In this document: in pieces, positions 1-64,000 of the stretch
Layout of the letters: the number at the start of each line of letters is the position of its first letter
Numbering within the stretch: position 1 is the stretch's first letter
Source: Rivularia sp. PCC 7116
GTDB lineage: Bacteria > Cyanobacteriota > Cyanobacteriia > Cyanobacteriales > Nostocaceae
Reading direction: 5' to 3'
Assembly: GCF_000316665.1 (NCBI RefSeq)
Contig: NC_019678.1
Coordinates: 6,791,001 to 6,855,000 of the forward strand
Length of the DNA: 64,000 nucleotides
The notes under the pieces: model-generated
The model's database searches: none
What the model saw: only the letters and a program-made list of their open reading frames with translations
Told to the model about the DNA's origin: nothing
Made by a program: the position numbers and the translations under genes

Positions 1-941
1 GTGTAATGAGCGCAATTAAGCACCAATGCTAATAATTGTGCGGAGAAATGAATCAACTTTAGTTCATCTTCTCGCAAAGTACAGGGTTTTTTCCACTGTA
101 GTGATAGCACTGCGGTAACTTCATTTGCATGAACGACAGGTACAACCAAATGCGATTTTGTATCTGTATCTGAATAATGAGCGACTTCTTTGAGTCTCTC
201 ATCTTTAGTTACATTTACGGAAACTTTCATATTACTGGTTGCAATAGATTCCTGAGCTAAAGGGTCTTTATCTAGCCAGTTATCTAATATGCCATCTTGA
301 CTAAAAGTGCCGCAGGTAGAAGTCAAACTTCCGTTTTCTACTAACTGAAGAATACAACCGTCAGCAGCAAAAGTTTCTCCATAAATTGCAGCAATTGGTG
401 CCAAACTTTCTTCCTTGCTAGAAACTGCTTTTACCAGCTGGATAGATGAAGTTAATAGCCCCATTTGAGAATTTGCACGGCGCAATTCTTCAGTACGCTG
501 CTTGAGTAAATCGTATGTTTCAGCAGCACGTTGGACAACTCCCTTTAATTCTTCGGGGTCCCAAGGCTTGGTAATATATCTGTAAACTTGTCCGGCATTA
601 ATAGCGTCTACAAGATCTTCAATATCGGTAAAACCAGTCAAAATGATTCTTACCGTATCGGGAAACTGAGGTAAAGTTTTGCTGAGAAATTCAGTACCTT
701 TCATTTCCGGCATTCTTTGATCGGAAATAATAACAGCAACCTCTCCTTCCTCAGCCAACACTTGTAAAGCATTAGTACCGCTATCTGCTTTTAAAACTTG
801 AAAATCACGACGAAAAGTCCGATATAACAAATCTAGATTATCTGGTTCGTCGTCTACTACTAAGATTTTTTGTTTTTTACGTCTTTGTGAAGTCATTATT
901 TGATTACGAATATTATCTAGGTCAATTGGGAGATTATTCAT
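1..941 (-). CDS. Response regulator with C-terminal GAF-like domain (3' end outside window)
   Basis: Reading the minus strand from an ATG at 941 gives an open frame that runs off the left edge, so the C-terminus is missing. An N-terminal receiver domain is clear: the ILVVDDEPDNLDLL start, the phospho-acceptor region IISDQRMPEMKG, the conserved T in ILTGF and the K in YITKPWDPEEL. This 'TKPWDPEEL' style is typical of receivers coupled to effector or sensory domains. A coiled linker follows (roughly residues 140-165), then a GAF-like region that is still open at position 1. The ATG at 941 is preceded by GGAA at a plausible ribosome-site distance. An in-frame ATG at 896 (MTSQRRKK) is an alternative start that keeps the whole receiver. 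The output cannot be judged because the end is outside the window. Confidence 0.85.
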   Translation of the reverse strand, partial: MNNLPIDLDNIRNQIMTSQRRKKQKILVVDDEPDNLDLLYRTFRRDFQVLKADSGTNALQVLAEEGEVAVIISDQRMPEMKGTEFLSKTLPQFPDTVRIILTGFTDIEDLVDAINAGQVYRYITKPWDPEELKGVVQRAAETYDLLKQRTEELRRANSQMGLLTSSIQLVKAVSSKEESLAPIAAIYGETFAADGCILQLVENGSLTSTCGTFSQDGILDNWLDKDPLAQESIATSNMKVSVNVTKDERLKEVAHYSDTDTKSHLVVPVVHANEVTAVLSLQWKKPCTLREDELKLIHFSAQLLALVLNCAHY

Positions 942-1296
942 TATATTGATTCCATTACATCATATGTGCTTTTTTATATTGAATACAAATCTAATTAGCG
1001 AATCGTTGTTTTTCTATAAATGTCTTGATAGCTTCCAAAAACAGATTATTTACTAATTGAATTAAGTTTTTTTATCCGAGAAAATACGGTATTTAAATTA
1101 GTATTGTATGCAAGATTATTCTTTAATAACTCATAATTTTAGCTAGCGGTTGAGTATTCACCCTAATAAAATCATTTCTTTTTTGACTCGCACCCTTAAC
1201 ATCGTTTAACAGTTCTGTAATTTTTGTTTTGTCTAAGCACGCTGGTTTACCGTTAGGGCATAAAATAATGTATATTGCTGCGCGTTTTCCTCACTC
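942..1296. other. Intergenic region between divergent genes
   Basis: This 355-bp AT-rich spacer lies between the divergent response regulator (-) and raf1 (+), so it must carry both promoters. I see no convincing repeat, hairpin or small ORF in it. Confidence 0.5.
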
Positions 1297-2388
1297 ATGA
1301 CAGATTTACCACCCAATTCTCAAAATACTGAAAATCAACCAAATCAGGAGCTAGCCGAAGAATTATTACGAAAACTCAGGCAAAAAGAAGGTAGCTGGGT
1401 GGAATGGGGGCAAGCTTGTGCTTATCTGCAAAAATCCGGTTACAATCCCCAAGATATTTTTGAAGCTACGGGTTTTGAACCAATTCAGCAAAATCAAATC
1501 ATTGTTGGTTCTCAAGTTTACACTTCACTAGAGAAAGGTGGTGCTTCCGAAGAAGTAAAGTCCCATTATTCGCAACGAGGAAGCGATCTACTATATGAGT
1601 TTCGGATGCTTGCTCAAGAAGAGCGTGCGGGTGCTGCCGAGCTTGCTTTCAAACATAAAGTCGATGCAGATGAAGTTAAAGAAGTAGCTAGGGCTATTAA
1701 AGATTTTTCTCGCTTGCGTAATTTACCTGAAGGGTTTTCCGCACATCCAGGAGATGCAGTTGCTTATCAAACTTGGAAGCAAGCCCGACAAAAGTCAGAT
1801 TTGCAATTGCGATCGCGGTTTATTGCTAAGGGTTTAAAGTTCGCTCACACGGATGCAGCACGTAAAAAAATTGAACAACTGCTGACAGATTTTACGGTTG
1901 TTCCCCAACGCCCTGCGCCGCTACTACCCTTTTACCGTCTGGAATCTGAAGCAGAAATGTCTCGGGTAGTTCCCGTAGCAGGTGAGTTGCCGCTGACACC
2001 AGATGCTTTGAAGGCAGTTCCCATCGTAGAAGAAACCGAACCATTTAACATGGTCAAGTTTTCAGGTGAAGGGGCATGGGTACCATTACCGGGTTGGCAA
2101 GTAGTATTAAATTCTGAAGACCCCGTAGTGGTTTTAGGCAAAAGCGATATTTTTCCTAACCAAGAAGGAAATAAACCCCAACCCGTAATGATAGCCATCG
2201 ACCGTTCTCAAAGAAAATGGGATAATGGCAGCTATTTTGTAGTGGGTAATTCTGGGGAATTAGATTTCCAGTGGTTTGAAACCGAACCCGACGAAGTAGA
2301 AATATTAGGAAGAGTAATTGTCATCGTTAAGCCCAAGAGAATTTTTGATGACGAAATTATTAAGGATTCTTGGCAAATTGATGAATAG
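1297..2388 (+). CDS. raf1: Rubisco accumulation factor 1 (Raf1)
   Basis: Raf1 is a cytosolic assembly chaperone that stabilises antiparallel RbcL dimers before RbcS completes the Rubisco holoenzyme. The 363-residue length matches cyanobacterial Raf1. After a short polar tail comes a helical N-terminal part (about residues 18-200, containing GSWVEWGQACAYLQKSGY and YEFRMLAQEERAGAAELA), then a linker (VVPQRPAPLLPFYRLE) and a beta-rich C-terminal dimerisation domain (about 225-345, with FSGEGAWVPLPGWQVV). The ATG at 1297 is the only start giving the full N-terminus. The gene stands alone; the rbc genes are not in this window, which is common. Recognition is from overall sequence character rather than a search, but the family is distinctive. 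Confidence 0.93.
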   Translation: MTDLPPNSQNTENQPNQELAEELLRKLRQKEGSWVEWGQACAYLQKSGYNPQDIFEATGFEPIQQNQIIVGSQVYTSLEKGGASEEVKSHYSQRGSDLLYEFRMLAQEERAGAAELAFKHKVDADEVKEVARAIKDFSRLRNLPEGFSAHPGDAVAYQTWKQARQKSDLQLRSRFIAKGLKFAHTDAARKKIEQLLTDFTVVPQRPAPLLPFYRLESEAEMSRVVPVAGELPLTPDALKAVPIVEETEPFNMVKFSGEGAWVPLPGWQVVLNSEDPVVVLGKSDIFPNQEGNKPQPVMIAIDRSQRKWDNGSYFVVGNSGELDFQWFETEPDEVEILGRVIVIVKPKRIFDDEIIKDSWQIDE

Positions 2389-2392
2389 ATAA

Positions 2393-2418
2393 ATTGGGGA
2401 TTGGGGATTGGGGATTGG
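2393..2418. repeat. Heptanucleotide tandem repeat (ATTGGGG)n, STRR type
   Basis: About 3.7 copies of ATTGGGG follow the raf1 stop codon. The reverse complement is CCCCAAT, the classic short tandemly repeated repetitive (STRR) sequence of heterocystous cyanobacteria. Confidence 0.85.
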
Positions 2419-2503
2419 ATTTGTGGCTATTTCAAAATTTCCCCTTTCCTATCGATTATTATTGCAAAATAATTGATTATTTACAGGGCAGCTTTTACCG
2501 TTA

Positions 2504-4033
2504 ATGACAAAACGCATTCGACAAAGCAGACGCAATTTAATCGATAAATCTCTGGCTTTTATTGAAACAGTAGGGAATCAACTACCCGACCCGATAACGC
2601 TATTTTTTATACTATCGATTGCTGTAGTTATAATTAGCGCGATCGCATCTTTTCTAAATGTATCGGTAGTCAATCCCAGCAACGATGAGACCATAGCGGC
2701 GGTATCTTTATTAGCCCCCGAAAACATACGTAAAATGTTTACCGAGGCAGTTAATAACTTTACTGGTTTTAAGCCCCTCGGGACCGTACTCGTTGCCATG
2801 TTAGGTGTCGGTGTCGCCGAATCTACAGGTTTGCTTTCTGCATTGTTAAAGCAAATAGTATTAATTGCACCGGGAAGGTTTATTTGTCCGGTTGTGGTGT
2901 TTGCCGGTGTAATGGGTAATATCGCTTCCGACGCTGGATATGTGGTACTCGTACCTTTAGGTGCGGTGATTTTTATGGCTTTTCGCCGTCATCCCCTGGC
3001 AGGAATTGCAGCAGCTTTTGCGGGAGTTTCTGGTGGGTATAGCGCTAATTTAATCATAAATCCCCTTGACCCCTTACTGGCAGGATTATCTCAAACAGCG
3101 GCTCAAGTAATTAAACCAAACTATCAGGTAAATGCCACCGCAAACTACTATTTCATGATAGTTTCGACATTTTTTATTACTTTGATAGCCTGGTTTGTTA
3201 CCGAAAAAATTATCGAACCGCGTTTGGGAGTTTATAACCAAGCTGAAGATATTCCAATGCAAACGCTAACACCATCAGAAAGAACTGGTTTGCGTTGGGC
3301 TGGGTTTTCTTTATTATTATTGTTAGCATTTATAGCAGCCTTAGTTTTACCACCACAAGGAATATTACGCGATCCCGAAACATTTACAATTATTCCTTCA
3401 CCCTTCATTGATAGTATAGTTATCATCATTGCTTTAGCGTTTCTAATTCCGGGGATTGTTTACGGTAAATTTTCAGGAAGAATCGAAAGTGATAAAGATG
3501 TAGCCAATGCTTTAGGCGATTCGATGGCATCGATGGGCTATTACATTGCTTTAGCTTTTATCTCCGCCCAATTTATTGCTTATTTTAGCTGGAGCAATTT
3601 AGGCTTAATTTTGGCAGTTAACGGAGCCAATTTTCTTAAAGCAACGGGATTTACCGGCGTACCGCTGATGTTAATGTTTATTATCGTCAGTATGCTAATT
3701 AATCTATTCGTCGGCTCCGCTTCGGCAAAATGGGCAATAATGGCACCGATATTTATCCCAATGTTTATGTTAGTCGGATATTCGCCGGAGTTAACGCAAG
3801 CTGCTTATAGAATAGGCGATTCTTCTACTAATATAATTACTCCTTTGATGCCTTATTTTCCTGTAGTGGTAGCATTTGGTCAAAGGTACGATAAAAGTTT
3901 AAAAATAGGAACTTTGATTTCCTTGATGTTGCCTTATTCGGTAGCGTTTTTGATCGGATGGGCGATTTTATTTGTGATTTGGTTTGTATTGAAGTTGCCG
4001 TTGGGGCCAGGAGCAGTTTCAATTCTCAGTTAA
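2504..4033 (+). CDS. AbgT family transporter
   Basis: This 509-residue polytopic inner-membrane protein belongs to the AbgT family, whose members import p-aminobenzoyl-glutamate (a folate breakdown product) or export sulfonamide-type compounds. Family features visible include the N-terminal GNQLPDPITLFFIL segment, the PLGTVLVAMLGVGVAE helix, the SGGYSANLIINPLDPLLAG substrate/ion-site hairpin (about residues 177-196), and a second half with NLFVGSASAKWAIMAPIF (about 397-414) followed by GDSSTNIITPLMPYFP (about 435-450). The length is normal for the family. It lies 115 bp after raf1, with a heptamer repeat between them, so co-transcription is possible but not shown. The substrate cannot be predicted from sequence alone. 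Confidence 0.92.
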   Translation: MTKRIRQSRRNLIDKSLAFIETVGNQLPDPITLFFILSIAVVIISAIASFLNVSVVNPSNDETIAAVSLLAPENIRKMFTEAVNNFTGFKPLGTVLVAMLGVGVAESTGLLSALLKQIVLIAPGRFICPVVVFAGVMGNIASDAGYVVLVPLGAVIFMAFRRHPLAGIAAAFAGVSGGYSANLIINPLDPLLAGLSQTAAQVIKPNYQVNATANYYFMIVSTFFITLIAWFVTEKIIEPRLGVYNQAEDIPMQTLTPSERTGLRWAGFSLLLLLAFIAALVLPPQGILRDPETFTIIPSPFIDSIVIIIALAFLIPGIVYGKFSGRIESDKDVANALGDSMASMGYYIALAFISAQFIAYFSWSNLGLILAVNGANFLKATGFTGVPLMLMFIIVSMLINLFVGSASAKWAIMAPIFIPMFMLVGYSPELTQAAYRIGDSSTNIITPLMPYFPVVVAFGQRYDKSLKIGTLISLMLPYSVAFLIGWAILFVIWFVLKLPLGPGAVSILS

Positions 4034-4252
4034 TAACCTCACCCCGCCCTACGGGCACCCCTCTCCTTGTTAAGGTAGAGGGGAAATTGAAATTTTTTCT
4101 GTAAAATCCCTCTCCTTGATTAAGAAGAGAAGAATTAACCTCACCCCGCCCTACGGGCACCCCTCTCCTTGTTAAGGGAGAGGGGGAAATAAAAATGAAC
4201 TTTTCTGTAAAACCCCTATCCTTGATAAGGAGAGGGGAAAGGGTGAGGTTTC
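4034..4252. repeat. Dispersed palindromic repeat, two direct copies plus an inverted arm
   Basis: A roughly 40-bp unit beginning CCTCACCCCGCCCTACGGGC occurs at about 4037 and again at about 4138, each followed by CTCTCCTTGTTAAGG. The segment 4212-4252 (GATAAGGAGAGGGG then GGGTGAGGTTT) is an inverted arm that can pair with either copy. Related CTCTCC/AGGAGAGGG pieces occur near 52788-52815 and 62331-62370, so this is a genome-dispersed cyanobacterial repeat. It fills the space between convergent genes. Confidence 0.8.
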
Positions 4253-4274
4253 GATAAGGCAGGTTTTTAAAGGT

Positions 4275-4976
4275 TTACCGATAATGTTGCGCTGTTTGTA
4301 ACCATTTTGTACCCATTTCAACGGGAATATCCAAAGGTTCGCAGAGAATTTTGATTAACTCAACTCCTCCATCGGTAATTAGTTCTTGAACGCGGAAATT
4401 TTTTCTAATTTCTTCTCTAAACTTATTTACAAATACTTGCTTTTCATAAACAGAGTTGGTTGGATAGGTTGCTTTTAATGGTGCGAGTAATTTTTGAATT
4501 TCCTGAGCTGATTCTGTAGGGTTTTTCTGCTTCGTGCTAGAAAGCTTTGTTGTTTGAGTAGCGACTTCATCAGCTTTAGCTATCTGTGGAGTATCGGTTT
4601 TTTGAGTGGCTATTTCATCGACTTTAGCCGTATCTGGAATCTCAGTTTTTTGAGTAGCGACTTCATCAGCTTTAGCTATCTGTGGAGTATCGGTTTTTTG
4701 AGTGGCTATTTCATCAACTTTAGCCGTATCTGGAGTATCGGTTTTTTGAGTGGCGACTTCATCAGCTTTAAATGTATCTGGAATCTCAGTTTTTTGGCTA
4801 GCTGCTTCATCAGCTTTAGTTATGTCTGGAGTCTCAGTTTTTTGACTAGCTGAATTATTAAGTTTACTCGTGTCTGAGAAAGTATTTTTTGGAAGGGCTG
4901 TTTCATTTGGTTTAAATTTAGCCATGCCATTAGTAAGCCTAATGCGACTTAAATCAAATTTAGGAGCTTCTGACAT
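4275..4976 (-). CDS. 16-residue tandem-repeat protein with a cyanobacterial C-terminal domain of unknown function
   Basis: I do not recognise a function. The 233-residue protein has an N-terminal tail (1-43), then six perfect-length 16-residue repeats (residues 44-139; consensus TQKTDTPDTAKVDEIA, rich in K, D, E and T), then a C-terminal domain (about 152-230) containing ESAQEIQKLLAPL, TYPTNSVYEKQVFVNKF and GGVELIKILC. Repeat 4 and repeat 6 are identical, and the DNA shows a 96-bp higher-order period (4561-4636 versus 4657-4732), so the array expanded recently. No signal peptide or membrane segment is seen; the repeat is likely an extended, charged linker. The C-terminal domain is closely related to the end of the neighbouring interrupted gene at 5157-5585. 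The AEIQxLL...TYPT pattern resembles a domain I associate with many cyanobacterial pentapeptide-repeat and NTPase proteins. Confidence 0.8.
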   Translation of the reverse strand: MSEAPKFDLSRIRLTNGMAKFKPNETALPKNTFSDTSKLNNSASQKTETPDITKADEAASQKTEIPDTFKADEVATQKTDTPDTAKVDEIATQKTDTPQIAKADEVATQKTEIPDTAKVDEIATQKTDTPQIAKADEVATQTTKLSSTKQKNPTESAQEIQKLLAPLKATYPTNSVYEKQVFVNKFREEIRKNFRVQELITDGGVELIKILCEPLDIPVEMGTKWLQTAQHYR

Positions 4977-5097
4977 ATTAGAGATTATATAGTAACAATC
5001 AATGCTATCACACCAGTTTTTTATTCTTGCAACCGTTCAAATACTGATTCACTATAATAATCGCCCTCACTCTGGAAGAGCGGGGCTACAGAAATAA

Positions 5098-5115
5098 AGC
5101 CCACGAAGGTGGGCT
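5098..5115. terminator. Stem-loop after the interrupted gene
   Basis: A 7-bp perfect stem AGCCCAC/GTGGGCT with a GAAG loop lies about 40 nt downstream of the minus-strand stop at 5157. There is no U-tract, so it may be a transcription end or RNA-stabilising hairpin. Confidence 0.5.
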
Positions 5116-5156
5116 AAATCCTGAATTTTCAAGGTTTATTGATTGCGTTTTGCTGT

Positions 5157-5585
5157 TTATAACCATTTTTTACCGACTTCAATAGGAATATCTAAAGGTG
5201 GACAAAGTAACTTAATTAATTCAATTCCACCAGCCATTATTATTTCTTTAACGCGAAAGTTTGTTTTTACTTCTTCATTGAATTTATTTACAAATACTTG
5301 CTTTTCGTAGTCAGAATTAGTTGGATAAGTTGTTTTTAATTGAGTTAATAAATCTTGAATTTCGTTTGCTGACTCAGCGAGATTTTTTTGCTGCTGGTTT
5401 TATTGTTCCTGTTTTGACTGCATGGTTTGTACCATCAACCCAAAATCAAAAGGTGATGAAAAGTTTTTTCTCTGAGTTTTCTTACTTTCCGCATCTTTCA
5501 ACGTGTAGAGATTCCACCAGCATTTATATTTCTCGCTGATGGATTGCAGATAGGTTTCAAACTGTGGATAGTCAGCTGATAGCAC
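5157..5585 (-). pseudogene. Small NACHT-NTPase-associated-like protein interrupted by one in-frame TAA
   Basis: From a GTG at 5585 the minus strand encodes 61 residues (DYPQFETYLQSISEKYK, WWNLYTLKDAESKK, SPFDFGLMVQTMQ) and stops at a TAA at 5402-5400. The same frame then continues without a shift for 80 more codons (NLAESANEIQDLLTQLKTTY, YEKQVFVNKFNEE, GGIELIKLLCPPLDIPIE) to a stop at 5157. The second part is a clear paralog of the C-terminus of the protein at 4275-4976. The first part resembles, from memory, the N-terminal segment of cyanobacterial NACHT-type NTPases (the pattern YTLTD...LLDFGLMVQTV). One CAA-to-TAA change would explain the split, so I call a pseudogene of about 142 codons; a shortened 61-residue product or readthrough cannot be excluded. 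Confidence 0.65.
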
Positions 5586-5693
5586 GTACAGGTATAAAAA
5601 CTTGAGCAGTATTAATTAGATATCAGTGTAGACGATAATTACTTACAAAGTTTCCTCTTATTGTAAATTGGTAAAAAAGTATAGGTAGTCACA

Positions 5694-5882
5694 ATGAACG
5701 ATAAAAAATTCAACGCAACCGAATACATAAACCAAACAGCATCATTGCTAAATTTCAACTTACCGGAAGAATACCGTGATGGAGTTGTCGCAAATTTTGA
5801 GAGAATTCAAGTTATAGCCAAACTTGTCAATGAGTTCCCTTTACCGGAAGATATTGAAGCAGCACCAGTATTTGAACCGTAA
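5694..5882 (+). CDS. AtzG-like (DUF4089) small subunit
   Basis: This 62-residue protein fits the DUF4089/AtzG family: a short helical protein with the N-terminal NATEYINQTASLLNFNLPEE and the central YRDGVVANFERIQVIAKLVN, ending in FPLPEDIEAAPVFEP. In Pseudomonas sp. ADP, AtzG forms a heterotetramer with the amidase AtzE and supports 1-carboxybiuret hydrolysis; in other bacteria the pair is fused or adjacent. Here it lies 26 bp upstream of an AtzE-type amidase, which strongly supports the call and co-translation. The ATG at 5694 is the first start in the frame that gives the full motif. Confidence 0.88.
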   Translation: MNDKKFNATEYINQTASLLNFNLPEEYRDGVVANFERIQVIAKLVNEFPLPEDIEAAPVFEP

Positions 5883-5908
5883 TTCAAACCATAATATTCA
5901 ACTGAACC

Positions 5909-7276
5909 ATGAATTTAGACTCAGCCGATGCCGTATCAATCGCAACCGCAGTCAAGCAAGGACAAATCAAAGCGGTAGAAGTTGTTAAAGCTACTTTAGA
6001 TAGAATTGCAGCTAGAGATAGTCAACTCAACTGTTTTACAAAGATAACTGCGGAAACTGCTTTAAAAGATGCAGCGCTGATTGATGCAGAAATAGCTAAA
6101 GGTAATAATCCCGGTTTGTTGGCTGGTGTACCTTTCGCTGTCAAAAATCTTTACGATATCGCTGGTTTAACTACTCTTGCTGGTTCAAAAATTAATGCTG
6201 AAAATCCCCCAGCGACTCAAGATGCTACTGCTGTAGCTAAGCTGAAAAATGCCGGTGCAATTCTTGTCGGTGCGTTGAATATGGATGAGTATGCTTACGG
6301 TTTTGTTACCGAGAATTCACATTATGGTGCTACTCACAATCCCCACGACTTAAACCGTGTTGCTGGAGGTTCGTCTGGAGGTTCGGCTGCTTCGGTTGCT
6401 GCTGGTTTGGTACCTTTAACTTTGGGTTCGGATACTAACGGTTCGATTCGGGTACCTGCTGCTTTGTGCGGTATTTTTGGTTTGAAACCGACATATGGTA
6501 GATTGTCGCGGGCTGGTATGGTTTTATTTTCCAGCAGTTTTGACCATGTTGGACCGTTTGCGCGTTCGGTGAGAGATATTGCAACGACTTTCGATGTTTT
6601 GCAAGGGGAAGATGTAGAGACGTTAAATTTAACGTCTCATTTAACCTCTGTGCAAAATATTGATGACTTTAAAATTGCTATTGCATCAAATTATTTTGCT
6701 CAAAAAGCCGCACCGGAAGCGTTGGCAGCAGTTCAAAAAGTTGCTGATGCCTTAAATATTTCTGAATACGTTTCTATACCAGAAGCTCATCGCGCTCGTG
6801 CTGCTGCATACATAATTACAGCATCGGAAGGTGCAAATTTACATTTAGATAAATTAAAATCCCGTCCTCAAGATTTTGATTTTGCAACAAGGGATAGATT
6901 TATTGCAGGAGCATTTATTCCTAGCAGTTGGTATATTCAAGCTCAAAGATTTAGAAATTGGTATAAAGAACAAGTTAAAGAAATATTTCACAAAGTAGAT
7001 GTAATTATTGCCCCAACCACGCCAATTTCAGCACCAGAAATTGGACAAGAGACAATGATTTTAGATGGAGAAGAAATATTAGTTCGTCCTCATTTAGGAT
7101 TATTTACTCAGCCACTTTCATTTATTGGTTTACCAGTTTTATCGGTTCCGATTCAACGTAAAAATGCTTTGCCGTTAGGAGTACAAATAATCGCCGCACC
7201 TTATAACGAAAGGGCAATTTTACGAGTTGCTGCGGTATTAGAGAAAATGGGTGTTATATCGGCAGATATTGTTTGA
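5909..7276 (+). CDS. atzE: AtzE family amidohydrolase (amidase signature enzyme)
   Basis: This 455-residue amidase-signature hydrolase cleaves an amide or urea-type bond using a Ser-cisSer-Lys triad. The catalytic residues are visible: K79 in PFAVKNLYD, S155 in AGGSSGGSAAS, and nucleophile S179 in DTNGSIRVPA. GLKPTYGRLSRAG follows as usual. AtzE enzymes with an AtzG partner deaminate 1-carboxybiuret to allophanate in cyanuric acid catabolism, and the 62-residue partner directly upstream places this protein in that subgroup. No other cyanuric acid or urea-degradation gene (AtzD, AtzF, urea carboxylase) is in the window, so the physiological substrate in this cyanobacterium is open. The length is normal and no key residue is missing. 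Confidence 0.9.
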   Translation: MNLDSADAVSIATAVKQGQIKAVEVVKATLDRIAARDSQLNCFTKITAETALKDAALIDAEIAKGNNPGLLAGVPFAVKNLYDIAGLTTLAGSKINAENPPATQDATAVAKLKNAGAILVGALNMDEYAYGFVTENSHYGATHNPHDLNRVAGGSSGGSAASVAAGLVPLTLGSDTNGSIRVPAALCGIFGLKPTYGRLSRAGMVLFSSSFDHVGPFARSVRDIATTFDVLQGEDVETLNLTSHLTSVQNIDDFKIAIASNYFAQKAAPEALAAVQKVADALNISEYVSIPEAHRARAAAYIITASEGANLHLDKLKSRPQDFDFATRDRFIAGAFIPSSWYIQAQRFRNWYKEQVKEIFHKVDVIIAPTTPISAPEIGQETMILDGEEILVRPHLGLFTQPLSFIGLPVLSVPIQRKNALPLGVQIIAAPYNERAILRVAAVLEKMGVISADIV

Positions 7277-7425
7277 AATGAAATAGGAGATACAAATAGA
7301 GATAACAATAAATATGCTCAATTCAAAAAAGGTAAAAATAATTCTCAAATACAACCTAAGTAGGTGAACAAAAATATTTACCGTCATTATTCCCGAAGGG
7401 TAGTAGTCCCAGCCCTTGCGGTTGC

Positions 7426-7444
7426 TATCTCCCTCCGGGAGATA
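7426..7444. terminator. Hairpin between convergent genes
   Basis: A perfect 8-bp stem TATCTCCC/GGGAGATA with a TCC loop lies in the 281-bp gap between atzE (+) and the YbjN-like gene (-). It has no U-tract, but its position fits a bidirectional transcription end. The flanks hold repeat-like sequence (TTCCCGAAGGG, ACGAATTACGAATTA). Confidence 0.5.
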
Positions 7445-7557
7445 TTACGAATTACGAATTATATTCCCTGTTCCTAATCTCTTTAAACCAACAAAAAAGC
7501 CATTAACTGAAATTTCAGCTAATAGCTATAAATACTAACAAAAAACTACAATTCTCT

Positions 7558-8007
7558 TTATAATCCGTGCTGTTTGTGTACCCACATCCAAAATTGAAAT
7601 CCACCAGAAACCATAATATCAGTCCAGTCATCGAATAAGTCTTGATGCACGCCCGGTTTCAGATGCAAATGTTGTTCGAGTACAATTATCGCGAGAGTTT
7701 CTTCAGCTGTAATTCTGATATCAAGGAAAGCTTTGGGAAAACGCTTTTCTTTGTTCCAGTCATTACATAAGGACATTACACGTTCCCATTCTTCTTTGGG
7801 GATGCGCTTATTAGAAATAAGTCTAACTGAATAAACATCCTCTTGAGGACCTTCTGCACAAAAAACTAGAATGACTTCACATCCTAATTCTTCTTGGTAG
7901 GGAAACTGCACCACAAAATCACCGTCATCGTCCCTCTGAAATCGCAATCCTCTGTTAGTTAGATAACTTTCTATTACGCTACGGTCGAAGTTTTGAACTG
8001 TAGCCAT
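7558..8007 (-). CDS. YbjN domain-containing protein
   Basis: This 149-residue soluble protein resembles the YbjN family, which has a fold like type III secretion chaperones. Its molecular function is not settled; Escherichia coli YbjN affects stress tolerance and motility, and the family is conserved in cyanobacteria. Visible features are the N-terminal helix (FDRSVIESYLTNRGL), the alternating strands DGDFVVQF and CEVILVFCAEG, the IPKEEWERVMSLCNDWNKEK helix near the middle, and DIRITAEETLAIIVLEQHL. There is no signal peptide or membrane segment. It is transcribed toward atzE and stands alone. Confidence 0.82.
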   Translation of the reverse strand: MATVQNFDRSVIESYLTNRGLRFQRDDDGDFVVQFPYQEELGCEVILVFCAEGPQEDVYSVRLISNKRIPKEEWERVMSLCNDWNKEKRFPKAFLDIRITAEETLAIIVLEQHLHLKPGVHQDLFDDWTDIMVSGGFQFWMWVHKQHGL

Positions 8008-8421
8008 ATTAGATGTATGTAATTGTGGTACTACTTTATTATAAGGTTTTAAAAAAATTTCTTAAGTATATAAAATACGTGGTAACACCTAACTTTATTA
8101 TATTAGAACATAAATCTTGTATTGACAAAAACTTTTGCTGTTATAGGGCTAAACGTTAATATTATTATCTGGAAATATATACTTATATAAAATTATTTAT
8201 GTATGATATGTTTCTCAACCTCAAAATATAGCGGTTTCACGCTTATTAGAATACATTTTGTGGGCTATATATCTATGTCCGCGAGAATGATAAAAATTTT
8301 GCCTGTACTGCACTAAATTGAAGAGAGCTAGATAATCTAAGCTTAAACTTCAATTTATTTAGATTAAAAATAAGGTGCTATTAACTTCTACAATTCAGGT
8401 TAGTTAGGGGATATAGTATTG
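8008..8421. other. AT-rich intergenic region
   Basis: This 414-bp AT-rich stretch lies upstream of the YbjN-like gene and beyond the acetyltransferase remnant. I see no ORF of interest, clear repeat or strong hairpin in it. Confidence 0.4.
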
Positions 8422-8532
8422 TTAACTGCGAACTTTTGCAGCCAAATACCCTTCTTCTTCTCTGCCAAAAACTAATTGATACATTTGTGCGATCGCAAAA
8501 TAATCTGTTGGAGTTTCAAAACGAATATTCAT
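8422..8532 (-). pseudogene. Truncated GNAT acetyltransferase, N-terminal remnant
   Basis: From an ATG at 8532 the minus strand encodes 36 residues (MNIRFETPTDYFAIAQMYQL then VFGREEEGYLAAKVRS) and stops. This is the usual beginning of YhbS-like GNAT N-acetyltransferases (IRxETPxDYxAI...AFGRxxEAxLVxKLR), whose full length is about 150-170 residues. No continuation is found downstream on the minus strand, so this is a remnant rather than a functional enzyme. Confidence 0.6.
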
Positions 8533-8619
8533 GAGTTAGCTACTGCCAATAATTATTGTTATCCTAATTAACTTATAATCTTCCTAGCGAAAATCTCAAT
8601 CTGCAATAAAGAGGTTTAA

Positions 8620-8799
8620 ATGACAATTCACGCTTATGCATTTGATGAAGCTGGTGGAGAATTAGGCACCAATGAAGTAGAAAACAATGTCGAGTATTGC
8701 GGTATGTGTCATAGCGATTTAAGTATGCTGGATAACTAATAGGGAATAGCTCAGTATCCATTCGTACCGGAATGTGAAATTGTCGATAAGGTTGCAGTG
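8620..8799 (+). pseudogene. Zinc-dependent alcohol dehydrogenase, 5' remnant
   Basis: An AAAGAGG ribosome site precedes the ATG at 8620. The frame reads [20 protein letters not shown], then [16 protein letters not shown], then two stops (TAA TAG), then continues in the same frame as GIAQYPFVPECEIVDKVAV. This is the start of a YahK-type NAD(P)-dependent alcohol dehydrogenase: the zinc-site GxCHSD motif is present, but a stretch after GGEL is deleted and HE of the second zinc motif (PGHE) has become PECE. The rest of the roughly 350-residue enzyme is missing, the reading ending where the convergent kinase gene ends at 8803. Confidence 0.72.
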
Positions 8800-8802
8800 T
8801 TC

Positions 8803-10263
8803 TTATCTGTTTAAATATTCGTTCAACTCGCTACAAAGCCAATCTACTTCAACTTCAGTTAAATCTATATTATCGAATAACTTGTATTGACTTGTTCCAA
8901 AATTTGCTACAATATCCCACTGATGATTACTACCTGCAATCATTTTTTTCTCAAGTTTAGTTATGTTTTTTAAGGATATTGAACGAAGAAAGCAAGATTT
9001 GAAACATAGCCAATCAAAAGACAGACAAAGTTGTTGCTGCTCAATTTTTATGTTTTCCCTTTTAAGTAGTTTAATTAATACCTGTACGAAGCTATCTATA
9101 ATATTAACTAAAAAGGCTATGCAAGTTCCACAAATTGCAATATTGAAAAGAAGTAGTATTAATGCAAATAGAACGGAATTCATAGACATAGTAAAAGCTA
9201 ATCCGTAAAAAATATTGTTAAAAAAAATACATATTGTCAATAACATTGGAGGCAATATAATTACAGAGGCACAAAGCTTTATAAATAAAAATAGCAAATC
9301 ATATTTAAGCGCGCTGATTCTTTGTCGGGGAAATACAACTTCTAGTCTATTTAATTTATTTTTAAGAAAAATTTTACTTCCAAAGGGTTTTTTAAAATTT
9401 ATAAGATTATGTGAGCTATTGCAATGTTCATTATTGAATAGATTGTTACTATAATTTGAAGTTTGCTGTAAACCTTGTAATGCAGCTTCAGCCGAATCAA
9501 AACGTAGTTCTTCAACGGGTTCAATCATCCGTTTCAACCAGTTAGAAAAACCTTGAGGGCAGTTAACTAATTGTGCAAATCGCATCCGTCCATTTTTTTG
9601 AGGTAAATTAGCGGGATGTATACCGGTAACAAGATAAATTAAAGTTGCTCCTAAACTATATAAATCCGATGACGGAATAACTTTACCGCCGAAATGTTCT
9701 GGTGACATATACCCGTAAGTCCCTACTACTGTCATTGTTGCGGTTTTGGCAGCAGCTAAAGTTTTGACTGAACCAAAATCAACTAGATAGACATCTCCGG
9801 TACAGTTCCCAGAGCGGTTTGTCAAAAGAATATTACTTGGTTTAATGTTTCTGTGAATAATCTGTGATTGTTGTGAATGCAGATAGATAAGAATTTTCAA
9901 AACTGATTCTGCTAGCTGCTTTACTTCTTCTATACCAAAAGTTCTTCCTGTTTGTAAATGTTCTTCTAAAGATGCAGCCTTGATATAGGTTTGTACTAAA
10001 CAAAAGCCTTTAAGATGAGGTTTACTAACTTCAAAATAGTCTAAATAACGAGGAATTTCCGGATGAGAAATACTTTGCAAAATCTGCGCTTCTCTTTCAA
10101 ACAGCTTTAAGTTTTGCCATTCAAAATCATCATCCCAAATCAGAAACTTAACTACAACTAATTGTTGTGTATGCATATCGTTACAAAGCATGGTTCTGTA
10201 TCCAGGTTTTTTACCCAACAGATTGATGACTTCATAGCGATCGCCAATTATTTTTTTGTTCAT
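8803..10263 (-). CDS. Serine/threonine kinase-like membrane protein with mutated catalytic Asp (probable pseudokinase)
   Basis: The 486-residue protein has an N-terminal protein kinase domain (about residues 8-275) and two hydrophobic segments near 320-345 and 355-385, followed by a basic C-terminal domain. The ATP-binding lysine (VVVKFL, K39), DFG (D162) and the SPE of the activation segment are present, but the catalytic loop reads HRN at 137-139 instead of HRD: the codon at 9847-9849 (minus) is AAC. The glycine-rich loop is also degenerate (LGKKPGYRT). It therefore may bind nucleotide but transfer phosphate poorly or not at all. The gene lies 22 bp after a paralog of the same architecture (10286-11677) that has HRD, and the two are surely one operon from a tandem duplication. 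The 3' end faces an alcohol dehydrogenase remnant. Confidence 0.88.
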   Translation of the reverse strand: MNKKIIGDRYEVINLLGKKPGYRTMLCNDMHTQQLVVVKFLIWDDDFEWQNLKLFEREAQILQSISHPEIPRYLDYFEVSKPHLKGFCLVQTYIKAASLEEHLQTGRTFGIEEVKQLAESVLKILIYLHSQQSQIIHRNIKPSNILLTNRSGNCTGDVYLVDFGSVKTLAAAKTATMTVVGTYGYMSPEHFGGKVIPSSDLYSLGATLIYLVTGIHPANLPQKNGRMRFAQLVNCPQGFSNWLKRMIEPVEELRFDSAEAALQGLQQTSNYSNNLFNNEHCNSSHNLINFKKPFGSKIFLKNKLNRLEVVFPRQRISALKYDLLFLFIKLCASVIILPPMLLTICIFFNNIFYGLAFTMSMNSVLFALILLLFNIAICGTCIAFLVNIIDSFVQVLIKLLKRENIKIEQQQLCLSFDWLCFKSCFLRSISLKNITKLEKKMIAGSNHQWDIVANFGTSQYKLFDNIDLTEVEVDWLCSELNEYLNR

Positions 10264-10285
10264 TGACTCTGTTTTAATATCAGAT

Positions 10286-11677
10286 TTAAATCGTTTTTAT
10301 ATCCAACCAATCCCTAAGTTCGCGACTTAGCCAAGCTGCTTGTGCAGTATTTAGAAAACCTTTACCAAAGCTGTATTTATAAATTCCTAACCAAATAATT
10401 ACTTCTGGTATTTTATTTGTATTGCTGTCTAATTTTATAATCGCTTGACGAGGAATCGAAGGGCGATAGCGATATTCCAACCCTAGTAATTTATAAGAGA
10501 AGTAAATTCGTTGTTTATCGATTTGCAATTTCTTTTTACCAAAAGGAATAAACAACATATTCACAATAATTTTCAGCCAAATAGTTACATAGATAGATAA
10601 CATAGCCATTAAAATAGCTGTAGCTGCTAATAAATAATTATTCATCAAGCCATGATTAATAAAAATTGGTTGAAAAATAGCCTCTATTTTAGGAAGCAGT
10701 AATATTGAAGACATGCCATACAGTATTGCTACATTTAATGTCCCAATAAAATGTACTATCGAACTTTCTCTATCTTTTCTACAAGGAGTAGTGATTTCGA
10801 TTACATCTGCCGACTTTTTAATAGAAATTTTTTTTGATAAATTGGAAGAGAAATCGGATAAATTTGTAGATGATAATTTATCTAGACTGTTTAAAGCTTC
10901 AGCAGCCGATTTAAAACGTTTTTCTAATTCTGGCTCAACCATTTTTTTGAGCCATTTGCCCAATTCGCGCGAACAATTATTTATTCTCCAAACTTCAAAT
11001 TTTCCTAATTTTTGAGGTGAATCCACAGGTGATTTTCCAGTTAATAGGTAAATTAAAGTTGCACCTAAACTATACAAATCAGAAGCAGCAACAGCTCTTG
11101 CTCCAAATTGCTCTGGAGACATATAGCCATAAGTTCCAACAACAGTACAAATATCGCTTTCACTACTAGTTAACGTTTGTACGGAGCCAAAATCAATCAA
11201 AAAAACATCACCAATGCTATTACCAGAGCGATTAGTTAAAAGAATATTACTCGGTTTAATATCGCGATGGACTACCGATGGATTTTGTCCGTGTAAATAA
11301 ATTAGAATTTGTAGAAGAAATTTAGCTAGCTGTTTAACTTCTATTTCACTAAAAGTCCCTTTATTTTGTATATGCTGCTCTAAAGAAACAGCTTCAATAT
11401 AGCTTTGCACAAATGCCAAAGCTTTTTTATTCGATAGCGCAACTTCAAAGAAGTCAATATAACTTGGAATAGCAGAAAAAGAAAGATTGCGTAGAATCTG
11501 CGCTTCTCTTTGAAACAGTTTCAATTCTTCCCATTCAATTTCACTGTTAAAAATAAGCAGTTTAATTACTACTAATTCGTTTGTTTGCAAGTCTCTTGCT
11601 AAAAGAATCTTTCTTCCCGCTTTTTTCGCAAGTTGTCGTAAAATTTCGTAGCGCTCTTTTAAAACACGGAGAGACAT
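10286..11677 (-). CDS. Serine/threonine protein kinase with C-terminal transmembrane segments
   Basis: The 463-residue protein has the same architecture as its downstream neighbour: a Hanks-type kinase domain (about residues 10-275), then two hydrophobic segments (about 315-340 and 350-380) and a short cytoplasmic tail. Catalytic motifs are intact: VVIKLL with K39, VVHRDIKPSNILL with D139, LIDFGSV with D162, and YGYMSPEQFG. The glycine-rich loop is replaced by LAKKAGRKI, as in the paralog, so this loop was lost before the duplication. The start at 11677 places the kinase domain right at the N-terminus, the usual cyanobacterial arrangement. It is the first gene of a two-gene operon; substrates are unknown. 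About 40% or more of the kinase residues match the neighbour by eye. Confidence 0.9.
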   Translation of the reverse strand: MSLRVLKERYEILRQLAKKAGRKILLARDLQTNELVVIKLLIFNSEIEWEELKLFQREAQILRNLSFSAIPSYIDFFEVALSNKKALAFVQSYIEAVSLEQHIQNKGTFSEIEVKQLAKFLLQILIYLHGQNPSVVHRDIKPSNILLTNRSGNSIGDVFLIDFGSVQTLTSSESDICTVVGTYGYMSPEQFGARAVAASDLYSLGATLIYLLTGKSPVDSPQKLGKFEVWRINNCSRELGKWLKKMVEPELEKRFKSAAEALNSLDKLSSTNLSDFSSNLSKKISIKKSADVIEITTPCRKDRESSIVHFIGTLNVAILYGMSSILLLPKIEAIFQPIFINHGLMNNYLLAATAILMAMLSIYVTIWLKIIVNMLFIPFGKKKLQIDKQRIYFSYKLLGLEYRYRPSIPRQAIIKLDSNTNKIPEVIIWLGIYKYSFGKGFLNTAQAAWLSRELRDWLDIKTI

Positions 11678-12111
11678 TAACTCGATTTATACTCCAGACA
11701 ACAGGAAATACCTTGATTTCTTTAATTATCAACTATTTTTCTCTGACAAAATTTTACTTCATCATCTCTTTACCCCAATTTCACATTGATAATTCAGAGA
11801 TTTCGCCGATATTTTCAGTAATAAGCTTAAAGCAAAGATAATCTTTTACTATAATCTAGTATTTTTACTTAACAGATTTTGGCGTTAAGGTTGACTTAAA
11901 AGTGCTGTGAAAACCTTGAGAAATCTTATAACAGTTCCGCATATTTCGAGACAGTTGCCGGTGTAGATGTTCTGCCCCATTATTGCCTTGCTGTTGCCTG
12001 CTTTAAAGAAATTTGAATGTAGCAATAAGACTTATAGCTTCACACGCCTGCAAGTAAGTATGACAAGATTATAAATTATGGTATTAATAAAAACATACCT
12101 ATACTTTTTCA

Positions 12112-12270
12112 TCAGAACTTAATATTTTTACTCAGTACCCGTTTAACTTCCTTACCCCCTAATTCAGCAAGATGTTCCATTGCACATTGCGGCTTGGAGT
12201 GAAAGTTCGGGAATTTATCGATGTAGAGACTTAGCGCTGCCACATCTTTTAACAGTTCCGAGAAAACAAA
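12112..12270 (-). pseudogene. Possible gene remnant in intergenic space
   Basis: In the 664-bp gap 11678-12341 the minus strand carries about 50 open codons that look protein-like (LLKDVAALSLYIDKFPNFHS, then KPQCAMEHLAELGGKEVKRV). There is no start codon with a ribosome site at its beginning; an internal ATG at 12180 gives only 22 residues. I do not recognise the family. The rest of the gap is AT-rich and holds nothing I can support. Confidence 0.25.
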
Positions 12271-12341
12271 TCAACCAAAAATCATACCAATCGTAATAAA
12301 GTAAAAAGTAATCCACTTTACTTTTAGACAAAGAATAATCG

Positions 12342-12752
12342 ATGATATTTTCAGGCACAAGACCGGATAATTTGGGTGTTAATAACGGTAAACTGGCAGC
12401 TTGTCCTAAATCCCCTAACTGTGTTTCTTCTCAGAGTCCAAGCTCCGATGAAACTCATTTTATTCAACCGTTGAAATACACTTCGACAACAGAAAAAGCT
12501 TTAAATGACCTTAAAAACGTCATTCAATCCGAAGATAGAACCAAGATAATCAACGAATCGTCAGATTATGTATACGCAGAATTTAAAAGCGCTTTAATGG
12601 GATATGTAGATGACGTAGAATTTTATTTAGATAGCACGACAAATACTATTCACGTTCGTTCTGCTTCCCGATTAGGGCAAAGCGATTTAGGTGTTAACCG
12701 CAAACGAATTGAGACAATTAGAACTAAATTTAACCAGATCCAAGGTAGCTGA
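12342..12752 (+). CDS. DUF1499 domain-containing protein
   Basis: This 136-residue protein belongs to the DUF1499 family of unknown function. Typical features are the N-terminal PxxLGV...GKLAACPKSPNCVSSQ segment with two cysteines, the middle ALNDLKNVIQSED helix, then YVYAEFKSALMGYVDDVEFY and the end VRSASRLGQSDLGVNRKRIE. In plants and algae related proteins are chloroplast-associated, and in cyanobacteria the protein is often found alone, as here. No clear signal peptide is present with the ATG at 12342. It converges with the broken DNA ligase gene across a strong hairpin. Confidence 0.88.
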   Translation: MIFSGTRPDNLGVNNGKLAACPKSPNCVSSQSPSSDETHFIQPLKYTSTTEKALNDLKNVIQSEDRTKIINESSDYVYAEFKSALMGYVDDVEFYLDSTTNTIHVRSASRLGQSDLGVNRKRIETIRTKFNQIQGS

Positions 12753-12758
12753 ATCTTA

Positions 12759-12782
12759 TAGAGACGCAATACCGCGTCTCTA
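12759..12782. terminator. Bidirectional terminator-like hairpin
   Basis: A perfect 9-bp stem TAGAGACGC/GCGTCTCTA with a 6-nt loop lies between the stop of the DUF1499 gene (12752) and the stop of the ligase fragment (12785). A related GAGACG...CGTCTC sequence occurs at 47158-47171 after lepA, so it belongs to a dispersed hairpin family. Confidence 0.65.
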
Positions 12783-12784
12783 AA

Positions 12785-13225
12785 TTATTCACACAAACCA
12801 ATAAACCTTCCGTGCCATAAATTACCGTTTTCAGTTAATCCCAGACATCTAACGGTAATTTTCACACTTCCTGGTGTTTCTGTATGACGACGAATAATTT
12901 CCCGCATGTCTTGAAGTGAAAATCCAGTTCCCACAGAACCAACAGGAACTAATTTACCTGCAACTTCACGAGCCACAACCGCAGCACTAAAAGGTCTGCC
13001 CGTGCCTTTAACTAAAGTCAAATCCGTAACTACTAAATCTAATTCCAGACAATATTTTGTCCGCAACATTGCTTGGCTATGCTTATCTTTTCCACCTGTA
13101 TAAACACAGTTTTTTAGTATCCAAACTTCTCCTTCTCTTCCTTCCGATTGTTGATTTAAAACCAACTCTTTTTTCTGTTCTTGACTTCTAGCTGTAGGTA
13201 GATTTTCAAAATAATCTTTTCTCAA
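12785..13225 (-). pseudogene. ATP-dependent DNA ligase, C-terminal part of an interrupted gene
   Basis: This 146-residue frame starts with TTG at 13225 and contains the end of the adenylation domain (SEGREGEVWILKNC, motif IV-like, and YTGGKDKHSQAMLRTKY near motif V) followed by the OB-fold (GRPFSAAVVAREVAGKLVPV, GTGFSLQDMREIIRRH, LWHGRFIGLCE). It lacks the nucleotidyl lysine, which is in the separate frame at 13304-13810. The two frames are in phase and separated by 78 bp with several in-frame stops made of GAGGGAGTGAGGG-type simple sequence. AGGAG lies about 10 nt before the TTG, so separate translation is conceivable, but a broken gene is the simpler reading. Confidence 0.72.
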
Positions 13226-13303
13226 ACATTGACTACTCCTATTCCGCTCTAAGATTTCCTAGAAAAATTTCTCCCTCACTCCCTCCCTCTCTCACTCTCT
13301 CCC

Positions 13304-13810
13304 TCAGTTAGTTAGGTAATCTTCTACCGGAAAGGGAGTAATTTTCTCTGCTGCTGCAATTCTTTCTGTTTCCGTTGCTATTGTTAAATCATTCCCGGCA
13401 AACCACAAAGCTTTGAAGATTGCATATATTGGTTTCGGTGAAGTACTTACTTCTTGGTTTGCATTAATAGTCGCAGCTTGTGCAGCAGTACGATGTTCGC
13501 TTCCTATCACCGAAGAGTAATACAATTCCCCATCTAAAATAAACGTTCCTATATTAATTGCAGCTTGCTGTAGCGCTTGGTTTATTTCCTCGCAAGGTTG
13601 GCGCTTCATTTTTGCAGAACGCGATTGATAATAAACTTGATCTGGTGTTGCAACTACTACTAACGTACTACCATCGCGCTTCGGTTGTCCCCAATACTCA
13701 GGTGAATTAATATAATAAGAACGCTCCTGAGGAGCATCAACAGCCTGCATGGTTTGAACGAATCCCGGTTGTAAATGCAGGGGTAATTCAGGTATAGTAC
13801 TTGGCTTCAT
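13304..13810 (-). pseudogene. ATP-dependent DNA ligase, N-terminal adenylation part of an interrupted gene
   Basis: The 168-residue frame encodes the first part of an ATP-dependent DNA ligase: YWGQPKRDGSTLVVVATPDQ holds motif I (the KxDG lysine forms the AMP adduct; here KRDG), FILDGELYY is motif III, and IFKALWFAGNDLT matches motif IIIa with its usual FD changed to FK. It ends at TGA 13306-13304 after VEDYLTN. The remainder of the enzyme follows in the same frame at 12785-13225 after a 78-bp simple-sequence insert with stops. An intact gene would encode about 310 residues, normal for the small cyanobacterial ligases. These accessory ligases act in repair; the essential replicative ligase is the NAD-dependent LigA. 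Confidence 0.72.
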
Positions 13811-14017
13811 GGAATAATAGTATTTTTGTATTATGTTACCATTATTTATTCTGTAAAAGTCAAAATTATTTTAATTAAGCTGATGTACGGCGAAATTCTA
13901 TAACGGTAAAAATCAAAACCATCTCGGGGCTTGCTGCGTCTTGTATAGAGCTTAATTACGCATTGTCCTTAGCTGCAACACCCGTCATTCAAAGATAAAT
14001 CTTATTAACCGCAAGCA

Positions 14018-14341
14018 ATGGTAACTATTGTAGTTTGTATCAATATTCTAATTTCGTTGATACTGCTTTACTGCACCTGGCAAACGTACAAATTGAAACG
14101 GCAACTAGTTTGGCTGACAAAGTTTTTCACAAACTGCGATCGCAATTCTTATGCATTGCTCTACAGAAGAGCAGAAGCAATTTATTTAGGCAAACAAAAT
14201 TTAAATAATCTTCGTAAGAGCAATGAAAGTTTACAGGTAAAATTACGACAGTTTAAGCAAATTTTGGCACTAATAGTTTTTGGAAGGCAAATATTATGGA
14301 CTCGTCCCGGATTGAGAAATAGGTTGAAAATTAAGCGTTGA
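14018..14341 (+). CDS. Small membrane protein of unknown function
   Basis: I do not recognise a named family. The 107-residue protein starts with one hydrophobic helix (IVVCINILISLILLYCTW, residues 4-21) and continues with a basic, helical cytoplasmic-type region (QTYKLKRQLVWLTKFF, NNLRKSNESLQVKLRQFKQI), then LALIVFGRQILWTRPGLRNR. It looks like a membrane-anchored coiled-coil protein. It lies upstream of a YtxH-like gene and a DUF948 gene in the same direction, an arrangement that suggests a shared envelope-related role. Gaps of 220-260 bp separate the three, so one transcript is uncertain. Confidence 0.7.
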   Translation: MVTIVVCINILISLILLYCTWQTYKLKRQLVWLTKFFTNCDRNSYALLYRRAEAIYLGKQNLNNLRKSNESLQVKLRQFKQILALIVFGRQILWTRPGLRNRLKIKR

Positions 14342-14563
14342 ATGGGTATGGGGTATAGGGCACTGGTAACATTAGCTTAAACTCTCTTATCCTATTTAGG
14401 TATGTTAATTTGAAGCAATATTTCAAATAAATAACGTTTGATAACTCTATGCAACCTTTGCAATCAATATATTGTCATTAGCTAGAACAGTAGTAAAATC
14501 TTTGAGATTCTTGCAAGCCGCTCAAACCCACCTAAAATGGGTTTAAGGAGATGTATATATAAA

Positions 14564-14911
14564 ATGTCTAATAACCGTAGTGGAAATTTTATTGGCGGTT
14601 TGATGCTGGGAGCTACCATTGGTGCCATCACCGGGTTGCTTGTGGCTCCGCGCACGGGACGCGAAACACGCAAATTGTTGAAAAAATCTGCTGATGCTTT
14701 ACCAGATTTAGCAGAGGATTTATCAACAAGCGCTCAAATTCAAGCAGATCGTATTTCTGATGCTGCTTTACATTCTTGGGATGATACTTTGGAGCGATTG
14801 CGAGAAGCCCTGTTTGCGGGAATAGATGCTTCTGTGCGGGAAAATCAAGCATTGAAGCGGCAAGAAATGACCGATGACTCTAATTCTCTAACCCAGCATA
14901 TTAATAATTAG
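14564..14911 (+). CDS. YtxH domain-containing protein
   Basis: This small membrane protein (115 residues from the ATG at 14564) begins MSNNRSGNFIGGLMLGATIG and continues AITGLLVAPRTGRETRKLL, the diagnostic glycine-rich helix plus APxxGxETR turn of the YtxH family. The rest is an amphipathic helix (about residues 40-100) that probably forms a coiled coil. YtxH proteins are stress-associated single-pass membrane proteins whose molecular role is unclear. I prefer 14564 to the ATG at 14537: AAGGAG at 14545-14550 lies ahead of it and the family starts close to the glycine-rich helix. The earlier start would add MGLRRCIYK. Confidence 0.85.
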   Translation: MSNNRSGNFIGGLMLGATIGAITGLLVAPRTGRETRKLLKKSADALPDLAEDLSTSAQIQADRISDAALHSWDDTLERLREALFAGIDASVRENQALKRQEMTDDSNSLTQHINN

Positions 14912-15170
14912 TAATTACTAGACCGAATTAATCTAAAGGCAAGATTTTAGGTGCTAGTTTCGATTATGGAAACTGTCGTAAACCGTAAAATCTAAAATCT
15001 CAAAGCCAGCTATGAATGGTGGTTAATCATTTTATGGTAAACCTGTTAGCGGAAAGTTTGGAATTAGCATCCACATTTTTCGATAACAATCACTTTGGTG
15101 GAAGGAGCATATATTATCTTCCGATCTGCCAAATTTTCGCAAAATACTTTTAGCTATTGACAAAATTAGC

Positions 15171-15599
15171 GTGAGTGAACCTCTGTTTTGGTTGGGATTA
15201 TCTATCTTACTAGTGGCTGTTAGTTTAACTGCTTTGTTGGTGGCTGCTATTCCAGCTTTGCAGGAAGTAGCTAGAGCAGCTCGTAGTGCAGAAAAGTTGT
15301 TTGATACACTTTCACGGGAGCTACCACCTACCTTAGAAGCTGTCCGCTTAACTGGTTTAGAAATTACCGATTTGACTGATGATGTTAGTGAAGGAGTTCA
15401 AAATGCTTCAGGAGTTGCAAAACAAGTAGATCAAAGTCTTAGTAGTGCTAAAAAGCAAGCCCAAAATGTGCAAGTCGGAACGCGCAGTATTTTTGTTGGC
15501 GTGAAAGCTGCATGGAAAACTTTAATTAATCCTAAACCTTCCAGACGTGCTATCGAACGTCAAGTATCCTCTCAGAAAGCGATACCACGAAGACAGTGA
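15171..15599 (+). CDS. DUF948 domain-containing membrane protein
   Basis: The 142-residue protein starts with GTG at 15171. It has one N-terminal transmembrane helix (LFWLGLSILLVAVSLTALLV, about residues 5-24), a helical middle with LSRELPPTLEAVRLTGLEIT (about 48-67) and repeated polar heptads (DVSEGVQNASGVAKQVDQ), then a basic tail. This is the DUF948 pattern: a membrane-anchored coiled coil resembling parts of methyl-accepting proteins, function unknown. In cyanobacteria DUF948 and YtxH genes are often neighbours, as here (259 bp apart), which supports both calls. Confidence 0.85.
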   Translation: MSEPLFWLGLSILLVAVSLTALLVAAIPALQEVARAARSAEKLFDTLSRELPPTLEAVRLTGLEITDLTDDVSEGVQNASGVAKQVDQSLSSAKKQAQNVQVGTRSIFVGVKAAWKTLINPKPSRRAIERQVSSQKAIPRRQ

Positions 15600-15870
15600 G
15601 CAGTTACCAATTAACAGTAAATATTGTGATTAGGAGGTTTGATTCATAAATATTGAATTCTTAACTCCTAATCTCAAGTGCGGTTAATTAATTACTGTAT
15701 AACCCAGAAAAATGATAATTTTTAATTACTTATCAACCATTACCTATTGCCAAGCGTCACAGATTTGACTTCTTACCCGCATCGCTTCATTTTGGCAACT
15801 GTAATCAAATTACTGCATTCAAAGTGGGAACTATATTTATAAGAATTTAAAATTTTTATAAAGTAAAGTA

Positions 15871-18800
15871 ATGCATAATATTTCAGGACTACAATCAACG
15901 GCTACCCAAGAAACTTTATTACACCGCATTGCGAATCGCATTCGCCAGTCTTTAGAGTTAAAAGAAATTTTAAATACGATGGTGGCGGAAGTAAGGGATT
16001 ATTTAGGAACTGACCGTGTAAAAGTATATCAGTTCAATCCCGATAGCAGTGGGGTAGTAATTGCCGAATCAATTCATAATAATCGGCTACCTTCTTTGCT
16101 AGGTTTGAGTTTTCCGGCTGATGATATTCCTCCCTACGCTCGCGAATTATATTTAAGGGCACGTCAGCGAACTGTAGTCGATGTTGCTAATATTCAAATC
16201 GGAATTAGTCCCTTAGAGCATCCGGAAACTGGAGAAACTCAGGAGCAAAATGATATTCGCTACCGTTCTTTAGACCCCTGTCATGCAGAATATTTAACTG
16301 CAATGGGGGTTAAGTCTTCAGTAATAGTACCAATTGTTTTAGAAGAAGTTTCTACTGGTAAAAAACAATCTTCTTCCTTCAACTCTTCCGCTCAGCTTTG
16401 GGGTTTGCTAGCTTGTCATCATAGCGAATCGCGTCACGTGAGTGAAGAGGAATTACAGTTTATTCAAGCTGTTGTGGATCAAGTTGCAGTTGCTATATCT
16501 CAGTCGATTTTGCTGGAGAAAGTGAGATCGCAAGCAAAGCAGGAAGCTAATATCAATCGTGTCACCAAGCTACTTTATACAAATCCTAATGTAAAATTAC
16601 ACGATGCTCTTCAAGAAGCGGTGGCAACATTTAATGGCTCTGGTGGCAGACTTTATTTGCTTGCAGATGAGCAACAACCCAGAGAAATTTATACATATGG
16701 AATGCAGCCAGATTTTATAAGTAAAGAAGAAAATAGAGTTGTCGAAGAAAATTATCTTTGGAAGAATTTTTTGCACTCGGTGATTGAATCCGGTTCTGAT
16801 AGTACCGGTTATAAACGTTGGACTGTACAGTGGATGAATTCGGTATATCAGCTAAAAGACTGTAAAGAAGAAGTTGATCATCATTCCAACCTATGGGCTA
16901 TTGACGATGTTTACCGCGAACCTTTATTTCGTACCTTAACTCCATTCTTTCAATCTACTTCAATTCGCAGTCTTCTTATTATTCCGTTACACTACGGAAC
17001 TCATCTTGTTGGCTGCTTAACTATCTTCCGAGATGAAGTAGATACGGAGATTTTATGGGCGGGATGGCACAATCCCGATACTCGCCAATTGATGGCAAGA
17101 CAGTCTTTTGAAGTATGGAGGCAAGAGAAAGCTGCACAAACTAGGGTTTGGACGGAAGAAGAATTGAAGTATGCTCAAGCGCTGGGCGAACGATTTTCTA
17201 CTGCAATAAAACAGTACAGGCTTTATCAACAAGTACAAACATTAAACGCGAATCTAGAACAGCAAGTAGAAGAGCGTACAGAACAACTTCAACAAAAAAC
17301 TCAGCAGCTAGAATTTTCAAATTTAGAGTTAGAAAACTTTATTTCCAGACAAGAAGCGCTTGCAGGTATTGTTGCTAAGATACGCGAATCCCTAGATATT
17401 GAAGAAATTTTCCGAATTACAACCAAGGAATTAAATGAGATACTTGATGTTGATAGAGTTTCAGCTTATCGGTTTAATTCGGATTGGGGTGGAGAGTTTG
17501 TTGCTGACTTTGAATCTGTGAGTCCCCAATGGCTTGATATTGGAGAATTAGGTGTAAATACAGTTTGGGACGATACTTATCTACAAGAAACTCAAGGTGG
17601 TAGATACGCCAAGGGTGAAGTTTCAGTAGTAGATGATATTTATCAGCAAAACTTTTCTCAATGTCATCTCGATATTTACGAACAGTTCCAAATTAAAGCT
17701 TTTATTGTAGTACCAATATTTATTGGAAAAAACCTGTGGGGACTTTTAGGAGTATATGAGCATCAGGAATTGCGCCATTGGAAAACTTCTGAGGTGGAAT
17801 TTACCAGTCAAATAGCGGCTCAGTTAGGAGTAGCAGTACAACATTCTAGTTTATTAGCTTATACTCGTCAGCAGACAAAAGAGTTAAAGGTTTCTAATAC
17901 AGAGCTTAAAAGAGTTATAGAACAGCAAAAAGCTCTTTCAATTATTGTTGCCAAGATACGTGAATCTCTTGATATTGAAGAAATTTTCCGAATTACGACT
18001 AAAGAAATTACTCAAATTTTAGATGTTGATAGAGTTTCGGTTTACCGATTTAATGCCGATTGGGGTGGAGAATTTGTTGCTGACTTTGAATGTGTTACTC
18101 CTCGTTGGCTCGATATTGGAGAATTAGGAGTTAACGTAGTTTGGGATGATACCTATCTGCAAGAAACTCAAGGTGGTAGATATCGCAAAGGTGAAATTTC
18201 TGTTGTAGATGATATTTATCAGCAAGATTTTTCACAATGCCACCTTGATATCTACGAGCAGTTCCATATTAAAGCTTTCATTCTCGTACCGATTTTTGTC
18301 GAGCAAAACCTTTGGGGACTTTTGGGTGTATATCAACATCAAGCCTCACGTCATTGGGAAGTTTCAGAGGTTGAATTTGTGAGTCAAATTGCAGCCCAAT
18401 TAGGAGTTGCAATGCAGCACGCTTCTTTACTTAACCATAATCGAGAAAAAAGCGAGCAATTATCTAAAACTCTAATTAACTTAAAAGACACTCAAACTCA
18501 ACTTATTCAAACCGAAAAAATGTCTAGTTTGGGACAGTTGGTAGCAGGAATTGCCCACGAAATCAATAATCCGGTTAATTTCATTTATGCTAATTTAGCT
18601 CATCTAGAGGAATACACAAATAATATTTTGCAGGTACTAAGCTGCTATCAACAATATTGTCCGGAACCTTCTGATGAAGTTCAAACATTACTTGAGGAAG
18701 CTGACATAGAATATATTGCCCAAGATTTACCAAAACTCTGTTCTTCTTTATCTATAGGAACTAAACGCATTCAATCTATTGTTTTATCTTTACGCAGCTT

Positions 18801-19323
18801 TTCACGTTTAGATGAAGCGGAAATGAAACCTGTAGATATCCATGATGGTATTGAAGGTACTTTATTGATTCTACAGCATCGATTGAAAACTGATACCTCC
18901 AAGGTTTCGATAGAAATTATCAAAGAATATGGCGAACTTCCCTTAGTTGAGTGTTATGCTGGGCAACTCAATCAGGTTTTTATGAATTTGCTAGCAAATG
19001 CAATTGATGAACTACAATCAATTGATTCTGCTTCTGAAGAAGATAATACTAGAACCATCACAATCAAAACTCAACTTATAGAGAATAATTGGGTAAAGAT
19101 ATCTATAAAAGACGATGGTAAGGGAATTTCTACTGAAATTTTAGATAAACTATTTGACCCATTTTTTACTACTAAAGCGGTTGGTAAAGGTACTGGTTTA
19201 GGATTGTCAATTAGTTACAAAATCATTGAAAAGCATGGTGGTAAATTATATTGCAATTCGACTCTTGGTGAAGGTGCCGAATTTGTAATTGAATTACCAG
19301 CTAAATCTGCGCTCTGTACTTAA
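15871..19323 (+). CDS. Multi-GAF sensor histidine kinase, phytochrome/cyanobacteriochrome-like
   Basis: The 1150-residue soluble kinase has four GAF-type domains, then HisKA and HATPase. GAF1 (about 25-215) is phytochrome-like, with [13 protein letters not shown] (DIP at 85-87) and a Cys137-His138 pair in [15 protein letters not shown]2 (about 235-455) lacks the Cys-His. A coiled coil (455-492) precedes GAF3 (about 498-660, Cys598-His599) and GAF4 (about 691-853, Cys790-His791), which are near-identical tandem copies with a 192-residue period and carry [12 protein letters not shown], like bilin-binding cyanobacteriochrome GAFs. The kinase core has H896 in [14 protein letters not shown], the N-box [10 protein letters not shown] and GTGLGLSIS. 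Three possible chromophore cysteines suggest a light sensor, though bilin binding is inferred. No receiver is fused and no partner regulator is adjacent. Confidence 0.9.
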
Positions 19324-19350
19324 ATGAATCACATTCTGATGATTTTTGGG

Positions 19351-19371
19351 CGGTTGCGCTCCGCGCAACCG
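19351..19371. terminator. Terminator-like hairpin after the multi-GAF kinase
   Basis: A perfect 8-bp GC-rich stem CGGTTGCG/CGCAACCG with a 5-nt loop lies 28 bp after the kinase stop, between it and the convergent WD40 gene. Confidence 0.55.
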
Positions 19372-19504
19372 CGACGGTTGGGTATTTTATTACTTGGGAG
19401 TGCCTAAGAAGAAAATTAACGCATTGAAGCTAGAGCCAACATTAACTAAATTCCCAGCCTGGATGTTGGAAATGAGTCATTGCCAATTACCAATCGCCCA
19501 ACCG

Positions 19505-20575
19505 CTAGTGCAAAGTTTGCCAAACTTTAATTGTTTTATCAAAACTACTGCTAACAAGAGTTTTACTATCTGGACTAAATGCTACAGACCAAACTCTTTG
19601 AGAATGTCCTCTTAGAGTAATAATTCTTCTTCCGGTTTCGGGATTCCATAACTTAATAGTCTTATCCAAGCTACCACTTGCTAGAGTTTTACCATCTGGA
19701 CTAAAAGCTACGGACCAAATTTTATTAGAATGCCCGTTCAAAACGCGCAGTTTCGATCCGCTACTAAGATCCCATAACTTAATAGTCTTATCCCAACTAG
19801 CACTTGCAAGGGTTTTGCCATCTGGACTAAATGCTAAGGAACTAACCGCATCTAAATGACCTGATAAATATTTAATTTTATTCCCCGTAGCTAAATCCCA
19901 TAACTTAATCGTCCCTTCAAAATGATTCCCCGTTGCAAATGTCTTACCGTCTGGACTAATTGCAACTACATTTGCGACGTCACAATCTCCTCGGATGCTA
20001 CGAATTTTGGTTCCCGTACTTGCATTCCACAAATTAACATTCTGATCCCAACTACTACTAATAATAAAATTGCCATCCGGACTAAAAGCAATTGAACCGA
20101 CAGAGGCAGAATGCCCTATCATGGCTCGAATTTGCCTCCCCGTAGCAACATTCCACAATCGAATAACTTTATCTCCTCCAGCAGAAGCTAGTATTTTTCC
20201 GTCTGGACTAAAAGCAACAGCATTAACTTCATCAGAATGTCCTGTAATAGTCCTAATCAGCTCTTTTGTTTCAAAATCCCATAGTTTAATAGTTTTATCT
20301 CCACTAACAGAAGCAATAATTCTTCCTTTGTTAGCTTCTGCTTGCTCGGGGCTAACGGCGATCGCCCAAACTGAATCGGAATGCCCGGTTAATGTGGACT
20401 GTAAAGAAGCACTTTTCCATGGTAGTGATGATTTTAACTTCGGCTGCTTCAAGATAGCAGATACATTATTATTACTATTGCTAACAGCAGGAGAAACTTG
20501 CCAGCCCCAAATTTTGGCAAAGCCTAAAACTACCACTGACAAACTGGTTAAAATTTTCAATATGTGATTATTCAT
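19505..20575 (-). CDS. Secreted or membrane-anchored WD40 repeat protein
   Basis: The protein has an N-terminal hydrophobic segment (MNNHILKILTSLSVVVLGFA) followed by seven WD40 repeats, each with GH, SPDG and IKLW-type ends (GHSDSVWAIAVSP at the start, FDKTIKVWQ at the end), enough for one closed seven-bladed propeller. Such propellers are protein-interaction platforms; the partner is unknown. Repeat 4 is the most divergent (GDCDVANVVAISPDG). I chose the ATG at 20575 because it puts the hydrophobic segment at the N-terminus as an anchor or signal. An upstream ATG at 20677 in the same frame would add 34 residues. The neighbour at 20783-22861, also minus, carries a second WD40 set fused to a kinase. 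Confidence 0.85.
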   Translation of the reverse strand: MNNHILKILTSLSVVVLGFAKIWGWQVSPAVSNSNNNVSAILKQPKLKSSLPWKSASLQSTLTGHSDSVWAIAVSPEQAEANKGRIIASVSGDKTIKLWDFETKELIRTITGHSDEVNAVAFSPDGKILASAGGDKVIRLWNVATGRQIRAMIGHSASVGSIAFSPDGNFIISSSWDQNVNLWNASTGTKIRSIRGDCDVANVVAISPDGKTFATGNHFEGTIKLWDLATGNKIKYLSGHLDAVSSLAFSPDGKTLASASWDKTIKLWDLSSGSKLRVLNGHSNKIWSVAFSPDGKTLASGSLDKTIKLWNPETGRRIITLRGHSQRVWSVAFSPDSKTLVSSSFDKTIKVWQTLH

Positions 20576-20782
20576 ATTCACAGTCACTATAAAATCAAAC
20601 CTGAAGCCGAACCCTAGACCAACTTCATAAACCAAAAAAATATACTTATATTTATTCTTTGATAGAAATATATTCATCTATCAATTAATTCAATAATATC
20701 TCGGAATAATTTCCAAGACTTAGGCATATTCTTTACAAGTATTTTATATTGACTTTATTCGGAATTATTATTCTCTAAACAA

Positions 20783-22861
20783 TTAAAAAAGAGATATTTG
20801 CCATATTTTCATAGTTTTATCTCTGGCGGAGCTAATGAGTATATTTCCATTCCTATTAAAAGCAAGAGATTCGACTTTTCCAGAATGTCCTCTTAAGGTA
20901 TTCAAAAGTTCCCCAGTGTTTAAATTCCATAATTTTATTGTGTTGTCGCTACTACCTGAAGCGAGAAGATTGTTTTGAAAGCCAATGGCAGTAGAGGTTA
21001 TAGGTTGGGAATGTCCTTCAAAAGTTCGTATTTTATCTCCAGTAACTGGATTCCATATACTTATAGAGTTATTGTGATTAGCAATTACTGAGTCATTAGC
21101 TGTAATTCCAGCTATTTTAACAAAATTAATAGAAGAAATATTACTAGAGCTTTTTAATAAATTACGTATCAACTGGTATGACTTTAGATTCCAAAGTTTA
21201 ATAGTACCGTCAAAGCTACCACTAGCAAGCATCTTACCTGTAGAGTCAAAAGCAAGGGAACTAACGCGAGCGTTATGGCTGTTAAAACTAACTATATTTT
21301 CACCAGTATTAAGATTCCATAACTTAATCAGATTGTCATCGCCTCCAGAAGCGAGTATCTTACCATCAGGACTAATAGCTAAAGCATGAACCGATTGCTT
21401 ATGTCCTTTTAAGGTGCGAATTTCTTGTCCCGTAGCCAGATTCCATATTTTAATAGTTTTATCTTCGCTACCACTGGCAAATTTTGTACCTTCAGGATTA
21501 ATCGCGACAACGTTAACTTTGGCATTGTGAGCGTTGAAAACAGATATTTCCTGCCCCGTTACCAAACTCCATAGTTTGATCCCAAAAACACTATTTGCCA
21601 AAACTGTCTTGCTATCAGGGCTAATAGCAAGGGATGACACCGAATCATAAGCTAAATGAAAGGTATCGGTTACAGCCAGTTTCTGCTTATTCGATAAAGG
21701 TTGGTTAAGAATTCTTTCAGTTTTAGCTGCCGGTTGATTATTTGTATCGTTACGAATTTGGGTTTCGCGAGTTTTCCAATACCAAATTTCTCCTACAATA
21801 AATACGGTTATGGCTGCCAATGCCAGCAATATTTTTTTGAATTTTGCGTACCTATTTACTGAAAATATTTCGGTTGGTGGTAATACTAATTCGTCCGTTT
21901 CTGCTAAAGGTGGTAAAACAACTGGATATTTTTGCAGTTCTTTCAAATCTGCAATTACTTCTACAGCAGATTTGTAGCGGTGTTCTACATCTTTTTTCAA
22001 TAATTTATCAATAATATGAGCAAGTTCGTCGCTAATTGGATAATTTAAATATTGTTCCCAATTACTCATCCAGCCATAACCATGCTCAGTCCATAATTGA
22101 AAAGGTGAGATACCAGTCATTAAATGAAAACAGGTAGCCCCAACACTAAACAAATCGCTTGCAGGATAAGCTAAACCATCTCTAATTTGTTCTATTGCTG
22201 AGTAGCCATGAGAACCTATGGAAGTTCCTACTTTCAATTTGAGTTTTGGCTTTAATTCTTTAGAAGAGCCAAAATCAATTAGTACCAAATTTCCCGCTAA
22301 CTCTTGAGGAGAAGTGCGACGAATAATATTTTGGGGTTTAATATCTCGATGAACGACTCCCCTTTCATGAACAAAATGAAGAACTGGTAATAAATTTAAT
22401 AAAAATTCTCTAACTTCTTTTTCGCTATAACACCGCAGCCAAATATCGCCTTGACGGCGATTTTCTAATTCTTCGAGTAAATTTTCTCCGTCAATAAATT
22501 GCTGTACTAGATACAGACAGCTATCTTGTTCAAAATAAGCCAGAAGTTTAGGAATCTGAGGATTTTCTCCTAGTTCTTGTAGTCTTTGCGCTTCTTTTTC
22601 AAATAGCTCTACTGCTTTCTTTAGCGCCCAATTTCCTTCAATTCTAGGTGCTAACTGCTTGATAACACAAGGTTCATTTAATTTGTCTGAATCTTGAGCC
22701 AAATAAGTTTTTCCAAATCCACCTTCCTGTGAAAGCACCCGGATAACTCGAAACCGATTTCGTAATAATGGAAGTAAAGGTACCCCGCAGCTAGCGCAAA
22801 CTTTTGACGATTTATCATTGAGGGGATTTAGGCAATCGGGATTTAGGCAGCAGATCATCAT
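20783..22861 (-). CDS. Serine/threonine kinase-WD40 fusion with N-terminal zinc ribbon
   Basis: The 692-residue protein has four parts: a short zinc-ribbon (CCLNPDCLNP and CASCG, residues 4-26), a Hanks-type kinase domain (about 37-310; G-loop SQEGGFGKTY, K68 in CVIKQL, VVHRDIKPQN with D173, LIDFGSS with D196), one transmembrane helix (about 343-365), and seven WD40-type repeats (about 400-690; e.g. GSEDKTIKIWN, GGDDNLIKLWN). Catalytic residues are intact. This kinase-TM-propeller layout recurs in multicellular cyanobacteria; the propeller would lie on the far side of the membrane. One blade near 605-635 is degenerate (SINFVKIAGITANDSV). It is transcribed toward the WD40 gene, 105 bp before its longest start, so the two may be one operon. 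Confidence 0.92.
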   Translation of the reverse strand: MMICCLNPDCLNPLNDKSSKVCASCGVPLLPLLRNRFRVIRVLSQEGGFGKTYLAQDSDKLNEPCVIKQLAPRIEGNWALKKAVELFEKEAQRLQELGENPQIPKLLAYFEQDSCLYLVQQFIDGENLLEELENRRQGDIWLRCYSEKEVREFLLNLLPVLHFVHERGVVHRDIKPQNIIRRTSPQELAGNLVLIDFGSSKELKPKLKLKVGTSIGSHGYSAIEQIRDGLAYPASDLFSVGATCFHLMTGISPFQLWTEHGYGWMSNWEQYLNYPISDELAHIIDKLLKKDVEHRYKSAVEVIADLKELQKYPVVLPPLAETDELVLPPTEIFSVNRYAKFKKILLALAAITVFIVGEIWYWKTRETQIRNDTNNQPAAKTERILNQPLSNKQKLAVTDTFHLAYDSVSSLAISPDSKTVLANSVFGIKLWSLVTGQEISVFNAHNAKVNVVAINPEGTKFASGSEDKTIKIWNLATGQEIRTLKGHKQSVHALAISPDGKILASGGDDNLIKLWNLNTGENIVSFNSHNARVSSLAFDSTGKMLASGSFDGTIKLWNLKSYQLIRNLLKSSSNISSINFVKIAGITANDSVIANHNNSISIWNPVTGDKIRTFEGHSQPITSTAIGFQNNLLASGSSDNTIKLWNLNTGELLNTLRGHSGKVESLAFNRNGNILISSARDKTMKIWQISLF

Positions 22862-23144
22862 TTAATTCGGGCAACTGCGTGATAGTTTATGCTAACAAAA
22901 GCCCCAATTTTTCTTTATAATAGAAAAATTATTTCATTATTATACAAAAATCTCTGTAGAAAAATATTTAAATTCGATTAATTAAATCATTTTTCGTATA
23001 ATGTAATCAAGTTTACTGAGAATAGTGTATTAACAAAAACTATATGTATTTAAACTAAAAGTTTTTTCAGATTATAAAATAAATAGTCTACCTAAAATAA
23101 TTTACCTAAATGAGTTTGTAGATGAATGTTACATTTTAATCTAG

Positions 23145-24254
23145 TTATGCCATTGATGAATAATGTTTGTAACTACGTCGCGATTTTCTTGCATTTATCT
23201 TAGCTTTCCATTCACGAATAGCGATTGCAGTTCGCGTAAATGGGGGAACATAACTATAGTAATTATCTTCAAAGCTATTAGTTTTAGTTGGCTTCTTTTT
23301 CTCTTTTAAAGGTTGAATGCTCAAGCAATTGTTTAGGTGAGGTAAATGGGATTCTATACCCAGGGCAAACATGACCTCAGAAGCAGAGCTAAAGCGTTCT
23401 TTTACGCTAACTTTCAGCATTTTGTTGAGAATAGAACCAAAATGTTCGCTTACCGTCAGTTGTTTTTGCCAGCAGATTTCACCCGTATTTGTGTCGTAAT
23501 CAAATTCCAAGGGTGCTTTGCCGCTAAGCAAATAAAGGCTGGTAACACCTAATGCATAAATATCGCTACTGTAAACTGGACGCAGAGAAAACTGCTCTGG
23601 AGGAGCAAATCCCATAGTGCCGACAAAATTTGTGGTAGCAGTTTTATCCGCAAGCTCGCTAGCTTTGGCTAACTCTTCTCTAACTGCACCAAAATCAATT
23701 AAAACCAAACGTCCATCATCATCGCATCGGAGTAAATTTTGTGGTTTGATATCGCGGTGAATCACATGATTTTTATGAATATACTGTAAAACTGGAAGAA
23801 TTTCTTGTAAAAACTTCTTTACTGCATCTTCACTCAAAACACCACTACGTCTAACCTCCCGAGTTAAAGTACAGCCACGGACATATTCTTGAACCAGAAA
23901 AAATTCTCCTCCCACTTCAAAATAATCCAAAAGCATAGGAATTTGAGAATGATTCCCGAGTTGACCTAAAGTTTTAGCTTCTTTTTCAAAACGTTCTTTT
24001 GCCTTTGCCCAACTTTTAGGACTGCTAACTTTAGGGCAAAGCTGTTTAATAACGCATAAAGGATTTCCTGGTAAAGTTACATTTCGAGCCAAAAAAGTGA
24101 CTCCGAATCCTCCTCTACCTAAAATACGTAAGATTGCATATCGTTCGCGAAATAAAGTTTTGGAACCACATAATTGCCCTAATTTAGTATTCATCAAAAG
24201 GTCTGAATGAAAATTTGATACTTTTCGAGAAAAACGATTCATTATAGTAAACAA
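23145..24254 (-). CDS. Serine/threonine protein kinase
   Basis: This 369-residue cytosolic kinase has a complete Hanks domain (about residues 39-305): G-loop LGRGGFGVTFLA, K70 in CVIKQL, VIHRDIKPQNLL with D168, LIDFGAV with D187, and APPEQFS in the activation segment. The C-terminal tail (about 310-369) is basic with KEKKKPTKTNSF and AIREWKAKINARKSRRS and has no membrane segment or propeller. Cyanobacterial kinases of this class usually begin just ahead of the ERYAILRILG segment, so the in-frame ATG for MNTKLGQLCGSK (24194) is a good alternative start. It is the third kinase locus in 15 kb; the paralogs at 8.8-11.7 kb are of a different subtype. Confidence 0.88.
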   Translation of the reverse strand: MFTIMNRFSRKVSNFHSDLLMNTKLGQLCGSKTLFRERYAILRILGRGGFGVTFLARNVTLPGNPLCVIKQLCPKVSSPKSWAKAKERFEKEAKTLGQLGNHSQIPMLLDYFEVGGEFFLVQEYVRGCTLTREVRRSGVLSEDAVKKFLQEILPVLQYIHKNHVIHRDIKPQNLLRCDDDGRLVLIDFGAVREELAKASELADKTATTNFVGTMGFAPPEQFSLRPVYSSDIYALGVTSLYLLSGKAPLEFDYDTNTGEICWQKQLTVSEHFGSILNKMLKVSVKERFSSASEVMFALGIESHLPHLNNCLSIQPLKEKKKPTKTNSFEDNYYSYVPPFTRTAIAIREWKAKINARKSRRSYKHYSSMA

Positions 24255-24424
24255 TATTATTTACATTGTGACATTGCGACTCCGCGATTTTTTCAATGTA
24301 ACTACTATCAGTATTTGTCGCCAGTATAATTACCGTATCTTTGCAAAAACCTAATTTTTCTCTAATTTTTCTCTAACTTTTCCTTGAATACTCCGGATAG
24401 AAATTGCGAAGGGGAGGGGGAAAC

Positions 24425-24560
24425 AGTTAACAGTTAACAGTGAGCAGTGAGCAGTTATGGGTAGTAAGTAGTAAGTAGCAAGTTAGAAATTTCCAACTAC
24501 CAATGCCCAATGCCCAATGCCCAATACCCAATACCCAATTACCTATTCCCAATGACCAAT
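24425..24560. repeat. Short tandem repeats, STRR-like heptamers
   Basis: The 312-bp spacer between the kinase and the GH57 gene is mostly simple repeats: AACAGTT/CAGTGAG units (24425-24455), GTAGTAA units (24462-24475) and about five CCAATGC or CCAATAC heptamers (24500-24540). These are STRR-type intergenic repeats common in heterocystous cyanobacteria. The remainder of the spacer holds no gene. Confidence 0.8.
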
Positions 24561-24566
24561 TACTTA

Positions 24567-26798
24567 TTACTCAATAGCGATTAATCCGTTTTCTGGTAAA
24601 TAAGTGCGAAAATTTCCTTTTTCGGAAAGTACTAACAAAAGTCTAATCGCAGATTCGGGAGGTTGCCGCAAATCTTGCCACGGTACTGCAACTTCCAGAC
24701 AAGTATTCAAAGCTGCTTGAGCGTGAGTTTCCCGAGAAAACCATTGGCTATATTCACCAGCTTGCTGAAATTTAATTGAGCGTGTTGAAAAATTTATTTG
24801 CAAATGATGGTGAAATAAATAATTAACTGGTGCTGTATCCGGCGTGTTTACTATCGGTGAACTACCGTTGTGCATGATTTTATTTGGATAAAACCACAGC
24901 AGGTTTAACTCAGAAGCTAAATCTTTTCCTGGCACGATTCCAGTTTTGAAATCCATGCGTAAATAAAAATTAGATTGGTCTAAGCCGTACCACAACCTTT
25001 GTATCGGGCTGCTGCTGTGCATAGTTCCTCGGGCACCGCCTATTTCTAAACGCCCCGCTTTTTCCCAACCTTGTTCCTCGGCACTTCCATTAATTGCTGG
25101 ATGAATAAATCCAGTTGCTCTACGATCGGTTTGCGCTTCGTGGATTTCTAAAGGTTGATTTAAATAAGTTGGTATGGGTTCGTTCAATGCTCGGTAAATT
25201 CCCCGCAAATGCAAGCGGAATAATTGGTCAAAAATAGCATCTTGATTCGATGAATGACCTTCTCCGAACCACCAGAACCAGTCGGAACCCTCGGCAGCGT
25301 ATAAAGCTTCCCAGACAGCGGGGTTGTTTTCTTCAGTTGCTTCTGGATGATTTGCTAATGTTTGTCTGGCTTGAGTTAAGTAGTCCCAAGCTCTATTTTT
25401 TACCGGGTCGCCAATCCAAGTTGTAAAGCTGCCATCGACCCAAGAACCACTGTGTAATTGCTCGCCTTTCATTGTAGCTTGAGCGGGAAACTGTTCCAAA
25501 AATTCGGAAACCGTGACTAGTTTTAACTCCGGTTCTTTACTAAAGCCTTCGTATAAAGCTTCTAAGAAAGGTTTACCATCTTGTTCGTAGAATTCCCAAC
25601 AGTTTTCGCCATCTAAAGCAATAGTAACTAACCAAGGTTGTTCGCTTTGACTGTGTTGCTGCATTTGAGCAATTTTGTGCAATCTTGCGATTAAATCTTG
25701 TGCAGCATCTTGAGGAGGCATTCCACTATAGGTAAAACCAACTAAATCGGATAAAGCATGGTCGCGAAAAACAATTGATAAATCCCCTTTATCCGTTTGC
25801 AAGCGGTAAGGACGATAAAGTAAATCCGGTTGTTGGATATTCCCTACTTCATCTCGGTGGAAAAACTGCTGTAAACTCCATCCTAAAACTGCTTCATCCG
25901 AGCATATCCACTCAAATCCCTGTTCCACGATATACGGTAAAACAGCCGGACTAACCGATTGTTCTGATGGCCATAACCCACGAGGTTTTCGTTTGAATCT
26001 ATCTTTATAAAACTCCCATCCCTTACTTAGGTGACGGGGAATGTCTTCAGCCCAAGAAAAACGATATCGCGGTAAATTCATATTGGGTACTGCGACTCTA
26101 CCCACATCAGTATCCGCGAGCAAAGGTAAAATCGGATGCGTATAAGGAGTAGTCATCACCTCTAACTGTCCTGCTTCCTGCATCTGCCGATGTTGCGGTA
26201 TGATTTTACCTAATATTTCTCGCTGCTTCGAGTAAATACGCTGGCGATCGCTCAAGCTAAAATCTTTGCCCTGCTTCAACCAAGCGGCTATTTCCCCATC
26301 ATCCCAAAACAGCGGATCGATCCAAGCCAAATTATGCCAAGCCAATAAATCGCTGTAATCTTGTAAACTCCAATTAGCCAAACACCAAGCTTCTCCCTTT
26401 TCCTGACGAATTTGATAAAGTTCGCTGTAGCGGGGATGGGGTTGAATTAAAGTATCGTAATTAGCGTCAAAAAAATGTTCGAGAATAAATTCTAACTGTC
26501 CGCTCGTTAGTTGTTCTGTAGGGGTTAAACTAACTTCTAAATAAGGATCGAAAGCAGTACCGGCAATATAATCTTCTAGCTGCAATATTAGCGATGGTAC
26601 CAAATTAACGGTTTGATGCAGTTTCGGGTAGCGTTCCAACATCAAAATCAAATCTAAATAATCCTTGGTACCATGTAGTCTTACCCAAGGTAAGCGGTAT
26701 CTTCCAGTACTAAGATACGAAGAACTACCTCCTTCAGGAGACTTATATAAAGGTTGATGTTGATGCCAAATAAAAGCAATATGCAGGGGTTGAGACAT
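24567..26798 (-). CDS. Glycoside hydrolase family 57 protein
   Basis: This 743-residue protein is a GH57 enzyme, a family of retaining alpha-glycosidases that includes alpha-amylases, 4-alpha-glucanotransferases and branching enzymes. The family's first motif HQHQP is at residues 12-16, the segment [11 protein letters not shown] around E279 matches the nucleophile motif, and [10 protein letters not shown] and [10 protein letters not shown] follow. The C-terminal third (about 530-743) is beta-rich and looks like a carbohydrate-binding or DOMON-like addition. There is no signal peptide, so it probably acts on glycogen or other alpha-glucan in the cytoplasm. The exact activity is not predictable. 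The gene is alone; the NifU-like gene upstream is 77 bp away on the same strand. Confidence 0.9.
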
Positions 26799-26875
26799 AA
26801 ACGAGTGAGGAGTTAAGAGTTAGGAGTTAGGAATTAGGATAATGGTAAACAAATCCTAATTCCCAACTTTAATTT

Positions 26876-27106
26876 CTACACCACTTGTTCCACTTCTGCA
26901 ATTTCAGGAATCATTTCTCTAAGTCGGCGTTCGATACCCATTCTTAGAGTCATAGCGGAACTAGGACAAGAACCGCAGGCACCTTGTAAACGTAGTTTAA
27001 CAACAGGGCCATCAAGTTCTACAAGTTCCACATTGCCGCCATCAGACATTAAATATGGGCGCAATTCATCAAGAACCGTTTCTACATTTTTATTTGTTAA
27101 TTCCAT
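26876..27106 (-). CDS. NifU-like C-terminal domain protein (Fe-S cluster scaffold)
   Basis: The 76-residue protein is a stand-alone NifU C-terminal (Nfu) domain that assembles and passes on Fe-S clusters, as in cyanobacterial and plastid CnfU/NfuA. The cluster ligands are C44 and C47 in [14 protein letters not shown], followed by the usual [16 protein letters not shown] helix and VEQVV end. The length is typical for the stand-alone cyanobacterial form, which serves general Fe-S supply including photosystem I, not only nitrogenase. It lies just upstream of the GH57 gene on the same strand; no isc/suf/nif genes are nearby. Confidence 0.94.
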
Positions 27107-27303
27107 TATCCTTTTAGACCTCTGTTAAGCGACAAAGTTTGTTTTTCACAGCTTGTAATTACATACTAGACCAATTGCGTCGGGGAAAGGGGGAGACAAG
27201 GGAACAAGGAGACAAGGGAAAATAAATTATTAACTTATTACTTGCTACTTGCTGCTGATAACTATACTCAATACCCCATATCTCATGCCTAATTGCCAAT
27301 TAT

Positions 27304-27954
27304 TTAAACTATCGCTGGTTTTAATAGCCTAATATTGGAATAGCTAAACTCGGTTGTAGTATTTTGACCATCAATACAATCTTGTACCACCTGCTTGGTC
27401 ATTAGATAATATTTGTCTACCTTTTCATAGGAATCTTGAAATTTGAGAATGCTTTGAACTTGATTTGTTGCAACATCGCGAAAAACAGCGTCGTAACGAC
27501 TAGCAACATAACCTTCCCCCGTATCTAAGTTTTCGTGGGTATCAATCGTAAAAGCCGTATTACCCTTTACCCGAGTTACTTGACAAATTTCTTTTCCTCG
27601 GATTTTGTAGCTAGAATCAAGAGAATCACCCTTCACAACAATTGAAACTAATTGTGAATCATCTGGTGAGCCTTTGATAAACTGATGATTCCCGTGAGAA
27701 TCTTTAAAAGTAGTAGGTTTGCGGTGAGTAACAACATCCCATAATTGGATGTATACACCTTCTTCCACTTGCTTGTCGTCAATTCCAGTTACTTCTACAC
27801 TCAAGTCACGGTGAATAAATATTTTACCCGTGTAAACTCCTTGCCCCTGCTTTAGCTGCACATCAGCGCTGTAACCGGGAAAGTTTTCGTCCCAAGTATA
27901 ACGACTGTTGTAAGCGTCTTTAAATAACTCTTCTGCTGTTTTTGAAGTTTTCAT
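27304..27954 (-). CDS. DUF3386 domain-containing protein
   Basis: The 216-residue soluble protein matches the DUF3386 family, found mainly in cyanobacteria and of unknown function. Visible features are the start AEELFKDAYNSRYTWDENFP, GYSADVQLKQGQGVYTG with alternating strands after it, and the end VQDCIDGQNTTTEFSYSNI. The beta-rich pattern resembles lipid- or outer-membrane-related carriers of the LolA type, but that is only an impression. No signal peptide is seen. The gene is isolated, with simple-repeat sequence downstream. Confidence 0.85.
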   Translation of the reverse strand: MKTSKTAEELFKDAYNSRYTWDENFPGYSADVQLKQGQGVYTGKIFIHRDLSVEVTGIDDKQVEEGVYIQLWDVVTHRKPTTFKDSHGNHQFIKGSPDDSQLVSIVVKGDSLDSSYKIRGKEICQVTRVKGNTAFTIDTHENLDTGEGYVASRYDAVFRDVATNQVQSILKFQDSYEKVDKYYLMTKQVVQDCIDGQNTTTEFSYSNIRLLKPAIV

Positions 27955-28117
27955 GAAATCACTTGAACTTCACCTTCCCTAGTTTAGCGAATTGAACATC
28001 TATAAGCTAAATAGCCCTCTGTGGAGATAAGTCGGGCTGTCAAAACAAAGCCTACCTGCTCTCGGCTTGATTCGCCACATTTTAAGAAATAAATGATATT
28101 CGGTTTATTTATAATCA

Positions 28118-28241
28118 GGAATGGCCGCAGTTGTCACAAAGCTTGGGTGGTGCGTGACACTACAAAGCTTATTACTACCTTGATAATCAGTCAAATTGTC
28201 ACAGCACCCTACAAGAAAAATATGCCAGTTGCGGCCATTCC
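28118..28241. repeat. Palindromic 124-bp element with nested inverted repeats
   Basis: The ends GGAATGGCCGCAGTTG (28118-28133) and CAGTTGCGGCCATTCC (28226-28241) are inverted repeats with two mismatches. Inside, GGGTGGTGCGTGACA and TGTCACAGCACCCT form a second, imperfect inverted pair, and AAAGCTT occurs twice in the left half. The whole can fold into a long nested hairpin, a structure like a non-autonomous mobile element or a structured RNA. ORFs through it are not credible genes. Confidence 0.7.
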
Positions 28242-28540
28242 TAATAATATGACTTAGAACAGCATTATTAAATCTAATAGCAACCATATGTGCAATCAAT
28301 ATATTAAGGCTACGATTAAATAGCTTACCGTTAAGGTGATTTTTATTTACAGCATATTTAGTTTTTAGGACTTACGCAAAAATCACGCAACTACGTTATT
28401 ACGAGCGGCCGCGAAACTGAATACTTTGCCAAAATGCTGAGATTTGCAATCGCGCAACATATCACAAGAGTTTCGTTGCGCTGATTTGATTTGTTCAAAA
28501 TTAAAGCTAGATTTCTATATCGCAATTACGGTTGTACAAA

Positions 28541-28673
28541 ATCAGGATTTACGCAATTGTCGCAAGACTCGGATGGTGCATGACATCACAAGTCTTATTA
28601 TTACTTTGAAAATTGATTTAAATGTCACAGCACCCGACAGTAAAATGTGCGAGATGTGTAAGTCTTAAAAATT
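28541..28673. repeat. Diverged second copy of the palindromic element
   Basis: The core GGATGGTGCATGACATCACA and ATGTCACAGCACCCGACAG parallel the core of the element at 28118-28241 (GGGTGGTGCGTGACACTACA and TTGTCACAGCACCCTACAAG) at the same spacing. The outer arms differ: AGGATTTACGCAATTG on the left and GAGATGTGTAAGTCTTA on the right. A sequence AGGACTTACGCAAAAATC at 28367-28384 resembles this left arm. Confidence 0.55.
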
Positions 28674-29570
28674 ATAAAAAGCAGCTATAAATGTAGAAAA
28701 AGTAGAAGAATAAGCATGAATATTAAGAGAAAAGTTAGGAATCGTTTCCCTCTTAATTAAAGCAAGATTAAATATTTTTATCTATTTTTTTTACTATCAT
28801 AGAATAACAAGACAATATTTTTTGTTTACTAATATAGTATTATTGATTTTACTAGATTTTATATTTATCTAATTTTGATTAATTTTATATCTCTTTATAA
28901 ATAATTATTTTCATCATAAATTTTGTGATTTACTCATCAAAGTCATATATATATGTATAAATGGAAAATATAACATATTATCTTAAATGTCAATATAGAA
29001 CTTTACTTTACTAGTTATGCCTTTTAAGGTAATAGTTGCGTTCGCAGTTTACAAAATTACTTTTTAAAGTATTTTATATAGCAAATATAAATCAAACATA
29101 CATAATATGGTAGATAAAAGGATATTGAAAATACAACTAGTCTTATATCCAAAGGATAAAAGTAGCGTATTTTTTACTTTGAATAGAGTTTATAAGAACT
29201 TTATTAAAACATACATTTCTTGATATTAATTACATATTATAAAAATATATATAGTGATAAATTTATTGGTGCATAGCGCGTTATGAATTTGTGAATCAAG
29301 GGTGTTGTATTAAAGTTCGGGTAAATTGTTGAAAATTCGCACCTTATTAAGAAAGTATCGAAGTTGATCGTTATTGAAAATCCTATTTCATATTGTGTTC
29401 CTTATAGGATTGAATTTTAGGCAAGGCTACGCTTTCAAACTTCAGTGGCTCAGGTTAGACATCTTGTTTCTACTTTGAAAATACTTCACCTTAATAAGGT
29501 GCACTGCGACATCTTTATGAAGGTCAAGTCGTAAAAATAAACTTATACATACATATAGCAGGTTCTAAGC
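28674..29570. other. Long AT-rich spacer upstream of the coiled-coil membrane gene
   Basis: Nearly 900 bp of very AT-rich DNA without a convincing ORF. A near-perfect palindrome CACCTTAATAAGGTG lies at about 29488-29502, and GCACCTTATTAAG at about 29340 resembles one of its arms. These could be operator or RNA-structure elements for the gene at 29571, about 70 bp downstream of the palindrome. No promoter is assigned. Confidence 0.4.
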
Positions 29571-30332
29571 ATGACTCTATCTGCACGAAGAAAGCTTGTT
29601 CTACCATCTGCGATCGCTTGCATAGCTGTATTTGCAGCAATGACTGTACCGCTTGCTATCTTTGGCGATAAGCAAGTGAGAATCAACATTGAAGAAGAAT
29701 CTTTCTTCTATGGCAGATTGCGAGATGTAGCCGCACCTTATGTTCTACTGGCAACTGTATTAAGTTGTGGTACGGGAATATCAGTTGCAGCTTTAATCGG
29801 ATGGCAGCAAACTACTCAAAAATCTTTGAACTGTAAAAACGAACTATCTAAACTTAAGGTTCATTTGCAAGACAAGGAAGAATTGATTGAACAATTTAAG
29901 TTTTCCGATTCTCGCTTGCAAGTTTCAGGACTCACTAGCTTTTTAAACGGACAGAATTCTCAAGAGGTAGCACCTCAACCAGTTGTGGTCACAAATTCGG
30001 AGTCTGTATCTAAGTTAAATGCGAATAAATCAGTTGATGCTGCTTACTTTAGTGCAAATACCCAAGATGTGGCAGAAGACTTTTCTGATTCTCTTCCAAA
30101 TGACATAAGTTCGCAAACAAGCAACAACACCATTAACTCAAATGCTCAAGATAGTCTTGTAAACGAAGCTAATGTGAATGAGCATTCCGAAATCGAAGCA
30201 TTGCAGCAGCAAATGAAGGATATGATGAGTCGAATTGAGCAACTGCAAACCAAGACTAAATCTGTACCGATTCAAGACTTAACAGAAAAAGCGCCTGAAA
30301 ATGTTCAAGCTTATTATAGTTCAGCAGATTAA
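29571..30332 (+). CDS. Membrane protein with coiled-coil C-terminal region, unknown function
   Basis: I do not recognise a family. The 253-residue protein has two hydrophobic helices (about residues 12-32, LVLPSAIACIAVFAAMTVPL, and 55-80, APYVLLATVLSCGTGISVAA), then a charged helical segment (KNELSKLKVHLQDKEELIEQ), an Asn/Ser-rich low-complexity stretch (about 115-205), and a second coiled coil (EIEALQQQMKDMMSRIEQLQ). It could tether something at the cell envelope. It stands about 1.3 kb upstream of the cellulose-type cluster on the same strand with a divergent lipoprotein gene between, so a role with that cluster is only a guess from position. Confidence 0.75.
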   Translation: MTLSARRKLVLPSAIACIAVFAAMTVPLAIFGDKQVRINIEEESFFYGRLRDVAAPYVLLATVLSCGTGISVAALIGWQQTTQKSLNCKNELSKLKVHLQDKEELIEQFKFSDSRLQVSGLTSFLNGQNSQEVAPQPVVVTNSESVSKLNANKSVDAAYFSANTQDVAEDFSDSLPNDISSQTSNNTINSNAQDSLVNEANVNEHSEIEALQQQMKDMMSRIEQLQTKTKSVPIQDLTEKAPENVQAYYSSAD

Positions 30333-30424
30333 TAAGCAAAAAAATATAGGATAAGCAGTCGGGGCGGAAGTGGGATAGAAGCTTTATGCTTTTAAGATAC
30401 ATGCCTCAACATGAATGTGGCGGA

Positions 30425-30537
30425 CTACTAGTACTCCACCAGATTAATTATGAGCATTGTATGGAAAACATAAAAAATTATTCCACCCTCTCCTGCCCCT
30501 CTCACACGTCCATTGTGGTTTGGTGGAGTGTTAGAGA
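30425..30537. repeat. Inverted-ended repeat element (CTAGTACTCCACCA family)
   Basis: The left end CTACTAGTACTCCACCA (30425-30441) and right end TGGTGGAGTGTTAG (30521-30534) are inverted repeats sharing a 9-bp perfect core. The same end sequence, reversed, occurs at 47584-47598. A 66-codon frame running through it is not credible. The rest of the 332-bp gap (30333-30664) holds nothing else. Confidence 0.55.
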
Positions 30538-30664
30538 TAAGTCTGGGTATGGATTTATTCTTTTGTGGGTGCCATTAATCTCTTGAATTATTGCAAAGAA
30601 AGCAGCAAGTCGCTAATCAAAGCAACTTGCTTGTATGTTTATGCTGGTTAATATCTCTATATCT

Positions 30665-31447
30665 CTAACGAAGTTGTTGAGAAGCTTTTAGAGGAGTATT
30701 GCTGTCTGGTTTAATTTCCGTTGCTGGTGGTAAGGAGCCTGTAAAGCTTGGCAGTTGTTTATTCAAAAGATATCTATTACCCCAATCATCATTCACCTGC
30801 TTTGATTTTGAAAGCGATGAAATATTTTTAATAGTAGCAGCAGGTATAGATAAAGTTTTTGTTGCTTGAACAAACTTTTCCCCACTATTAGTTACACGAA
30901 CTAGTTTTCCTTGGGGTTGTTGAATTTTTGTTGGAGGCTTTTCTAAAGCTTTATTATCCGACCTCTGCCATTGAGAAACAGGATTAAATGTGGCTATAAA
31001 AGAAACTTTATCTTCTGGTTTAAACTGCGGCATGTAACTATCATTTTGCCAGCTTTCTCTCGATATACCATCAGCACTTTTATGAGAAATATTTAGTTCT
31101 GCCTGCCATTCTCCGGATTTTACTTCTACGTTTTTGCGGTCTAAAATTGAACGGGTAATATTGGCACTATTATTAATGAATGGTGCTGTTTCGGCGTTTG
31201 TATTCACCAATCCTCGAACTGCTATAACCTTTATTATACTGTTATCTGGTAAATTTGTCTTACCGGATACTTTGTATTTTGAACTGCTTTCAATTGGTTG
31301 TACGTTCATATTTTTTATTTGTACTTCGTCTGCATTTTGGAAAGTACATCCGGAACTAAAAGTAATTGCCGAGATAACAGCCATATTCACAAAAAAAGAT
31401 GGTTTTTTCACTATCTGAGATGGCTGTAAAAATTTTAAATTCAACAT
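30665..31447 (-). CDS. Putative lipoprotein of unknown function
   Basis: The 260-residue protein has an N-terminal signal with the lipobox-like end AVISAITFSSGC (Cys34), so it is probably a lipid-anchored periplasmic or outer-membrane protein. The mature part has a beta-rich segment (YKVSGKTNLPDNSIIKVIAV, EVKSGEWQAELNIS) reminiscent of small immunoglobulin-like folds, then a Pro/Lys/Gln-rich tail. No known enzyme motif is seen. It is divergent from the barrel gene at 31662, sharing a 214-bp promoter region, which hints at a role with the envelope export module. Confidence 0.75.
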   Translation of the reverse strand: MLNLKFLQPSQIVKKPSFFVNMAVISAITFSSGCTFQNADEVQIKNMNVQPIESSSKYKVSGKTNLPDNSIIKVIAVRGLVNTNAETAPFINNSANITRSILDRKNVEVKSGEWQAELNISHKSADGISRESWQNDSYMPQFKPEDKVSFIATFNPVSQWQRSDNKALEKPPTKIQQPQGKLVRVTNSGEKFVQATKTLSIPAATIKNISSLSKSKQVNDDWGNRYLLNKQLPSFTGSLPPATEIKPDSNTPLKASQQLR

Positions 31448-31661
31448 TCGGGTAATAGCCTTTTTTTGGTTTGAAATTATCGGTCACTTTATTTATGAAA
31501 AAAATCTATCTAAAAATCAAGTAAGTTTTTACAAATAATGAAAAATAAATTACTTGATCTATAAAGATAATGCTTGTAAAGTATGTTCAAACTTCACCAG
31601 TATTTATTATTTATCTCTATTTTTAGAGTAGTGATTAATACTTATTTGTACTGTAATATTA

Positions 31662-33476
31662 ATGAGTCGAAATATATTGAATCCTTCCAAATATATCAAT
31701 CGCAAACCTAGCTCTAAGGTTTATACGCTGCTTTATTCAGTCTCATTTTTAGTTTTGTGGATGGTGGCATTTAGCGGTTCGGCTACCGCGCAGGTTGAGT
31801 CTCCGCAGGAAGACAGTATTCAGGATTTAGAGAATAGTTTTATTGAACAAATGAAAACCCCTGGAGGAACTCCTGAGAAAACACCTCCTGCGAATACAAG
31901 CGAGCCACTCTCGGCGAGAGTTACTTTACCGGTACTAACAGCACAGGATATATCTCAACTTCAACCAGACTTAGTTGCTAATTCTGATAGCTGTAATGCC
32001 CAGAGCTATTGTCAACAAGTAAAACCAGTTAGTGAGACTAAAGCTTCGGAACTCACTTTTAATCAACTACTCAATCCTTTACCCCAAGAAGAATCAGCGG
32101 ACAATAGCGAAGTACAGGAATTTGCGGCTCCCGAAGTTGCCAATGCAGTTAATGCCCGAACTTACATTGCTCCTTTACCTCCACTCCCAGGAACTCAGAG
32201 GCAACCACAACTAAATAATAGTGTTGAATCTCAACCGACTTTTAACCAATTACTTTATTCATCCCCAAACCAAACTTCAGCTGAGGTAAAGCCAACATTA
32301 AGCAATAACCCATTACTAAGTTCACCCGAATTTGCATCCACGGTTAATAAAAAATCTCAACCAGTCTTTAATCAAGCTGCCAACAAGCAACTACCAGAAT
32401 TACCATCACCTACAACTCAAAGGAATTCAGTCGCTCAGCAAATCGAGCCAAAGCCAATTCCTCAACAGCCTACTGCTGTTATCCGCAAGTCTCCTGTAGG
32501 AGAGCCATCTTTAACCCTCCAAGGTGTCTATGTAACTCAGGGTGATGATACCTCAGCAAGGGCAAGAGTAACAGGAATTTATCCCTTGACTCCTCAAGCT
32601 GTATTCGGTGCCACTTTAGATATGACTAGTGAAGGTAGTACCTTTGACGATTCCCGTAATGAAGGCTTGAATATCAACGAACTGTATTTCGCAACTTCTT
32701 TGGCGGGATTGCCTAACTTACGCTTTGTTATCGGGCAAATGGATCTAACTTCATATTTTGACCGAAATAGCTTCGCGAAAGATGGAGCAAGCCAGTTTTT
32801 TAATCCGGTTTTTCAAACAAATCCAGCATTGTCTTCTACAGGTATTGCTTCAAGCCCTGGTATGTTAGTTAATTGGAATGTCACCGATAAGGTGGCAGCC
32901 AAAGCTGCAATATTCTCTTCTTCCCAGGCACTTAGTGATTTTAGTTTGGATGGATTTGCAGGTGAAATTGGCATCCGTCACGGTAATGCGATTATTCGCG
33001 GCACTTATGCCACAGCTAGGGATGCAGGCAATCGGGATTCATTCGGCGAAAGCTTTGGAATTGCCAGAGGAAATAATCAATTTGGACCTTTAGAAGAGGA
33101 TAGAGAAGAATCATATGGAATAAACGCTGAAGTATTTATTCCAGAGATGAAATTAGGCTTATTTGGACGCTACGGACGCTACGAGAACCGAGATTTAGGA
33201 GAAGGTGCCCAAACTTATTCATTAGGATTAAGTTTCTTGGATTTGCTTACGCCAGATGACAGGTTGGGTTTAGCTTACGGACGCGCTCTTTCTAACGACA
33301 GTCTCCGCACGGGAAAACAGCCAGATGTAGTAGAACTTTTTTATGACTTTAAATTCCTTCCCAATCTCCGCGTAGGCTTATCCTTCCAAGGAAGAGACAG
33401 TTTCGACGAATCCGTTTTGGGTATAAGGGTGAAATCTGAATTTGATATTACTCCAAATAGGAGAAAATCTCGATGA
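31662..33476 (+). CDS. Outer-membrane beta-barrel protein, probable exopolysaccharide export porin
   Basis: The 604-residue precursor has a signal peptide (about residues 18-43; ends GSATAQ), a long Pro/Gln/Ser-rich periplasmic linker (about 45-285) and a C-terminal barrel domain (about 288-604) with alternating amphipathic strands (LTLQGVYVTQGDD, RVTGIYPLTPQAVFGATLDM, MKLGLFGRYGRYENRDL, LRVGLSFQGRDSF). The barrel has an OprB/carbohydrate-porin flavour. The linker repeats a short motif three times: LTFNQLLNPLPQEE, PTFNQLLYSSPNQ and PVFNQAANKQ, and has two cysteines ten residues apart (SCNAQSYCQQ). The stop overlaps the start of the TPR gene by 4 bp (ATGA), so the two are co-translated. Position and pairing suggest it supplies the barrel that BcsC carries itself in proteobacteria. 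The assignment is inferred. Confidence 0.82.
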   Translation: MSRNILNPSKYINRKPSSKVYTLLYSVSFLVLWMVAFSGSATAQVESPQEDSIQDLENSFIEQMKTPGGTPEKTPPANTSEPLSARVTLPVLTAQDISQLQPDLVANSDSCNAQSYCQQVKPVSETKASELTFNQLLNPLPQEESADNSEVQEFAAPEVANAVNARTYIAPLPPLPGTQRQPQLNNSVESQPTFNQLLYSSPNQTSAEVKPTLSNNPLLSSPEFASTVNKKSQPVFNQAANKQLPELPSPTTQRNSVAQQIEPKPIPQQPTAVIRKSPVGEPSLTLQGVYVTQGDDTSARARVTGIYPLTPQAVFGATLDMTSEGSTFDDSRNEGLNINELYFATSLAGLPNLRFVIGQMDLTSYFDRNSFAKDGASQFFNPVFQTNPALSSTGIASSPGMLVNWNVTDKVAAKAAIFSSSQALSDFSLDGFAGEIGIRHGNAIIRGTYATARDAGNRDSFGESFGIARGNNQFGPLEEDREESYGINAEVFIPEMKLGLFGRYGRYENRDLGEGAQTYSLGLSFLDLLTPDDRLGLAYGRALSNDSLRTGKQPDVVELFYDFKFLPNLRVGLSFQGRDSFDESVLGIRVKSEFDITPNRRKSR

Positions 33477-35869
33477 GTAAAGAACTAGAAATCTTAAATA
33501 AAATCACAAATAATTTGTATCCGGTGCAGAACAAGAACGCGAAAAACAAAAATACCAAACAAATTAACCAGTGGTTGATTGTTCCTTTTTACTGCTTGCT
33601 GACAACTTCTTTGGTAGCGGTACCCATCTTTACTAATAATGAACCCGTTCAAGCACAAAAATCTTCGTCAAGCTTGGTAAAACAAGGAAACAGACTTTTG
33701 AAGAAAGGATGGGTAGATGATGCAATCCAAGTATTTCGTCGAGCAGTCAAACGCAATCCACGTTCTTTACAGGCAAATTTAGGTTTGGCGATCGCCTATA
33801 AGCGTGCTGGAAATATTGATGCTGCCTGGGATTCTTACCAGCGTGTACTGTCTATCGATCCTAATAACCAATTAGCTCTTAAAACTATTGGTTTGTTTGG
33901 AACCTATCGTCCCCAATGGCAAGCTGGAGGTATAAAGGCTCTCAATACTTTATTAAATCTGAGTCCGAATGATTTTCAATCTCGGAGTCTAAGAGCTTTA
34001 CTTTATTACTATCAAGGCAGAATCAACGATTCAGTGGCAGATTACCAGATTTTGCTGAGCAACAACCCCACGCCAGAGATTATTCTCGGGGCTGCGGAAA
34101 CTTACACCTATGCTCAAAATTATCCCGAAGCACTAGAACTGTTTCAACGCTACCTTTCAACTGGCAGAAATCTTACTGCCAATGCAGCCATTGCCTACGG
34201 TAGAGCTTTGCAAAAAACTGGCAATCCCACACAAGCCATAGAGGTACTCGAAAATCAATTACGTAGTTCTAATACTTCTGATTCTTTAGCGCTTACAGCT
34301 CGGGCTGAATTATCCCAAGCTTATCTTGCTAACAATCAACAAGCTCAGGCTTTAGCTGTATTACAACCTCTGCGCGGTAGACAAGATGCGGTTTTACTAT
34401 TAGCTGGTGCCTTAAACGAAATACGCAAGCGCACAAACGATTCCGCTTTAGCAGCAGAAGTAGCTGGTTTATACCAACAAGTATTAGCGGATAATCCCAA
34501 TCCTTCACCTTTGTTACTGCTGCAAGTTGCCGATGTATTTTCTGGTTTACCGCAAGGAGAGAAAATAGCTCTACAGCTTTACAAGCAGGCTGCGGTAAAA
34601 TTACCAAACGACAAAAGTTTGGTGTTGCGCCAATTGGCTTTAGAGAACAAGCTGGGTGTAATTAATCAAAATACTTTCGGGCGTAGATTGACTCAGGCAT
34701 TACAAAACCCACCACAAGATGCAGTCGAATTACAAAAATTTGCTAGTGCTTTAGTACAAATTAATACTCGCAATCCGGAATATATTGCTGGATACCGAAG
34801 TATATTGCGAACAGGAGTAGATGCTCCTTTCCTAAATTTCCGGATTGCTCAAATGTATTTGCAGCAAAAAGATACAATTGCTTCCAGAAAAGCTTTAGCG
34901 GCTTATACAGCCACTCCTGAAGGAACAAATAATTTAGCTGCTCAGTTATTAGCAGCAGAAATTGAGTTACAGGAAGGAAATCTAGAAGCTAGTGCCAGAC
35001 GCTACCAAGCTGTACTTAACACCAATCCCGATAATGATGAGATTACCAACGGTGCTTTACGAGCATTAGCGGGGCTGCGTTCGCAACAAAAGCGTTTTGA
35101 TGAAGCTTTAAGTTATTACAATCAACTATTAGCTCGTCAACCGCAAAATCCTACATATCAGTTGGGACAAATTAGCATTGGCTATCAAGCTAATAAAATT
35201 AACCAACAGCAAGCAACTACAGTACTAAATAACTGGTTAGCAACTCAAAAAGCGACTTCAACACCCCCGGAATTATATAGCTTGGTGGGACAACTGCCAG
35301 CTTCGGCACGATGGGAACCTCTGTACAAATACCTTTTGCAATTGGAACCTAACAACTTACAAATCCAAGAGCGCTGGTTGCAAGTTGTGGCTCAAAGTAA
35401 CCCAGCCAAAGCACAAGCATTAGTGAAACAGTTTGCAGCAGCTAACCCAAGTAATTCGACTGAAGTCGAAGGACAGTTATCTAAAGCAATAGGGGATCTG
35501 AATTTAGCAGGAGTCGCCTACGAGAAGGTTTTGAGAAATCAGCCAGATAATATGGGTGCTCTTGCGGCCTTGGGAGGAATCCGTTTTGAACAACGTCGCT
35601 ACGAAGCAGCAGAGAAAATTTACTCCCAGATATTGAGGCAAAAGCCCCAAAATCGGGAAGCTAGGATGGCGATCGCCGATCTAAATGCCATTTTAGATAA
35701 ACCTTTAGCTGCTCTAAATCAGATGGAGAAATTACAAATTCAGCAAATGTCTGAGGGCGTAACAGATCGAAAATTAGAAGAGAAAAAGCAGAAACTCCAA
35801 GAAGATTTTCTTCTAAGACGCGGTTTTCAACCTTTTTGGGAAGATCCAAATCGCAGAATTCGTAATTAG
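33473..35869 (+). CDS. TPR protein, BcsC-like periplasmic scaffold for cellulose export
   Basis: The 798-residue protein has an N-terminal hydrophobic segment (about residues 34-52, WLIVPFYCLLTTSLVAVPIF) that anchors or exports it, then tetratricopeptide repeats over nearly the whole length (from LVKQGNRLLKKGWVDDAIQV to GALAALGGIRFEQRRYEAAE). It ends LLRRGFQPFWEDPNRRIRN with no room for a beta-barrel. In BcsC of proteobacteria the TPR region (about 700 residues) spans the periplasm and is fused to a C-terminal barrel; here the barrel is probably the product of the overlapping upstream gene. The genes downstream are bcsZ, bcsB and bcsA, so a cellulose export role is well supported by context. 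Overlap with the previous gene is ATGA. Confidence 0.87.
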   Translation: MSKELEILNKITNNLYPVQNKNAKNKNTKQINQWLIVPFYCLLTTSLVAVPIFTNNEPVQAQKSSSSLVKQGNRLLKKGWVDDAIQVFRRAVKRNPRSLQANLGLAIAYKRAGNIDAAWDSYQRVLSIDPNNQLALKTIGLFGTYRPQWQAGGIKALNTLLNLSPNDFQSRSLRALLYYYQGRINDSVADYQILLSNNPTPEIILGAAETYTYAQNYPEALELFQRYLSTGRNLTANAAIAYGRALQKTGNPTQAIEVLENQLRSSNTSDSLALTARAELSQAYLANNQQAQALAVLQPLRGRQDAVLLLAGALNEIRKRTNDSALAAEVAGLYQQVLADNPNPSPLLLLQVADVFSGLPQGEKIALQLYKQAAVKLPNDKSLVLRQLALENKLGVINQNTFGRRLTQALQNPPQDAVELQKFASALVQINTRNPEYIAGYRSILRTGVDAPFLNFRIAQMYLQQKDTIASRKALAAYTATPEGTNNLAAQLLAAEIELQEGNLEASARRYQAVLNTNPDNDEITNGALRALAGLRSQQKRFDEALSYYNQLLARQPQNPTYQLGQISIGYQANKINQQQATTVLNNWLATQKATSTPPELYSLVGQLPASARWEPLYKYLLQLEPNNLQIQERWLQVVAQSNPAKAQALVKQFAAANPSNSTEVEGQLSKAIGDLNLAGVAYEKVLRNQPDNMGALAALGGIRFEQRRYEAAEKIYSQILRQKPQNREARMAIADLNAILDKPLAALNQMEKLQIQQMSEGVTDRKLEEKKQKLQEDFLLRRGFQPFWEDPNRRIRN

Positions 35870-36014
35870 TAATTGTCTTTAGTAATTGTCAATGAAATGT
35901 AGCAATCGAGAGTTAATTTTTGGCAATATCCAAGGAATAATCAGATTTAGTATTCAATCAAAAATATTTAGTTTTCGCAACTTCCGCTAATACCTCATCA
36001 ATCCAACTGTTTTT

Positions 36015-37271
36015 ATGATGCGATATTTGCCATTAATAGCGGCGATAGTTAGCCAAATCGGCTTGTACTCTTGCAACTCTGGTTCTTCAGCAGTCAACTT
36101 TCCCAGCCAGAACCAGCAAACTCCGATGCCTTCATTTACTCCATTGTCAACTGACGATAATTACGACGTATTTCTTGCAGCCTTACCAAAAGAAACTCAA
36201 AATCGGGAATTATTAGCAAAAAGTTGGAGCAGCTATCGCCGGTTATTTATACAGAGCGATGGACGAGTAATTGATTTTCAAGCTAAAGATAGATCTACCA
36301 GCGAAGGTCAAGCTTATGCCATGCTCAGAGCAGTTTTAATCGATGATGCCACAACTTTTGCCAAAACTTTAAACTGGGCAGAGAATAATCTGCAACGGCA
36401 ACAGAATGATAGTCTGTGGGCTTGGAAATGGGGAAGAAGGAAAGATGGTAGTTGGGGCACTATCGACAGTAACTTTGCTAGCGATGCAGATATTGATGCG
36501 ATAACAGCCTTGATTTTTGCTTATAGAAAATGGCAAAATCCTCAATATCTAGAATTAGCTCGGATAAAATTACAGGACTTGTGGAAACTGTCTACTTTTA
36601 CTGATAGTAGCGAGAAACGCTATTTACTACCAGGTCCTAGCGATGCGTTTGTTCCCAATTCATCTACTATTTATCTTAATCCTTCCTACCTGGCTCCCTA
36701 TGCTTTTCGGATTTTTGCTCAAGTCGATCCAGAACGTGATTGGTTGAGCTTAGTAGATAGTAGTTATCAGGTGCTGGAGAAATCATTAGGGCTTTCTGGT
36801 GTGGGCTTGCCTAGCGACTGGGTAGCATTAAATCTAGAAACAGAAGAATTTTTCGCCCTCCCCGCACAAAGCAATATTCAAACTGTATACAGTTTTGATG
36901 CTTACCGCATTTGGTGGCGAATCGCTCTTGATGCTACATGGTTTAATTCATCCCAAGCAAAAAGCTATCTCCAAAAATCTACCCAACATCTTCAAAAAGA
37001 ATGGCGGCAAAAATCTTACTTACTTGCAAGCATTGATTTAAAAGGAAAGCCATTAGTAGATTACGAAGCAACGTCACAATACGCAATGTTTCATGTGGCT
37101 ATGAGGCTTTTAAAACCTGGTATAGCTCAAGAAATATTAGTAAAAAAAATATTACCTAAGTATCAAAAAGGAACTTGGGGAGACCGTTCGGGTTACTACA
37201 CCCAAAACTTGGTTTGGTTGAGCTTATTCAATCCTTCAGATGTACCCCAAAAATTAATTCAGAAGGAATAA
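36015..37271 (+). CDS. bcsZ: Glycoside hydrolase family 8 endoglucanase (BcsZ)
   Basis: The 418-residue precursor starts with a lipobox-like signal (SQIGLYSC, Cys20), so it may be a periplasmic lipoprotein, unlike the soluble BcsZ of Escherichia coli. The catalytic domain (about residues 60-410) is GH8: TSEGQAYAMLRAV holds the acid Glu, FASDADIDAITAL holds the conserved Asp pair, and WAWKWGRRKDGSWGTIDSN gives the substrate-cleft aromatic residues. GH8 endo-beta-1,4-glucanases are required for normal cellulose output in many bcs systems, probably by trimming or releasing misfolded chains. The gene lies 145 bp after the TPR gene and 81 bp before bcsB, all on the plus strand. Confidence 0.94.
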   Translation: MMRYLPLIAAIVSQIGLYSCNSGSSAVNFPSQNQQTPMPSFTPLSTDDNYDVFLAALPKETQNRELLAKSWSSYRRLFIQSDGRVIDFQAKDRSTSEGQAYAMLRAVLIDDATTFAKTLNWAENNLQRQQNDSLWAWKWGRRKDGSWGTIDSNFASDADIDAITALIFAYRKWQNPQYLELARIKLQDLWKLSTFTDSSEKRYLLPGPSDAFVPNSSTIYLNPSYLAPYAFRIFAQVDPERDWLSLVDSSYQVLEKSLGLSGVGLPSDWVALNLETEEFFALPAQSNIQTVYSFDAYRIWWRIALDATWFNSSQAKSYLQKSTQHLQKEWRQKSYLLASIDLKGKPLVDYEATSQYAMFHVAMRLLKPGIAQEILVKKILPKYQKGTWGDRSGYYTQNLVWLSLFNPSDVPQKLIQKE

Positions 37272-37352
37272 GAATATTTCATAAGTAGAACAGAACTACG
37301 CCAGTATTTGTACTTACACATATCAGTAAACTAATAATTACACTATCACCCA

Positions 37353-39692
37353 ATGAAGCGACTACTTTATCTTTCCCAAGCTAGTACTCAAATATTTATC
37401 ATTTTTTGTTCGCTTTTGATGTCCCCTTATTCTTCGTTAGACGCTCAAGCCGTCGCACAAGAAAGCTTTATAGCTCAAGCAGATACTTCAGATGTAGACG
37501 AAGATACAGATGCTACTTCTGAGACTGCGACTTCCGGGAAGACGATAACTCATAACTTAGAATTTAATCGCGCTCCGATTGTAGGTAATCGGATGCGCCT
37601 GCGAGGAATTTATTCTGAAGGTCGTTTGGGCTTTACTCGTCCCCGTGGTTGGAATATAGGAAATGTAAAAGCTTCGATTCGCTTTCAACATTCACCCGCA
37701 CTTTACGCTAACCGTTCTAACTTGACCGTTTTGGTTAACGATACAGCTGTCGGTAGCGTACCTCTTAACCGTAAAAATTCACAAATTGGCGAACTACTGG
37801 TAAATATTCCGCCAAAATTACTTCAAGATTATAACGAACTAAAAATAGTTGCTCAACAAAATAATTCGGAAATTTGTACGAATCCCAACGATCCCAATCT
37901 TTGGACGGAGATTCTGCCTGATTCCAAATTAGTTTTTAATTTTCAACGAAAGTCAGTTGCAGAAAATTTCAGCCGTTATCCTTATCCCATTTTTGACAAG
38001 CTGGGTTTAGAAGCTAGTAAAATCAATTATCTACAGCCAACTAACGTCGATCCAACATGGTTAACCGCAGCATCAAGACTGCAAGCTTCTTTGGGTAGAA
38101 AGGCTGATTTCCGTTCTTTAGATGCTGATTTAGTAACCGATATTACAAAGGTTAAGTCCAACGAAAAAGTAGTAATTATCGGTACTCCCCAAGAACAACC
38201 AGCTTTAGCGGAAATAGATTTACCAATTACAGTCGAAGGAAATAAAATCCTCAATAAAGAACAAACCGTGGTACCGGATGACCGGGGAGTTCTGATAATG
38301 ACTACCACCGAAAGCGGCTCTCCCGTATTAATTGCTACTGGTAACGGCAAAGAGGGAGTGGAGAAAGCTATTAAGTTTTTGGTACAGTCGGATACCAGCA
38401 AAATGGGTAGCGGTCAAGTTGTCGTTGTTGATAAAGTTCCAGAATTACCAACTCCTGGAGAACGCCAATGGCCTCGTTATTTACCCGAGAAAAACTCTTT
38501 TCAGTTGAGCGAGATTACCGCTGAAAACGAAGAGAAATTTAAAGATGTCACGGTGCGAGGAGCGGGAGCGCCAGCAGTAGAAATTGATTTTCGAGCCTTG
38601 CCAGACGACCGTTTTTTACGCGGTAGTTCTATGAATTTAGTCTACAGCTACGGTCCTCAACTCAACCCCAGAACTTCTGCTGTTGAAGTATTGCTAGATG
38701 GAAACTTCATTGGTGGCGAACGTTTATCTTCAGAATCCGGAGAGACTCGTAAAAATCTCAAAGTTGATTTACCTCCTAAATTAATTAAACCCAATTCCAA
38801 AATTGAAGTATTCTTCCGCATGAATGCGAGAGAACCTTTTAATAACGAAAGCTGTATTTATGCCCCCGACCAACAATTAACGGGTACGCTGCATAACGAA
38901 ACTAGCTTTGACCTCAAGCGCGAAACCTCTGCGACATTACCAAATCTAGAGTTGCTGCAATTTGGATTTCCTTTTGCATCTCCCCAAGATTTATCCCAAA
39001 CAACAATCGTTGTTCCTAAAAATCCTTCTAAAACGAATGTATTAACTTTGTTGGAGTTTAGCGAACGTTTAGGTCGTCTTTCTCAAGCTCCTTCGGTAAA
39101 ACTCGATGTTTATACCCCCGATACATTGTCTAATGATGAGTCAGCCAAAAATAATCATATCGTTGCAATTGGCACCCAAAATAATTTTCCCATCTCAGAA
39201 GCTCTCGAAAAGAGTCAAGGATTAAATTTGAGCCAGTCATTCTTCCGCTTATTTGGCAACGAACAAGACAAAGAGCAGGTAAAGCTGCAAATTCCTCAAG
39301 ATTCCCAAGGCATGATTAAGCAAATTATTTCTCCTTGGAATAACGATCGCGTAGTCTTGGCTTTGACTGCTCAAACTGAATCAGGCTTGGATAGAGTCAG
39401 ACAAGTTTTAGATCGCGATGCTTGGTTCTTCCAGTTAAAACAAGACACCGTATTAATTAGCAGCGATGAAAAAGAGCCAAATGCTTATGATGACAATGCA
39501 TTTGAATTGAGCTTTTTCAACAATGCTCCTAAGACTCGTCGGCTAGACAACAGTAATGCACTAAGCAAGACTTCTCAAATGTTTCAAGAAAATTGGCTGT
39601 TCATACCCGTGGGTATTGTCGGTTTAGCCTTGATACTTTACGGCATTGTTCAGCTATATCTGAAGCGCTTAAATGTCAAGGATAAAACGTAG
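37353..39692 (+). CDS. bcsB: Cellulose synthase regulatory subunit BcsB
   Basis: The 779-residue precursor has a signal peptide (about residues 8-35; cleavage near AQAVAQ), a large periplasmic part and one C-terminal transmembrane helix (about 750-770, WLFIPVGIVGLALILYGIVQ), the topology of BcsB. BcsB is the periplasmic partner that the catalytic subunit BcsA needs to polymerise glucan and that guides the strand through the periplasm. Family features include the opening carbohydrate-binding segment (GIYSEGRLGFTRPRGW, LYANRSNLTVLVNDTAVGSV) and a second similar module (MNLVYSYGPQLNPRTSAVEV, NEPFN-type FNNESCIYAPDQQL). Two flavodoxin-like parts alternate with them. The next gene is bcsA, 413 bp on. 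Confidence 0.93.
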   Translation: MKRLLYLSQASTQIFIIFCSLLMSPYSSLDAQAVAQESFIAQADTSDVDEDTDATSETATSGKTITHNLEFNRAPIVGNRMRLRGIYSEGRLGFTRPRGWNIGNVKASIRFQHSPALYANRSNLTVLVNDTAVGSVPLNRKNSQIGELLVNIPPKLLQDYNELKIVAQQNNSEICTNPNDPNLWTEILPDSKLVFNFQRKSVAENFSRYPYPIFDKLGLEASKINYLQPTNVDPTWLTAASRLQASLGRKADFRSLDADLVTDITKVKSNEKVVIIGTPQEQPALAEIDLPITVEGNKILNKEQTVVPDDRGVLIMTTTESGSPVLIATGNGKEGVEKAIKFLVQSDTSKMGSGQVVVVDKVPELPTPGERQWPRYLPEKNSFQLSEITAENEEKFKDVTVRGAGAPAVEIDFRALPDDRFLRGSSMNLVYSYGPQLNPRTSAVEVLLDGNFIGGERLSSESGETRKNLKVDLPPKLIKPNSKIEVFFRMNAREPFNNESCIYAPDQQLTGTLHNETSFDLKRETSATLPNLELLQFGFPFASPQDLSQTTIVVPKNPSKTNVLTLLEFSERLGRLSQAPSVKLDVYTPDTLSNDESAKNNHIVAIGTQNNFPISEALEKSQGLNLSQSFFRLFGNEQDKEQVKLQIPQDSQGMIKQIISPWNNDRVVLALTAQTESGLDRVRQVLDRDAWFFQLKQDTVLISSDEKEPNAYDDNAFELSFFNNAPKTRRLDNSNALSKTSQMFQENWLFIPVGIVGLALILYGIVQLYLKRLNVKDKT

Positions 39693-39757
39693 TATTTTCG
39701 TCAGGCTGTCTGCCCTTGACATTTATCTTGCTCGTTAGCGAATAACACGGAGCATCC

Positions 39758-39780
39758 ACTCGGGGTTGCAAACCCCGAGT
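39758..39780. promoter_or_regulatory. Perfect 10-bp hairpin between bcsB and bcsA
   Basis: ACTCGGGGTT and AACCCCGAGT form a perfect 10-bp stem with a GCA loop, 65 bp after the bcsB stop. There is no U-tract. In a 413-bp gap between co-directional subunit genes it may act as an attenuator, an mRNA-processing or an mRNA-stabilising structure. The rest of the gap is AT-rich and probably holds a bcsA promoter. Confidence 0.6.
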
Positions 39781-40105
39781 TAATAGCTCAAATCCTATAA
39801 ATAGGACTGAAATCTAAACCATCAAAACTAATAAAAAGAAGTCTAGTACTTTATTTGCTGAATTTTGGCGCACTCTAATCTTCGTTTCAGTATTGAAGAT
39901 ACTTTACCGCAGACAAATATTTGGTAGAGATACAGCAATAAATCTCTATCAACCAGTTTCTTCTCCTTTCTTATATCTTTTCTATTCAATTATTAAATAG
40001 AAAAAGAATTTGCACTTGCTTGTGCAATAGCTATTATTTTTGCCTTTGTTTCATCTTCTGGGTGAAATATACACAATTACATAAAGTCAAAATACTAAAT
40101 TAAAG

Positions 40106-42718
40106 ATGTCCTATTCATCAAACACCGAGCCTAGAAAAAAACGTAACTTATTTAATCCAGGTGTGTGGTTAACTGACCTGACACCAAGATTTTTTGACCG
40201 CTCTTTAGATAAATTAGGTCTAAAAAGCTTCAAATGGTTAACAGTTTTAATACTATTGATTTCAGCACCTTTAATTATTTCGCCCGTCGAATTGTGGCAG
40301 CAAGGGGCGATCGCCTTATTTCTAATTATTATCGGTCAACTAGTTGTAAGAGCAGAAAAAAACGAACCATCTAAAGAAATTACCCACTATTACCATTTGT
40401 TCATGGTGTGGCTAAGTTTGGTAACTACTATGCGTTACCTCTTCTACCGCACTTCTTATACTTTGAATTTTGATACCTGGGTTAACAGTATTGCCTGTGT
40501 TGTTTTATTAACGGCTGAACTTTACGCGATATTGACCCTAGTACTGGCATATTTCCAAACTTTACAATTCAAAGAACGCAAGCCGGTAAATTTAACTCAG
40601 ATACCAGTAGACGAATGGTTCAACGTTGATATTTATATTCCTACCTACAACGAGGATGTTAGCATTGTTCGTAAAACTGCATTAGCAGCTAAGAAATGTG
40701 AATATGCTCGCGGCAAGAAAAAAGTTTATATTCTTGATGATGGTCGTCCTGAAAGATACAAAGCAAGTGACCCCCGCCGAGAAAAATTTCGTGCTAGACG
40801 GGAAGAATTGAAACAAATGTGTGCCGAACTCGGCTGCATTCATCTAACTCGGGATAATAACAACCATGCCAAAGCAGGTAATATCAATCATGCTTTTGGT
40901 AAGACAGATGGCGACTTGGTATTAATTTTAGACTGCGACCATATTCCATCGCGTCAATTTCTGGTGCATACAGTCGGCTTTTTCTATGACCCCAAAGTTT
41001 CTTTTGTTCAGACTCCTCACTGGTTTTACAATCCCGATCCCTTCGAGCGCAATTTGCTGACAAAAGGTAAAATCCCCGTCAATAACGAACTGTTTTATAA
41101 AGTAATCCAAAAAGGTAATGACTTTTGGAATGCTTCATTTTTCTGTGGTTCTGCGGCAGTAATTCGTAAATCTCATGCCTTAGAAATTGGCGGAATTGCG
41201 GTAGAAACAGTAACAGAAGATTGTCATACAGCACTAAGACTGCATTCGCGGGGCTATAAATCTGTCTACTACGACAAAATTATGGTTGCGGGATTAGCTC
41301 CCGAAACTTATCCTGCTTATTTAGGTCAGCAAATACGCTGGGCTAGAGGCATGGCTCAGATTCTGCGTCTTGAAAATCCGCTGTTTAACCCAAAACTGAA
41401 ATTAACAATTCCCCAAAGAATTTGTTACTTTAGCGCTACTTCCCACTTTTTGTATGGTTTCCCTCGCATAGTATACGCAATCATTCCCACACTGTTTTTA
41501 CTCTTCGGTGTCAACCCAGTTGAAGGTTTGGGTTTAGAAACTCTTGCTTATGCAATCCCCCATATTACTCTTTCTCTAAGTACTAACTACATCATTCACA
41601 AACGCGCTCGCTTTAGTTTCTGGAATGAGGTGTTTGAATTTGTCATGTCTTTTCAGGTGGGATGGGTGACATTACTGGCGTTAATCAATCCCAAACTAGG
41701 TTCTTTTAACGTTACCGATAAAGGTGTAAACGTTACTGAAAGAAGCTTTGATTGGAAATCAATGCTAGGTTTGATAATTGTTACGGTATTTGTAGTCCTA
41801 GCTTTAATTGCCGTTCCTTTCTGGGCATTGCTTCGTCCAGAAGATTGGGAAGCTGTGTTGGTAAACACCCTATGGTGTGTGTTAAACCTCACCTTACTAG
41901 TAAGTGCTTTACTCGTTGCTTACGAGCAACCGCAAATCCGTAGAGAACACCGCTTAGAACGTCGTCTTCCCGTTGAACTTTCGGGCAATAAGCAAACTAT
42001 TATCGGCGAAACAATAAATATTTCTGAAAGCGGTGCTTTGATAGCTTTCAATTCTCAGCTAAATTTACCGGATGAGATAGACATCGAAATAAAAGGAGAT
42101 TTTTCCAGAAAAGTATCTCTTACCGCAAGAATTATGAGATTATCTCCTATCAGCAAAATAAGAAGCCATCTTGCAGTTGATTTTATAAACCTGACTCAAT
42201 CACAAAAAGATGACCTCAGCTTGATTTTGTATTGCGATGTTAAAGAATGGTATTCTCAAAAACGTAAAGTTACAGACCGACCGGTTGCTTCTCTTGGATT
42301 CATCTCTACTAGCTTGTTGCGCTCCTTGCAAGATATTCAACTAACCAAACACAAACAGATACGCAAACAAGTACATGCATTTGGTGAATTATATTTAGAC
42401 GGCGATCGCTTCACCGGAGTCACTACTGAATTAGGAGTAACGGGATTACGGTTGGAATTAGATAGTACCCAAGCAAAATCTTCTAGTAAAGTACTTGGTC
42501 AAAATGATTTTTACAATATACAAGCTGCTCAACCAGCAGTAGGTTTACTTTTAAGTAAAGACAAGAAAATCGACATTTCACAATCTGGTCGATTTATTGC
42601 CGAAGTTGATACTTTAGAAAAAGATGGAACCGGCAAAATCACCATCAACCTAAGATTCCCCGATAGGTTTAAAGAGCAACAGTTACCAAAAATCAAACAG
42701 CTTTTGGAACAACTTTAA
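40106..42718 (+). CDS. bcsA: Cellulose synthase catalytic subunit BcsA (UDP-forming) with PilZ domain
   Basis: BcsA is the inner-membrane GT2 synthase that joins glucose from UDP-glucose into beta-1,4-glucan and moves it across the membrane. The 870 residues include N-terminal helices (about 45-160), the GT domain with VYILDDGRPE (D211, D212), LDCDHIPSRQF (DxD 276-278), FFCGS (345-349), TED (370-372) and QQIRW (408-412), further helices (about 450-605), and a PilZ domain with RLERR (616-620) and NISESG (638-643). These residues predict activation by cyclic di-GMP. All catalytic motifs are intact. A C-terminal extension (about 745-870) contains a second, degenerate PilZ-like domain with the same 27-residue motif spacing. 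Confidence 0.96.
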   Translation: MSYSSNTEPRKKRNLFNPGVWLTDLTPRFFDRSLDKLGLKSFKWLTVLILLISAPLIISPVELWQQGAIALFLIIIGQLVVRAEKNEPSKEITHYYHLFMVWLSLVTTMRYLFYRTSYTLNFDTWVNSIACVVLLTAELYAILTLVLAYFQTLQFKERKPVNLTQIPVDEWFNVDIYIPTYNEDVSIVRKTALAAKKCEYARGKKKVYILDDGRPERYKASDPRREKFRARREELKQMCAELGCIHLTRDNNNHAKAGNINHAFGKTDGDLVLILDCDHIPSRQFLVHTVGFFYDPKVSFVQTPHWFYNPDPFERNLLTKGKIPVNNELFYKVIQKGNDFWNASFFCGSAAVIRKSHALEIGGIAVETVTEDCHTALRLHSRGYKSVYYDKIMVAGLAPETYPAYLGQQIRWARGMAQILRLENPLFNPKLKLTIPQRICYFSATSHFLYGFPRIVYAIIPTLFLLFGVNPVEGLGLETLAYAIPHITLSLSTNYIIHKRARFSFWNEVFEFVMSFQVGWVTLLALINPKLGSFNVTDKGVNVTERSFDWKSMLGLIIVTVFVVLALIAVPFWALLRPEDWEAVLVNTLWCVLNLTLLVSALLVAYEQPQIRREHRLERRLPVELSGNKQTIIGETINISESGALIAFNSQLNLPDEIDIEIKGDFSRKVSLTARIMRLSPISKIRSHLAVDFINLTQSQKDDLSLILYCDVKEWYSQKRKVTDRPVASLGFISTSLLRSLQDIQLTKHKQIRKQVHAFGELYLDGDRFTGVTTELGVTGLRLELDSTQAKSSSKVLGQNDFYNIQAAQPAVGLLLSKDKKIDISQSGRFIAEVDTLEKDGTGKITINLRFPDRFKEQQLPKIKQLLEQL

Positions 42719-42729
42719 ATAAATTGGGA

Positions 42730-42825
42730 ATGGGGCATGGGGCATGGGGCATGGGGCATTGGTAATAATTTTATTCTTCTCCCTCACTCCCTCACTCCCT
42801 CACTCCCTCTTCCCCCTCTCCCTTT
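42730..42825. repeat. Simple tandem repeats between bcsA and the histidine kinase
   Basis: Four ATGGGGC heptamers (42730-42757) are followed by a CCCTCACT-type array (about 42778-42812) between the convergent bcsA and kinase genes. The same CCCTCACTCCCTC sequence is inserted in the DNA ligase gene at 13270-13303. Confidence 0.8.
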
Positions 42826-42827
42826 GT

Positions 42828-44564
42828 TCACCCTTCTTCACTATCTGCACTAGAAACCATCACCGGTTGCTGGTACAGCGGAACTGTAAAGGTAACTGTG
42901 GAGCCAAGCCCTTCACCTAAGCTGTAAAAATGAACTTCGCCACCCATCGCTTCGACTAATTTTTGAGATATGGTTAATCCCAGCCCAGTACCACCATATT
43001 GACGAGTACGGGAACCATCGACTTGGGAAAATAATTGAAACAATTTATCTTGCTGGTCTAAAGAAACACCTATACCTGTATCTACTACCCGGACTTTTAC
43101 CATACCGGGAAACTCTTGCTCTTTAAACATAACTTTTTTACGAACTACATCAGCAGTAACGGTTATATGCCCTTCGTGGGTAAATTTTATGGCGTTACCG
43201 ACTAAATTTATCATTACTTGTTTGAGACGCAGGTAATCGCTGTAAACGAGAATTTCATCGTTTGTGTCGGGTAGCTGCATCCCAAAGCTGAGACTTTTAT
43301 GCTCTGCTTGCAACCGCATGAAGTTTTCGACATCGGTAAATAACTCATCAAGTTTTACCGGTCTCAGTTCCAACTCCATTTTGCCTGCTTCTATTTTGGC
43401 AAAGTCTAAAATATCGTTAATAACTTCCAATAAATGTAAAGATGATTTGTGAGCTTCTCCTAAAAACAGAGCTTTTTCTTCGTCATCATCAGCCATTCCA
43501 TCCAAAATCAGTTTCAAAAAGCCAATCATTCCATTTAAAGGCGTGCGGATTTCGTGAGAAACGTTAGCTAGAAATTCGCTTTTGAGACGGGAAGCATCTT
43601 CCGCTTGCTGCCGCGCCGATTCTAATTCTTTATACAAAGTCGCGTGGGCGATCGCCGTACCAATTTGATTAGCAGCTTCTTTAGTTAACTCAAGTTCCTT
43701 AGCTGATAAATGGGAGCATTCAGCACTTAAACTCAATGCGATTAAGCTATTGGGTTGTTCTTGATGGGAAGTTGCGACTATTAAAAGTTTCTCAGTGTTG
43801 AATAGTGAATTTTCTGTTGGCTCTACTATAACTGGCTTAAGAGTATTCAAAGCTTGAGTAAAGCCAACCTCAGAAGCTATATCTATTTCCGTGCCTAACA
43901 TTGGCTTAACGTTTGGCTGGCAAGATTCTGCTATAACACTTATTTTTGATTCGCCGTAATACGGACAAATTATACAAAATTCTGGTTTTAATGTTGCACT
44001 CAAGCTATCAACAGTTTGCTGCCAAATAATCTTTAAATCCAGGGTTCGCCGAATATTGGTCGTAATATTATTAATCAGCTTTTGGTATTGCTGCGAACGT
44101 AAATCATCACCTATTTTTTTAGATTTAGGCGTTACCTGGATTTGATTTTTGCTCGCCGCAACTTGCAGTAATCTCCCCATAACCAATACCGAGGTGGCAG
44201 CACTACCTAAAGTTGGCAGTATAGGAGTTATCAGCAATTCAAATTCTACAGTTCCTTGCGGAAGACTAAACCAACACTGACACTTTTGAGGAATTAAAGT
44301 TGTCAACACTTGCTCTAACCGTTCAAAATAACCCGCTTTATCAATCGGGGCAAAGCTTTCTTGATTTTGGTTATTGTCAATATGTTCTGACTCTAACCCT
44401 AAACGTTCGCTTTGCTGCCAGTAAAAATTAAGGTAACGTCCCGTTCCTTCCTGAACGTACACCAATTCAGATCCCAGACAAGCCAATGCATCAGTGCGAT
44501 CGATAACAGATTTTTTCTGGTCGGACAATAAATGCGGTGGTTCAGAATTCGCAGCAATACTCAT
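42828..44564 (-). CDS. GAF sensor histidine kinase
   Basis: The 578-residue soluble kinase has an N-terminal PAS-like region (about residues 22-135, LACLGSELVYVQEGTGRYLN), a GAF domain (about 165-312) and a kinase core. HisKA is FLANVSHEIRTPLNGMIGF with H337; the N box is VMINLVGNAIKFTHEG, and VVDTGIGV and GGTGLGLTISQKL follow. No Cys-His chromophore motif is seen in the GAF domain and there are no transmembrane segments, so the signal is cytoplasmic or protein-borne. No receiver or response regulator lies next to it. It converges with bcsA across simple repeats; a functional link to cellulose is not implied by the orientation. Confidence 0.9.
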   Translation of the reverse strand: MSIAANSEPPHLLSDQKKSVIDRTDALACLGSELVYVQEGTGRYLNFYWQQSERLGLESEHIDNNQNQESFAPIDKAGYFERLEQVLTTLIPQKCQCWFSLPQGTVEFELLITPILPTLGSAATSVLVMGRLLQVAASKNQIQVTPKSKKIGDDLRSQQYQKLINNITTNIRRTLDLKIIWQQTVDSLSATLKPEFCIICPYYGESKISVIAESCQPNVKPMLGTEIDIASEVGFTQALNTLKPVIVEPTENSLFNTEKLLIVATSHQEQPNSLIALSLSAECSHLSAKELELTKEAANQIGTAIAHATLYKELESARQQAEDASRLKSEFLANVSHEIRTPLNGMIGFLKLILDGMADDDEEKALFLGEAHKSSLHLLEVINDILDFAKIEAGKMELELRPVKLDELFTDVENFMRLQAEHKSLSFGMQLPDTNDEILVYSDYLRLKQVMINLVGNAIKFTHEGHITVTADVVRKKVMFKEQEFPGMVKVRVVDTGIGVSLDQQDKLFQLFSQVDGSRTRQYGGTGLGLTISQKLVEAMGGEVHFYSLGEGLGSTVTFTVPLYQQPVMVSSADSEEG

Positions 44565-44707
44565 AACTGGAGTTAAATAAAAACAGTATGACCCAAAGAA
44601 GTTGTGCTAATAGCTGCTTAAAGTGTGGCATAAATTTTTACAGCTTTAGCATACTTACTTGGGTTTTTAATTGTATTCCCCCGAATTAGTAACAAAAAAT
44701 ATATTTT

Positions 44708-44944
44708 TTAATCGTTCCATTCGCCACGAGGTGGAACTTTAATTCTATGAGGAGTGCGCGTCAGTTCATCATCTCTAGGAATATCACCCCGCAGCCATTG
44801 ACGCAGTGCTACTTCAATTACTTTAGAAGGATCGTTACTCAGATGATTTATTTTTTCCAACAACTCAGAATCCAAACGGATAGCAACTTCTACCTTATCG
44901 GATAATATATTTTCCGCGAGGTCGGGTTTTTCTTTCATGTTCAT
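44708..44944 (-). CDS. Ribbon-helix-helix-like small protein
   Basis: The 78-residue protein has a central segment VEVAIRLDSELLEKINHLSN, DPSKVIEVALRQWLRGD that fits the ribbon-helix-helix (CopG/Arc) fold: a short strand followed by two helices. The tail is acidic then basic (DDELTRTPHRIKVPPRGEWN). Such proteins are DNA-binding dimers, often antitoxins, but no toxin gene is adjacent, so a stand-alone regulator is more likely. The start may be the second Met (MKEKPDLAEN, ATG at 44938), two codons in, rather than 44944. Confidence 0.75.
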   Translation of the reverse strand: MNMKEKPDLAENILSDKVEVAIRLDSELLEKINHLSNDPSKVIEVALRQWLRGDIPRDDELTRTPHRIKVPPRGEWND

Positions 44945-45310
44945 AGCTAATATTCTCTGCGCGTTATTTGTCCCAAGGTTAGATGAAGCAGCTTTATCTA
45001 CAGTCGAACAAAAATAATGTTGAATTAGTCAACCATCACTGCTTGCTGCCATACAGTCGTTCATGTTTATTTTACGCTTCCACTAGAACTATACCAGTAC
45101 CTTTTTGTAAGATGTGGTGGATGTTGGGTACAAGGGAAAAAATAATTTACTCACTAATTGCGACTCCCTACTCACTACCCGCTACTCATCACTGCTTCTG
45201 GTTCTAATAGAACTTTTGGCAGCGTCTTTGTTCGATACGCATTACAATACGTTAAGTAAAAGGCTTTTTTTATTAAGATTAAGATTGCAGAATACAGCTT
45301 TATTAAGTAT
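44945..45310. other. Intergenic region between divergent genes, upstream of lepA
   Basis: This 366-bp spacer must hold the promoters for lepA and the small RHH-like gene. It contains repeat-like CTCACTACCCGCTACTCATC sequence (about 45168-45190). Short frames in it look spurious. Confidence 0.45.
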
Positions 45311-47125
45311 ATGACTGACGTTCCCGCTTCTCGCATTCGTAATTTTTGCATTATTGCTCACATTGACCACGGTAAATCAACTTTGGCTGACCGTCTTCTG
45401 CAAGCCACTGGTACGGTGGAAAATCGGCAGATGAAGGAGCAGTTTCTCGATAACATGGATTTGGAACGGGAGCGCGGCATTACTATTAAGCTGCAAGCTG
45501 CCCGAATGAATTACAAGTCCAAAGATGGTCAAGAATACGTACTGAATCTGATTGATACTCCCGGTCACGTTGATTTTTCTTATGAAGTGTCCCGCAGCTT
45601 GGTAGCTTGTGAGGGGGCTTTGTTGGTAGTAGACGCTTCCCAAGGTGTAGAAGCTCAAACCTTGGCAAATGTTTATTTGGCGATTGAGAACGATTTAGAA
45701 ATCATTCCGGTTTTAAATAAAATTGATTTACCCGGAGCCGAGCCAGATAGAGTTGCTGGCGAAATTGAAGAAGTTATTGGTTTGGATTGTAGCGGTGCGA
45801 TTCTTGCTTCTGCAAAGGAAGGAATTGGTATTCCAGAAATTTTAGAAGCAATTGTCGAACGAGTGCCGCAGGCACAAAATAACATTGAGAAGCCTTTGCG
45901 GGCTTTGATTTTTGATAGTTATTACGATAGCTACCGGGGAGTAATTGTTTATTTCCGGGTGATGGATGGCACGCTGAAAAAAGGCGATAAAGTCTATCTC
46001 ATGGCTTCTGGGAAGGAATACGAAATTGACGAAATCGGTGTTCTTTCTCCCAATCAAGTACAAGTTGACGAACTCCACGCTGGAGAAGTGGGTTATCTTT
46101 CGGCAGCAATTAAGGCTGTGGAAGATGCGCGGGTAGGAGATACCATAACTTTAAGTAAAGCTAAAGCGGTGCAACCTTTGCCCGGTTATGCAGAAGCTAA
46201 CCCAATGGTGTTTTGCGGAATGTTTCCTATAGATTCCGACCAGTTCAAGGATTTACGCGAAGCTTTAGATAAACTTAAGCTTAACGACGCAGCTTTACAG
46301 TTTGAACCGGAAACTTCCAGCGCTATGGGTTTTGGTTTCCGTTGCGGCTTCTTGGGTTTGCTGCACATGGAGATTGTCCAGGAGCGTTTGGAGCGCGAAT
46401 ACAATCTGGATTTAATCATTACGGCTCCTTCGGTAATTTACCGCGTAACTACTAACAAAGGTGAAGTAGTTTACGTTGATAACCCCGCTACTCTGCCTTC
46501 TCCCAACGACCGAGAAAAAATTGAGGAGCCTTACGTTAAAGTAGAAATGATTACCCCGGAAACCTACGTGGGTACCTTGATGGAGTTATCTCAAGGTCGT
46601 CGGGGTATATTCAAAGATATGAAATATCTTACCCAAGGGCGGACAACTTTAACTTATGAGTTGCCTTTAGCCGAAGTTGTCACCGACTTTTTCGACCAAA
46701 TGAAATCTCGTTCTCGCGGTTATGCGAGCATGGAATATCAGCTAATTGGCTATCGCGAAAATCATCTGGTGAAATTAGACTTGATGATTAACGGCGATCC
46801 AGTTGATTCTTTAGCGATGATTGTTCATCGAGATAAAGCTTATAATGTTGGTCGCTCAATGGCTGAGAAATTGAAGGAATTAATTCCCCGCCACCAGTTT
46901 AAAGTACCCATCCAAGCAGCGATTGGTAGTAAAATTATTGCTTCAGAACATATTCCAGCATTACGAAAGGATGTGTTAGCCAAATGTTACGGTGGTGACA
47001 TTAGCCGGAAGAAGAAACTTTTGCAGAAGCAAGCCAAAGGTAAAAAGCGGATGAAATCTGTAGGTACTGTAGATGTTCCGCAGGAAGCATTTATGGCAGT
47101 GTTGAAATTGGATCAAAATGCATAA
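45311..47125 (+). CDS. lepA: Elongation factor 4 (LepA)
   Basis: LepA (EF4) is a ribosome-bound GTPase that can back-translocate tRNAs and influences initiation and ribosome biogenesis. The 604-residue protein has an intact G domain: [15 protein letters not shown] (G1, about residues 15-29), the RGITI motif of G2, [10 protein letters not shown] (G3) and [10 protein letters not shown] (G4). EF4-specific features are [20 protein letters not shown] and the C-terminal domain ending [20 protein letters not shown]. Length and motifs are normal. The ATG at 45311 is right for [20 protein letters not shown]. Downstream lies a hairpin and then repeat DNA. Confidence 0.98.
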
Positions 47126-47253
47126 TACCCGTAATTATGTATTGTGTAGAGACGGGGCGCAGTGCTACGTCTCCCGTATTTGGGGTTGTATCCTCGCAAT
47201 TTGCCTCCCTTACAGATTTTCTAACAAGTAAAGAAGTATTGATATAGGGAAAC

Positions 47254-47280
47254 CGCCCGTACTCGAAAACAGTGCGGGCG
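47254..47280. terminator. Terminator-like hairpin downstream of lepA
   Basis: CGCCCGTACT and AGTGCGGGCG form a 10-bp stem with one wobble pair and a 7-nt loop (CGAAAAC), followed by ATTTAAGTT. It lies 129 bp after the lepA stop. A smaller GAGACG/CGTCTC hairpin at 47158-47171 lies closer to the gene. Confidence 0.55.
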
Positions 47281-47481
47281 ATTTAAGTTAAGAAGTTAGG
47301 ATTATTTTTATAATACCGAAAATTTGGCTTTGGTTGAATATTGGTGGAGATGTAGTGAAGATGCCACAAATCAGTTTCCTGTGTCCTCAAAGTGTGCTAC
47401 TAACATTTCTAGCCTCCGTAAGCTTTGCAAGAATAGCCCTGACAATCTACGGGCATTTTTTAGAGTTTCACATTAAAGGTA

Positions 47482-47600
47482 CTCTAGTACTCGAACAAGC
47501 CTACATTGCGGGGTGAGGCGAGGGAGGGGGAAGAGGGGGAAGAAAACATTTGCTTTTCCAACGATACACCCCGCAAAGTTTCCTTGGTGGAGTACTAGTT
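47482..47600. repeat. Inverted-ended repeat element, second member of CTAGTACTCCACCA family
   Basis: The ends ACTCTAGTACTCGAAC and TTGGTGGAGTACTAGTT are imperfect inverted repeats, with a nested inner pair CATTGCGGGGTG/ACACCCCGCAAAG. The right end is the reverse complement of the left end of the element at 30425. A 60-codon frame here (47334-47516) is not credible. Confidence 0.55.
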
Positions 47601-47680
47601 TCAAGAAAACAAGTACATTACAAATAATGGCGATCGCATCTCCACAGCCACAACTAAGTAGTTAAAAATAATTAATTACA

Positions 47681-47800
47681 CATTGTCATTGCGAGTTAAA
47701 CGAAATTAAACGAAGCATGAGCGCGTTCACCTTTATGTGCGGCTCAACTGCGGATCATCGCAAGGGCTGGGACGATCCGCAGCTTCACGGGTTTCTGTAT
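47681..47800. repeat. CATTGCGAG-type repeat, left arm of an inverted pair around the Ala-rich gene
   Basis: TCATTGCGAGTTAAACG begins a dispersed repeat. Its segment 47711-47762 (CGAAGCATGAGCGCGTTCAC to CGGATCATCGCA) matches the reverse complement of 49077-49127 almost perfectly over 51 bp. Together the two arms bracket the gene at 48102-48782. The remainder of the gap to 48101 is AT-rich and gene-free. Confidence 0.75.
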
Positions 47801-48101
47801 AAATAAATATTTTGTTTTAGTGTAAATACGCAGATTGCAAATTAATTATTTAAGACTTTATGTGAATTTTGTTAGCTAACAATATATTTACGTAAAAAAC
47901 ATAACTCTTGATCTAAAGAATTTTGCTTGTTTGTGTAAAATAAAAATCCATTTTCTTATTAAGTGTTTACTCGGTTATCAATGTAAAAAAATGTGCAATA
48001 AATTATATTCATAACCCTATTGTTGATTTTACATTAATACCAAGGCTAGAGATTTGCTTCAGTAATTTGACAACAAATACTTACGAGAAGGAAATCCGAA
48101 C

Positions 48102-48782
48102 ATGAAATTTAGCCAAAAATTATCTATTTCTTTATTTGCTGCAACTGCTAGCGTATTTAGTCTATCTTCCGGAGCTTTCGCAGGTGAAGGTGGTGCTGCT
48201 GGTGCTGCTGCATTCACCATAGATACAGCTACCAATAATGTTACTGGAGTTGCTGTGGCTGCTTCGGTAGGTAAAAACGATGCATCCGCCGCTGCTTTTA
48301 ATGATATTGATGAGAATTTTAATTCTGCCTTCGCTTTAGGTTCTGCTGGTGTAATCACTATCGAAGGTATGGGAGACACTACTGGAACACTTACAAGTAT
48401 GACAGGTACAGCCGATCCTGAACTTGGAGTTGCGCAAGCTAATGATTTGACTGGTGCTGCAACTATTCAGTTAGGAACTGGAAGCGGTGATGTGATTGCT
48501 ACAATCCCTGACGGAAGCTCTGCTGGCACTGGCACTACTGGTAATACTGGTACTGGTGTTACTACTGCTGCTATCGATGCTGCTGTTGCTGCTGCTGAAG
48601 CTGCTGCAAATACTGCAACTAATGCTGTAACTACTGTAAATACTGCTGTAACTACTGCAACTGATGCTGCTACTGCTGCTGCTACTTCTGCAACTGATGC
48701 CGCTGCTTCTGCTCAGCTTGCTGTTGACGCTGTTGCTGATGTTAATGCTGCCATCACTGGTGCTGGAGGTATTATTCCATAA
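48102..48782 (+). CDS. Secreted alanine/threonine-rich low-complexity protein
   Basis: I do not recognise a family. The 226-residue precursor has a clear signal peptide (MKFSQKLSISLFAATASVFS, cleavage near SSGAFA-GE). The mature part has a glycine/alanine-rich domain (about residues 27-140, with ITIEGMGDTTGTLTSMTGT) and a long Ala/Thr/Val-rich helix-forming tail (about 155-215, regular AAIDAAVAAAEAA and ATDAATAAATSATDAA patterns) that should form an amphipathic coil. The DNA uses repeated GCT/ACT codons, so the array may vary in length between strains. It sits alone between inverted repeats with arms at 47681-47800 and 49022-49175. A surface or sheath role is possible but not shown. Confidence 0.8.
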   Translation: MKFSQKLSISLFAATASVFSLSSGAFAGEGGAAGAAAFTIDTATNNVTGVAVAASVGKNDASAAAFNDIDENFNSAFALGSAGVITIEGMGDTTGTLTSMTGTADPELGVAQANDLTGAATIQLGTGSGDVIATIPDGSSAGTGTTGNTGTGVTTAAIDAAVAAAEAAANTATNAVTTVNTAVTTATDAATAAATSATDAAASAQLAVDAVADVNAAITGAGGIIP

Positions 48783-49021
48783 AATTAAAATGTTATTGGA
48801 GATACAGCTTAAAGCCGCCTCTCTATAAAACCCATTTGGTTTCCTTTTTTCAAATATAAAGGCTTTAGGAAAGCGGTTCTAAACAGCCTAATAATTATAA
48901 GGGTTCAGCATACCAAAAAATAACTATCAGAGTCATGAAATCCAGATGGGTATTAAACTTGCAGGTTGGTAAATAAATCCCAAATAAATTCTAAGTACTT
49001 AGACAGAATCAATTATATATT

Positions 49022-49175
49022 TGTCATTGCGAGTGAAACGACGCATTCAGCGAAGCTGCGGATCATCCCATAGTTTTGCGATGATCCGCAACTGAGCCGC
49101 ACTTTCGGTGAACGCGCTCATGCTTCGCTGTCGTATGCCCTTCGGGCACGCTGGGCGAACGCAATGATACAAATT
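49022..49175. repeat. CATTGCGAG-type repeat, right arm of the inverted pair
   Basis: It opens with TGTCATTGCGAGTGAAACG and closes with GGGCGAACGCAATGATA, and holds an internal palindrome TGCGGATCAT (49057-49066)/ATGATCCGCA (49081-49090). Segment 49077-49127 is the reverse complement of 47711-47762. Confidence 0.75.
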
Positions 49176-49399
49176 TTTTGTCCAGCTACTTATTTGTTTA
49201 TTAAAATTTAACATCTGTAGGTGTTTTAGCGATAAAGCAAGATACCTACAGATATTTTCTGCGTTAGGACTTTCGGTTTAACACTCTCCAAAATATTTAA
49301 ATATAGTAAGTCTATGTTTATTGACTGCTTGCCAGACTCTAAGTGAAAATCTATTTATATGAGGCTCTGCCTTCAGAGTAGTATCATGTTGGTAAAATC

Positions 49400-49690
49400 A
49401 CTATAATACGTCGTTATAAGCACAACAGAGTGGAACGACGTAATTCCAGCACTTTGGGTTGGGATTGCTCAGTCCCTTTGGAACAAGCTCCGCTTAGCTC
49501 GCAGTGACGGCTATTTCAACGAATATTATATAAATCAGAGTCTTCGCCTCTTAAATCGGTGGCTGAAAAAAATTATAGCTATATGATTGCGAACATAACG
49601 AAATAGAGTGAAGCAATCCCAGGGGTTTGGGATTGCTTCACTTTGTTGATAATGACAATATACGATTTATTTTGCGTGAGTACTTATTAC
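49400..49690. repeat. Further fragments of the same dispersed repeat family
   Basis: TTGGGATTGCTCAGTCCCTT with AGCTCGCAGTGACGG (about 49458-49510) and GATTGCGAAC with AAGCAATCCCAGGGGTTTGGG (about 49586-49642) are typical pieces of the cyanobacterial CATTGCGAG/GCAATCCC repeats, with the inverted pair GTGAAGCAATCCC/GGGATTGCTTCAC inside. They fill the gap between two secreted-protein genes. Confidence 0.6.
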
Positions 49691-49719
49691 ATATGATTAA
49701 AATAGGATTATAGTAGAAT

Positions 49720-52128
49720 TTACCTATATTTTCTCCGCAGCAATCTATCTATCAGATTCTTCCTTTTCCGTCGCAAAATCTGTTTATTATCTACTTTATC
49801 AAACGGATTACCTGGCGCTCCAAACCTAAATAATACTTGGAATATATTGTCGGTAAAACCAAGTTTAATCCCCTGACTATCTTTACCCAAGTCATAATAG
49901 TTATTTGTCCAAGAAACAGACATTGTTGGACTATTATATTTACGCCCTAATCTTAATTTAGCAGTTGCTCCATAGCGAGAACGACTAGAAGCTTTATTCA
50001 CTGGAGCATAGTAACCACTTAAACGAAAGTATTTGCTAAAATTAATTGCCAAGTCGGCGCGTAAAGTTCTCTCCACAGAATTGGGTAAAATGTCATCAAA
50101 ATAGTTAACTATACCCAAAGAAAGATTACCAAGACTGGCTCTGGCTCCTACTGTAACCAAACTTGCTGGTGCTTCACTTTCAATCTTTCCGATACGATTT
50201 TCTCTATCTAAAGCGTAATTGAAACGGCTTGATAAAACTAAATTAGCTTTCCTACTGGAGCCAATTCTTTGAGAAATACTACCAAATACTTGGGAGTAAT
50301 AGTCTCTATCGGGATTAATATAACCAACTGCTCCTGTAGAAATATTTAAATTACCAAAGTTACGTGTATAGTCACCACCAGCATAAGCTTTAATAGTTTT
50401 TCCCGTAATTATACCCGTATAGTATTTCAAGCTATCCAAGGAACCCATAATGTTTCCCGTGAAGCTGATATGAGGGTAATATTTAATCTCTTCTACAAAG
50501 CGATTTCCTGTTACCAAATTCACATCTTGAGCAAAATTAGTTAGATAAATTTGACCGTAGAAATCTTCTATTTCGTTGCTGGAAAAGTTTTCACCACTCA
50601 CAACAGAAAGCAAGTCTACATTTGAATCAACTCCACCTTCGCCACCTCCGTCAGCAATTATTCTTTGCTCTCCAGTTGGCTGATATCTATTTATTTTCTC
50701 TATTCTGCGCTCGACAATGGGAGAGATTCCAACCCAAACGCTATTAAATCTGGCTCTAGGAATTTGACTTTTACGTTTAATATTTGGTTTGAGGCTTTCA
50801 GCAGAACCGATTCCAGCATGATAAAAGGTGTAACTACTTGTGGGAATTCTTACAGTATTAGCTGCTAAAAAGAGATTTCTATTGATATTTGTATTAACTT
50901 TGCCAGTGCTTCCCTCTAGACGGGGTTTTACATCGGGTAATACTAAATTGCCTAACTGTACGGCAGAATTTAAGAGTAAATTATCACTATCTGTTACCAA
51001 TCCAAAACCACGAATTGTCCTACCAATAACGGCTCTATTCTGATTAGCTTTTACAACTTGCCTAACTTGAGAATACAAGCCTATTTGAGTATTTTGTATC
51101 TCTTCTTTACGTTCGTAGAAAACTTGATTTCCTTGGCTATTGCCGGGAAATGCTCCTGTATTGGGAAAATATAAATCTAGTCCGACTTGCTGTCCACTTG
51201 CCCCTGTTTGGAATCCTGGAAGTTCCATGGAAGCTAGTGATTCGGGAGTAACAACTTCGTTCATGTTAGCCGTTTGGACTATACGAGTTGGTACAAAGAA
51301 ATCCGGATCGAGACTATCTCTATCAGTAATTAAACCAGGTGTATAGGAGCATTTTTTACCTTCAATATTTTCACCAACTAAACAGGAAGCAGTAAAACTC
51401 ATTTGCATCTGCATACCAAGCATTGTATGCGGTTCGTTTCTTGTTACTGCAATTTGTCTAGTCTCTCTAATTCTCTGTAGCTGTAGATAACTGCCTTTTT
51501 GATCTACTGTATAGACATTGTCTTTAGTCAAACTTTCTATTACTTTTCCGTCGAGTTTAAGAATACCTCCAGCAGAAATACTTGTATTAGTATCGTCTCC
51601 GAAAGTCGTTCCAGCGTATAATTCCCATTCGGTTAAATGGCTGATGGGTACCCCATTCAAAGGTAAAGTAGTTGTGAAAGGATGAATTTTTTCTGGAGCA
51701 GCTATTGTTGGTGGGGAAATATAATCTGAGTTTAAATTGGATGCTTTTGATGGCTTCTGTTCGGATAATTCTGAGTAGTTATGATTCAACTCTTTAGCAG
51801 CATCTAATTGATTGATTGCATTTTTAATCAACTTCCCTTTACGGAGTCTTTGAGAAACATCAGGAAATTTATTAGATAATTTTTGATCTGTGTTTGTTTG
51901 GTTATTGCTTTCTGCTACGTAATCTTTAATCCTTTTCTTTAATCTTTCTCTAAAAGCATTTTTTCTTGTTAATGAATGCTCTTTTTCGTCGCTTTTAGAT
52001 TCAGTAAAATATACATCTTCTTTTTGTGACAAAGAATGTATTTTTTGTGCTGATGCTATCTGACTACTTAAAGCTAACCATACTGAAAAGGATGATATAT
52101 AGATCCAAAGCTTAATTGTTACGATCAT
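49720..52128 (-). CDS. Large secreted beta-rich protein, probably outer-membrane associated, unknown function
   Basis: I do not recognise a family. The 802-residue precursor has a signal peptide (about residues 5-28; SSQIASAQ), a charged linker (about 30-140) rich in Lys/Glu, then a long region of alternating short strands (TEWELYAGTTFGDD, GKTIKAYAGGDYTRNFGNLN, YFRLSGYYAPVNKAS, NSPTMSVSWTNNYYDLGK) that looks like a beta-barrel or beta-helix. The end is very basic (KQILRRKRKNLIDRLLRRKY) and lacks the final aromatic residue of a classic barrel. There are two cysteines in SFTASCLVGENIEGKKCSY. The gene stands alone. It is rather like the outer-membrane-linked proteins of cyanobacteria, but this rests on composition only. 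Confidence 0.75.
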   Translation of the reverse strand: MIVTIKLWIYISSFSVWLALSSQIASAQKIHSLSQKEDVYFTESKSDEKEHSLTRKNAFRERLKKRIKDYVAESNNQTNTDQKLSNKFPDVSQRLRKGKLIKNAINQLDAAKELNHNYSELSEQKPSKASNLNSDYISPPTIAAPEKIHPFTTTLPLNGVPISHLTEWELYAGTTFGDDTNTSISAGGILKLDGKVIESLTKDNVYTVDQKGSYLQLQRIRETRQIAVTRNEPHTMLGMQMQMSFTASCLVGENIEGKKCSYTPGLITDRDSLDPDFFVPTRIVQTANMNEVVTPESLASMELPGFQTGASGQQVGLDLYFPNTGAFPGNSQGNQVFYERKEEIQNTQIGLYSQVRQVVKANQNRAVIGRTIRGFGLVTDSDNLLLNSAVQLGNLVLPDVKPRLEGSTGKVNTNINRNLFLAANTVRIPTSSYTFYHAGIGSAESLKPNIKRKSQIPRARFNSVWVGISPIVERRIEKINRYQPTGEQRIIADGGGEGGVDSNVDLLSVVSGENFSSNEIEDFYGQIYLTNFAQDVNLVTGNRFVEEIKYYPHISFTGNIMGSLDSLKYYTGIITGKTIKAYAGGDYTRNFGNLNISTGAVGYINPDRDYYSQVFGSISQRIGSSRKANLVLSSRFNYALDRENRIGKIESEAPASLVTVGARASLGNLSLGIVNYFDDILPNSVERTLRADLAINFSKYFRLSGYYAPVNKASSRSRYGATAKLRLGRKYNSPTMSVSWTNNYYDLGKDSQGIKLGFTDNIFQVLFRFGAPGNPFDKVDNKQILRRKRKNLIDRLLRRKYR

Positions 52129-52989
52129 TATATAAGTTTATGACTTATTAGGTAAGCTTATATTTAAGTAAATGGATTGATAGTCTATTTTTGAATATTG
52201 TTATAAGAATAAATAGCTTATACAATGATTAATTTTTATCTATAGCAATCCTATTTGAATTTTGAAAATACTCAGTAAATTTTCTGTTCCCTATTCCCTG
52301 TTCCCTATTCCCTAGCCCCTACGAGTTATTCAGAAATCAAAACGGATTCCTATATGTTAATTGATAAAATCAATTGTATTAACTTCAAAACAATATAATC
52401 AATTTCTCCTACGTACAACATCCGCATAAATACGTATTATATACTTCTAGTTTAGAGCTTATACGCAGATGTCTGTAAGTTTAATTACCTAAGTTTGCTA
52501 AACACTCCAGTTGTTAAGTATAATTGAGAACTATAAGTGTTTGCGTAAAGTAAGAATATAGGGATTTTAAGTTGGACGGAATACAGATTGACCTCGCTCT
52601 CTTTCCCTGATTCATGATACTGCTGGAGAATCAGGAAAGACCCCTCAATCAACGCAAAAAAATGGTTTGAGGAGTACGATAGGCTAGAGGCTTGGCGCTT
52701 CGCATATCGCACTCCTGTTAATAACTCAAAATCCCTATTAATTGGTTCGGGTGAGGGGTGAGATATACCATTCGCCAGCAGTATCCTTAATCAGGAGAGG
52801 GGAAAGGGGTGAGGTTCATCAAACTGTATTGCACTCAAATGAAAAGCGCTATAGAATCAGTTAGAGGAGAGCGAGCTATATTTTTCTAGGCAGCAAGACG
52901 CTCCCATAACATTTGTAGCTCAGAATCTGCTACTCGCTACTCGCTAATTACGGTAATATACTCATAACCAAGCTGGAAAAATAGCTGGA
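52129..52989. other. Intergenic region with dispersed repeats
   Basis: This 861-bp gap separates divergent genes. It contains CCCTATTCCCTGTTCCC heptamer-like repeats (about 52289-52312), an imperfect hairpin TTCCCTGATTC/GAATCAGGAAA (about 52603-52640) and a repeat segment at 52745-52815 (GGTGAGGGGTGAG and AGGAGAGGGGAAAGGGGTGA) related to the repeats at 4034-4252. A 75-codon minus frame at 52485-52712 is not convincing. Confidence 0.5.
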
Positions 52990-54162
52990 ATGGGTACACT
53001 TTTTAATAAATTTCACACCTGGTTGCTTGAGAATCGGAAATTATTGCTGTCTAGGTTTTCGACTGACGAACAAGAAACGCAAGAGCCTGAAAGGTCTTTA
53101 ACTGAATTACCACCTTCGTTAGCATCCGATTTGCTAGCAGCTATGGATAAGCTACCTATTGATAATCCAGATTTGGAAGCGATTCAGTCAACTTTAGATG
53201 AAGCTTTTGAAAAATGGCGCAATAATCCCCAAGTTGCTGATAATTCTTTGATAATTTTAAGTTCTCCGGTAACAACTGTATCGCGCATACTAATTGAAAG
53301 TTTGCAAGATTGGGCATTGGAAAAGCAAATCAAACTATTGCCTCTACAGTGGATAAGTAGACCACAAGAAGTTGAAAGTATCAAAACAAGATTACAGCAG
53401 CAACTTGGTAGAGGAATAGTGGCAGCAGAATCGAAGCAACCAGAAATAGTTGTTATTCCTAATTTAAGCTGGTGTTTTTTGCGTTGCGTTGATGGCTTGG
53501 AAGGAATCGATTATCTACAAGATGTGCTGCTTCAAGATGACTCTAGATTTTGGGTGATTGGTGCAGGTAAAGTTGGTTGGGAATACCTTAATCATGTATC
53601 CCATTTTAAAGCTTATTGTGGTGAATCTTTAGAATTACCCGAGCTAACAGGAGAACAGTTAGGAGAATGGTTGGAACCGATTATTTCTGAATTTGATATT
53701 ACTTTTGCTAAGTCTAATATTGATTTTTCTAACTCAGAAGAAAATGAAACTTATCAAAATCGGTATTTCCGGAGATTGGCTGCTGTAAGTGAAGGTGTTA
53801 ACACTGTAGCCGTACAAGTTTTTTTACGTTCAATTTGTTATGAGCCTCAAGAAGCAGATGAGAAAGAAGAAACACAAGAAATTTTAGAAGCGCAAAATCC
53901 GGATTTACCTAATTTAACCCGTTTGGATGCTGACGAGCACTATATTTTATATTCGGTATTATTACACGGTGATTTAACATTAGCTGGACTCAGTCAAAGT
54001 TTGGGAGACGAAAAATCTTTTGTTAAAGGCAGAGTACAAATGTTGCGTCGTAAAGGTTTACTTGAGCAGAAGAATGGGATACTAACTATTAACCCGATTC
54101 ATTATCCTCGAATTAAAAATGAATTATCAAATAATAATTTTATTATCTATGAAACTGATTAA
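52990..54162 (+). CDS. Conserved protein of unknown function with C-terminal winged-helix-like part
   Basis: I do not recognise a named family. The 390-residue soluble protein has an N-terminal helical part, an alpha/beta core (about residues 85-220) with strands such as NSLIILSSPVTTVSRILI, PEIVVIPNLSWCFLRCVDGL and DSRFWVIGAGKVGWEYLNHV, and a C-terminal winged-helix-like segment (about 305-375: ADEHYILYSVLLHGDLTLAG, VKGRVQMLRRKGLLEQKNGI). The core lacks a Walker A motif but has the strand-helix rhythm of a degenerate P-loop ATPase. It precedes an MscS-type channel gene by 121 bp on the same strand, separated by a long inverted repeat. Confidence 0.7.
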   Translation: MGTLFNKFHTWLLENRKLLLSRFSTDEQETQEPERSLTELPPSLASDLLAAMDKLPIDNPDLEAIQSTLDEAFEKWRNNPQVADNSLIILSSPVTTVSRILIESLQDWALEKQIKLLPLQWISRPQEVESIKTRLQQQLGRGIVAAESKQPEIVVIPNLSWCFLRCVDGLEGIDYLQDVLLQDDSRFWVIGAGKVGWEYLNHVSHFKAYCGESLELPELTGEQLGEWLEPIISEFDITFAKSNIDFSNSEENETYQNRYFRRLAAVSEGVNTVAVQVFLRSICYEPQEADEKEETQEILEAQNPDLPNLTRLDADEHYILYSVLLHGDLTLAGLSQSLGDEKSFVKGRVQMLRRKGLLEQKNGILTINPIHYPRIKNELSNNNFIIYETD

Positions 54163-54166
54163 TTTG

Positions 54167-54354
54167 TAATGGGTAATTGGTAATTGGTAATTGAAACAAA
54201 ATCAATAAATTTTAATATATTATATTCAAATCAAACAATAATTTATGTAATAGTTACGCAATCACTTATAGAACTTTTTTTTAATGTTGTACACTTTTGT
54301 ATCTTCTAATTACCAATTACTCGTTACCAATTACCTATTACCAATTACCCATTA
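54167..54354. repeat. Inverted TTACCAATTACC repeat bracketing the MscS start
   Basis: TAATGGGTAATTGG and three GGTAATT units (54167-54193) are mirrored by TTACCAATTACC units ending CCAATTACCCATTA (54309-54354). The right arm lies inside the first codons of the MscS gene. The transcript could fold into a stem covering the gene's start codon at 54284, which lies in the loop. Confidence 0.7.
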
Positions 54355-55201
54355 CCCACTGGTTTTTGCTCAATCAGCCGATGAGGCAGCGAAAGAAACC
54401 GCAGAACAAACTAAACAAATTATTACAGAAATTACAACTTGGAAAATTAGTCAAGGGTTGATTGTTGTTGCTATTGCTTATATCACGATTAAGGTGGTTG
54501 ACAAATTAGTCGTTTGGCTATCCGAACAAGCAGCAAAAGAATGGCGACTGCGAATTAAACAATTTCTGCCTTTTGCAAGAATGATGGTTTTGACTACCAC
54601 CATTATTTTCTTAATGAACTTATTTTTAAACTTATCCCGAGACAATTTAGTTGCAGTCACGGGTACTGTTGCAGTTGCTTTGGGGTTTGCTTTCAAAGAC
54701 TACGCAAGCTCTATCATAGCCGGAATCATCGGCTTATTTGAAGCACCTTATCGAGTTGGCGATCGCGTTCAAATTGAAGATTTTTATGGCGAGGTAAGAA
54801 GCTATGGACTTAGAGGAATTCGTTTGCAAACCCCGGAAGACAATGTTGTTACAATACCTCACAACAAAATCTGGACAAATGCTGTATCAAATGCCAACAT
54901 GGGCGAGTTAGAAGCCCAAGTAATTACGGAGTTTTATTTTGCCCACGAAGTAGATTCGGATTTAGTAACTAAGATACTATATAGAGTAGCATATACAAGT
55001 AAATATACTTATTTAAAACTTCCCATCCTAGTAGTTTTAGAAGAGAAAAACTGGGGAACCTTATTCCAATTGAAAAGCTATCCTTTAGATGCGCGAGACG
55101 AATTCATTTACAAAACCGACTTGACAAAAAGAGCAAAACGAGTATTTTCTAAATATCATTTGCCTTACCCTCGGTTGGTAAATATGGAAAAGGTCGAGTG
55201 A
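54284..55201 (+). CDS. MscS family mechanosensitive channel
   Basis: The 305-residue protein belongs to the small-conductance mechanosensitive channel family, which releases solutes on membrane tension. After an N-terminal segment with PLVFAQSADEAAKE (signal-like), there are three hydrophobic helices (about residues 52-75, 90-115 and 125-165), the last being the pore helix LVAVTGTVAVALGFAFKDYA followed by SSIIAGIIGLFEAPYRVGDR. The beta domain follows (QIEDFYGEVRSYGLRGIRLQ, NVVTIPHNKIWTNAVSN). The family's characteristic order is intact. The first 28 or so residues are encoded by an intergenic-type repeat (YQLLVTNYLLPITHYPL), which suggests the repeat created or extended the signal region. Confidence 0.9.
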   Translation: MLYTFVSSNYQLLVTNYLLPITHYPLVFAQSADEAAKETAEQTKQIITEITTWKISQGLIVVAIAYITIKVVDKLVVWLSEQAAKEWRLRIKQFLPFARMMVLTTTIIFLMNLFLNLSRDNLVAVTGTVAVALGFAFKDYASSIIAGIIGLFEAPYRVGDRVQIEDFYGEVRSYGLRGIRLQTPEDNVVTIPHNKIWTNAVSNANMGELEAQVITEFYFAHEVDSDLVTKILYRVAYTSKYTYLKLPILVVLEEKNWGTLFQLKSYPLDARDEFIYKTDLTKRAKRVFSKYHLPYPRLVNMEKVE

Positions 55202-55568
55202 GGGATGGGGATATGTAGCAATACTACTCGGTTAAGCAAATTAAACTCGTTTTCAGATCCCCCAACCCCCTGAAAAAAGGGGAGCCACTACGTTGCGGAG
55301 GCTTCCTCCGTTGTAGTAAGTGGCGTAGCTTATTTCCCTCCAATAAACAGGAGGGCTAGGGAGGATCTCGTCTTAACCGACAAGTATTGGGAGATGTAGG
55401 ATAAGGGCAAAAGGTGAAGTGAGAGGTTAAATAACTTTTAAATCTTAACTTCTAACTATTTACTCGTAACTGTTAACTGTTAACTATTGCGAATAAATAC
55501 CTTACAAATTGGGTCGTGAAGTAATAACATATCATCTGATAAACAGCTCATCGCGGAGATAGTCCTAA
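55202..55568. other. Intergenic region with palindromic repeat
   Basis: The 367-bp gap holds an imperfect hairpin CCACTACGTTGCGGAGG/CCTCCGTTGTAGTAAGTGG (about 55287-55323) and TTAACTGTTAAC repeats (about 55467-55485). These are dispersed repeat types of this genome; no gene is seen. Confidence 0.5.
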
Positions 55569-56570
55569 ATGCTTTGGATTCAAGTCATTATATGTATAGC
55601 GCTGGTGATAGTAGTGAGTTCAAAACTTTCGCAAAGCGCCGATATGGTGGCTGAGAAGAGTGGTTTGGGACGTAACTGGGTAGGCGCTATTTTACTGGCT
55701 GGAAGTACTTCTTTGCCTGAATTAGCTACTGGTGTAAGTGCTGTGAATTATCTCGATGCACCGGATTTAGCAGCAGGAGGTATTTTTGGCAGTTGTTTAT
55801 TTAATTTAATGATTCTGGCAATATTAGATATTTATACTGGCGGAGGTCCGCTGTTTCAGCAAGCCCAGGTAAGTCACGGTTTGGCGGCTGGTTTAGGTTC
55901 TTTGCTATTAGGTGTTGCTGGCTGTGGAATATTTTTAGCTCAGAGAAATATACATCCAATGATTGGTTGGATTGGCGTTCCTAGTTTTATACTAATACTG
56001 CTTTACTTAATTAGCGCTCGTTTGATTGCTAAGTTTGAAAGGAGGCGGCGTAGCGAAGTATTAGAGCAGGAAAGTGAAGCTTTTGAATACGAACATATCA
56101 AACCGCGCAAAGCATATTTAATGTTTGCTTTATCTTCATTAGCAATAGTAGTGCTGGGTGTGTGGTTAGCTTGGTTGGGAGACAAAGTTGTTCAAGCAAC
56201 CGGATTGGAAGAAAGCTTTATCGGTTCATTATTACTCGCTATTACTACATCGCTTCCTGAAGTTGCTGCTGGCATAGCTGCTGTACGATTGGATGCTGTT
56301 GATTTAGCAATTTCCAATGTTTTTGGTTCCAATATTTTCAATATGGCAATTTTGGGAGTTTATGACGTTGCTTATACCAAAGGTGATTTGTGGACAAAAA
56401 TAGGCAATGTACATATTTTCACTGCGGTTATCGCAATGATGATGACTTCCTTAGCGATTGTAGGATTAATTTACCGTGCAACACGACCATCGAGGTTATA
56501 TCTTACCTATGATGTTTTGGGGTTAATTGTTTTATATATTGGCGGTATGTATATTATCTATCTGGGGTAG
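55569..56570 (+). CDS. Sodium/calcium exchanger (CaCA) family antiporter
   Basis: The 333-residue inner-membrane protein has two inverted halves, each of about five helices, separated by a charged loop (FERRRRSEVLEQESEAFEYE). The ion-binding alpha repeats are visible: AGSTSLPELATGVSAV (about residues 44-59) and AITTSLPEVAAGIAAVRLD (about 226-244), with FGSCLFNLMIL and FGSNIFNMAIL following them. CaCA proteins exchange Ca2+ (or other cations) for Na+ or H+. The conserved Glu of each repeat is present, so it should be active. The length is normal. It has no close co-directional partner. Confidence 0.92.
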   Translation: MLWIQVIICIALVIVVSSKLSQSADMVAEKSGLGRNWVGAILLAGSTSLPELATGVSAVNYLDAPDLAAGGIFGSCLFNLMILAILDIYTGGGPLFQQAQVSHGLAAGLGSLLLGVAGCGIFLAQRNIHPMIGWIGVPSFILILLYLISARLIAKFERRRRSEVLEQESEAFEYEHIKPRKAYLMFALSSLAIVVLGVWLAWLGDKVVQATGLEESFIGSLLLAITTSLPEVAAGIAAVRLDAVDLAISNVFGSNIFNMAILGVYDVAYTKGDLWTKIGNVHIFTAVIAMMMTSLAIVGLIYRATRPSRLYLTYDVLGLIVLYIGGMYIIYLG

Positions 56571-56763
56571 TATTTGCAAGGTATGTAACGGCTACTGTTA
56601 ATTATAAAATAAATATTCCTTGCGCCGGGGTAATCAAGGTTCGTAGTTGGGCTTTAGCCTCTCATATTAAGGAATTCGCAGGCGCACAAGCGCTACCACG
56701 AACCCCACATAAGCTTGAAGGGTACCACAATGATTGATATTTGTAGGTTGAGTTGAAGCTCGT

Positions 56764-56796
56764 GTAAGCGTTCACGCCTTCGGCGTGAGCGCTTAC
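56764..56796. terminator. Long hairpin after the antiporter gene
   Basis: GTAAGCGTTCACGCC and GGCGTGAGCGCTTAC form a 15-bp stem with one wobble and a 3-nt loop, about 195 bp after the antiporter stop. GCGTGAGCGCTTACGC-type sequences are dispersed in cyanobacterial genomes, so it may be a mobile palindrome. Confidence 0.55.
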
Positions 56797-56812
56797 GCTT
56801 AACCTTTAAGTA

Positions 56813-56915
56813 AATAAGAACTAATTACTCTCACCTATTAATAATAAGAAGCTTAGAGAAACCACTTCTAGTTTTAAAGGTGAATAAGAACTAATTACTC
56901 TCACCTATTAATAAT
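56813..56915 (+). repeat. Duplicated 33-bp leader repeat upstream of the Arg-rich secreted protein
   Basis: AATAAGAACTAATTACTCTC and then ACCTATTAATAAT occurs at 56813-56845 and again, identical, at 56883-56915, a 70-bp period. The second copy ends just before the ribosome site GGGAGAA (56918-56924) of the gene at 56929. It is preceded by AGGTGA, which pairs with TCACCT inside the copy. It may be a duplicated promoter or 5'-leader regulatory unit. Confidence 0.75.
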
Positions 56916-56928
56916 TAGGGAGAAAACG

Positions 56929-57192
56929 ATGAAAAATAAAGTAGCTGCAATTGTAACTGGTGCAATGCTAACTTTAACAGCAGGTATTTTACCAAGCTAT
57001 GCACTTAATACTAACAATTCTTCAGTTTCTACAACTGGTACAAACTTAAAAACAGTTAATTTAGACAATGCTTTCAATCAAACTAGTAATGGAAAGCTTT
57101 TGATTGCCCAAAGAAGAAGAAGGAGAGTAATAAGAAGAAAGGGACGGATAATCAGAAGACGTGTTCGCGTGTGTCGCACTATTCGTAAATAA
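56929..57192 (+). CDS. Small secreted arginine-rich protein
   Basis: I do not recognise a family. The 87-residue precursor has a typical signal peptide (MKNKVAAIVTGAMLTLTAGI, ending near LPSYA-L), a short Asn/Thr/Ser-rich spacer (about residues 26-55), and then an extremely basic end: QRRRRRVIRRKGRIIRRRVR, CRTIRK, with 17 arginines or lysines in the last 27 residues and a single cysteine. A clear GGGAG ribosome site lies just before the ATG. Possible roles include an antimicrobial-like peptide or binding of anionic sheath polysaccharide; none is shown. It is followed by a hairpin terminator. A duplicated leader repeat lies upstream. Confidence 0.82.
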   Translation: MKNKVAAIVTGAMLTLTAGILPSYALNTNNSSVSTTGTNLKTVNLDNAFNQTSNGKLLIAQRRRRRVIRRKGRIIRRRVRVCRTIRK

Positions 57193-57213
57193 GTTATCGA
57201 ACTTTAGGCAAAA

Positions 57214-57246
57214 AAATTGTTCGCGAGTATTAATCACGAACAATTT
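57214..57246. terminator. Terminator-like hairpin between convergent genes
   Basis: AAATTGTTCG and CGAACAATTT form a perfect 10-bp stem with a 13-nt loop; the left side begins with an A-run and the right ends in TTT, so it could serve both the secreted-peptide gene (+) and the response regulator gene (-). Confidence 0.65.
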
Positions 57247-57319
57247 ACCCAAATTTATTTTCCCAATTTTGAATCAATTTGTATGCAAATGGTGCAACTC
57301 ATACAGCATTGGTATTACG

Positions 57320-58267
57320 TTATTGGTGCGTAATTTCTGTTAATTTCTCATTATTGATTGCTAACTGTTGTTCTGCATTTTTAACTAATTGATATGCAGA
57401 TGATTCTTCAAGGGGAATCATGCTGGCAGTACCAAAACTAATTTTTAAATATTCGTTTTGTATATCTAATGATTCAATAGAGTTTTGAAGTATTTTGATT
57501 ACTTCTGTTGCTTCTTCTGCTTCAGTATTCGCTAAAATCATCACAAAGATTTCATCACTGTACCGGGCAATAAAATCGGTTGAGCGCTTTTTACACTTAC
57601 GCATGATATCAGCAATATGGCATAAATCGTTATCTTTAGCTTGACTATCTATTTGTGCAAAATCAATTTTACACATAATTAAAGATAAAGGTAGTTGATA
57701 CTTTTGCAATCGTTTCCATTCGCGCTGTAAGTACTCGTTAAAATAAGAACGACTGGCTACTTTAGTTAATGCATCAGTAGAAGCAAGATTTTGTAATTCT
57801 CGATTTGCTGTTTCCAAACTTACCGTTAATCGGCATTCTCTTTCAATTTGACGACGAGTTTCTAATATTGCCCAGCGAGATGTTAATAAGCGATTTACCC
57901 TGCGTGCAAGTACTCCCCAATCAATGGGTTTTGTGATGTAATCGCTTGCTCCTACTTGGAAAGCTCGTTCTATGGATTCTTGATCGTCAAGAACTGTTAC
58001 CATCAAAACTGGTGGGCAGTTATCGCCCATAAGAGTTTGTAATTTACTACAGCAGGCAAACCCATCCATTCCGGGCATTCTAGCATCTAGTAAAATCATG
58101 TCTGGTGTAACTTTCTGACAAATATCTAAACAATGTTGTCCGTTACAGGCTTCTATTATTTGATACCCCTGTTTCTCCATTGCCTTGTGTAGTACCAATC
58201 GTAAAGTCTTTTGGTCATCTACTACGAGAATTTGCGGTGGATTCTGTTGAAAATCGGGATTAGTCAT
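57320..58267 (-). CDS. Response regulator with degenerate GGDEF domain
   Basis: The 315-residue protein has an N-terminal receiver (about residues 12-130: ILVVDDQ, D61 in [13 protein letters not shown]113 in YITKPIDWG) and a C-terminal GGDEF-type domain (about 160-310: [28 protein letters not shown]). The active-site motif that should read GG(D/E)EF is RYSDEIF (235-241), so both glycines and the catalytic acidic pattern are altered. Diguanylate cyclase activity is therefore unlikely; the domain may bind nucleotide or act as a protein-interaction module. Its start overlaps the end of the 1288-residue hybrid kinase gene by 4 bp (58264-58267), so the two are translationally coupled and probably form one signalling pathway. 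Confidence 0.88.
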
Positions 58268-61200
58268 GATGCTTTCCTGGTAGGATAATGTTGTTTTAAA
58301 GCCGTTTTTACTTGTTTGTACTCTAAATCGAGTTGTTTAACTAAATTAGAAGTATTGGATGTCGTTCCAGAACGACCTATAGCTTCCAATTCAGTACATA
58401 CCCGAGCAAGTAAAACTGCGCCAATTGTCACGCTTAAAGACTTTAATGCGTGAGCGGAATTACGCAGAAGTTCTGCATCGTCTCGTTCAAGCGAGCACCC
58501 AATTTCTTTTAACTTTGGGGGTGCATCTTCAAGGTAGCTATCGATTAATTCCGCTACAATTTCATCAGCATCATCACCAGCCATATCTCTTAATTCTTGT
58601 AATATTTGAGTATCAATAACTGAGTCAAAATTCAATTGTGATTTCTCCCGATTAAAAACAGCAGTGGAATCGGAATCTGGATTAAATGAATGGCGTAAGC
58701 TTTGGTAATTGTGTAAAGCTTGTACTAAAGCATCAATACGAACGGGTTTACTTAAATAGTCATTCATTCCAGCATTTAAACATTCTTCCCTATCCCCTTG
58801 CATTGCATTAGCAGTCATGGCAATAATCCAAGGGCGTAAGGGAGGCGACCATTCTTTACAGATACAGCGAGTTGCCTGCAATCCATCCATTTCTGGCATC
58901 TGTACGTCCATGAAAACAATATCGTATTCTTGACGGCGCAGACTGGTTAATGCTTCTAAACCATTGGCAGCAACATCAGCGCTATAGCCCAATTTTTGTA
59001 GCATATGTAAAGCCACTTTTTGATTTAGAGGCATGTCTTCCACTAAAAGAATGCGTAACGGTAGTTGCTCGCTTAACTGCATATCATCAACTTTGGATGT
59101 GGAAGATAAATTAGATATTTGTTTTCCACATAAAATACGAACGCATGTATCGTATAGCTGTGACTGTTTTATCGGTTTGTTTAGTAAAGCTACGAATTTC
59201 GATTTTGCTACAAGCTGCTGTTGAGTTACTCTATCAACAGAGCTTAACATCACTATCGGCAACTGTTCGCAACCAGGTACGCCATGAATCTCCGCAGCCA
59301 AATTTAAACCATCCACTTGCGGTGTTTGCATATCTATAATTGCCATATCGAAATCTTTTCGGGAATTAACCAGTTCCAGAGCTTCTGAAGTAGTTGAAGC
59401 GGCGAAAACAACTATTCCCCATTTCTCCATTTGTAAAGTCAGAATATTACGATTAGTTGCATTACTATCTACTACTAACAGCCGTTTTCCAGATAAATGT
59501 GGTTGAATATTATCAAGATTGCTAATTCCGGCACTCGCCACCGATTGTGCTGCAATTGTGAAATGAAAGGTAGAACCGACTCCTACGGTACTTTCTACCC
59601 ACATCGTACCATCCATAATTTCGCTTAAGCGTTTGCTGATTGCTAAACCTAATCCGGTACCGCCGTACTGACGAGTCATTGAAGCATCAACCTGGCTAAA
59701 GGGTTTAAATAATCTTTGTATTTTCTCTTGGGGAATACCAATTCCTGTATCGCTAACAGAAAATTTTATTTGATAATCATTTGTAGATAGTTCACTGCTT
59801 AATTGTCTGCCGCTAACGGAAACGCATACCTCGCCAGCTTGGGTAAATTTAACTGCATTACTGAGTAAATTAACTATAATTTGCCTTACTCTCGTTACAT
59901 CTCCAATAATCAAAGTTGGAGTTTGAGAATCAATCATATAGGCTAAATTTAAATTTTTATCCGCAGCTTGAGAAGTTAATAAATCTAATGACTCTTCTAT
60001 ACAGTTACGTAAGTTGAAAGGAAGTTTTTCTAAATCTAACCTTCCCGATTCAATTTTAGAAAAGTCCAAAATATCGTTAATAATAGTTAGTAATGCATCA
60101 CCACTACTACGAATAGTTTCTACAAAATCTAATTGTCGGGGAGTCAAATCCATATCGAGCAACAGCCCGCTCATGCCAATCACTGCATTCATAGGAGTGC
60201 GAATTTCATGACTCATCATTGCTAAAAATTCACTTTTGGCGCGGTTGGCAGTTTCAGCACCTTGTTTTGCTTGTTCGAGTTGGCTATTTTTGATAGTAAG
60301 TTCTTGTTTTTGCTGAGTTTCTTGTTGCAAAAGGCGAGCTTGAGCAACAGCAATTCCTACTTGTGCGGCTACAGATTCTAATAATTCTATTTCATCCCTA
60401 GTCCACTGACGATAACGATCGCACTGATGTAACCCAATACTGCCATTCGCTTCCCCTTGGTAGGAAGTACGAATTGCCAGCATCGACTTAATTTCCATTC
60501 TTTCACAAATGTCTAATTCCGATTTCAGCAAGGGTTCTGCAAAAACATTTGGAGTTGCGATCGCGCTATCTTGAGATAGCATTTTTTCAGCATGAGGATT
60601 ACCAGCAATTGGTATTTGATAATATCGCATTGATTGTATCCCCGGTTCTAAATATTCCACCGCAGTCGGAATTTTGGTTACTGAGCCGGTTATATACTGA
60701 TGAATCAAGCAGCGATCGACGTTAAAAGCATTGGCAATTTGAATTGCAGTAGTGTCAAAAATTTGTTTTATATCTAAACTACGGCGAACTTCATGGGTAA
60801 TTTGCTTAAGCAATAAAGCACGATTAAATTGCTGTTTTAAAGCTTGCTCGGCTTGTTCTCGCTCAATCTGACTGCCAACCCATTGAGCCATTAATTTTAA
60901 TAATTCTCTGTAGGTATTTTGAAATTTTTGCTGTCGCGGTTTGAGGCTAGAAAATGAAAGAGTACTATGAACTTTGCCTGTAACTAATACCCGCGCCCCC
61001 ATATAAGATTCCATACCAAATTTAAGATAGCCCGGATGATTGCACCAAGGTGATTTTTGACTATGTGCAATTATTAAAGGTTCGTCATTTTCCAGTACTT
61101 CGCTGGATAAAGTTTGCTGCAACTCTACGCTATATCCTGGGTACATTACATTGTTGGGAGCCTGTGCCACACTAACGTGATAGCGATTGTCTTCAATGCG

Positions 61201-62130
61201 TGCCAAGATGCCAAACTCTACACCAAATGTTTGACATCCCATTGCTAATAAATATTGAATGCGTTGCTCAAAATCAAAATTACGTGCAACTGCTACTTCG
61301 TAAAGAGTTCGTAAAAACGCTTCACTTTCCCTAAGCTCTACTTCAATTCTTCGATGTTCTGTCTGAGTTTGAATATCTCTAATTGCTACAATTAAATAGT
61401 TAGCAACTTCAGTAATTGTATTAATTTCATATTCGCTCCACTGTCGCGGTTGTGAAGAATATAAACCAATTACACCAACTAACCCGCTCGAATCTCGTAA
61501 GGGTATTTCTAAAATAGCTTTATTTTCTACTTTTAAAATTTCAGATGCTAAAGATACTAAACATTGATTTTGTGCTACATCTTCAACTATAAACTTCTGA
61601 CCATTTACTAAAGTAAAAAAATAATCTGGAGCCGTAGTTAAGTCAGCGGTAAAACCTTCTAAAAGTTTAGAGCTATCTGTCTCAACAGAATGAGTAACAG
61701 TTAATATCCCATTATTATCTATATTTGAAAAACAAGCCTTTAGCTCGGGAAAATGCTTATTAAGTTGTTGAATTGTATTTCTTATTATCTGCTCTACAGA
61801 AGTTCCCAAAGGAACACCAGTTAAAATAGTGTTGAGTAATGTTAAACGATTTCGACTTAAAAGCAGCACTTCCTCAGCTTCTTTACGCCCAATTATCTCT
61901 TTTTCTAATTCCTGCTTCGCTTCTAATAATTTTTTGTTAAAAAAGAAAATTATCATTGCGATCGCGATTATTGCTACGAGCAAAACAACGAGCAACTTGG
62001 AATCAAAATAATTTACAAATCTTGACGAAATGCAAAGTTGCTGAAGTCTCAACCAGTAATCTTGAATTAGCAAAAGATCGGCATTATCGAAGAATAAGTA
62101 CACCGTTACGTAGTAGATGCGATATAACAT
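58264..62130 (-). CDS. Hybrid sensor histidine kinase with three GAF-like domains, two receivers and an HPt domain
   Basis: The 1288-residue membrane-anchored hybrid kinase has one clear transmembrane helix (about residues 46-64), three GAF-like sensory domains (about 100-252, 275-425, 445-600), and then HisKA ([21 protein letters not shown]641), HATPase (N box [29 protein letters not shown]), receiver 1 (about 883-1003, D933 in [11 protein letters not shown]), receiver 2 (about 1026-1145, D1075 in [11 protein letters not shown]) and a C-terminal HPt (about 1170-1280, H1227 in [10 protein letters not shown]). All phospho-transfer residues are present. The first GAF lacks a Cys-His pair and no chromophore is predicted. 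The next gene, a receiver-GGDEF protein, overlaps by 4 bp and is a likely phosphorelay target. Confidence 0.94.
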
Positions 62131-62484
62131 ACTACATATAGCCTATACTGTTACTAAATGAGTTCAGAATTTATACTGACAACTAGCTGCGGTTCATGTT
62201 GTTAATTTTGATTTTACGTATAAAAACTGAAAAATAAGTTTTATCAATGTTAGGCTTATCACAGCATTTTGTATACATTACACCTTTGAAAGAATTAGAT
62301 TTACGTCTAAACAGCCTCAACTATACTCTTCCCTCTCCTTGATAAGGAGAGTGGGTGCCCGGAGGGGATGAGCTATGCTCACTCATGAATTATAAATAAT
62401 CTAATTTCCTATTAGTATCTATCAAGCTAAGTATCAGTCAATCTTTATATCTATAAAGGTTTATCGAGTACGAAATAAGCTGAT
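62131..62484. other. Intergenic region with dispersed repeat fragment
   Basis: The 354-bp gap upstream of the hybrid kinase holds CCCTCTCCTTGATAAGGAGAG (about 62331-62350, with a perfect CTCTCCTT/AAGGAGAG palindrome) and nearby GGGTGCCCGGAGGGG. This is the repeat family also seen at 4034-4252 and 52788-52815. No gene is seen. Confidence 0.5.
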
Positions 62485-63831
62485 TTACAAAGCGATTCCG
62501 TTGTAATTAAAAGCATTATCCCAAACATAATCGATAACTTTTTTCGCATCATTAAGAGGAAGAACATAGCAAAATCCTTCCTTGTCATATCTTAATAAAG
62601 GAATTTCTGGTACATTTTCCTCAGACAAACCATTGGTAATCACTTTACCGAAAATATTTGCTAAATTATCTAAAGGTCCGTGAATATCAAAATTAATTGC
62701 AGCGCCGAGTTTTTTCTCCATCCAAGCTTCAATATGAGCATCTAACTGTTCGGGTGCCATTTGATTTTCACTAGTCAGCAAATGGTAATAAACAAGAATT
62801 ATTTCTTTACACTCTTCTTCTTCTGCTAAATCTATAAATGTTTGAAATACGCTATCATTATTGCCTAAGTTTTTAAAGAATAACGTTTCCGTGACATCTT
62901 TTTGAAATTTTATTTTCTTACTTTTATAATTGCTATATTGTTTAAAAGCGAATCCACCTAAAGCCATTCCTAACGATAGAGTAGCCACTAAAACCGGCAT
63001 GATATTCCTAGCTTGAGATTGTTCCACTTCTAATTCTTCTAGCAAAGGTTCTGCATTGATTGCTAGCAAAATTGCAGCAATAAGCAACAATAGATTTGGT
63101 AATGCCCTTAAAATCAAAGGAATTGCTGCACCTATAGCTGGAACCCCAAACAATAATCTATCTTTCCAATTCATGCTAGTGGTAACATTAGGAAAAAGCA
63201 AATCGATATCTAACTTGGGAATATTTTTATAAAAATAAAGATACATCTTGCCGGGGATAAATTTAAGCTCCTTACTTTTTTCTTTCTTCGCACCAAAATG
63301 AGCCGCTTCTTTAAACTTAATCAGTAAAACAATTCTTTCAAAAATATCAATTCTCTTTTCTTTTTTCCAGAAGAATAATTTTTTCTGCGTAACCGTTTTA
63401 TAAGAATCTCCTCGGTAATAGCAGACAACTTGCTCAAAATCATCAAAATCAACTTCAGTTTTTAAATCTATTAAAGACGTTTCTCCCAAAGCTTGTTTAA
63501 TAGCATATTCAGGTAGTTTAATATAGTTAGCTCTTTCTAAAATATGCTTGAATCCATCAACTACAGTGGATTCCATTGCATCATATTCTTCAAAACTTGG
63601 TGGAACTAAAGCTTCAACATCAGCATTTGGATTAAAAGGCACATAATTATCTTTTATAGTCTCCAGGGTTTTGTGGAACCGAAAATGATAATATGACGAT
63701 AAAATTTCGCAAAAATCTTTAAACTTTTGAGCCTCAGCAGCATTTAAACGCCCATCATCTAAACATAGCTTGATAATATCGCTACGACGGTAAGGAATAA
63801 ATGCTTCTCGGTTTGCGGATTCTTCTGCCAT
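62485..63831 (-). CDS. TMEM143/DUF3754 family membrane protein
   Basis: The 448-residue protein matches the DUF3754 (TMEM143) family of unknown function. It has a soluble N-terminal part (about residues 1-215; FIPYRRSDIIKLCL, CYYRGDSYKTVTQKKLFFWK, FGAKKEKSKELKFIPGKMYL), two or three hydrophobic segments (about 230-265, PAIGAAIPLILRALPNLLLL, and 275-300, NIMPVLVATLSLGMALGGFA), and a C-terminal part (about 315-448) with ALxxL-type helices and GFCYVLPLNDAKKVIDYVWD. Human TMEM143 is mitochondrial and of unknown role. The length is normal for the bacterial members. The gene is isolated here. Confidence 0.85.
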   Translation of the reverse strand: MAEESANREAFIPYRRSDIIKLCLDDGRLNAAEAQKFKDFCEILSSYYHFRFHKTLETIKDNYVPFNPNADVEALVPPSFEEYDAMESTVVDGFKHILERANYIKLPEYAIKQALGETSLIDLKTEVDFDDFEQVVCYYRGDSYKTVTQKKLFFWKKEKRIDIFERIVLLIKFKEAAHFGAKKEKSKELKFIPGKMYLYFYKNIPKLDIDLLFPNVTTSMNWKDRLLFGVPAIGAAIPLILRALPNLLLLIAAILLAINAEPLLEELEVEQSQARNIMPVLVATLSLGMALGGFAFKQYSNYKSKKIKFQKDVTETLFFKNLGNNDSVFQTFIDLAEEEECKEIILVYYHLLTSENQMAPEQLDAHIEAWMEKKLGAAINFDIHGPLDNLANIFGKVITNGLSEENVPEIPLLRYDKEGFCYVLPLNDAKKVIDYVWDNAFNYNGIAL

Positions 63832-64000
63832 GAACTGAAGTGAATTTTAATCTAATCTAAACGAGTTTACTTTATTCAAGGTAATATTTAAACAGCATCG
63901 TCTAACTTTGATATAAATTACTAGTATCTAAAGTTAGAAATGATTTATTCAAGTTGGTAGAATTTTGAAAACACGCCTTAGTACTTGACTACACAAATCT
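63832..64000. other. Right edge of window
   Basis: 169 bp upstream of the DUF3754 gene, AT-rich; no further gene starts are visible before the window ends. Confidence 0.4.

Follow-up and report, generated by a model that had tools for sequence, protein, structure and literature searches.

How cellulose crosses the outer membrane in cyanobacteria that carry BcsB is a question to which the gene cluster described here gives a concrete, testable answer. BcsC, the known exit, consists of a TPR solenoid and a 16-strand barrel. In a phylum-wide survey from 2015, the BcsC_C domain was found in none of the cyanobacteria analyzed, which had only TPRs, and BcsB was found in very few (PMC4594306). A 2025 review presents cyanobacterial cellulose export as a BcsB-less XcsAB-TolC route that is not yet confirmed (PMC12430437), and another paper describes alphaproteobacteria that lack BcsC, for which it suggests a novel mode of export (PMC7112194). 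A literature search by title and start of abstract, with subscription papers mostly outside its range, returned no description of the arrangement reported below.

The window, a 64,000-nt stretch of Rivularia sp. PCC 7116 (NC_019678.1, 6,791,001 to 6,855,000), supplies the coordinates used throughout (Table 1). The original prediction named five consecutive plus-strand genes, for a barrel, a TPR protein, a GH8 endoglucanase, BcsB, and BcsA, with the first two overlapping by 4 bp. All five ORFs are in place, their Pfam and NCBIfam families agree, and the sequence itself shows the end of the barrel gene overlapping the start of the TPR gene by 4 bases. The set was incomplete, however: since both Rivularia copies of the cluster have two more upstream genes, which the prediction had missed, the cluster comprises seven genes rather than five. 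Their order in the window is CC (a coiled-coil-like membrane protein), a divergent lipoprotein-like gene, barrel, TPR, GH8, BcsB, and BcsA. The second copy (L003) lies at 0.92-0.94 Mb of the genome searched (8.7 Mb, 3 contigs) and likewise has a 4-base barrel/TPR overlap. Because of this second copy and the recurrence of the order in other cyanobacteria, we do not regard the arrangement as due to chance; it is a conserved seven-gene cellulose cluster found in many filamentous cyanobacteria. A scan for promoters and terminators was uninformative: sites resembling promoters numbered 27 (29.9 expected) and those resembling terminators 12 (10.5 expected).

Table 1. Genes of the cluster and features of their products, positioned within the 64,000-nt window.
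Feature	Position	Strand	Length or residues	Basis
CC, coiled-coil-like membrane protein	29571..30332	+	253 aa	coiled coil and membrane segments assigned by eye
Divergent lipoprotein-like gene	30665..31447	-	260 aa	
Barrel protein	31662..33476	+	604 aa	OprB match (Pfam)
Barrel protein, export signal		+	about residues 1-44	judged by eye
Barrel protein, Pro/Gln-rich periplasmic arm		+	about residues 45-276	
FNQLL motif in arm, copy 1	32058..32072	+	residues 133-137	
FNQLL motif in arm, copy 2, preceded by PT	32241..32255	+	residues 194-198	
Barrel domain	32490..33473	+	residues 277-604	16 strands (AlphaFold2)
Link between strands 5 and 6 (beta5-beta6 loop)	32745..32849	+	residues 362-396	AlphaFold2 and conservation
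TPR scaffold	33473..35869	+	798 aa	Pfam TPR families
TPR C-terminal tail after last repeat	35810..35842	+	residues 780-790	candidate docking end
GH8 endoglucanase (BcsZ counterpart), lipoprotein-like signal	36015..37271	+	418 aa	Glyco_hydro_8, 1.8e-41 (Pfam)
BcsB	37353..39692	+	779 aa	PF03170, 1.4e-126
BcsA cellulose synthase with PilZ domain	40106..42718	+	870 aa	glycosyltransferase and PilZ (Pfam)

The first of the five genes originally named had been described as coding for a signal-bearing barrel of OprB flavor with a long periplasmic linker and not of obvious BcsC type, and the analysis agrees with that description. The full-length protein matched the Pfam family OprB over residues 293-572 (2.2e-10, above the gathering score), and the barrel domain by itself scored 43.9 bits against PF04966, for which the gathering threshold is 22.9. 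Relatives were compared in two alignments, A1, with 18 of the 20 barrels of a phylum sample (L017 and L019 left out), and A2, with 60 barrels from a GTDB scan (best 80 of 205 relatives). The window's barrel domain is 50-83% identical to its 17 relatives in A1. PF04966 was matched at E 0.01 by 52 of the 60 relatives in A2, and OprB was the sole Pfam family that more than one of these barrels matched. Structure prediction of the barrel alone by AlphaFold2, using 60 sequences, gave a 16-strand porin barrel (mean pLDDT 87.1, pTM 0.82). Foldseek matches to this model were porins of the diffusion type (OmpF types); among the matches listed, OprB 4gey had the highest query TM-score (TMq 0.69), and BcsC did not appear. 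By phmmer, the barrel had no match among PDB sequences at E up to 10, and the single match of the A2 profile to PDB sequences, at 0.75, was judged to be chance.

We also considered whether the barrel could be a diverged BCSC_C barrel, and rejected this. BCSC_C (PF05420) had no match in the Rivularia genome at E 0.001, and alignment by hhalign of the 60 barrels with E. coli BcsC gave no useful match, a comparison with a single sequence opposite that leaves room for distant kinship. Among the 386 genomes of the phylum sample, eight had BCSC_C matches, two of them over the cut-off and neither of these in the 16 genomes with the system described here; one system genome (G338) had a partial match below the cut-off, elsewhere in the genome.

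The TPR protein has an export signal, judged by eye, and its model contains ~20 TPRs. As predicted, it ends without room for a barrel: the model is a continuous helical solenoid over residues 62-782 (mean pLDDT 86.5, pTM 0.64), and none of the 798 residues forms a barrel. The Foldseek matches listed for it were uninformative, being TPR-type or similar solenoids with low TM-scores, and the TPR region of E. coli BcsC matched the TPR profile over 64 residues only, as any TPR might. In the window and in the loci examined, TPR repeats and barrel occupy separate ORFs, whereas BcsC is one chain. A truncated BcsC that had lost its barrel was rejected as an explanation, since 52 sequences share a similar length (the alignment took only ORFs of 700-900 aa) and the same invariant tail, with columns L, R, G, F, Q, P, W, and E at positions 780, 783-787, 789, and 790.

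The distribution of the genes was determined in the phylum sample, 386 genomes drawn from a larger group, with cut-offs of E <=1e-8 for the barrel, E <=1e-40 for the TPR protein, E <=1e-5 for the lipoprotein, and E <1e-80 for BcsB. Results showed that the barrel, the TPR protein, and the lipoprotein-like gene occur in exactly the same 16 genomes; up to three barrel, two TPR, and six lipoprotein candidates were scored per genome, so that copy counts may miss extras. Strong BcsB matches were confined to these 16 genomes and one other (G343), and five further genomes had weak, partial matches only. The search for CC covered 36 chosen genomes and found it in 16/16 with the system vs. 0/20 of the same family without it. 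Five of these 16 genomes have some or all of their CC matches outside the cluster (G174, G305 in one copy, G011, G215, and G360), and in two of the five (G011 and G360) a lipoprotein copy is also found at a distance from any barrel. All 20 barrels found in the sample are followed, on the same strand and with a gap of at most ~350 bases, by an adjacent TPR gene. For 17 of them, the contig also has BcsB no more than ~7 kb away; two of the other three meet a contig end (G005 and G118), and the third (G360:C427, L026) does not. A 21st TPR gene (L007) stands with BcsB and BcsA, and the barrel is absent from the stretch examined.

A separate scan of GTDB species genomes used the barrel domain alone as query, and the best 80 of 205 relatives were analyzed, all of them cyanobacterial. 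The TPR gene follows the barrel in 77 of these 80 loci, overlapping it by 4 bases in 51 and by 1 base in 7, with a spacing of 1553 bases in L068 and of 980 bases in L109. The remaining three are two loci at a contig end (L102 and L105) and one rearranged locus (L046), in which a BcsB-matching ORF takes the TPR position. BcsB was present in 68/80; of the 12 loci that lack it, 10 are cut by the locus end and two (L047 and L109) are uncut. In these two, as in G360:C427, the barrel-TPR pair has no BcsB for several kb downstream. The exact seven-gene order occurs in 39/80 loci, and three others (L033, L036, and L084) have that order with an added histidine-kinase match or a split ORF. The predicted gene order thus recurs in other cyanobacteria, in the phylum sample as in the best 80 of 205 loci, and the barrel is tied to bcs loci beside the TPR gene rather than being found mostly elsewhere.

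In Rivularia and four other genomes, the cluster is present twice, in whole or in part (the four pairs being L033/L040, L035/L042, L036/L084, and L037/L047). We set two copy types from barrel identities, with the window, L033, L035, L036, and L037 in one and L040, L042, L084, and L047 in the other; this comparison, like the motif and signal counts given below, omitted ORFs that run off the end of a contig. For all seven genes, mean identity within a copy type exceeded that between types (TPR: 0.70 and 0.80 within vs. 0.54 between), with overlapping extremes for the barrel (within-type minimum 0.77, between-type maximum 0.78) and BcsB (0.63 and 0.64) and a tie at 0.47 for CC. This pattern of sequence identity fits inheritance of the cluster as a unit. 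Correlations of pairwise identity between cluster genes were 0.86-0.97, values with no outside control that show joint inheritance only. The cluster as a genetic unit is strongly supported.

We think it likely that the seven genes form a complete cyanobacterial cluster for synthase-dependent secretion of cellulose, in which a recruited porin-like barrel and the TPR protein together do the job of BcsC as a two-piece exit. The two would probably form an undescribed exit for cellulose. The original proposal of a distinct outer-membrane exit gains support from a barrel that is not of BcsC type and is co-located with the TPR gene, and an export role of the barrel is likely. Counting against this reading are the TPR-BcsB-BcsA set of L007 with no barrel in the stretch examined, the three barrel-TPR pairs that lack BcsB, the CC and lipoprotein copies outside the cluster, and the partial BCSC_C match of G338. 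In the following scheme, we infer that barrel and TPR protein pair and that cellulose passes through the barrel, as well as what the arm, tail, lipoprotein, and CC do. By homology with the proteobacterial system, BcsA, gated by c-di-GMP through its PilZ domain, would polymerize UDP-glucose and hand the chain to BcsB. The free-standing TPR solenoid would span the periplasm, and the separate 16-strand barrel of the OprB superfamily would cross the outer membrane, the two performing the work of the single BcsC. What joins the two pieces, in BcsC a covalent link, is here probably the long proline-rich arm together with the short tail that follows the final strand. GH8, tethered to the membrane, would trim stray glucan, as known families suggest, and the lipoprotein and CC could be dedicated assembly or gating factors.

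The known OprB proteins are uptake porins, and the barrel might instead be an ordinary porin of this type that takes back cello-oligosaccharides released by GH8, while the polymer leaves by another channel. We consider this unlikely, although it is the alternative that fares best. Membership of the OprB family in most relatives, the porin fold of the model, in which a long loop joins strands 5 and 6, the place of 4gey at the head of the matches listed, and a cluster linkage that would suit oligosaccharide uptake as well all agree with it, and the constriction loop might not leave enough width for a glucan chain, which would count against export. On the other hand, no sugar transporter was recognized by Pfam among the cluster proteins scanned, no other BcsC-type barrel was found in the Rivularia genome, and the barrel gene overlaps or adjoins the TPR gene in the best 80 of 205 loci with the exception of two contig ends and one rearranged locus. 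The family tree also argues against it. PF04966 has 19 matches in the Rivularia genome; those of the two bcs barrels have low scores, 41 and 30 bits. When placed in a tree with the genome's 15 other OprB proteins, the bcs barrels formed one clade (100/100), set apart from those 15 by a long branch of 1.94 changes per column; since the tree was rooted at midpoint, it does not establish descent from the SLH-OprB porins. It used seven of the 60 A2 barrels, and a match with an in-frame stop (L125) and the second piece of the L128 ORF (L130) were left out. Rivularia's own two bcs barrels (L129 and L131) stand in it without a group label, so the label count is 3 changes rather than 1.

While the bcs barrels share the OprB family with the SLH-OprB porins of cyanobacteria, they differ in more than their separate clade. 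An SLH domain was present in four of the four other Rivularia OprB proteins scanned and absent, by domain scan, from the barrels of the window and L003. Phe is the last residue in all 15 of the genome's other OprB proteins and in none of the 60 A2 barrels, which likewise never end in Trp or Tyr (L102 is cut by the contig) and mostly have a short basic or polar tail. In A1, 2/18 have an aromatic end (L031, Trp; L006, Phe).

With respect to the product, BcsA scored 708.9 bits against the NCBIfam model TIGR03030 for CelA (cut-off 699.1; 5.8e-213). In ORFs from the best 80 of 205 loci, the four catalytic motif patterns of BcsA (D, D, TED, and Q-x-x-RW) were present in 63/63 complete ORFs, the two PilZ patterns in 62/63, and the SEGQ motif of GH8 in 65/66. 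Lipoprotein signals, judged by a crude script test on ORFs from the same 80 loci, were found in 62/66 GH8 and 66/68 lipoprotein ORFs vs. 0/81 TPR, 0/69 BcsB, and 1/53 CC ORFs; 10/78 barrel ORFs also scored as lipoprotein-like, so the test has false positives. GH8 thus appears to be membrane-tethered here, unlike BcsZ of E. coli, a soluble periplasmic enzyme. The lipoprotein-like gene matched no Pfam family over the cut-off, either in the window or in six relatives, and it and the CC gene are new candidate parts of a cellulose machine.

It is quite improbable, in our estimate, that the cluster makes some other beta-glucan or cellulose kept in the periplasm, with the barrel having no export role. 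A cellulose layer between plasma and outer membrane is described for Synechococcus sp. PCC 7002 in the 2025 review, which also gives sheath cellulose for strains of Scytonema and Nostoc, not tied to this cluster (PMC12430437). The score of BcsA above the curated CelA cut-off, in the company of BcsB and GH8, argues for cellulose.

A third possibility concerns the channel. According to the review, the XcsA-XcsB(HlyD)-TolC model resembles our cluster in having a cyanobacterial cellulose synthase with PilZ and differs from it in that an HlyD-like protein replaces BcsB (PMC12430437), whereas BcsB is present here and Pfam found no HlyD- or TolC-like protein among those of the window's cluster. In the Rivularia genome, a clear OEP gene with two domains lies at 3.94 Mb and a marginal match at 4.19 Mb, both far from the cluster. 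The least probable of the alternatives, if only narrowly, is that the TPR protein pairs with such a distant TolC-type channel, as is proposed for XcsAB-TolC, and that the barrel is a structural or unrelated outer-membrane protein: a TolC-family gene does exist in the genome and XcsAB-TolC is the cyanobacterial model, itself awaiting experimental confirmation according to the review (PMC12430437), but Pfam recognized no TolC-like protein among eight window proteins scanned from the cluster and its surroundings, and the TPR gene adjoins the barrel gene almost everywhere examined.

The two-piece exit that we favor can be compared with BcsC, which it resembles in having a TPR solenoid and a 16-strand barrel at a locus with bcsA, bcsB, and bcsZ, probably for the same job. 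It differs in being encoded by two genes instead of one, with the barrel gene first, and in its OprB-superfamily barrel, long proline-rich arm, and two extra co-inherited proteins. A TPR scaffold and an outer-membrane barrel as separate proteins are also found in AlgK-AlgE, the alginate export system, where AlgK is an outer-membrane lipoprotein (PMC9734138). Here, none of the 81 TPR ORFs is lipoprotein-like and a different small protein is; the polymer and synthase also differ, and the barrel matches OprB.

More tentatively, and with more doubt than conviction, we propose that this outer-membrane exit for cellulose evolved in cyanobacteria independently of BcsC. A peptidoglycan-bound uptake porin would have lost its SLH anchor and gained a long proline-rich arm, with repeated motifs for docking to the TPR protein, and a periplasmic tail. 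It would have become a dedicated polymer exporter, gated by the conserved loop L3 and docked to a free-standing TPR solenoid; a new lipoprotein and an inner-membrane protein with a coiled coil would make up the rest of the apparatus. If this is true, a sugar porin has been turned into a polymer exporter, and nature offers a counterpart of BcsC in two parts, whose pore and scaffold can be worked on independently.

No other long stretch of the barrel is as conserved as the beta5-beta6 link, which we take to be where 16-strand porins have the constriction loop L3. Mean column conservation of this link in A2 (60 barrels) was 0.93 vs. 0.76 elsewhere, a value favored by selection because the GTDB scan that gathered A2 used two peptide patterns lying in and just before this loop. 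Since A1 was found without those patterns, the loop was recounted there, with the same outcome at lower values (0.89 vs. 0.71). The best 35-residue window of conservation in A1 starts at residue 82, and the part of the loop outside the search patterns (residues 99-120) had 0.83, above the rest mean of 0.71, and was not the top window.

The arm is of low complexity, rich in Pro and Gln, and ranges from 175 to ~900 residues among relatives when the first start codon is taken. Its motif, F[NDE]Q[LFM][LF], mostly seen as PTFNQLLN, was counted in the arms of the window and 79 loci from the best 80 of 205 (L059 was dropped, the anchoring pattern being unmatched). It occurred 94 times in 48/80 arms, with at least two copies in 34, against 0.145 expected from 200 shuffles (maximum 3); since the pattern was derived from inspection of the arms themselves and the sequences share ancestry, the comparison overstates independence. 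From their sequence, the FNQLL motifs may be candidate docking sites, or they may be a by-product of repeat expansion in one group. That group, made up of heterocystous-type genera, has the motif in 48/53 arms (the window, L033-L084, and L112), and the motif occurs in 0/27 arms of L085-L111.

Pairs of the OprB-type barrel and TPR solenoid genes were present in Calothrix parasitica NIES-267 (locus L047), in Limnofasciculus (L109), and at locus L026, and no match to GH8, BcsB, or BcsA was found in the several kb examined downstream of these pairs. These three loci indicate that the barrel-TPR pair can be located away from the synthase. At locus L007, TPR, BcsB, and BcsA genes were arranged together, and the barrel, the lipoprotein-like gene, and GH8 had no match in the stretch examined. 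The same genome also holds a full cluster (L006), with the gene for the coiled-coil-like membrane protein apart, and a lone lipoprotein-like gene at another place (L135). By eye, transposase-like ORFs were seen upstream of the L007 genes.

Altered clusters were also observed. In a metagenome-assembled genome (L046), a BcsB-matching ORF begins at the usual start of the TPR gene and matches to TPR and GH8 are absent, an arrangement that reflects either a deletion or an assembly fault. At L009, which belongs to a genome lacking the system, small ORFs share ~62% identity with portions of BcsB and GH8 and look like a relic of the cluster. No match to the window BcsA was found within the 19.5 kb examined of L008, which carries two BcsB-like genes. 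At L010, L011, L012, and in genome G241, matches to BcsB were weak and partial, falling in 664-681-aa open frames that possibly represent a separate BcsB-like family.

Rivularia's own genome contains a third cellulose-synthase-like glycosyltransferase (756 aa, at locus L140, 44 kb), located outside both bcs clusters and scoring 472 bits against TIGR03030 (NCBIfam CelA), under the cut-off. Visual inspection, limited to the first 40 residues of the adjacent ORFs, revealed no obvious HlyD partner. The histidine-kinase-like gene adjoining the window BcsA may be a local regulator; cluster-side matches to it were also found in L013, L033, L034, L035, and L036. In the second cluster of Rivularia's own genome, one of the two ORFs separating TPR from GH8 is short and, by eye, TPR-like, and the other is Uma2-like.

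Coordinates of the features discussed
Locus	Coordinates	Strand	Feature	Remark
Window	42828-44564	-	Histidine-kinase-like gene	By eye
L003	9330-10287		Two ORFs between TPR and GH8 genes	Second cluster
L007	7010-14407		TPR-BcsB-BcsA	Without barrel
L008	8695-13436		Two BcsB-like genes in tandem	Distant member of phylum
L009	7829-8378		Small ORFs	
L046	10972-13611		BcsB-matching ORF	
L140	8016-10286		Glycosyltransferase ORF	Own genome
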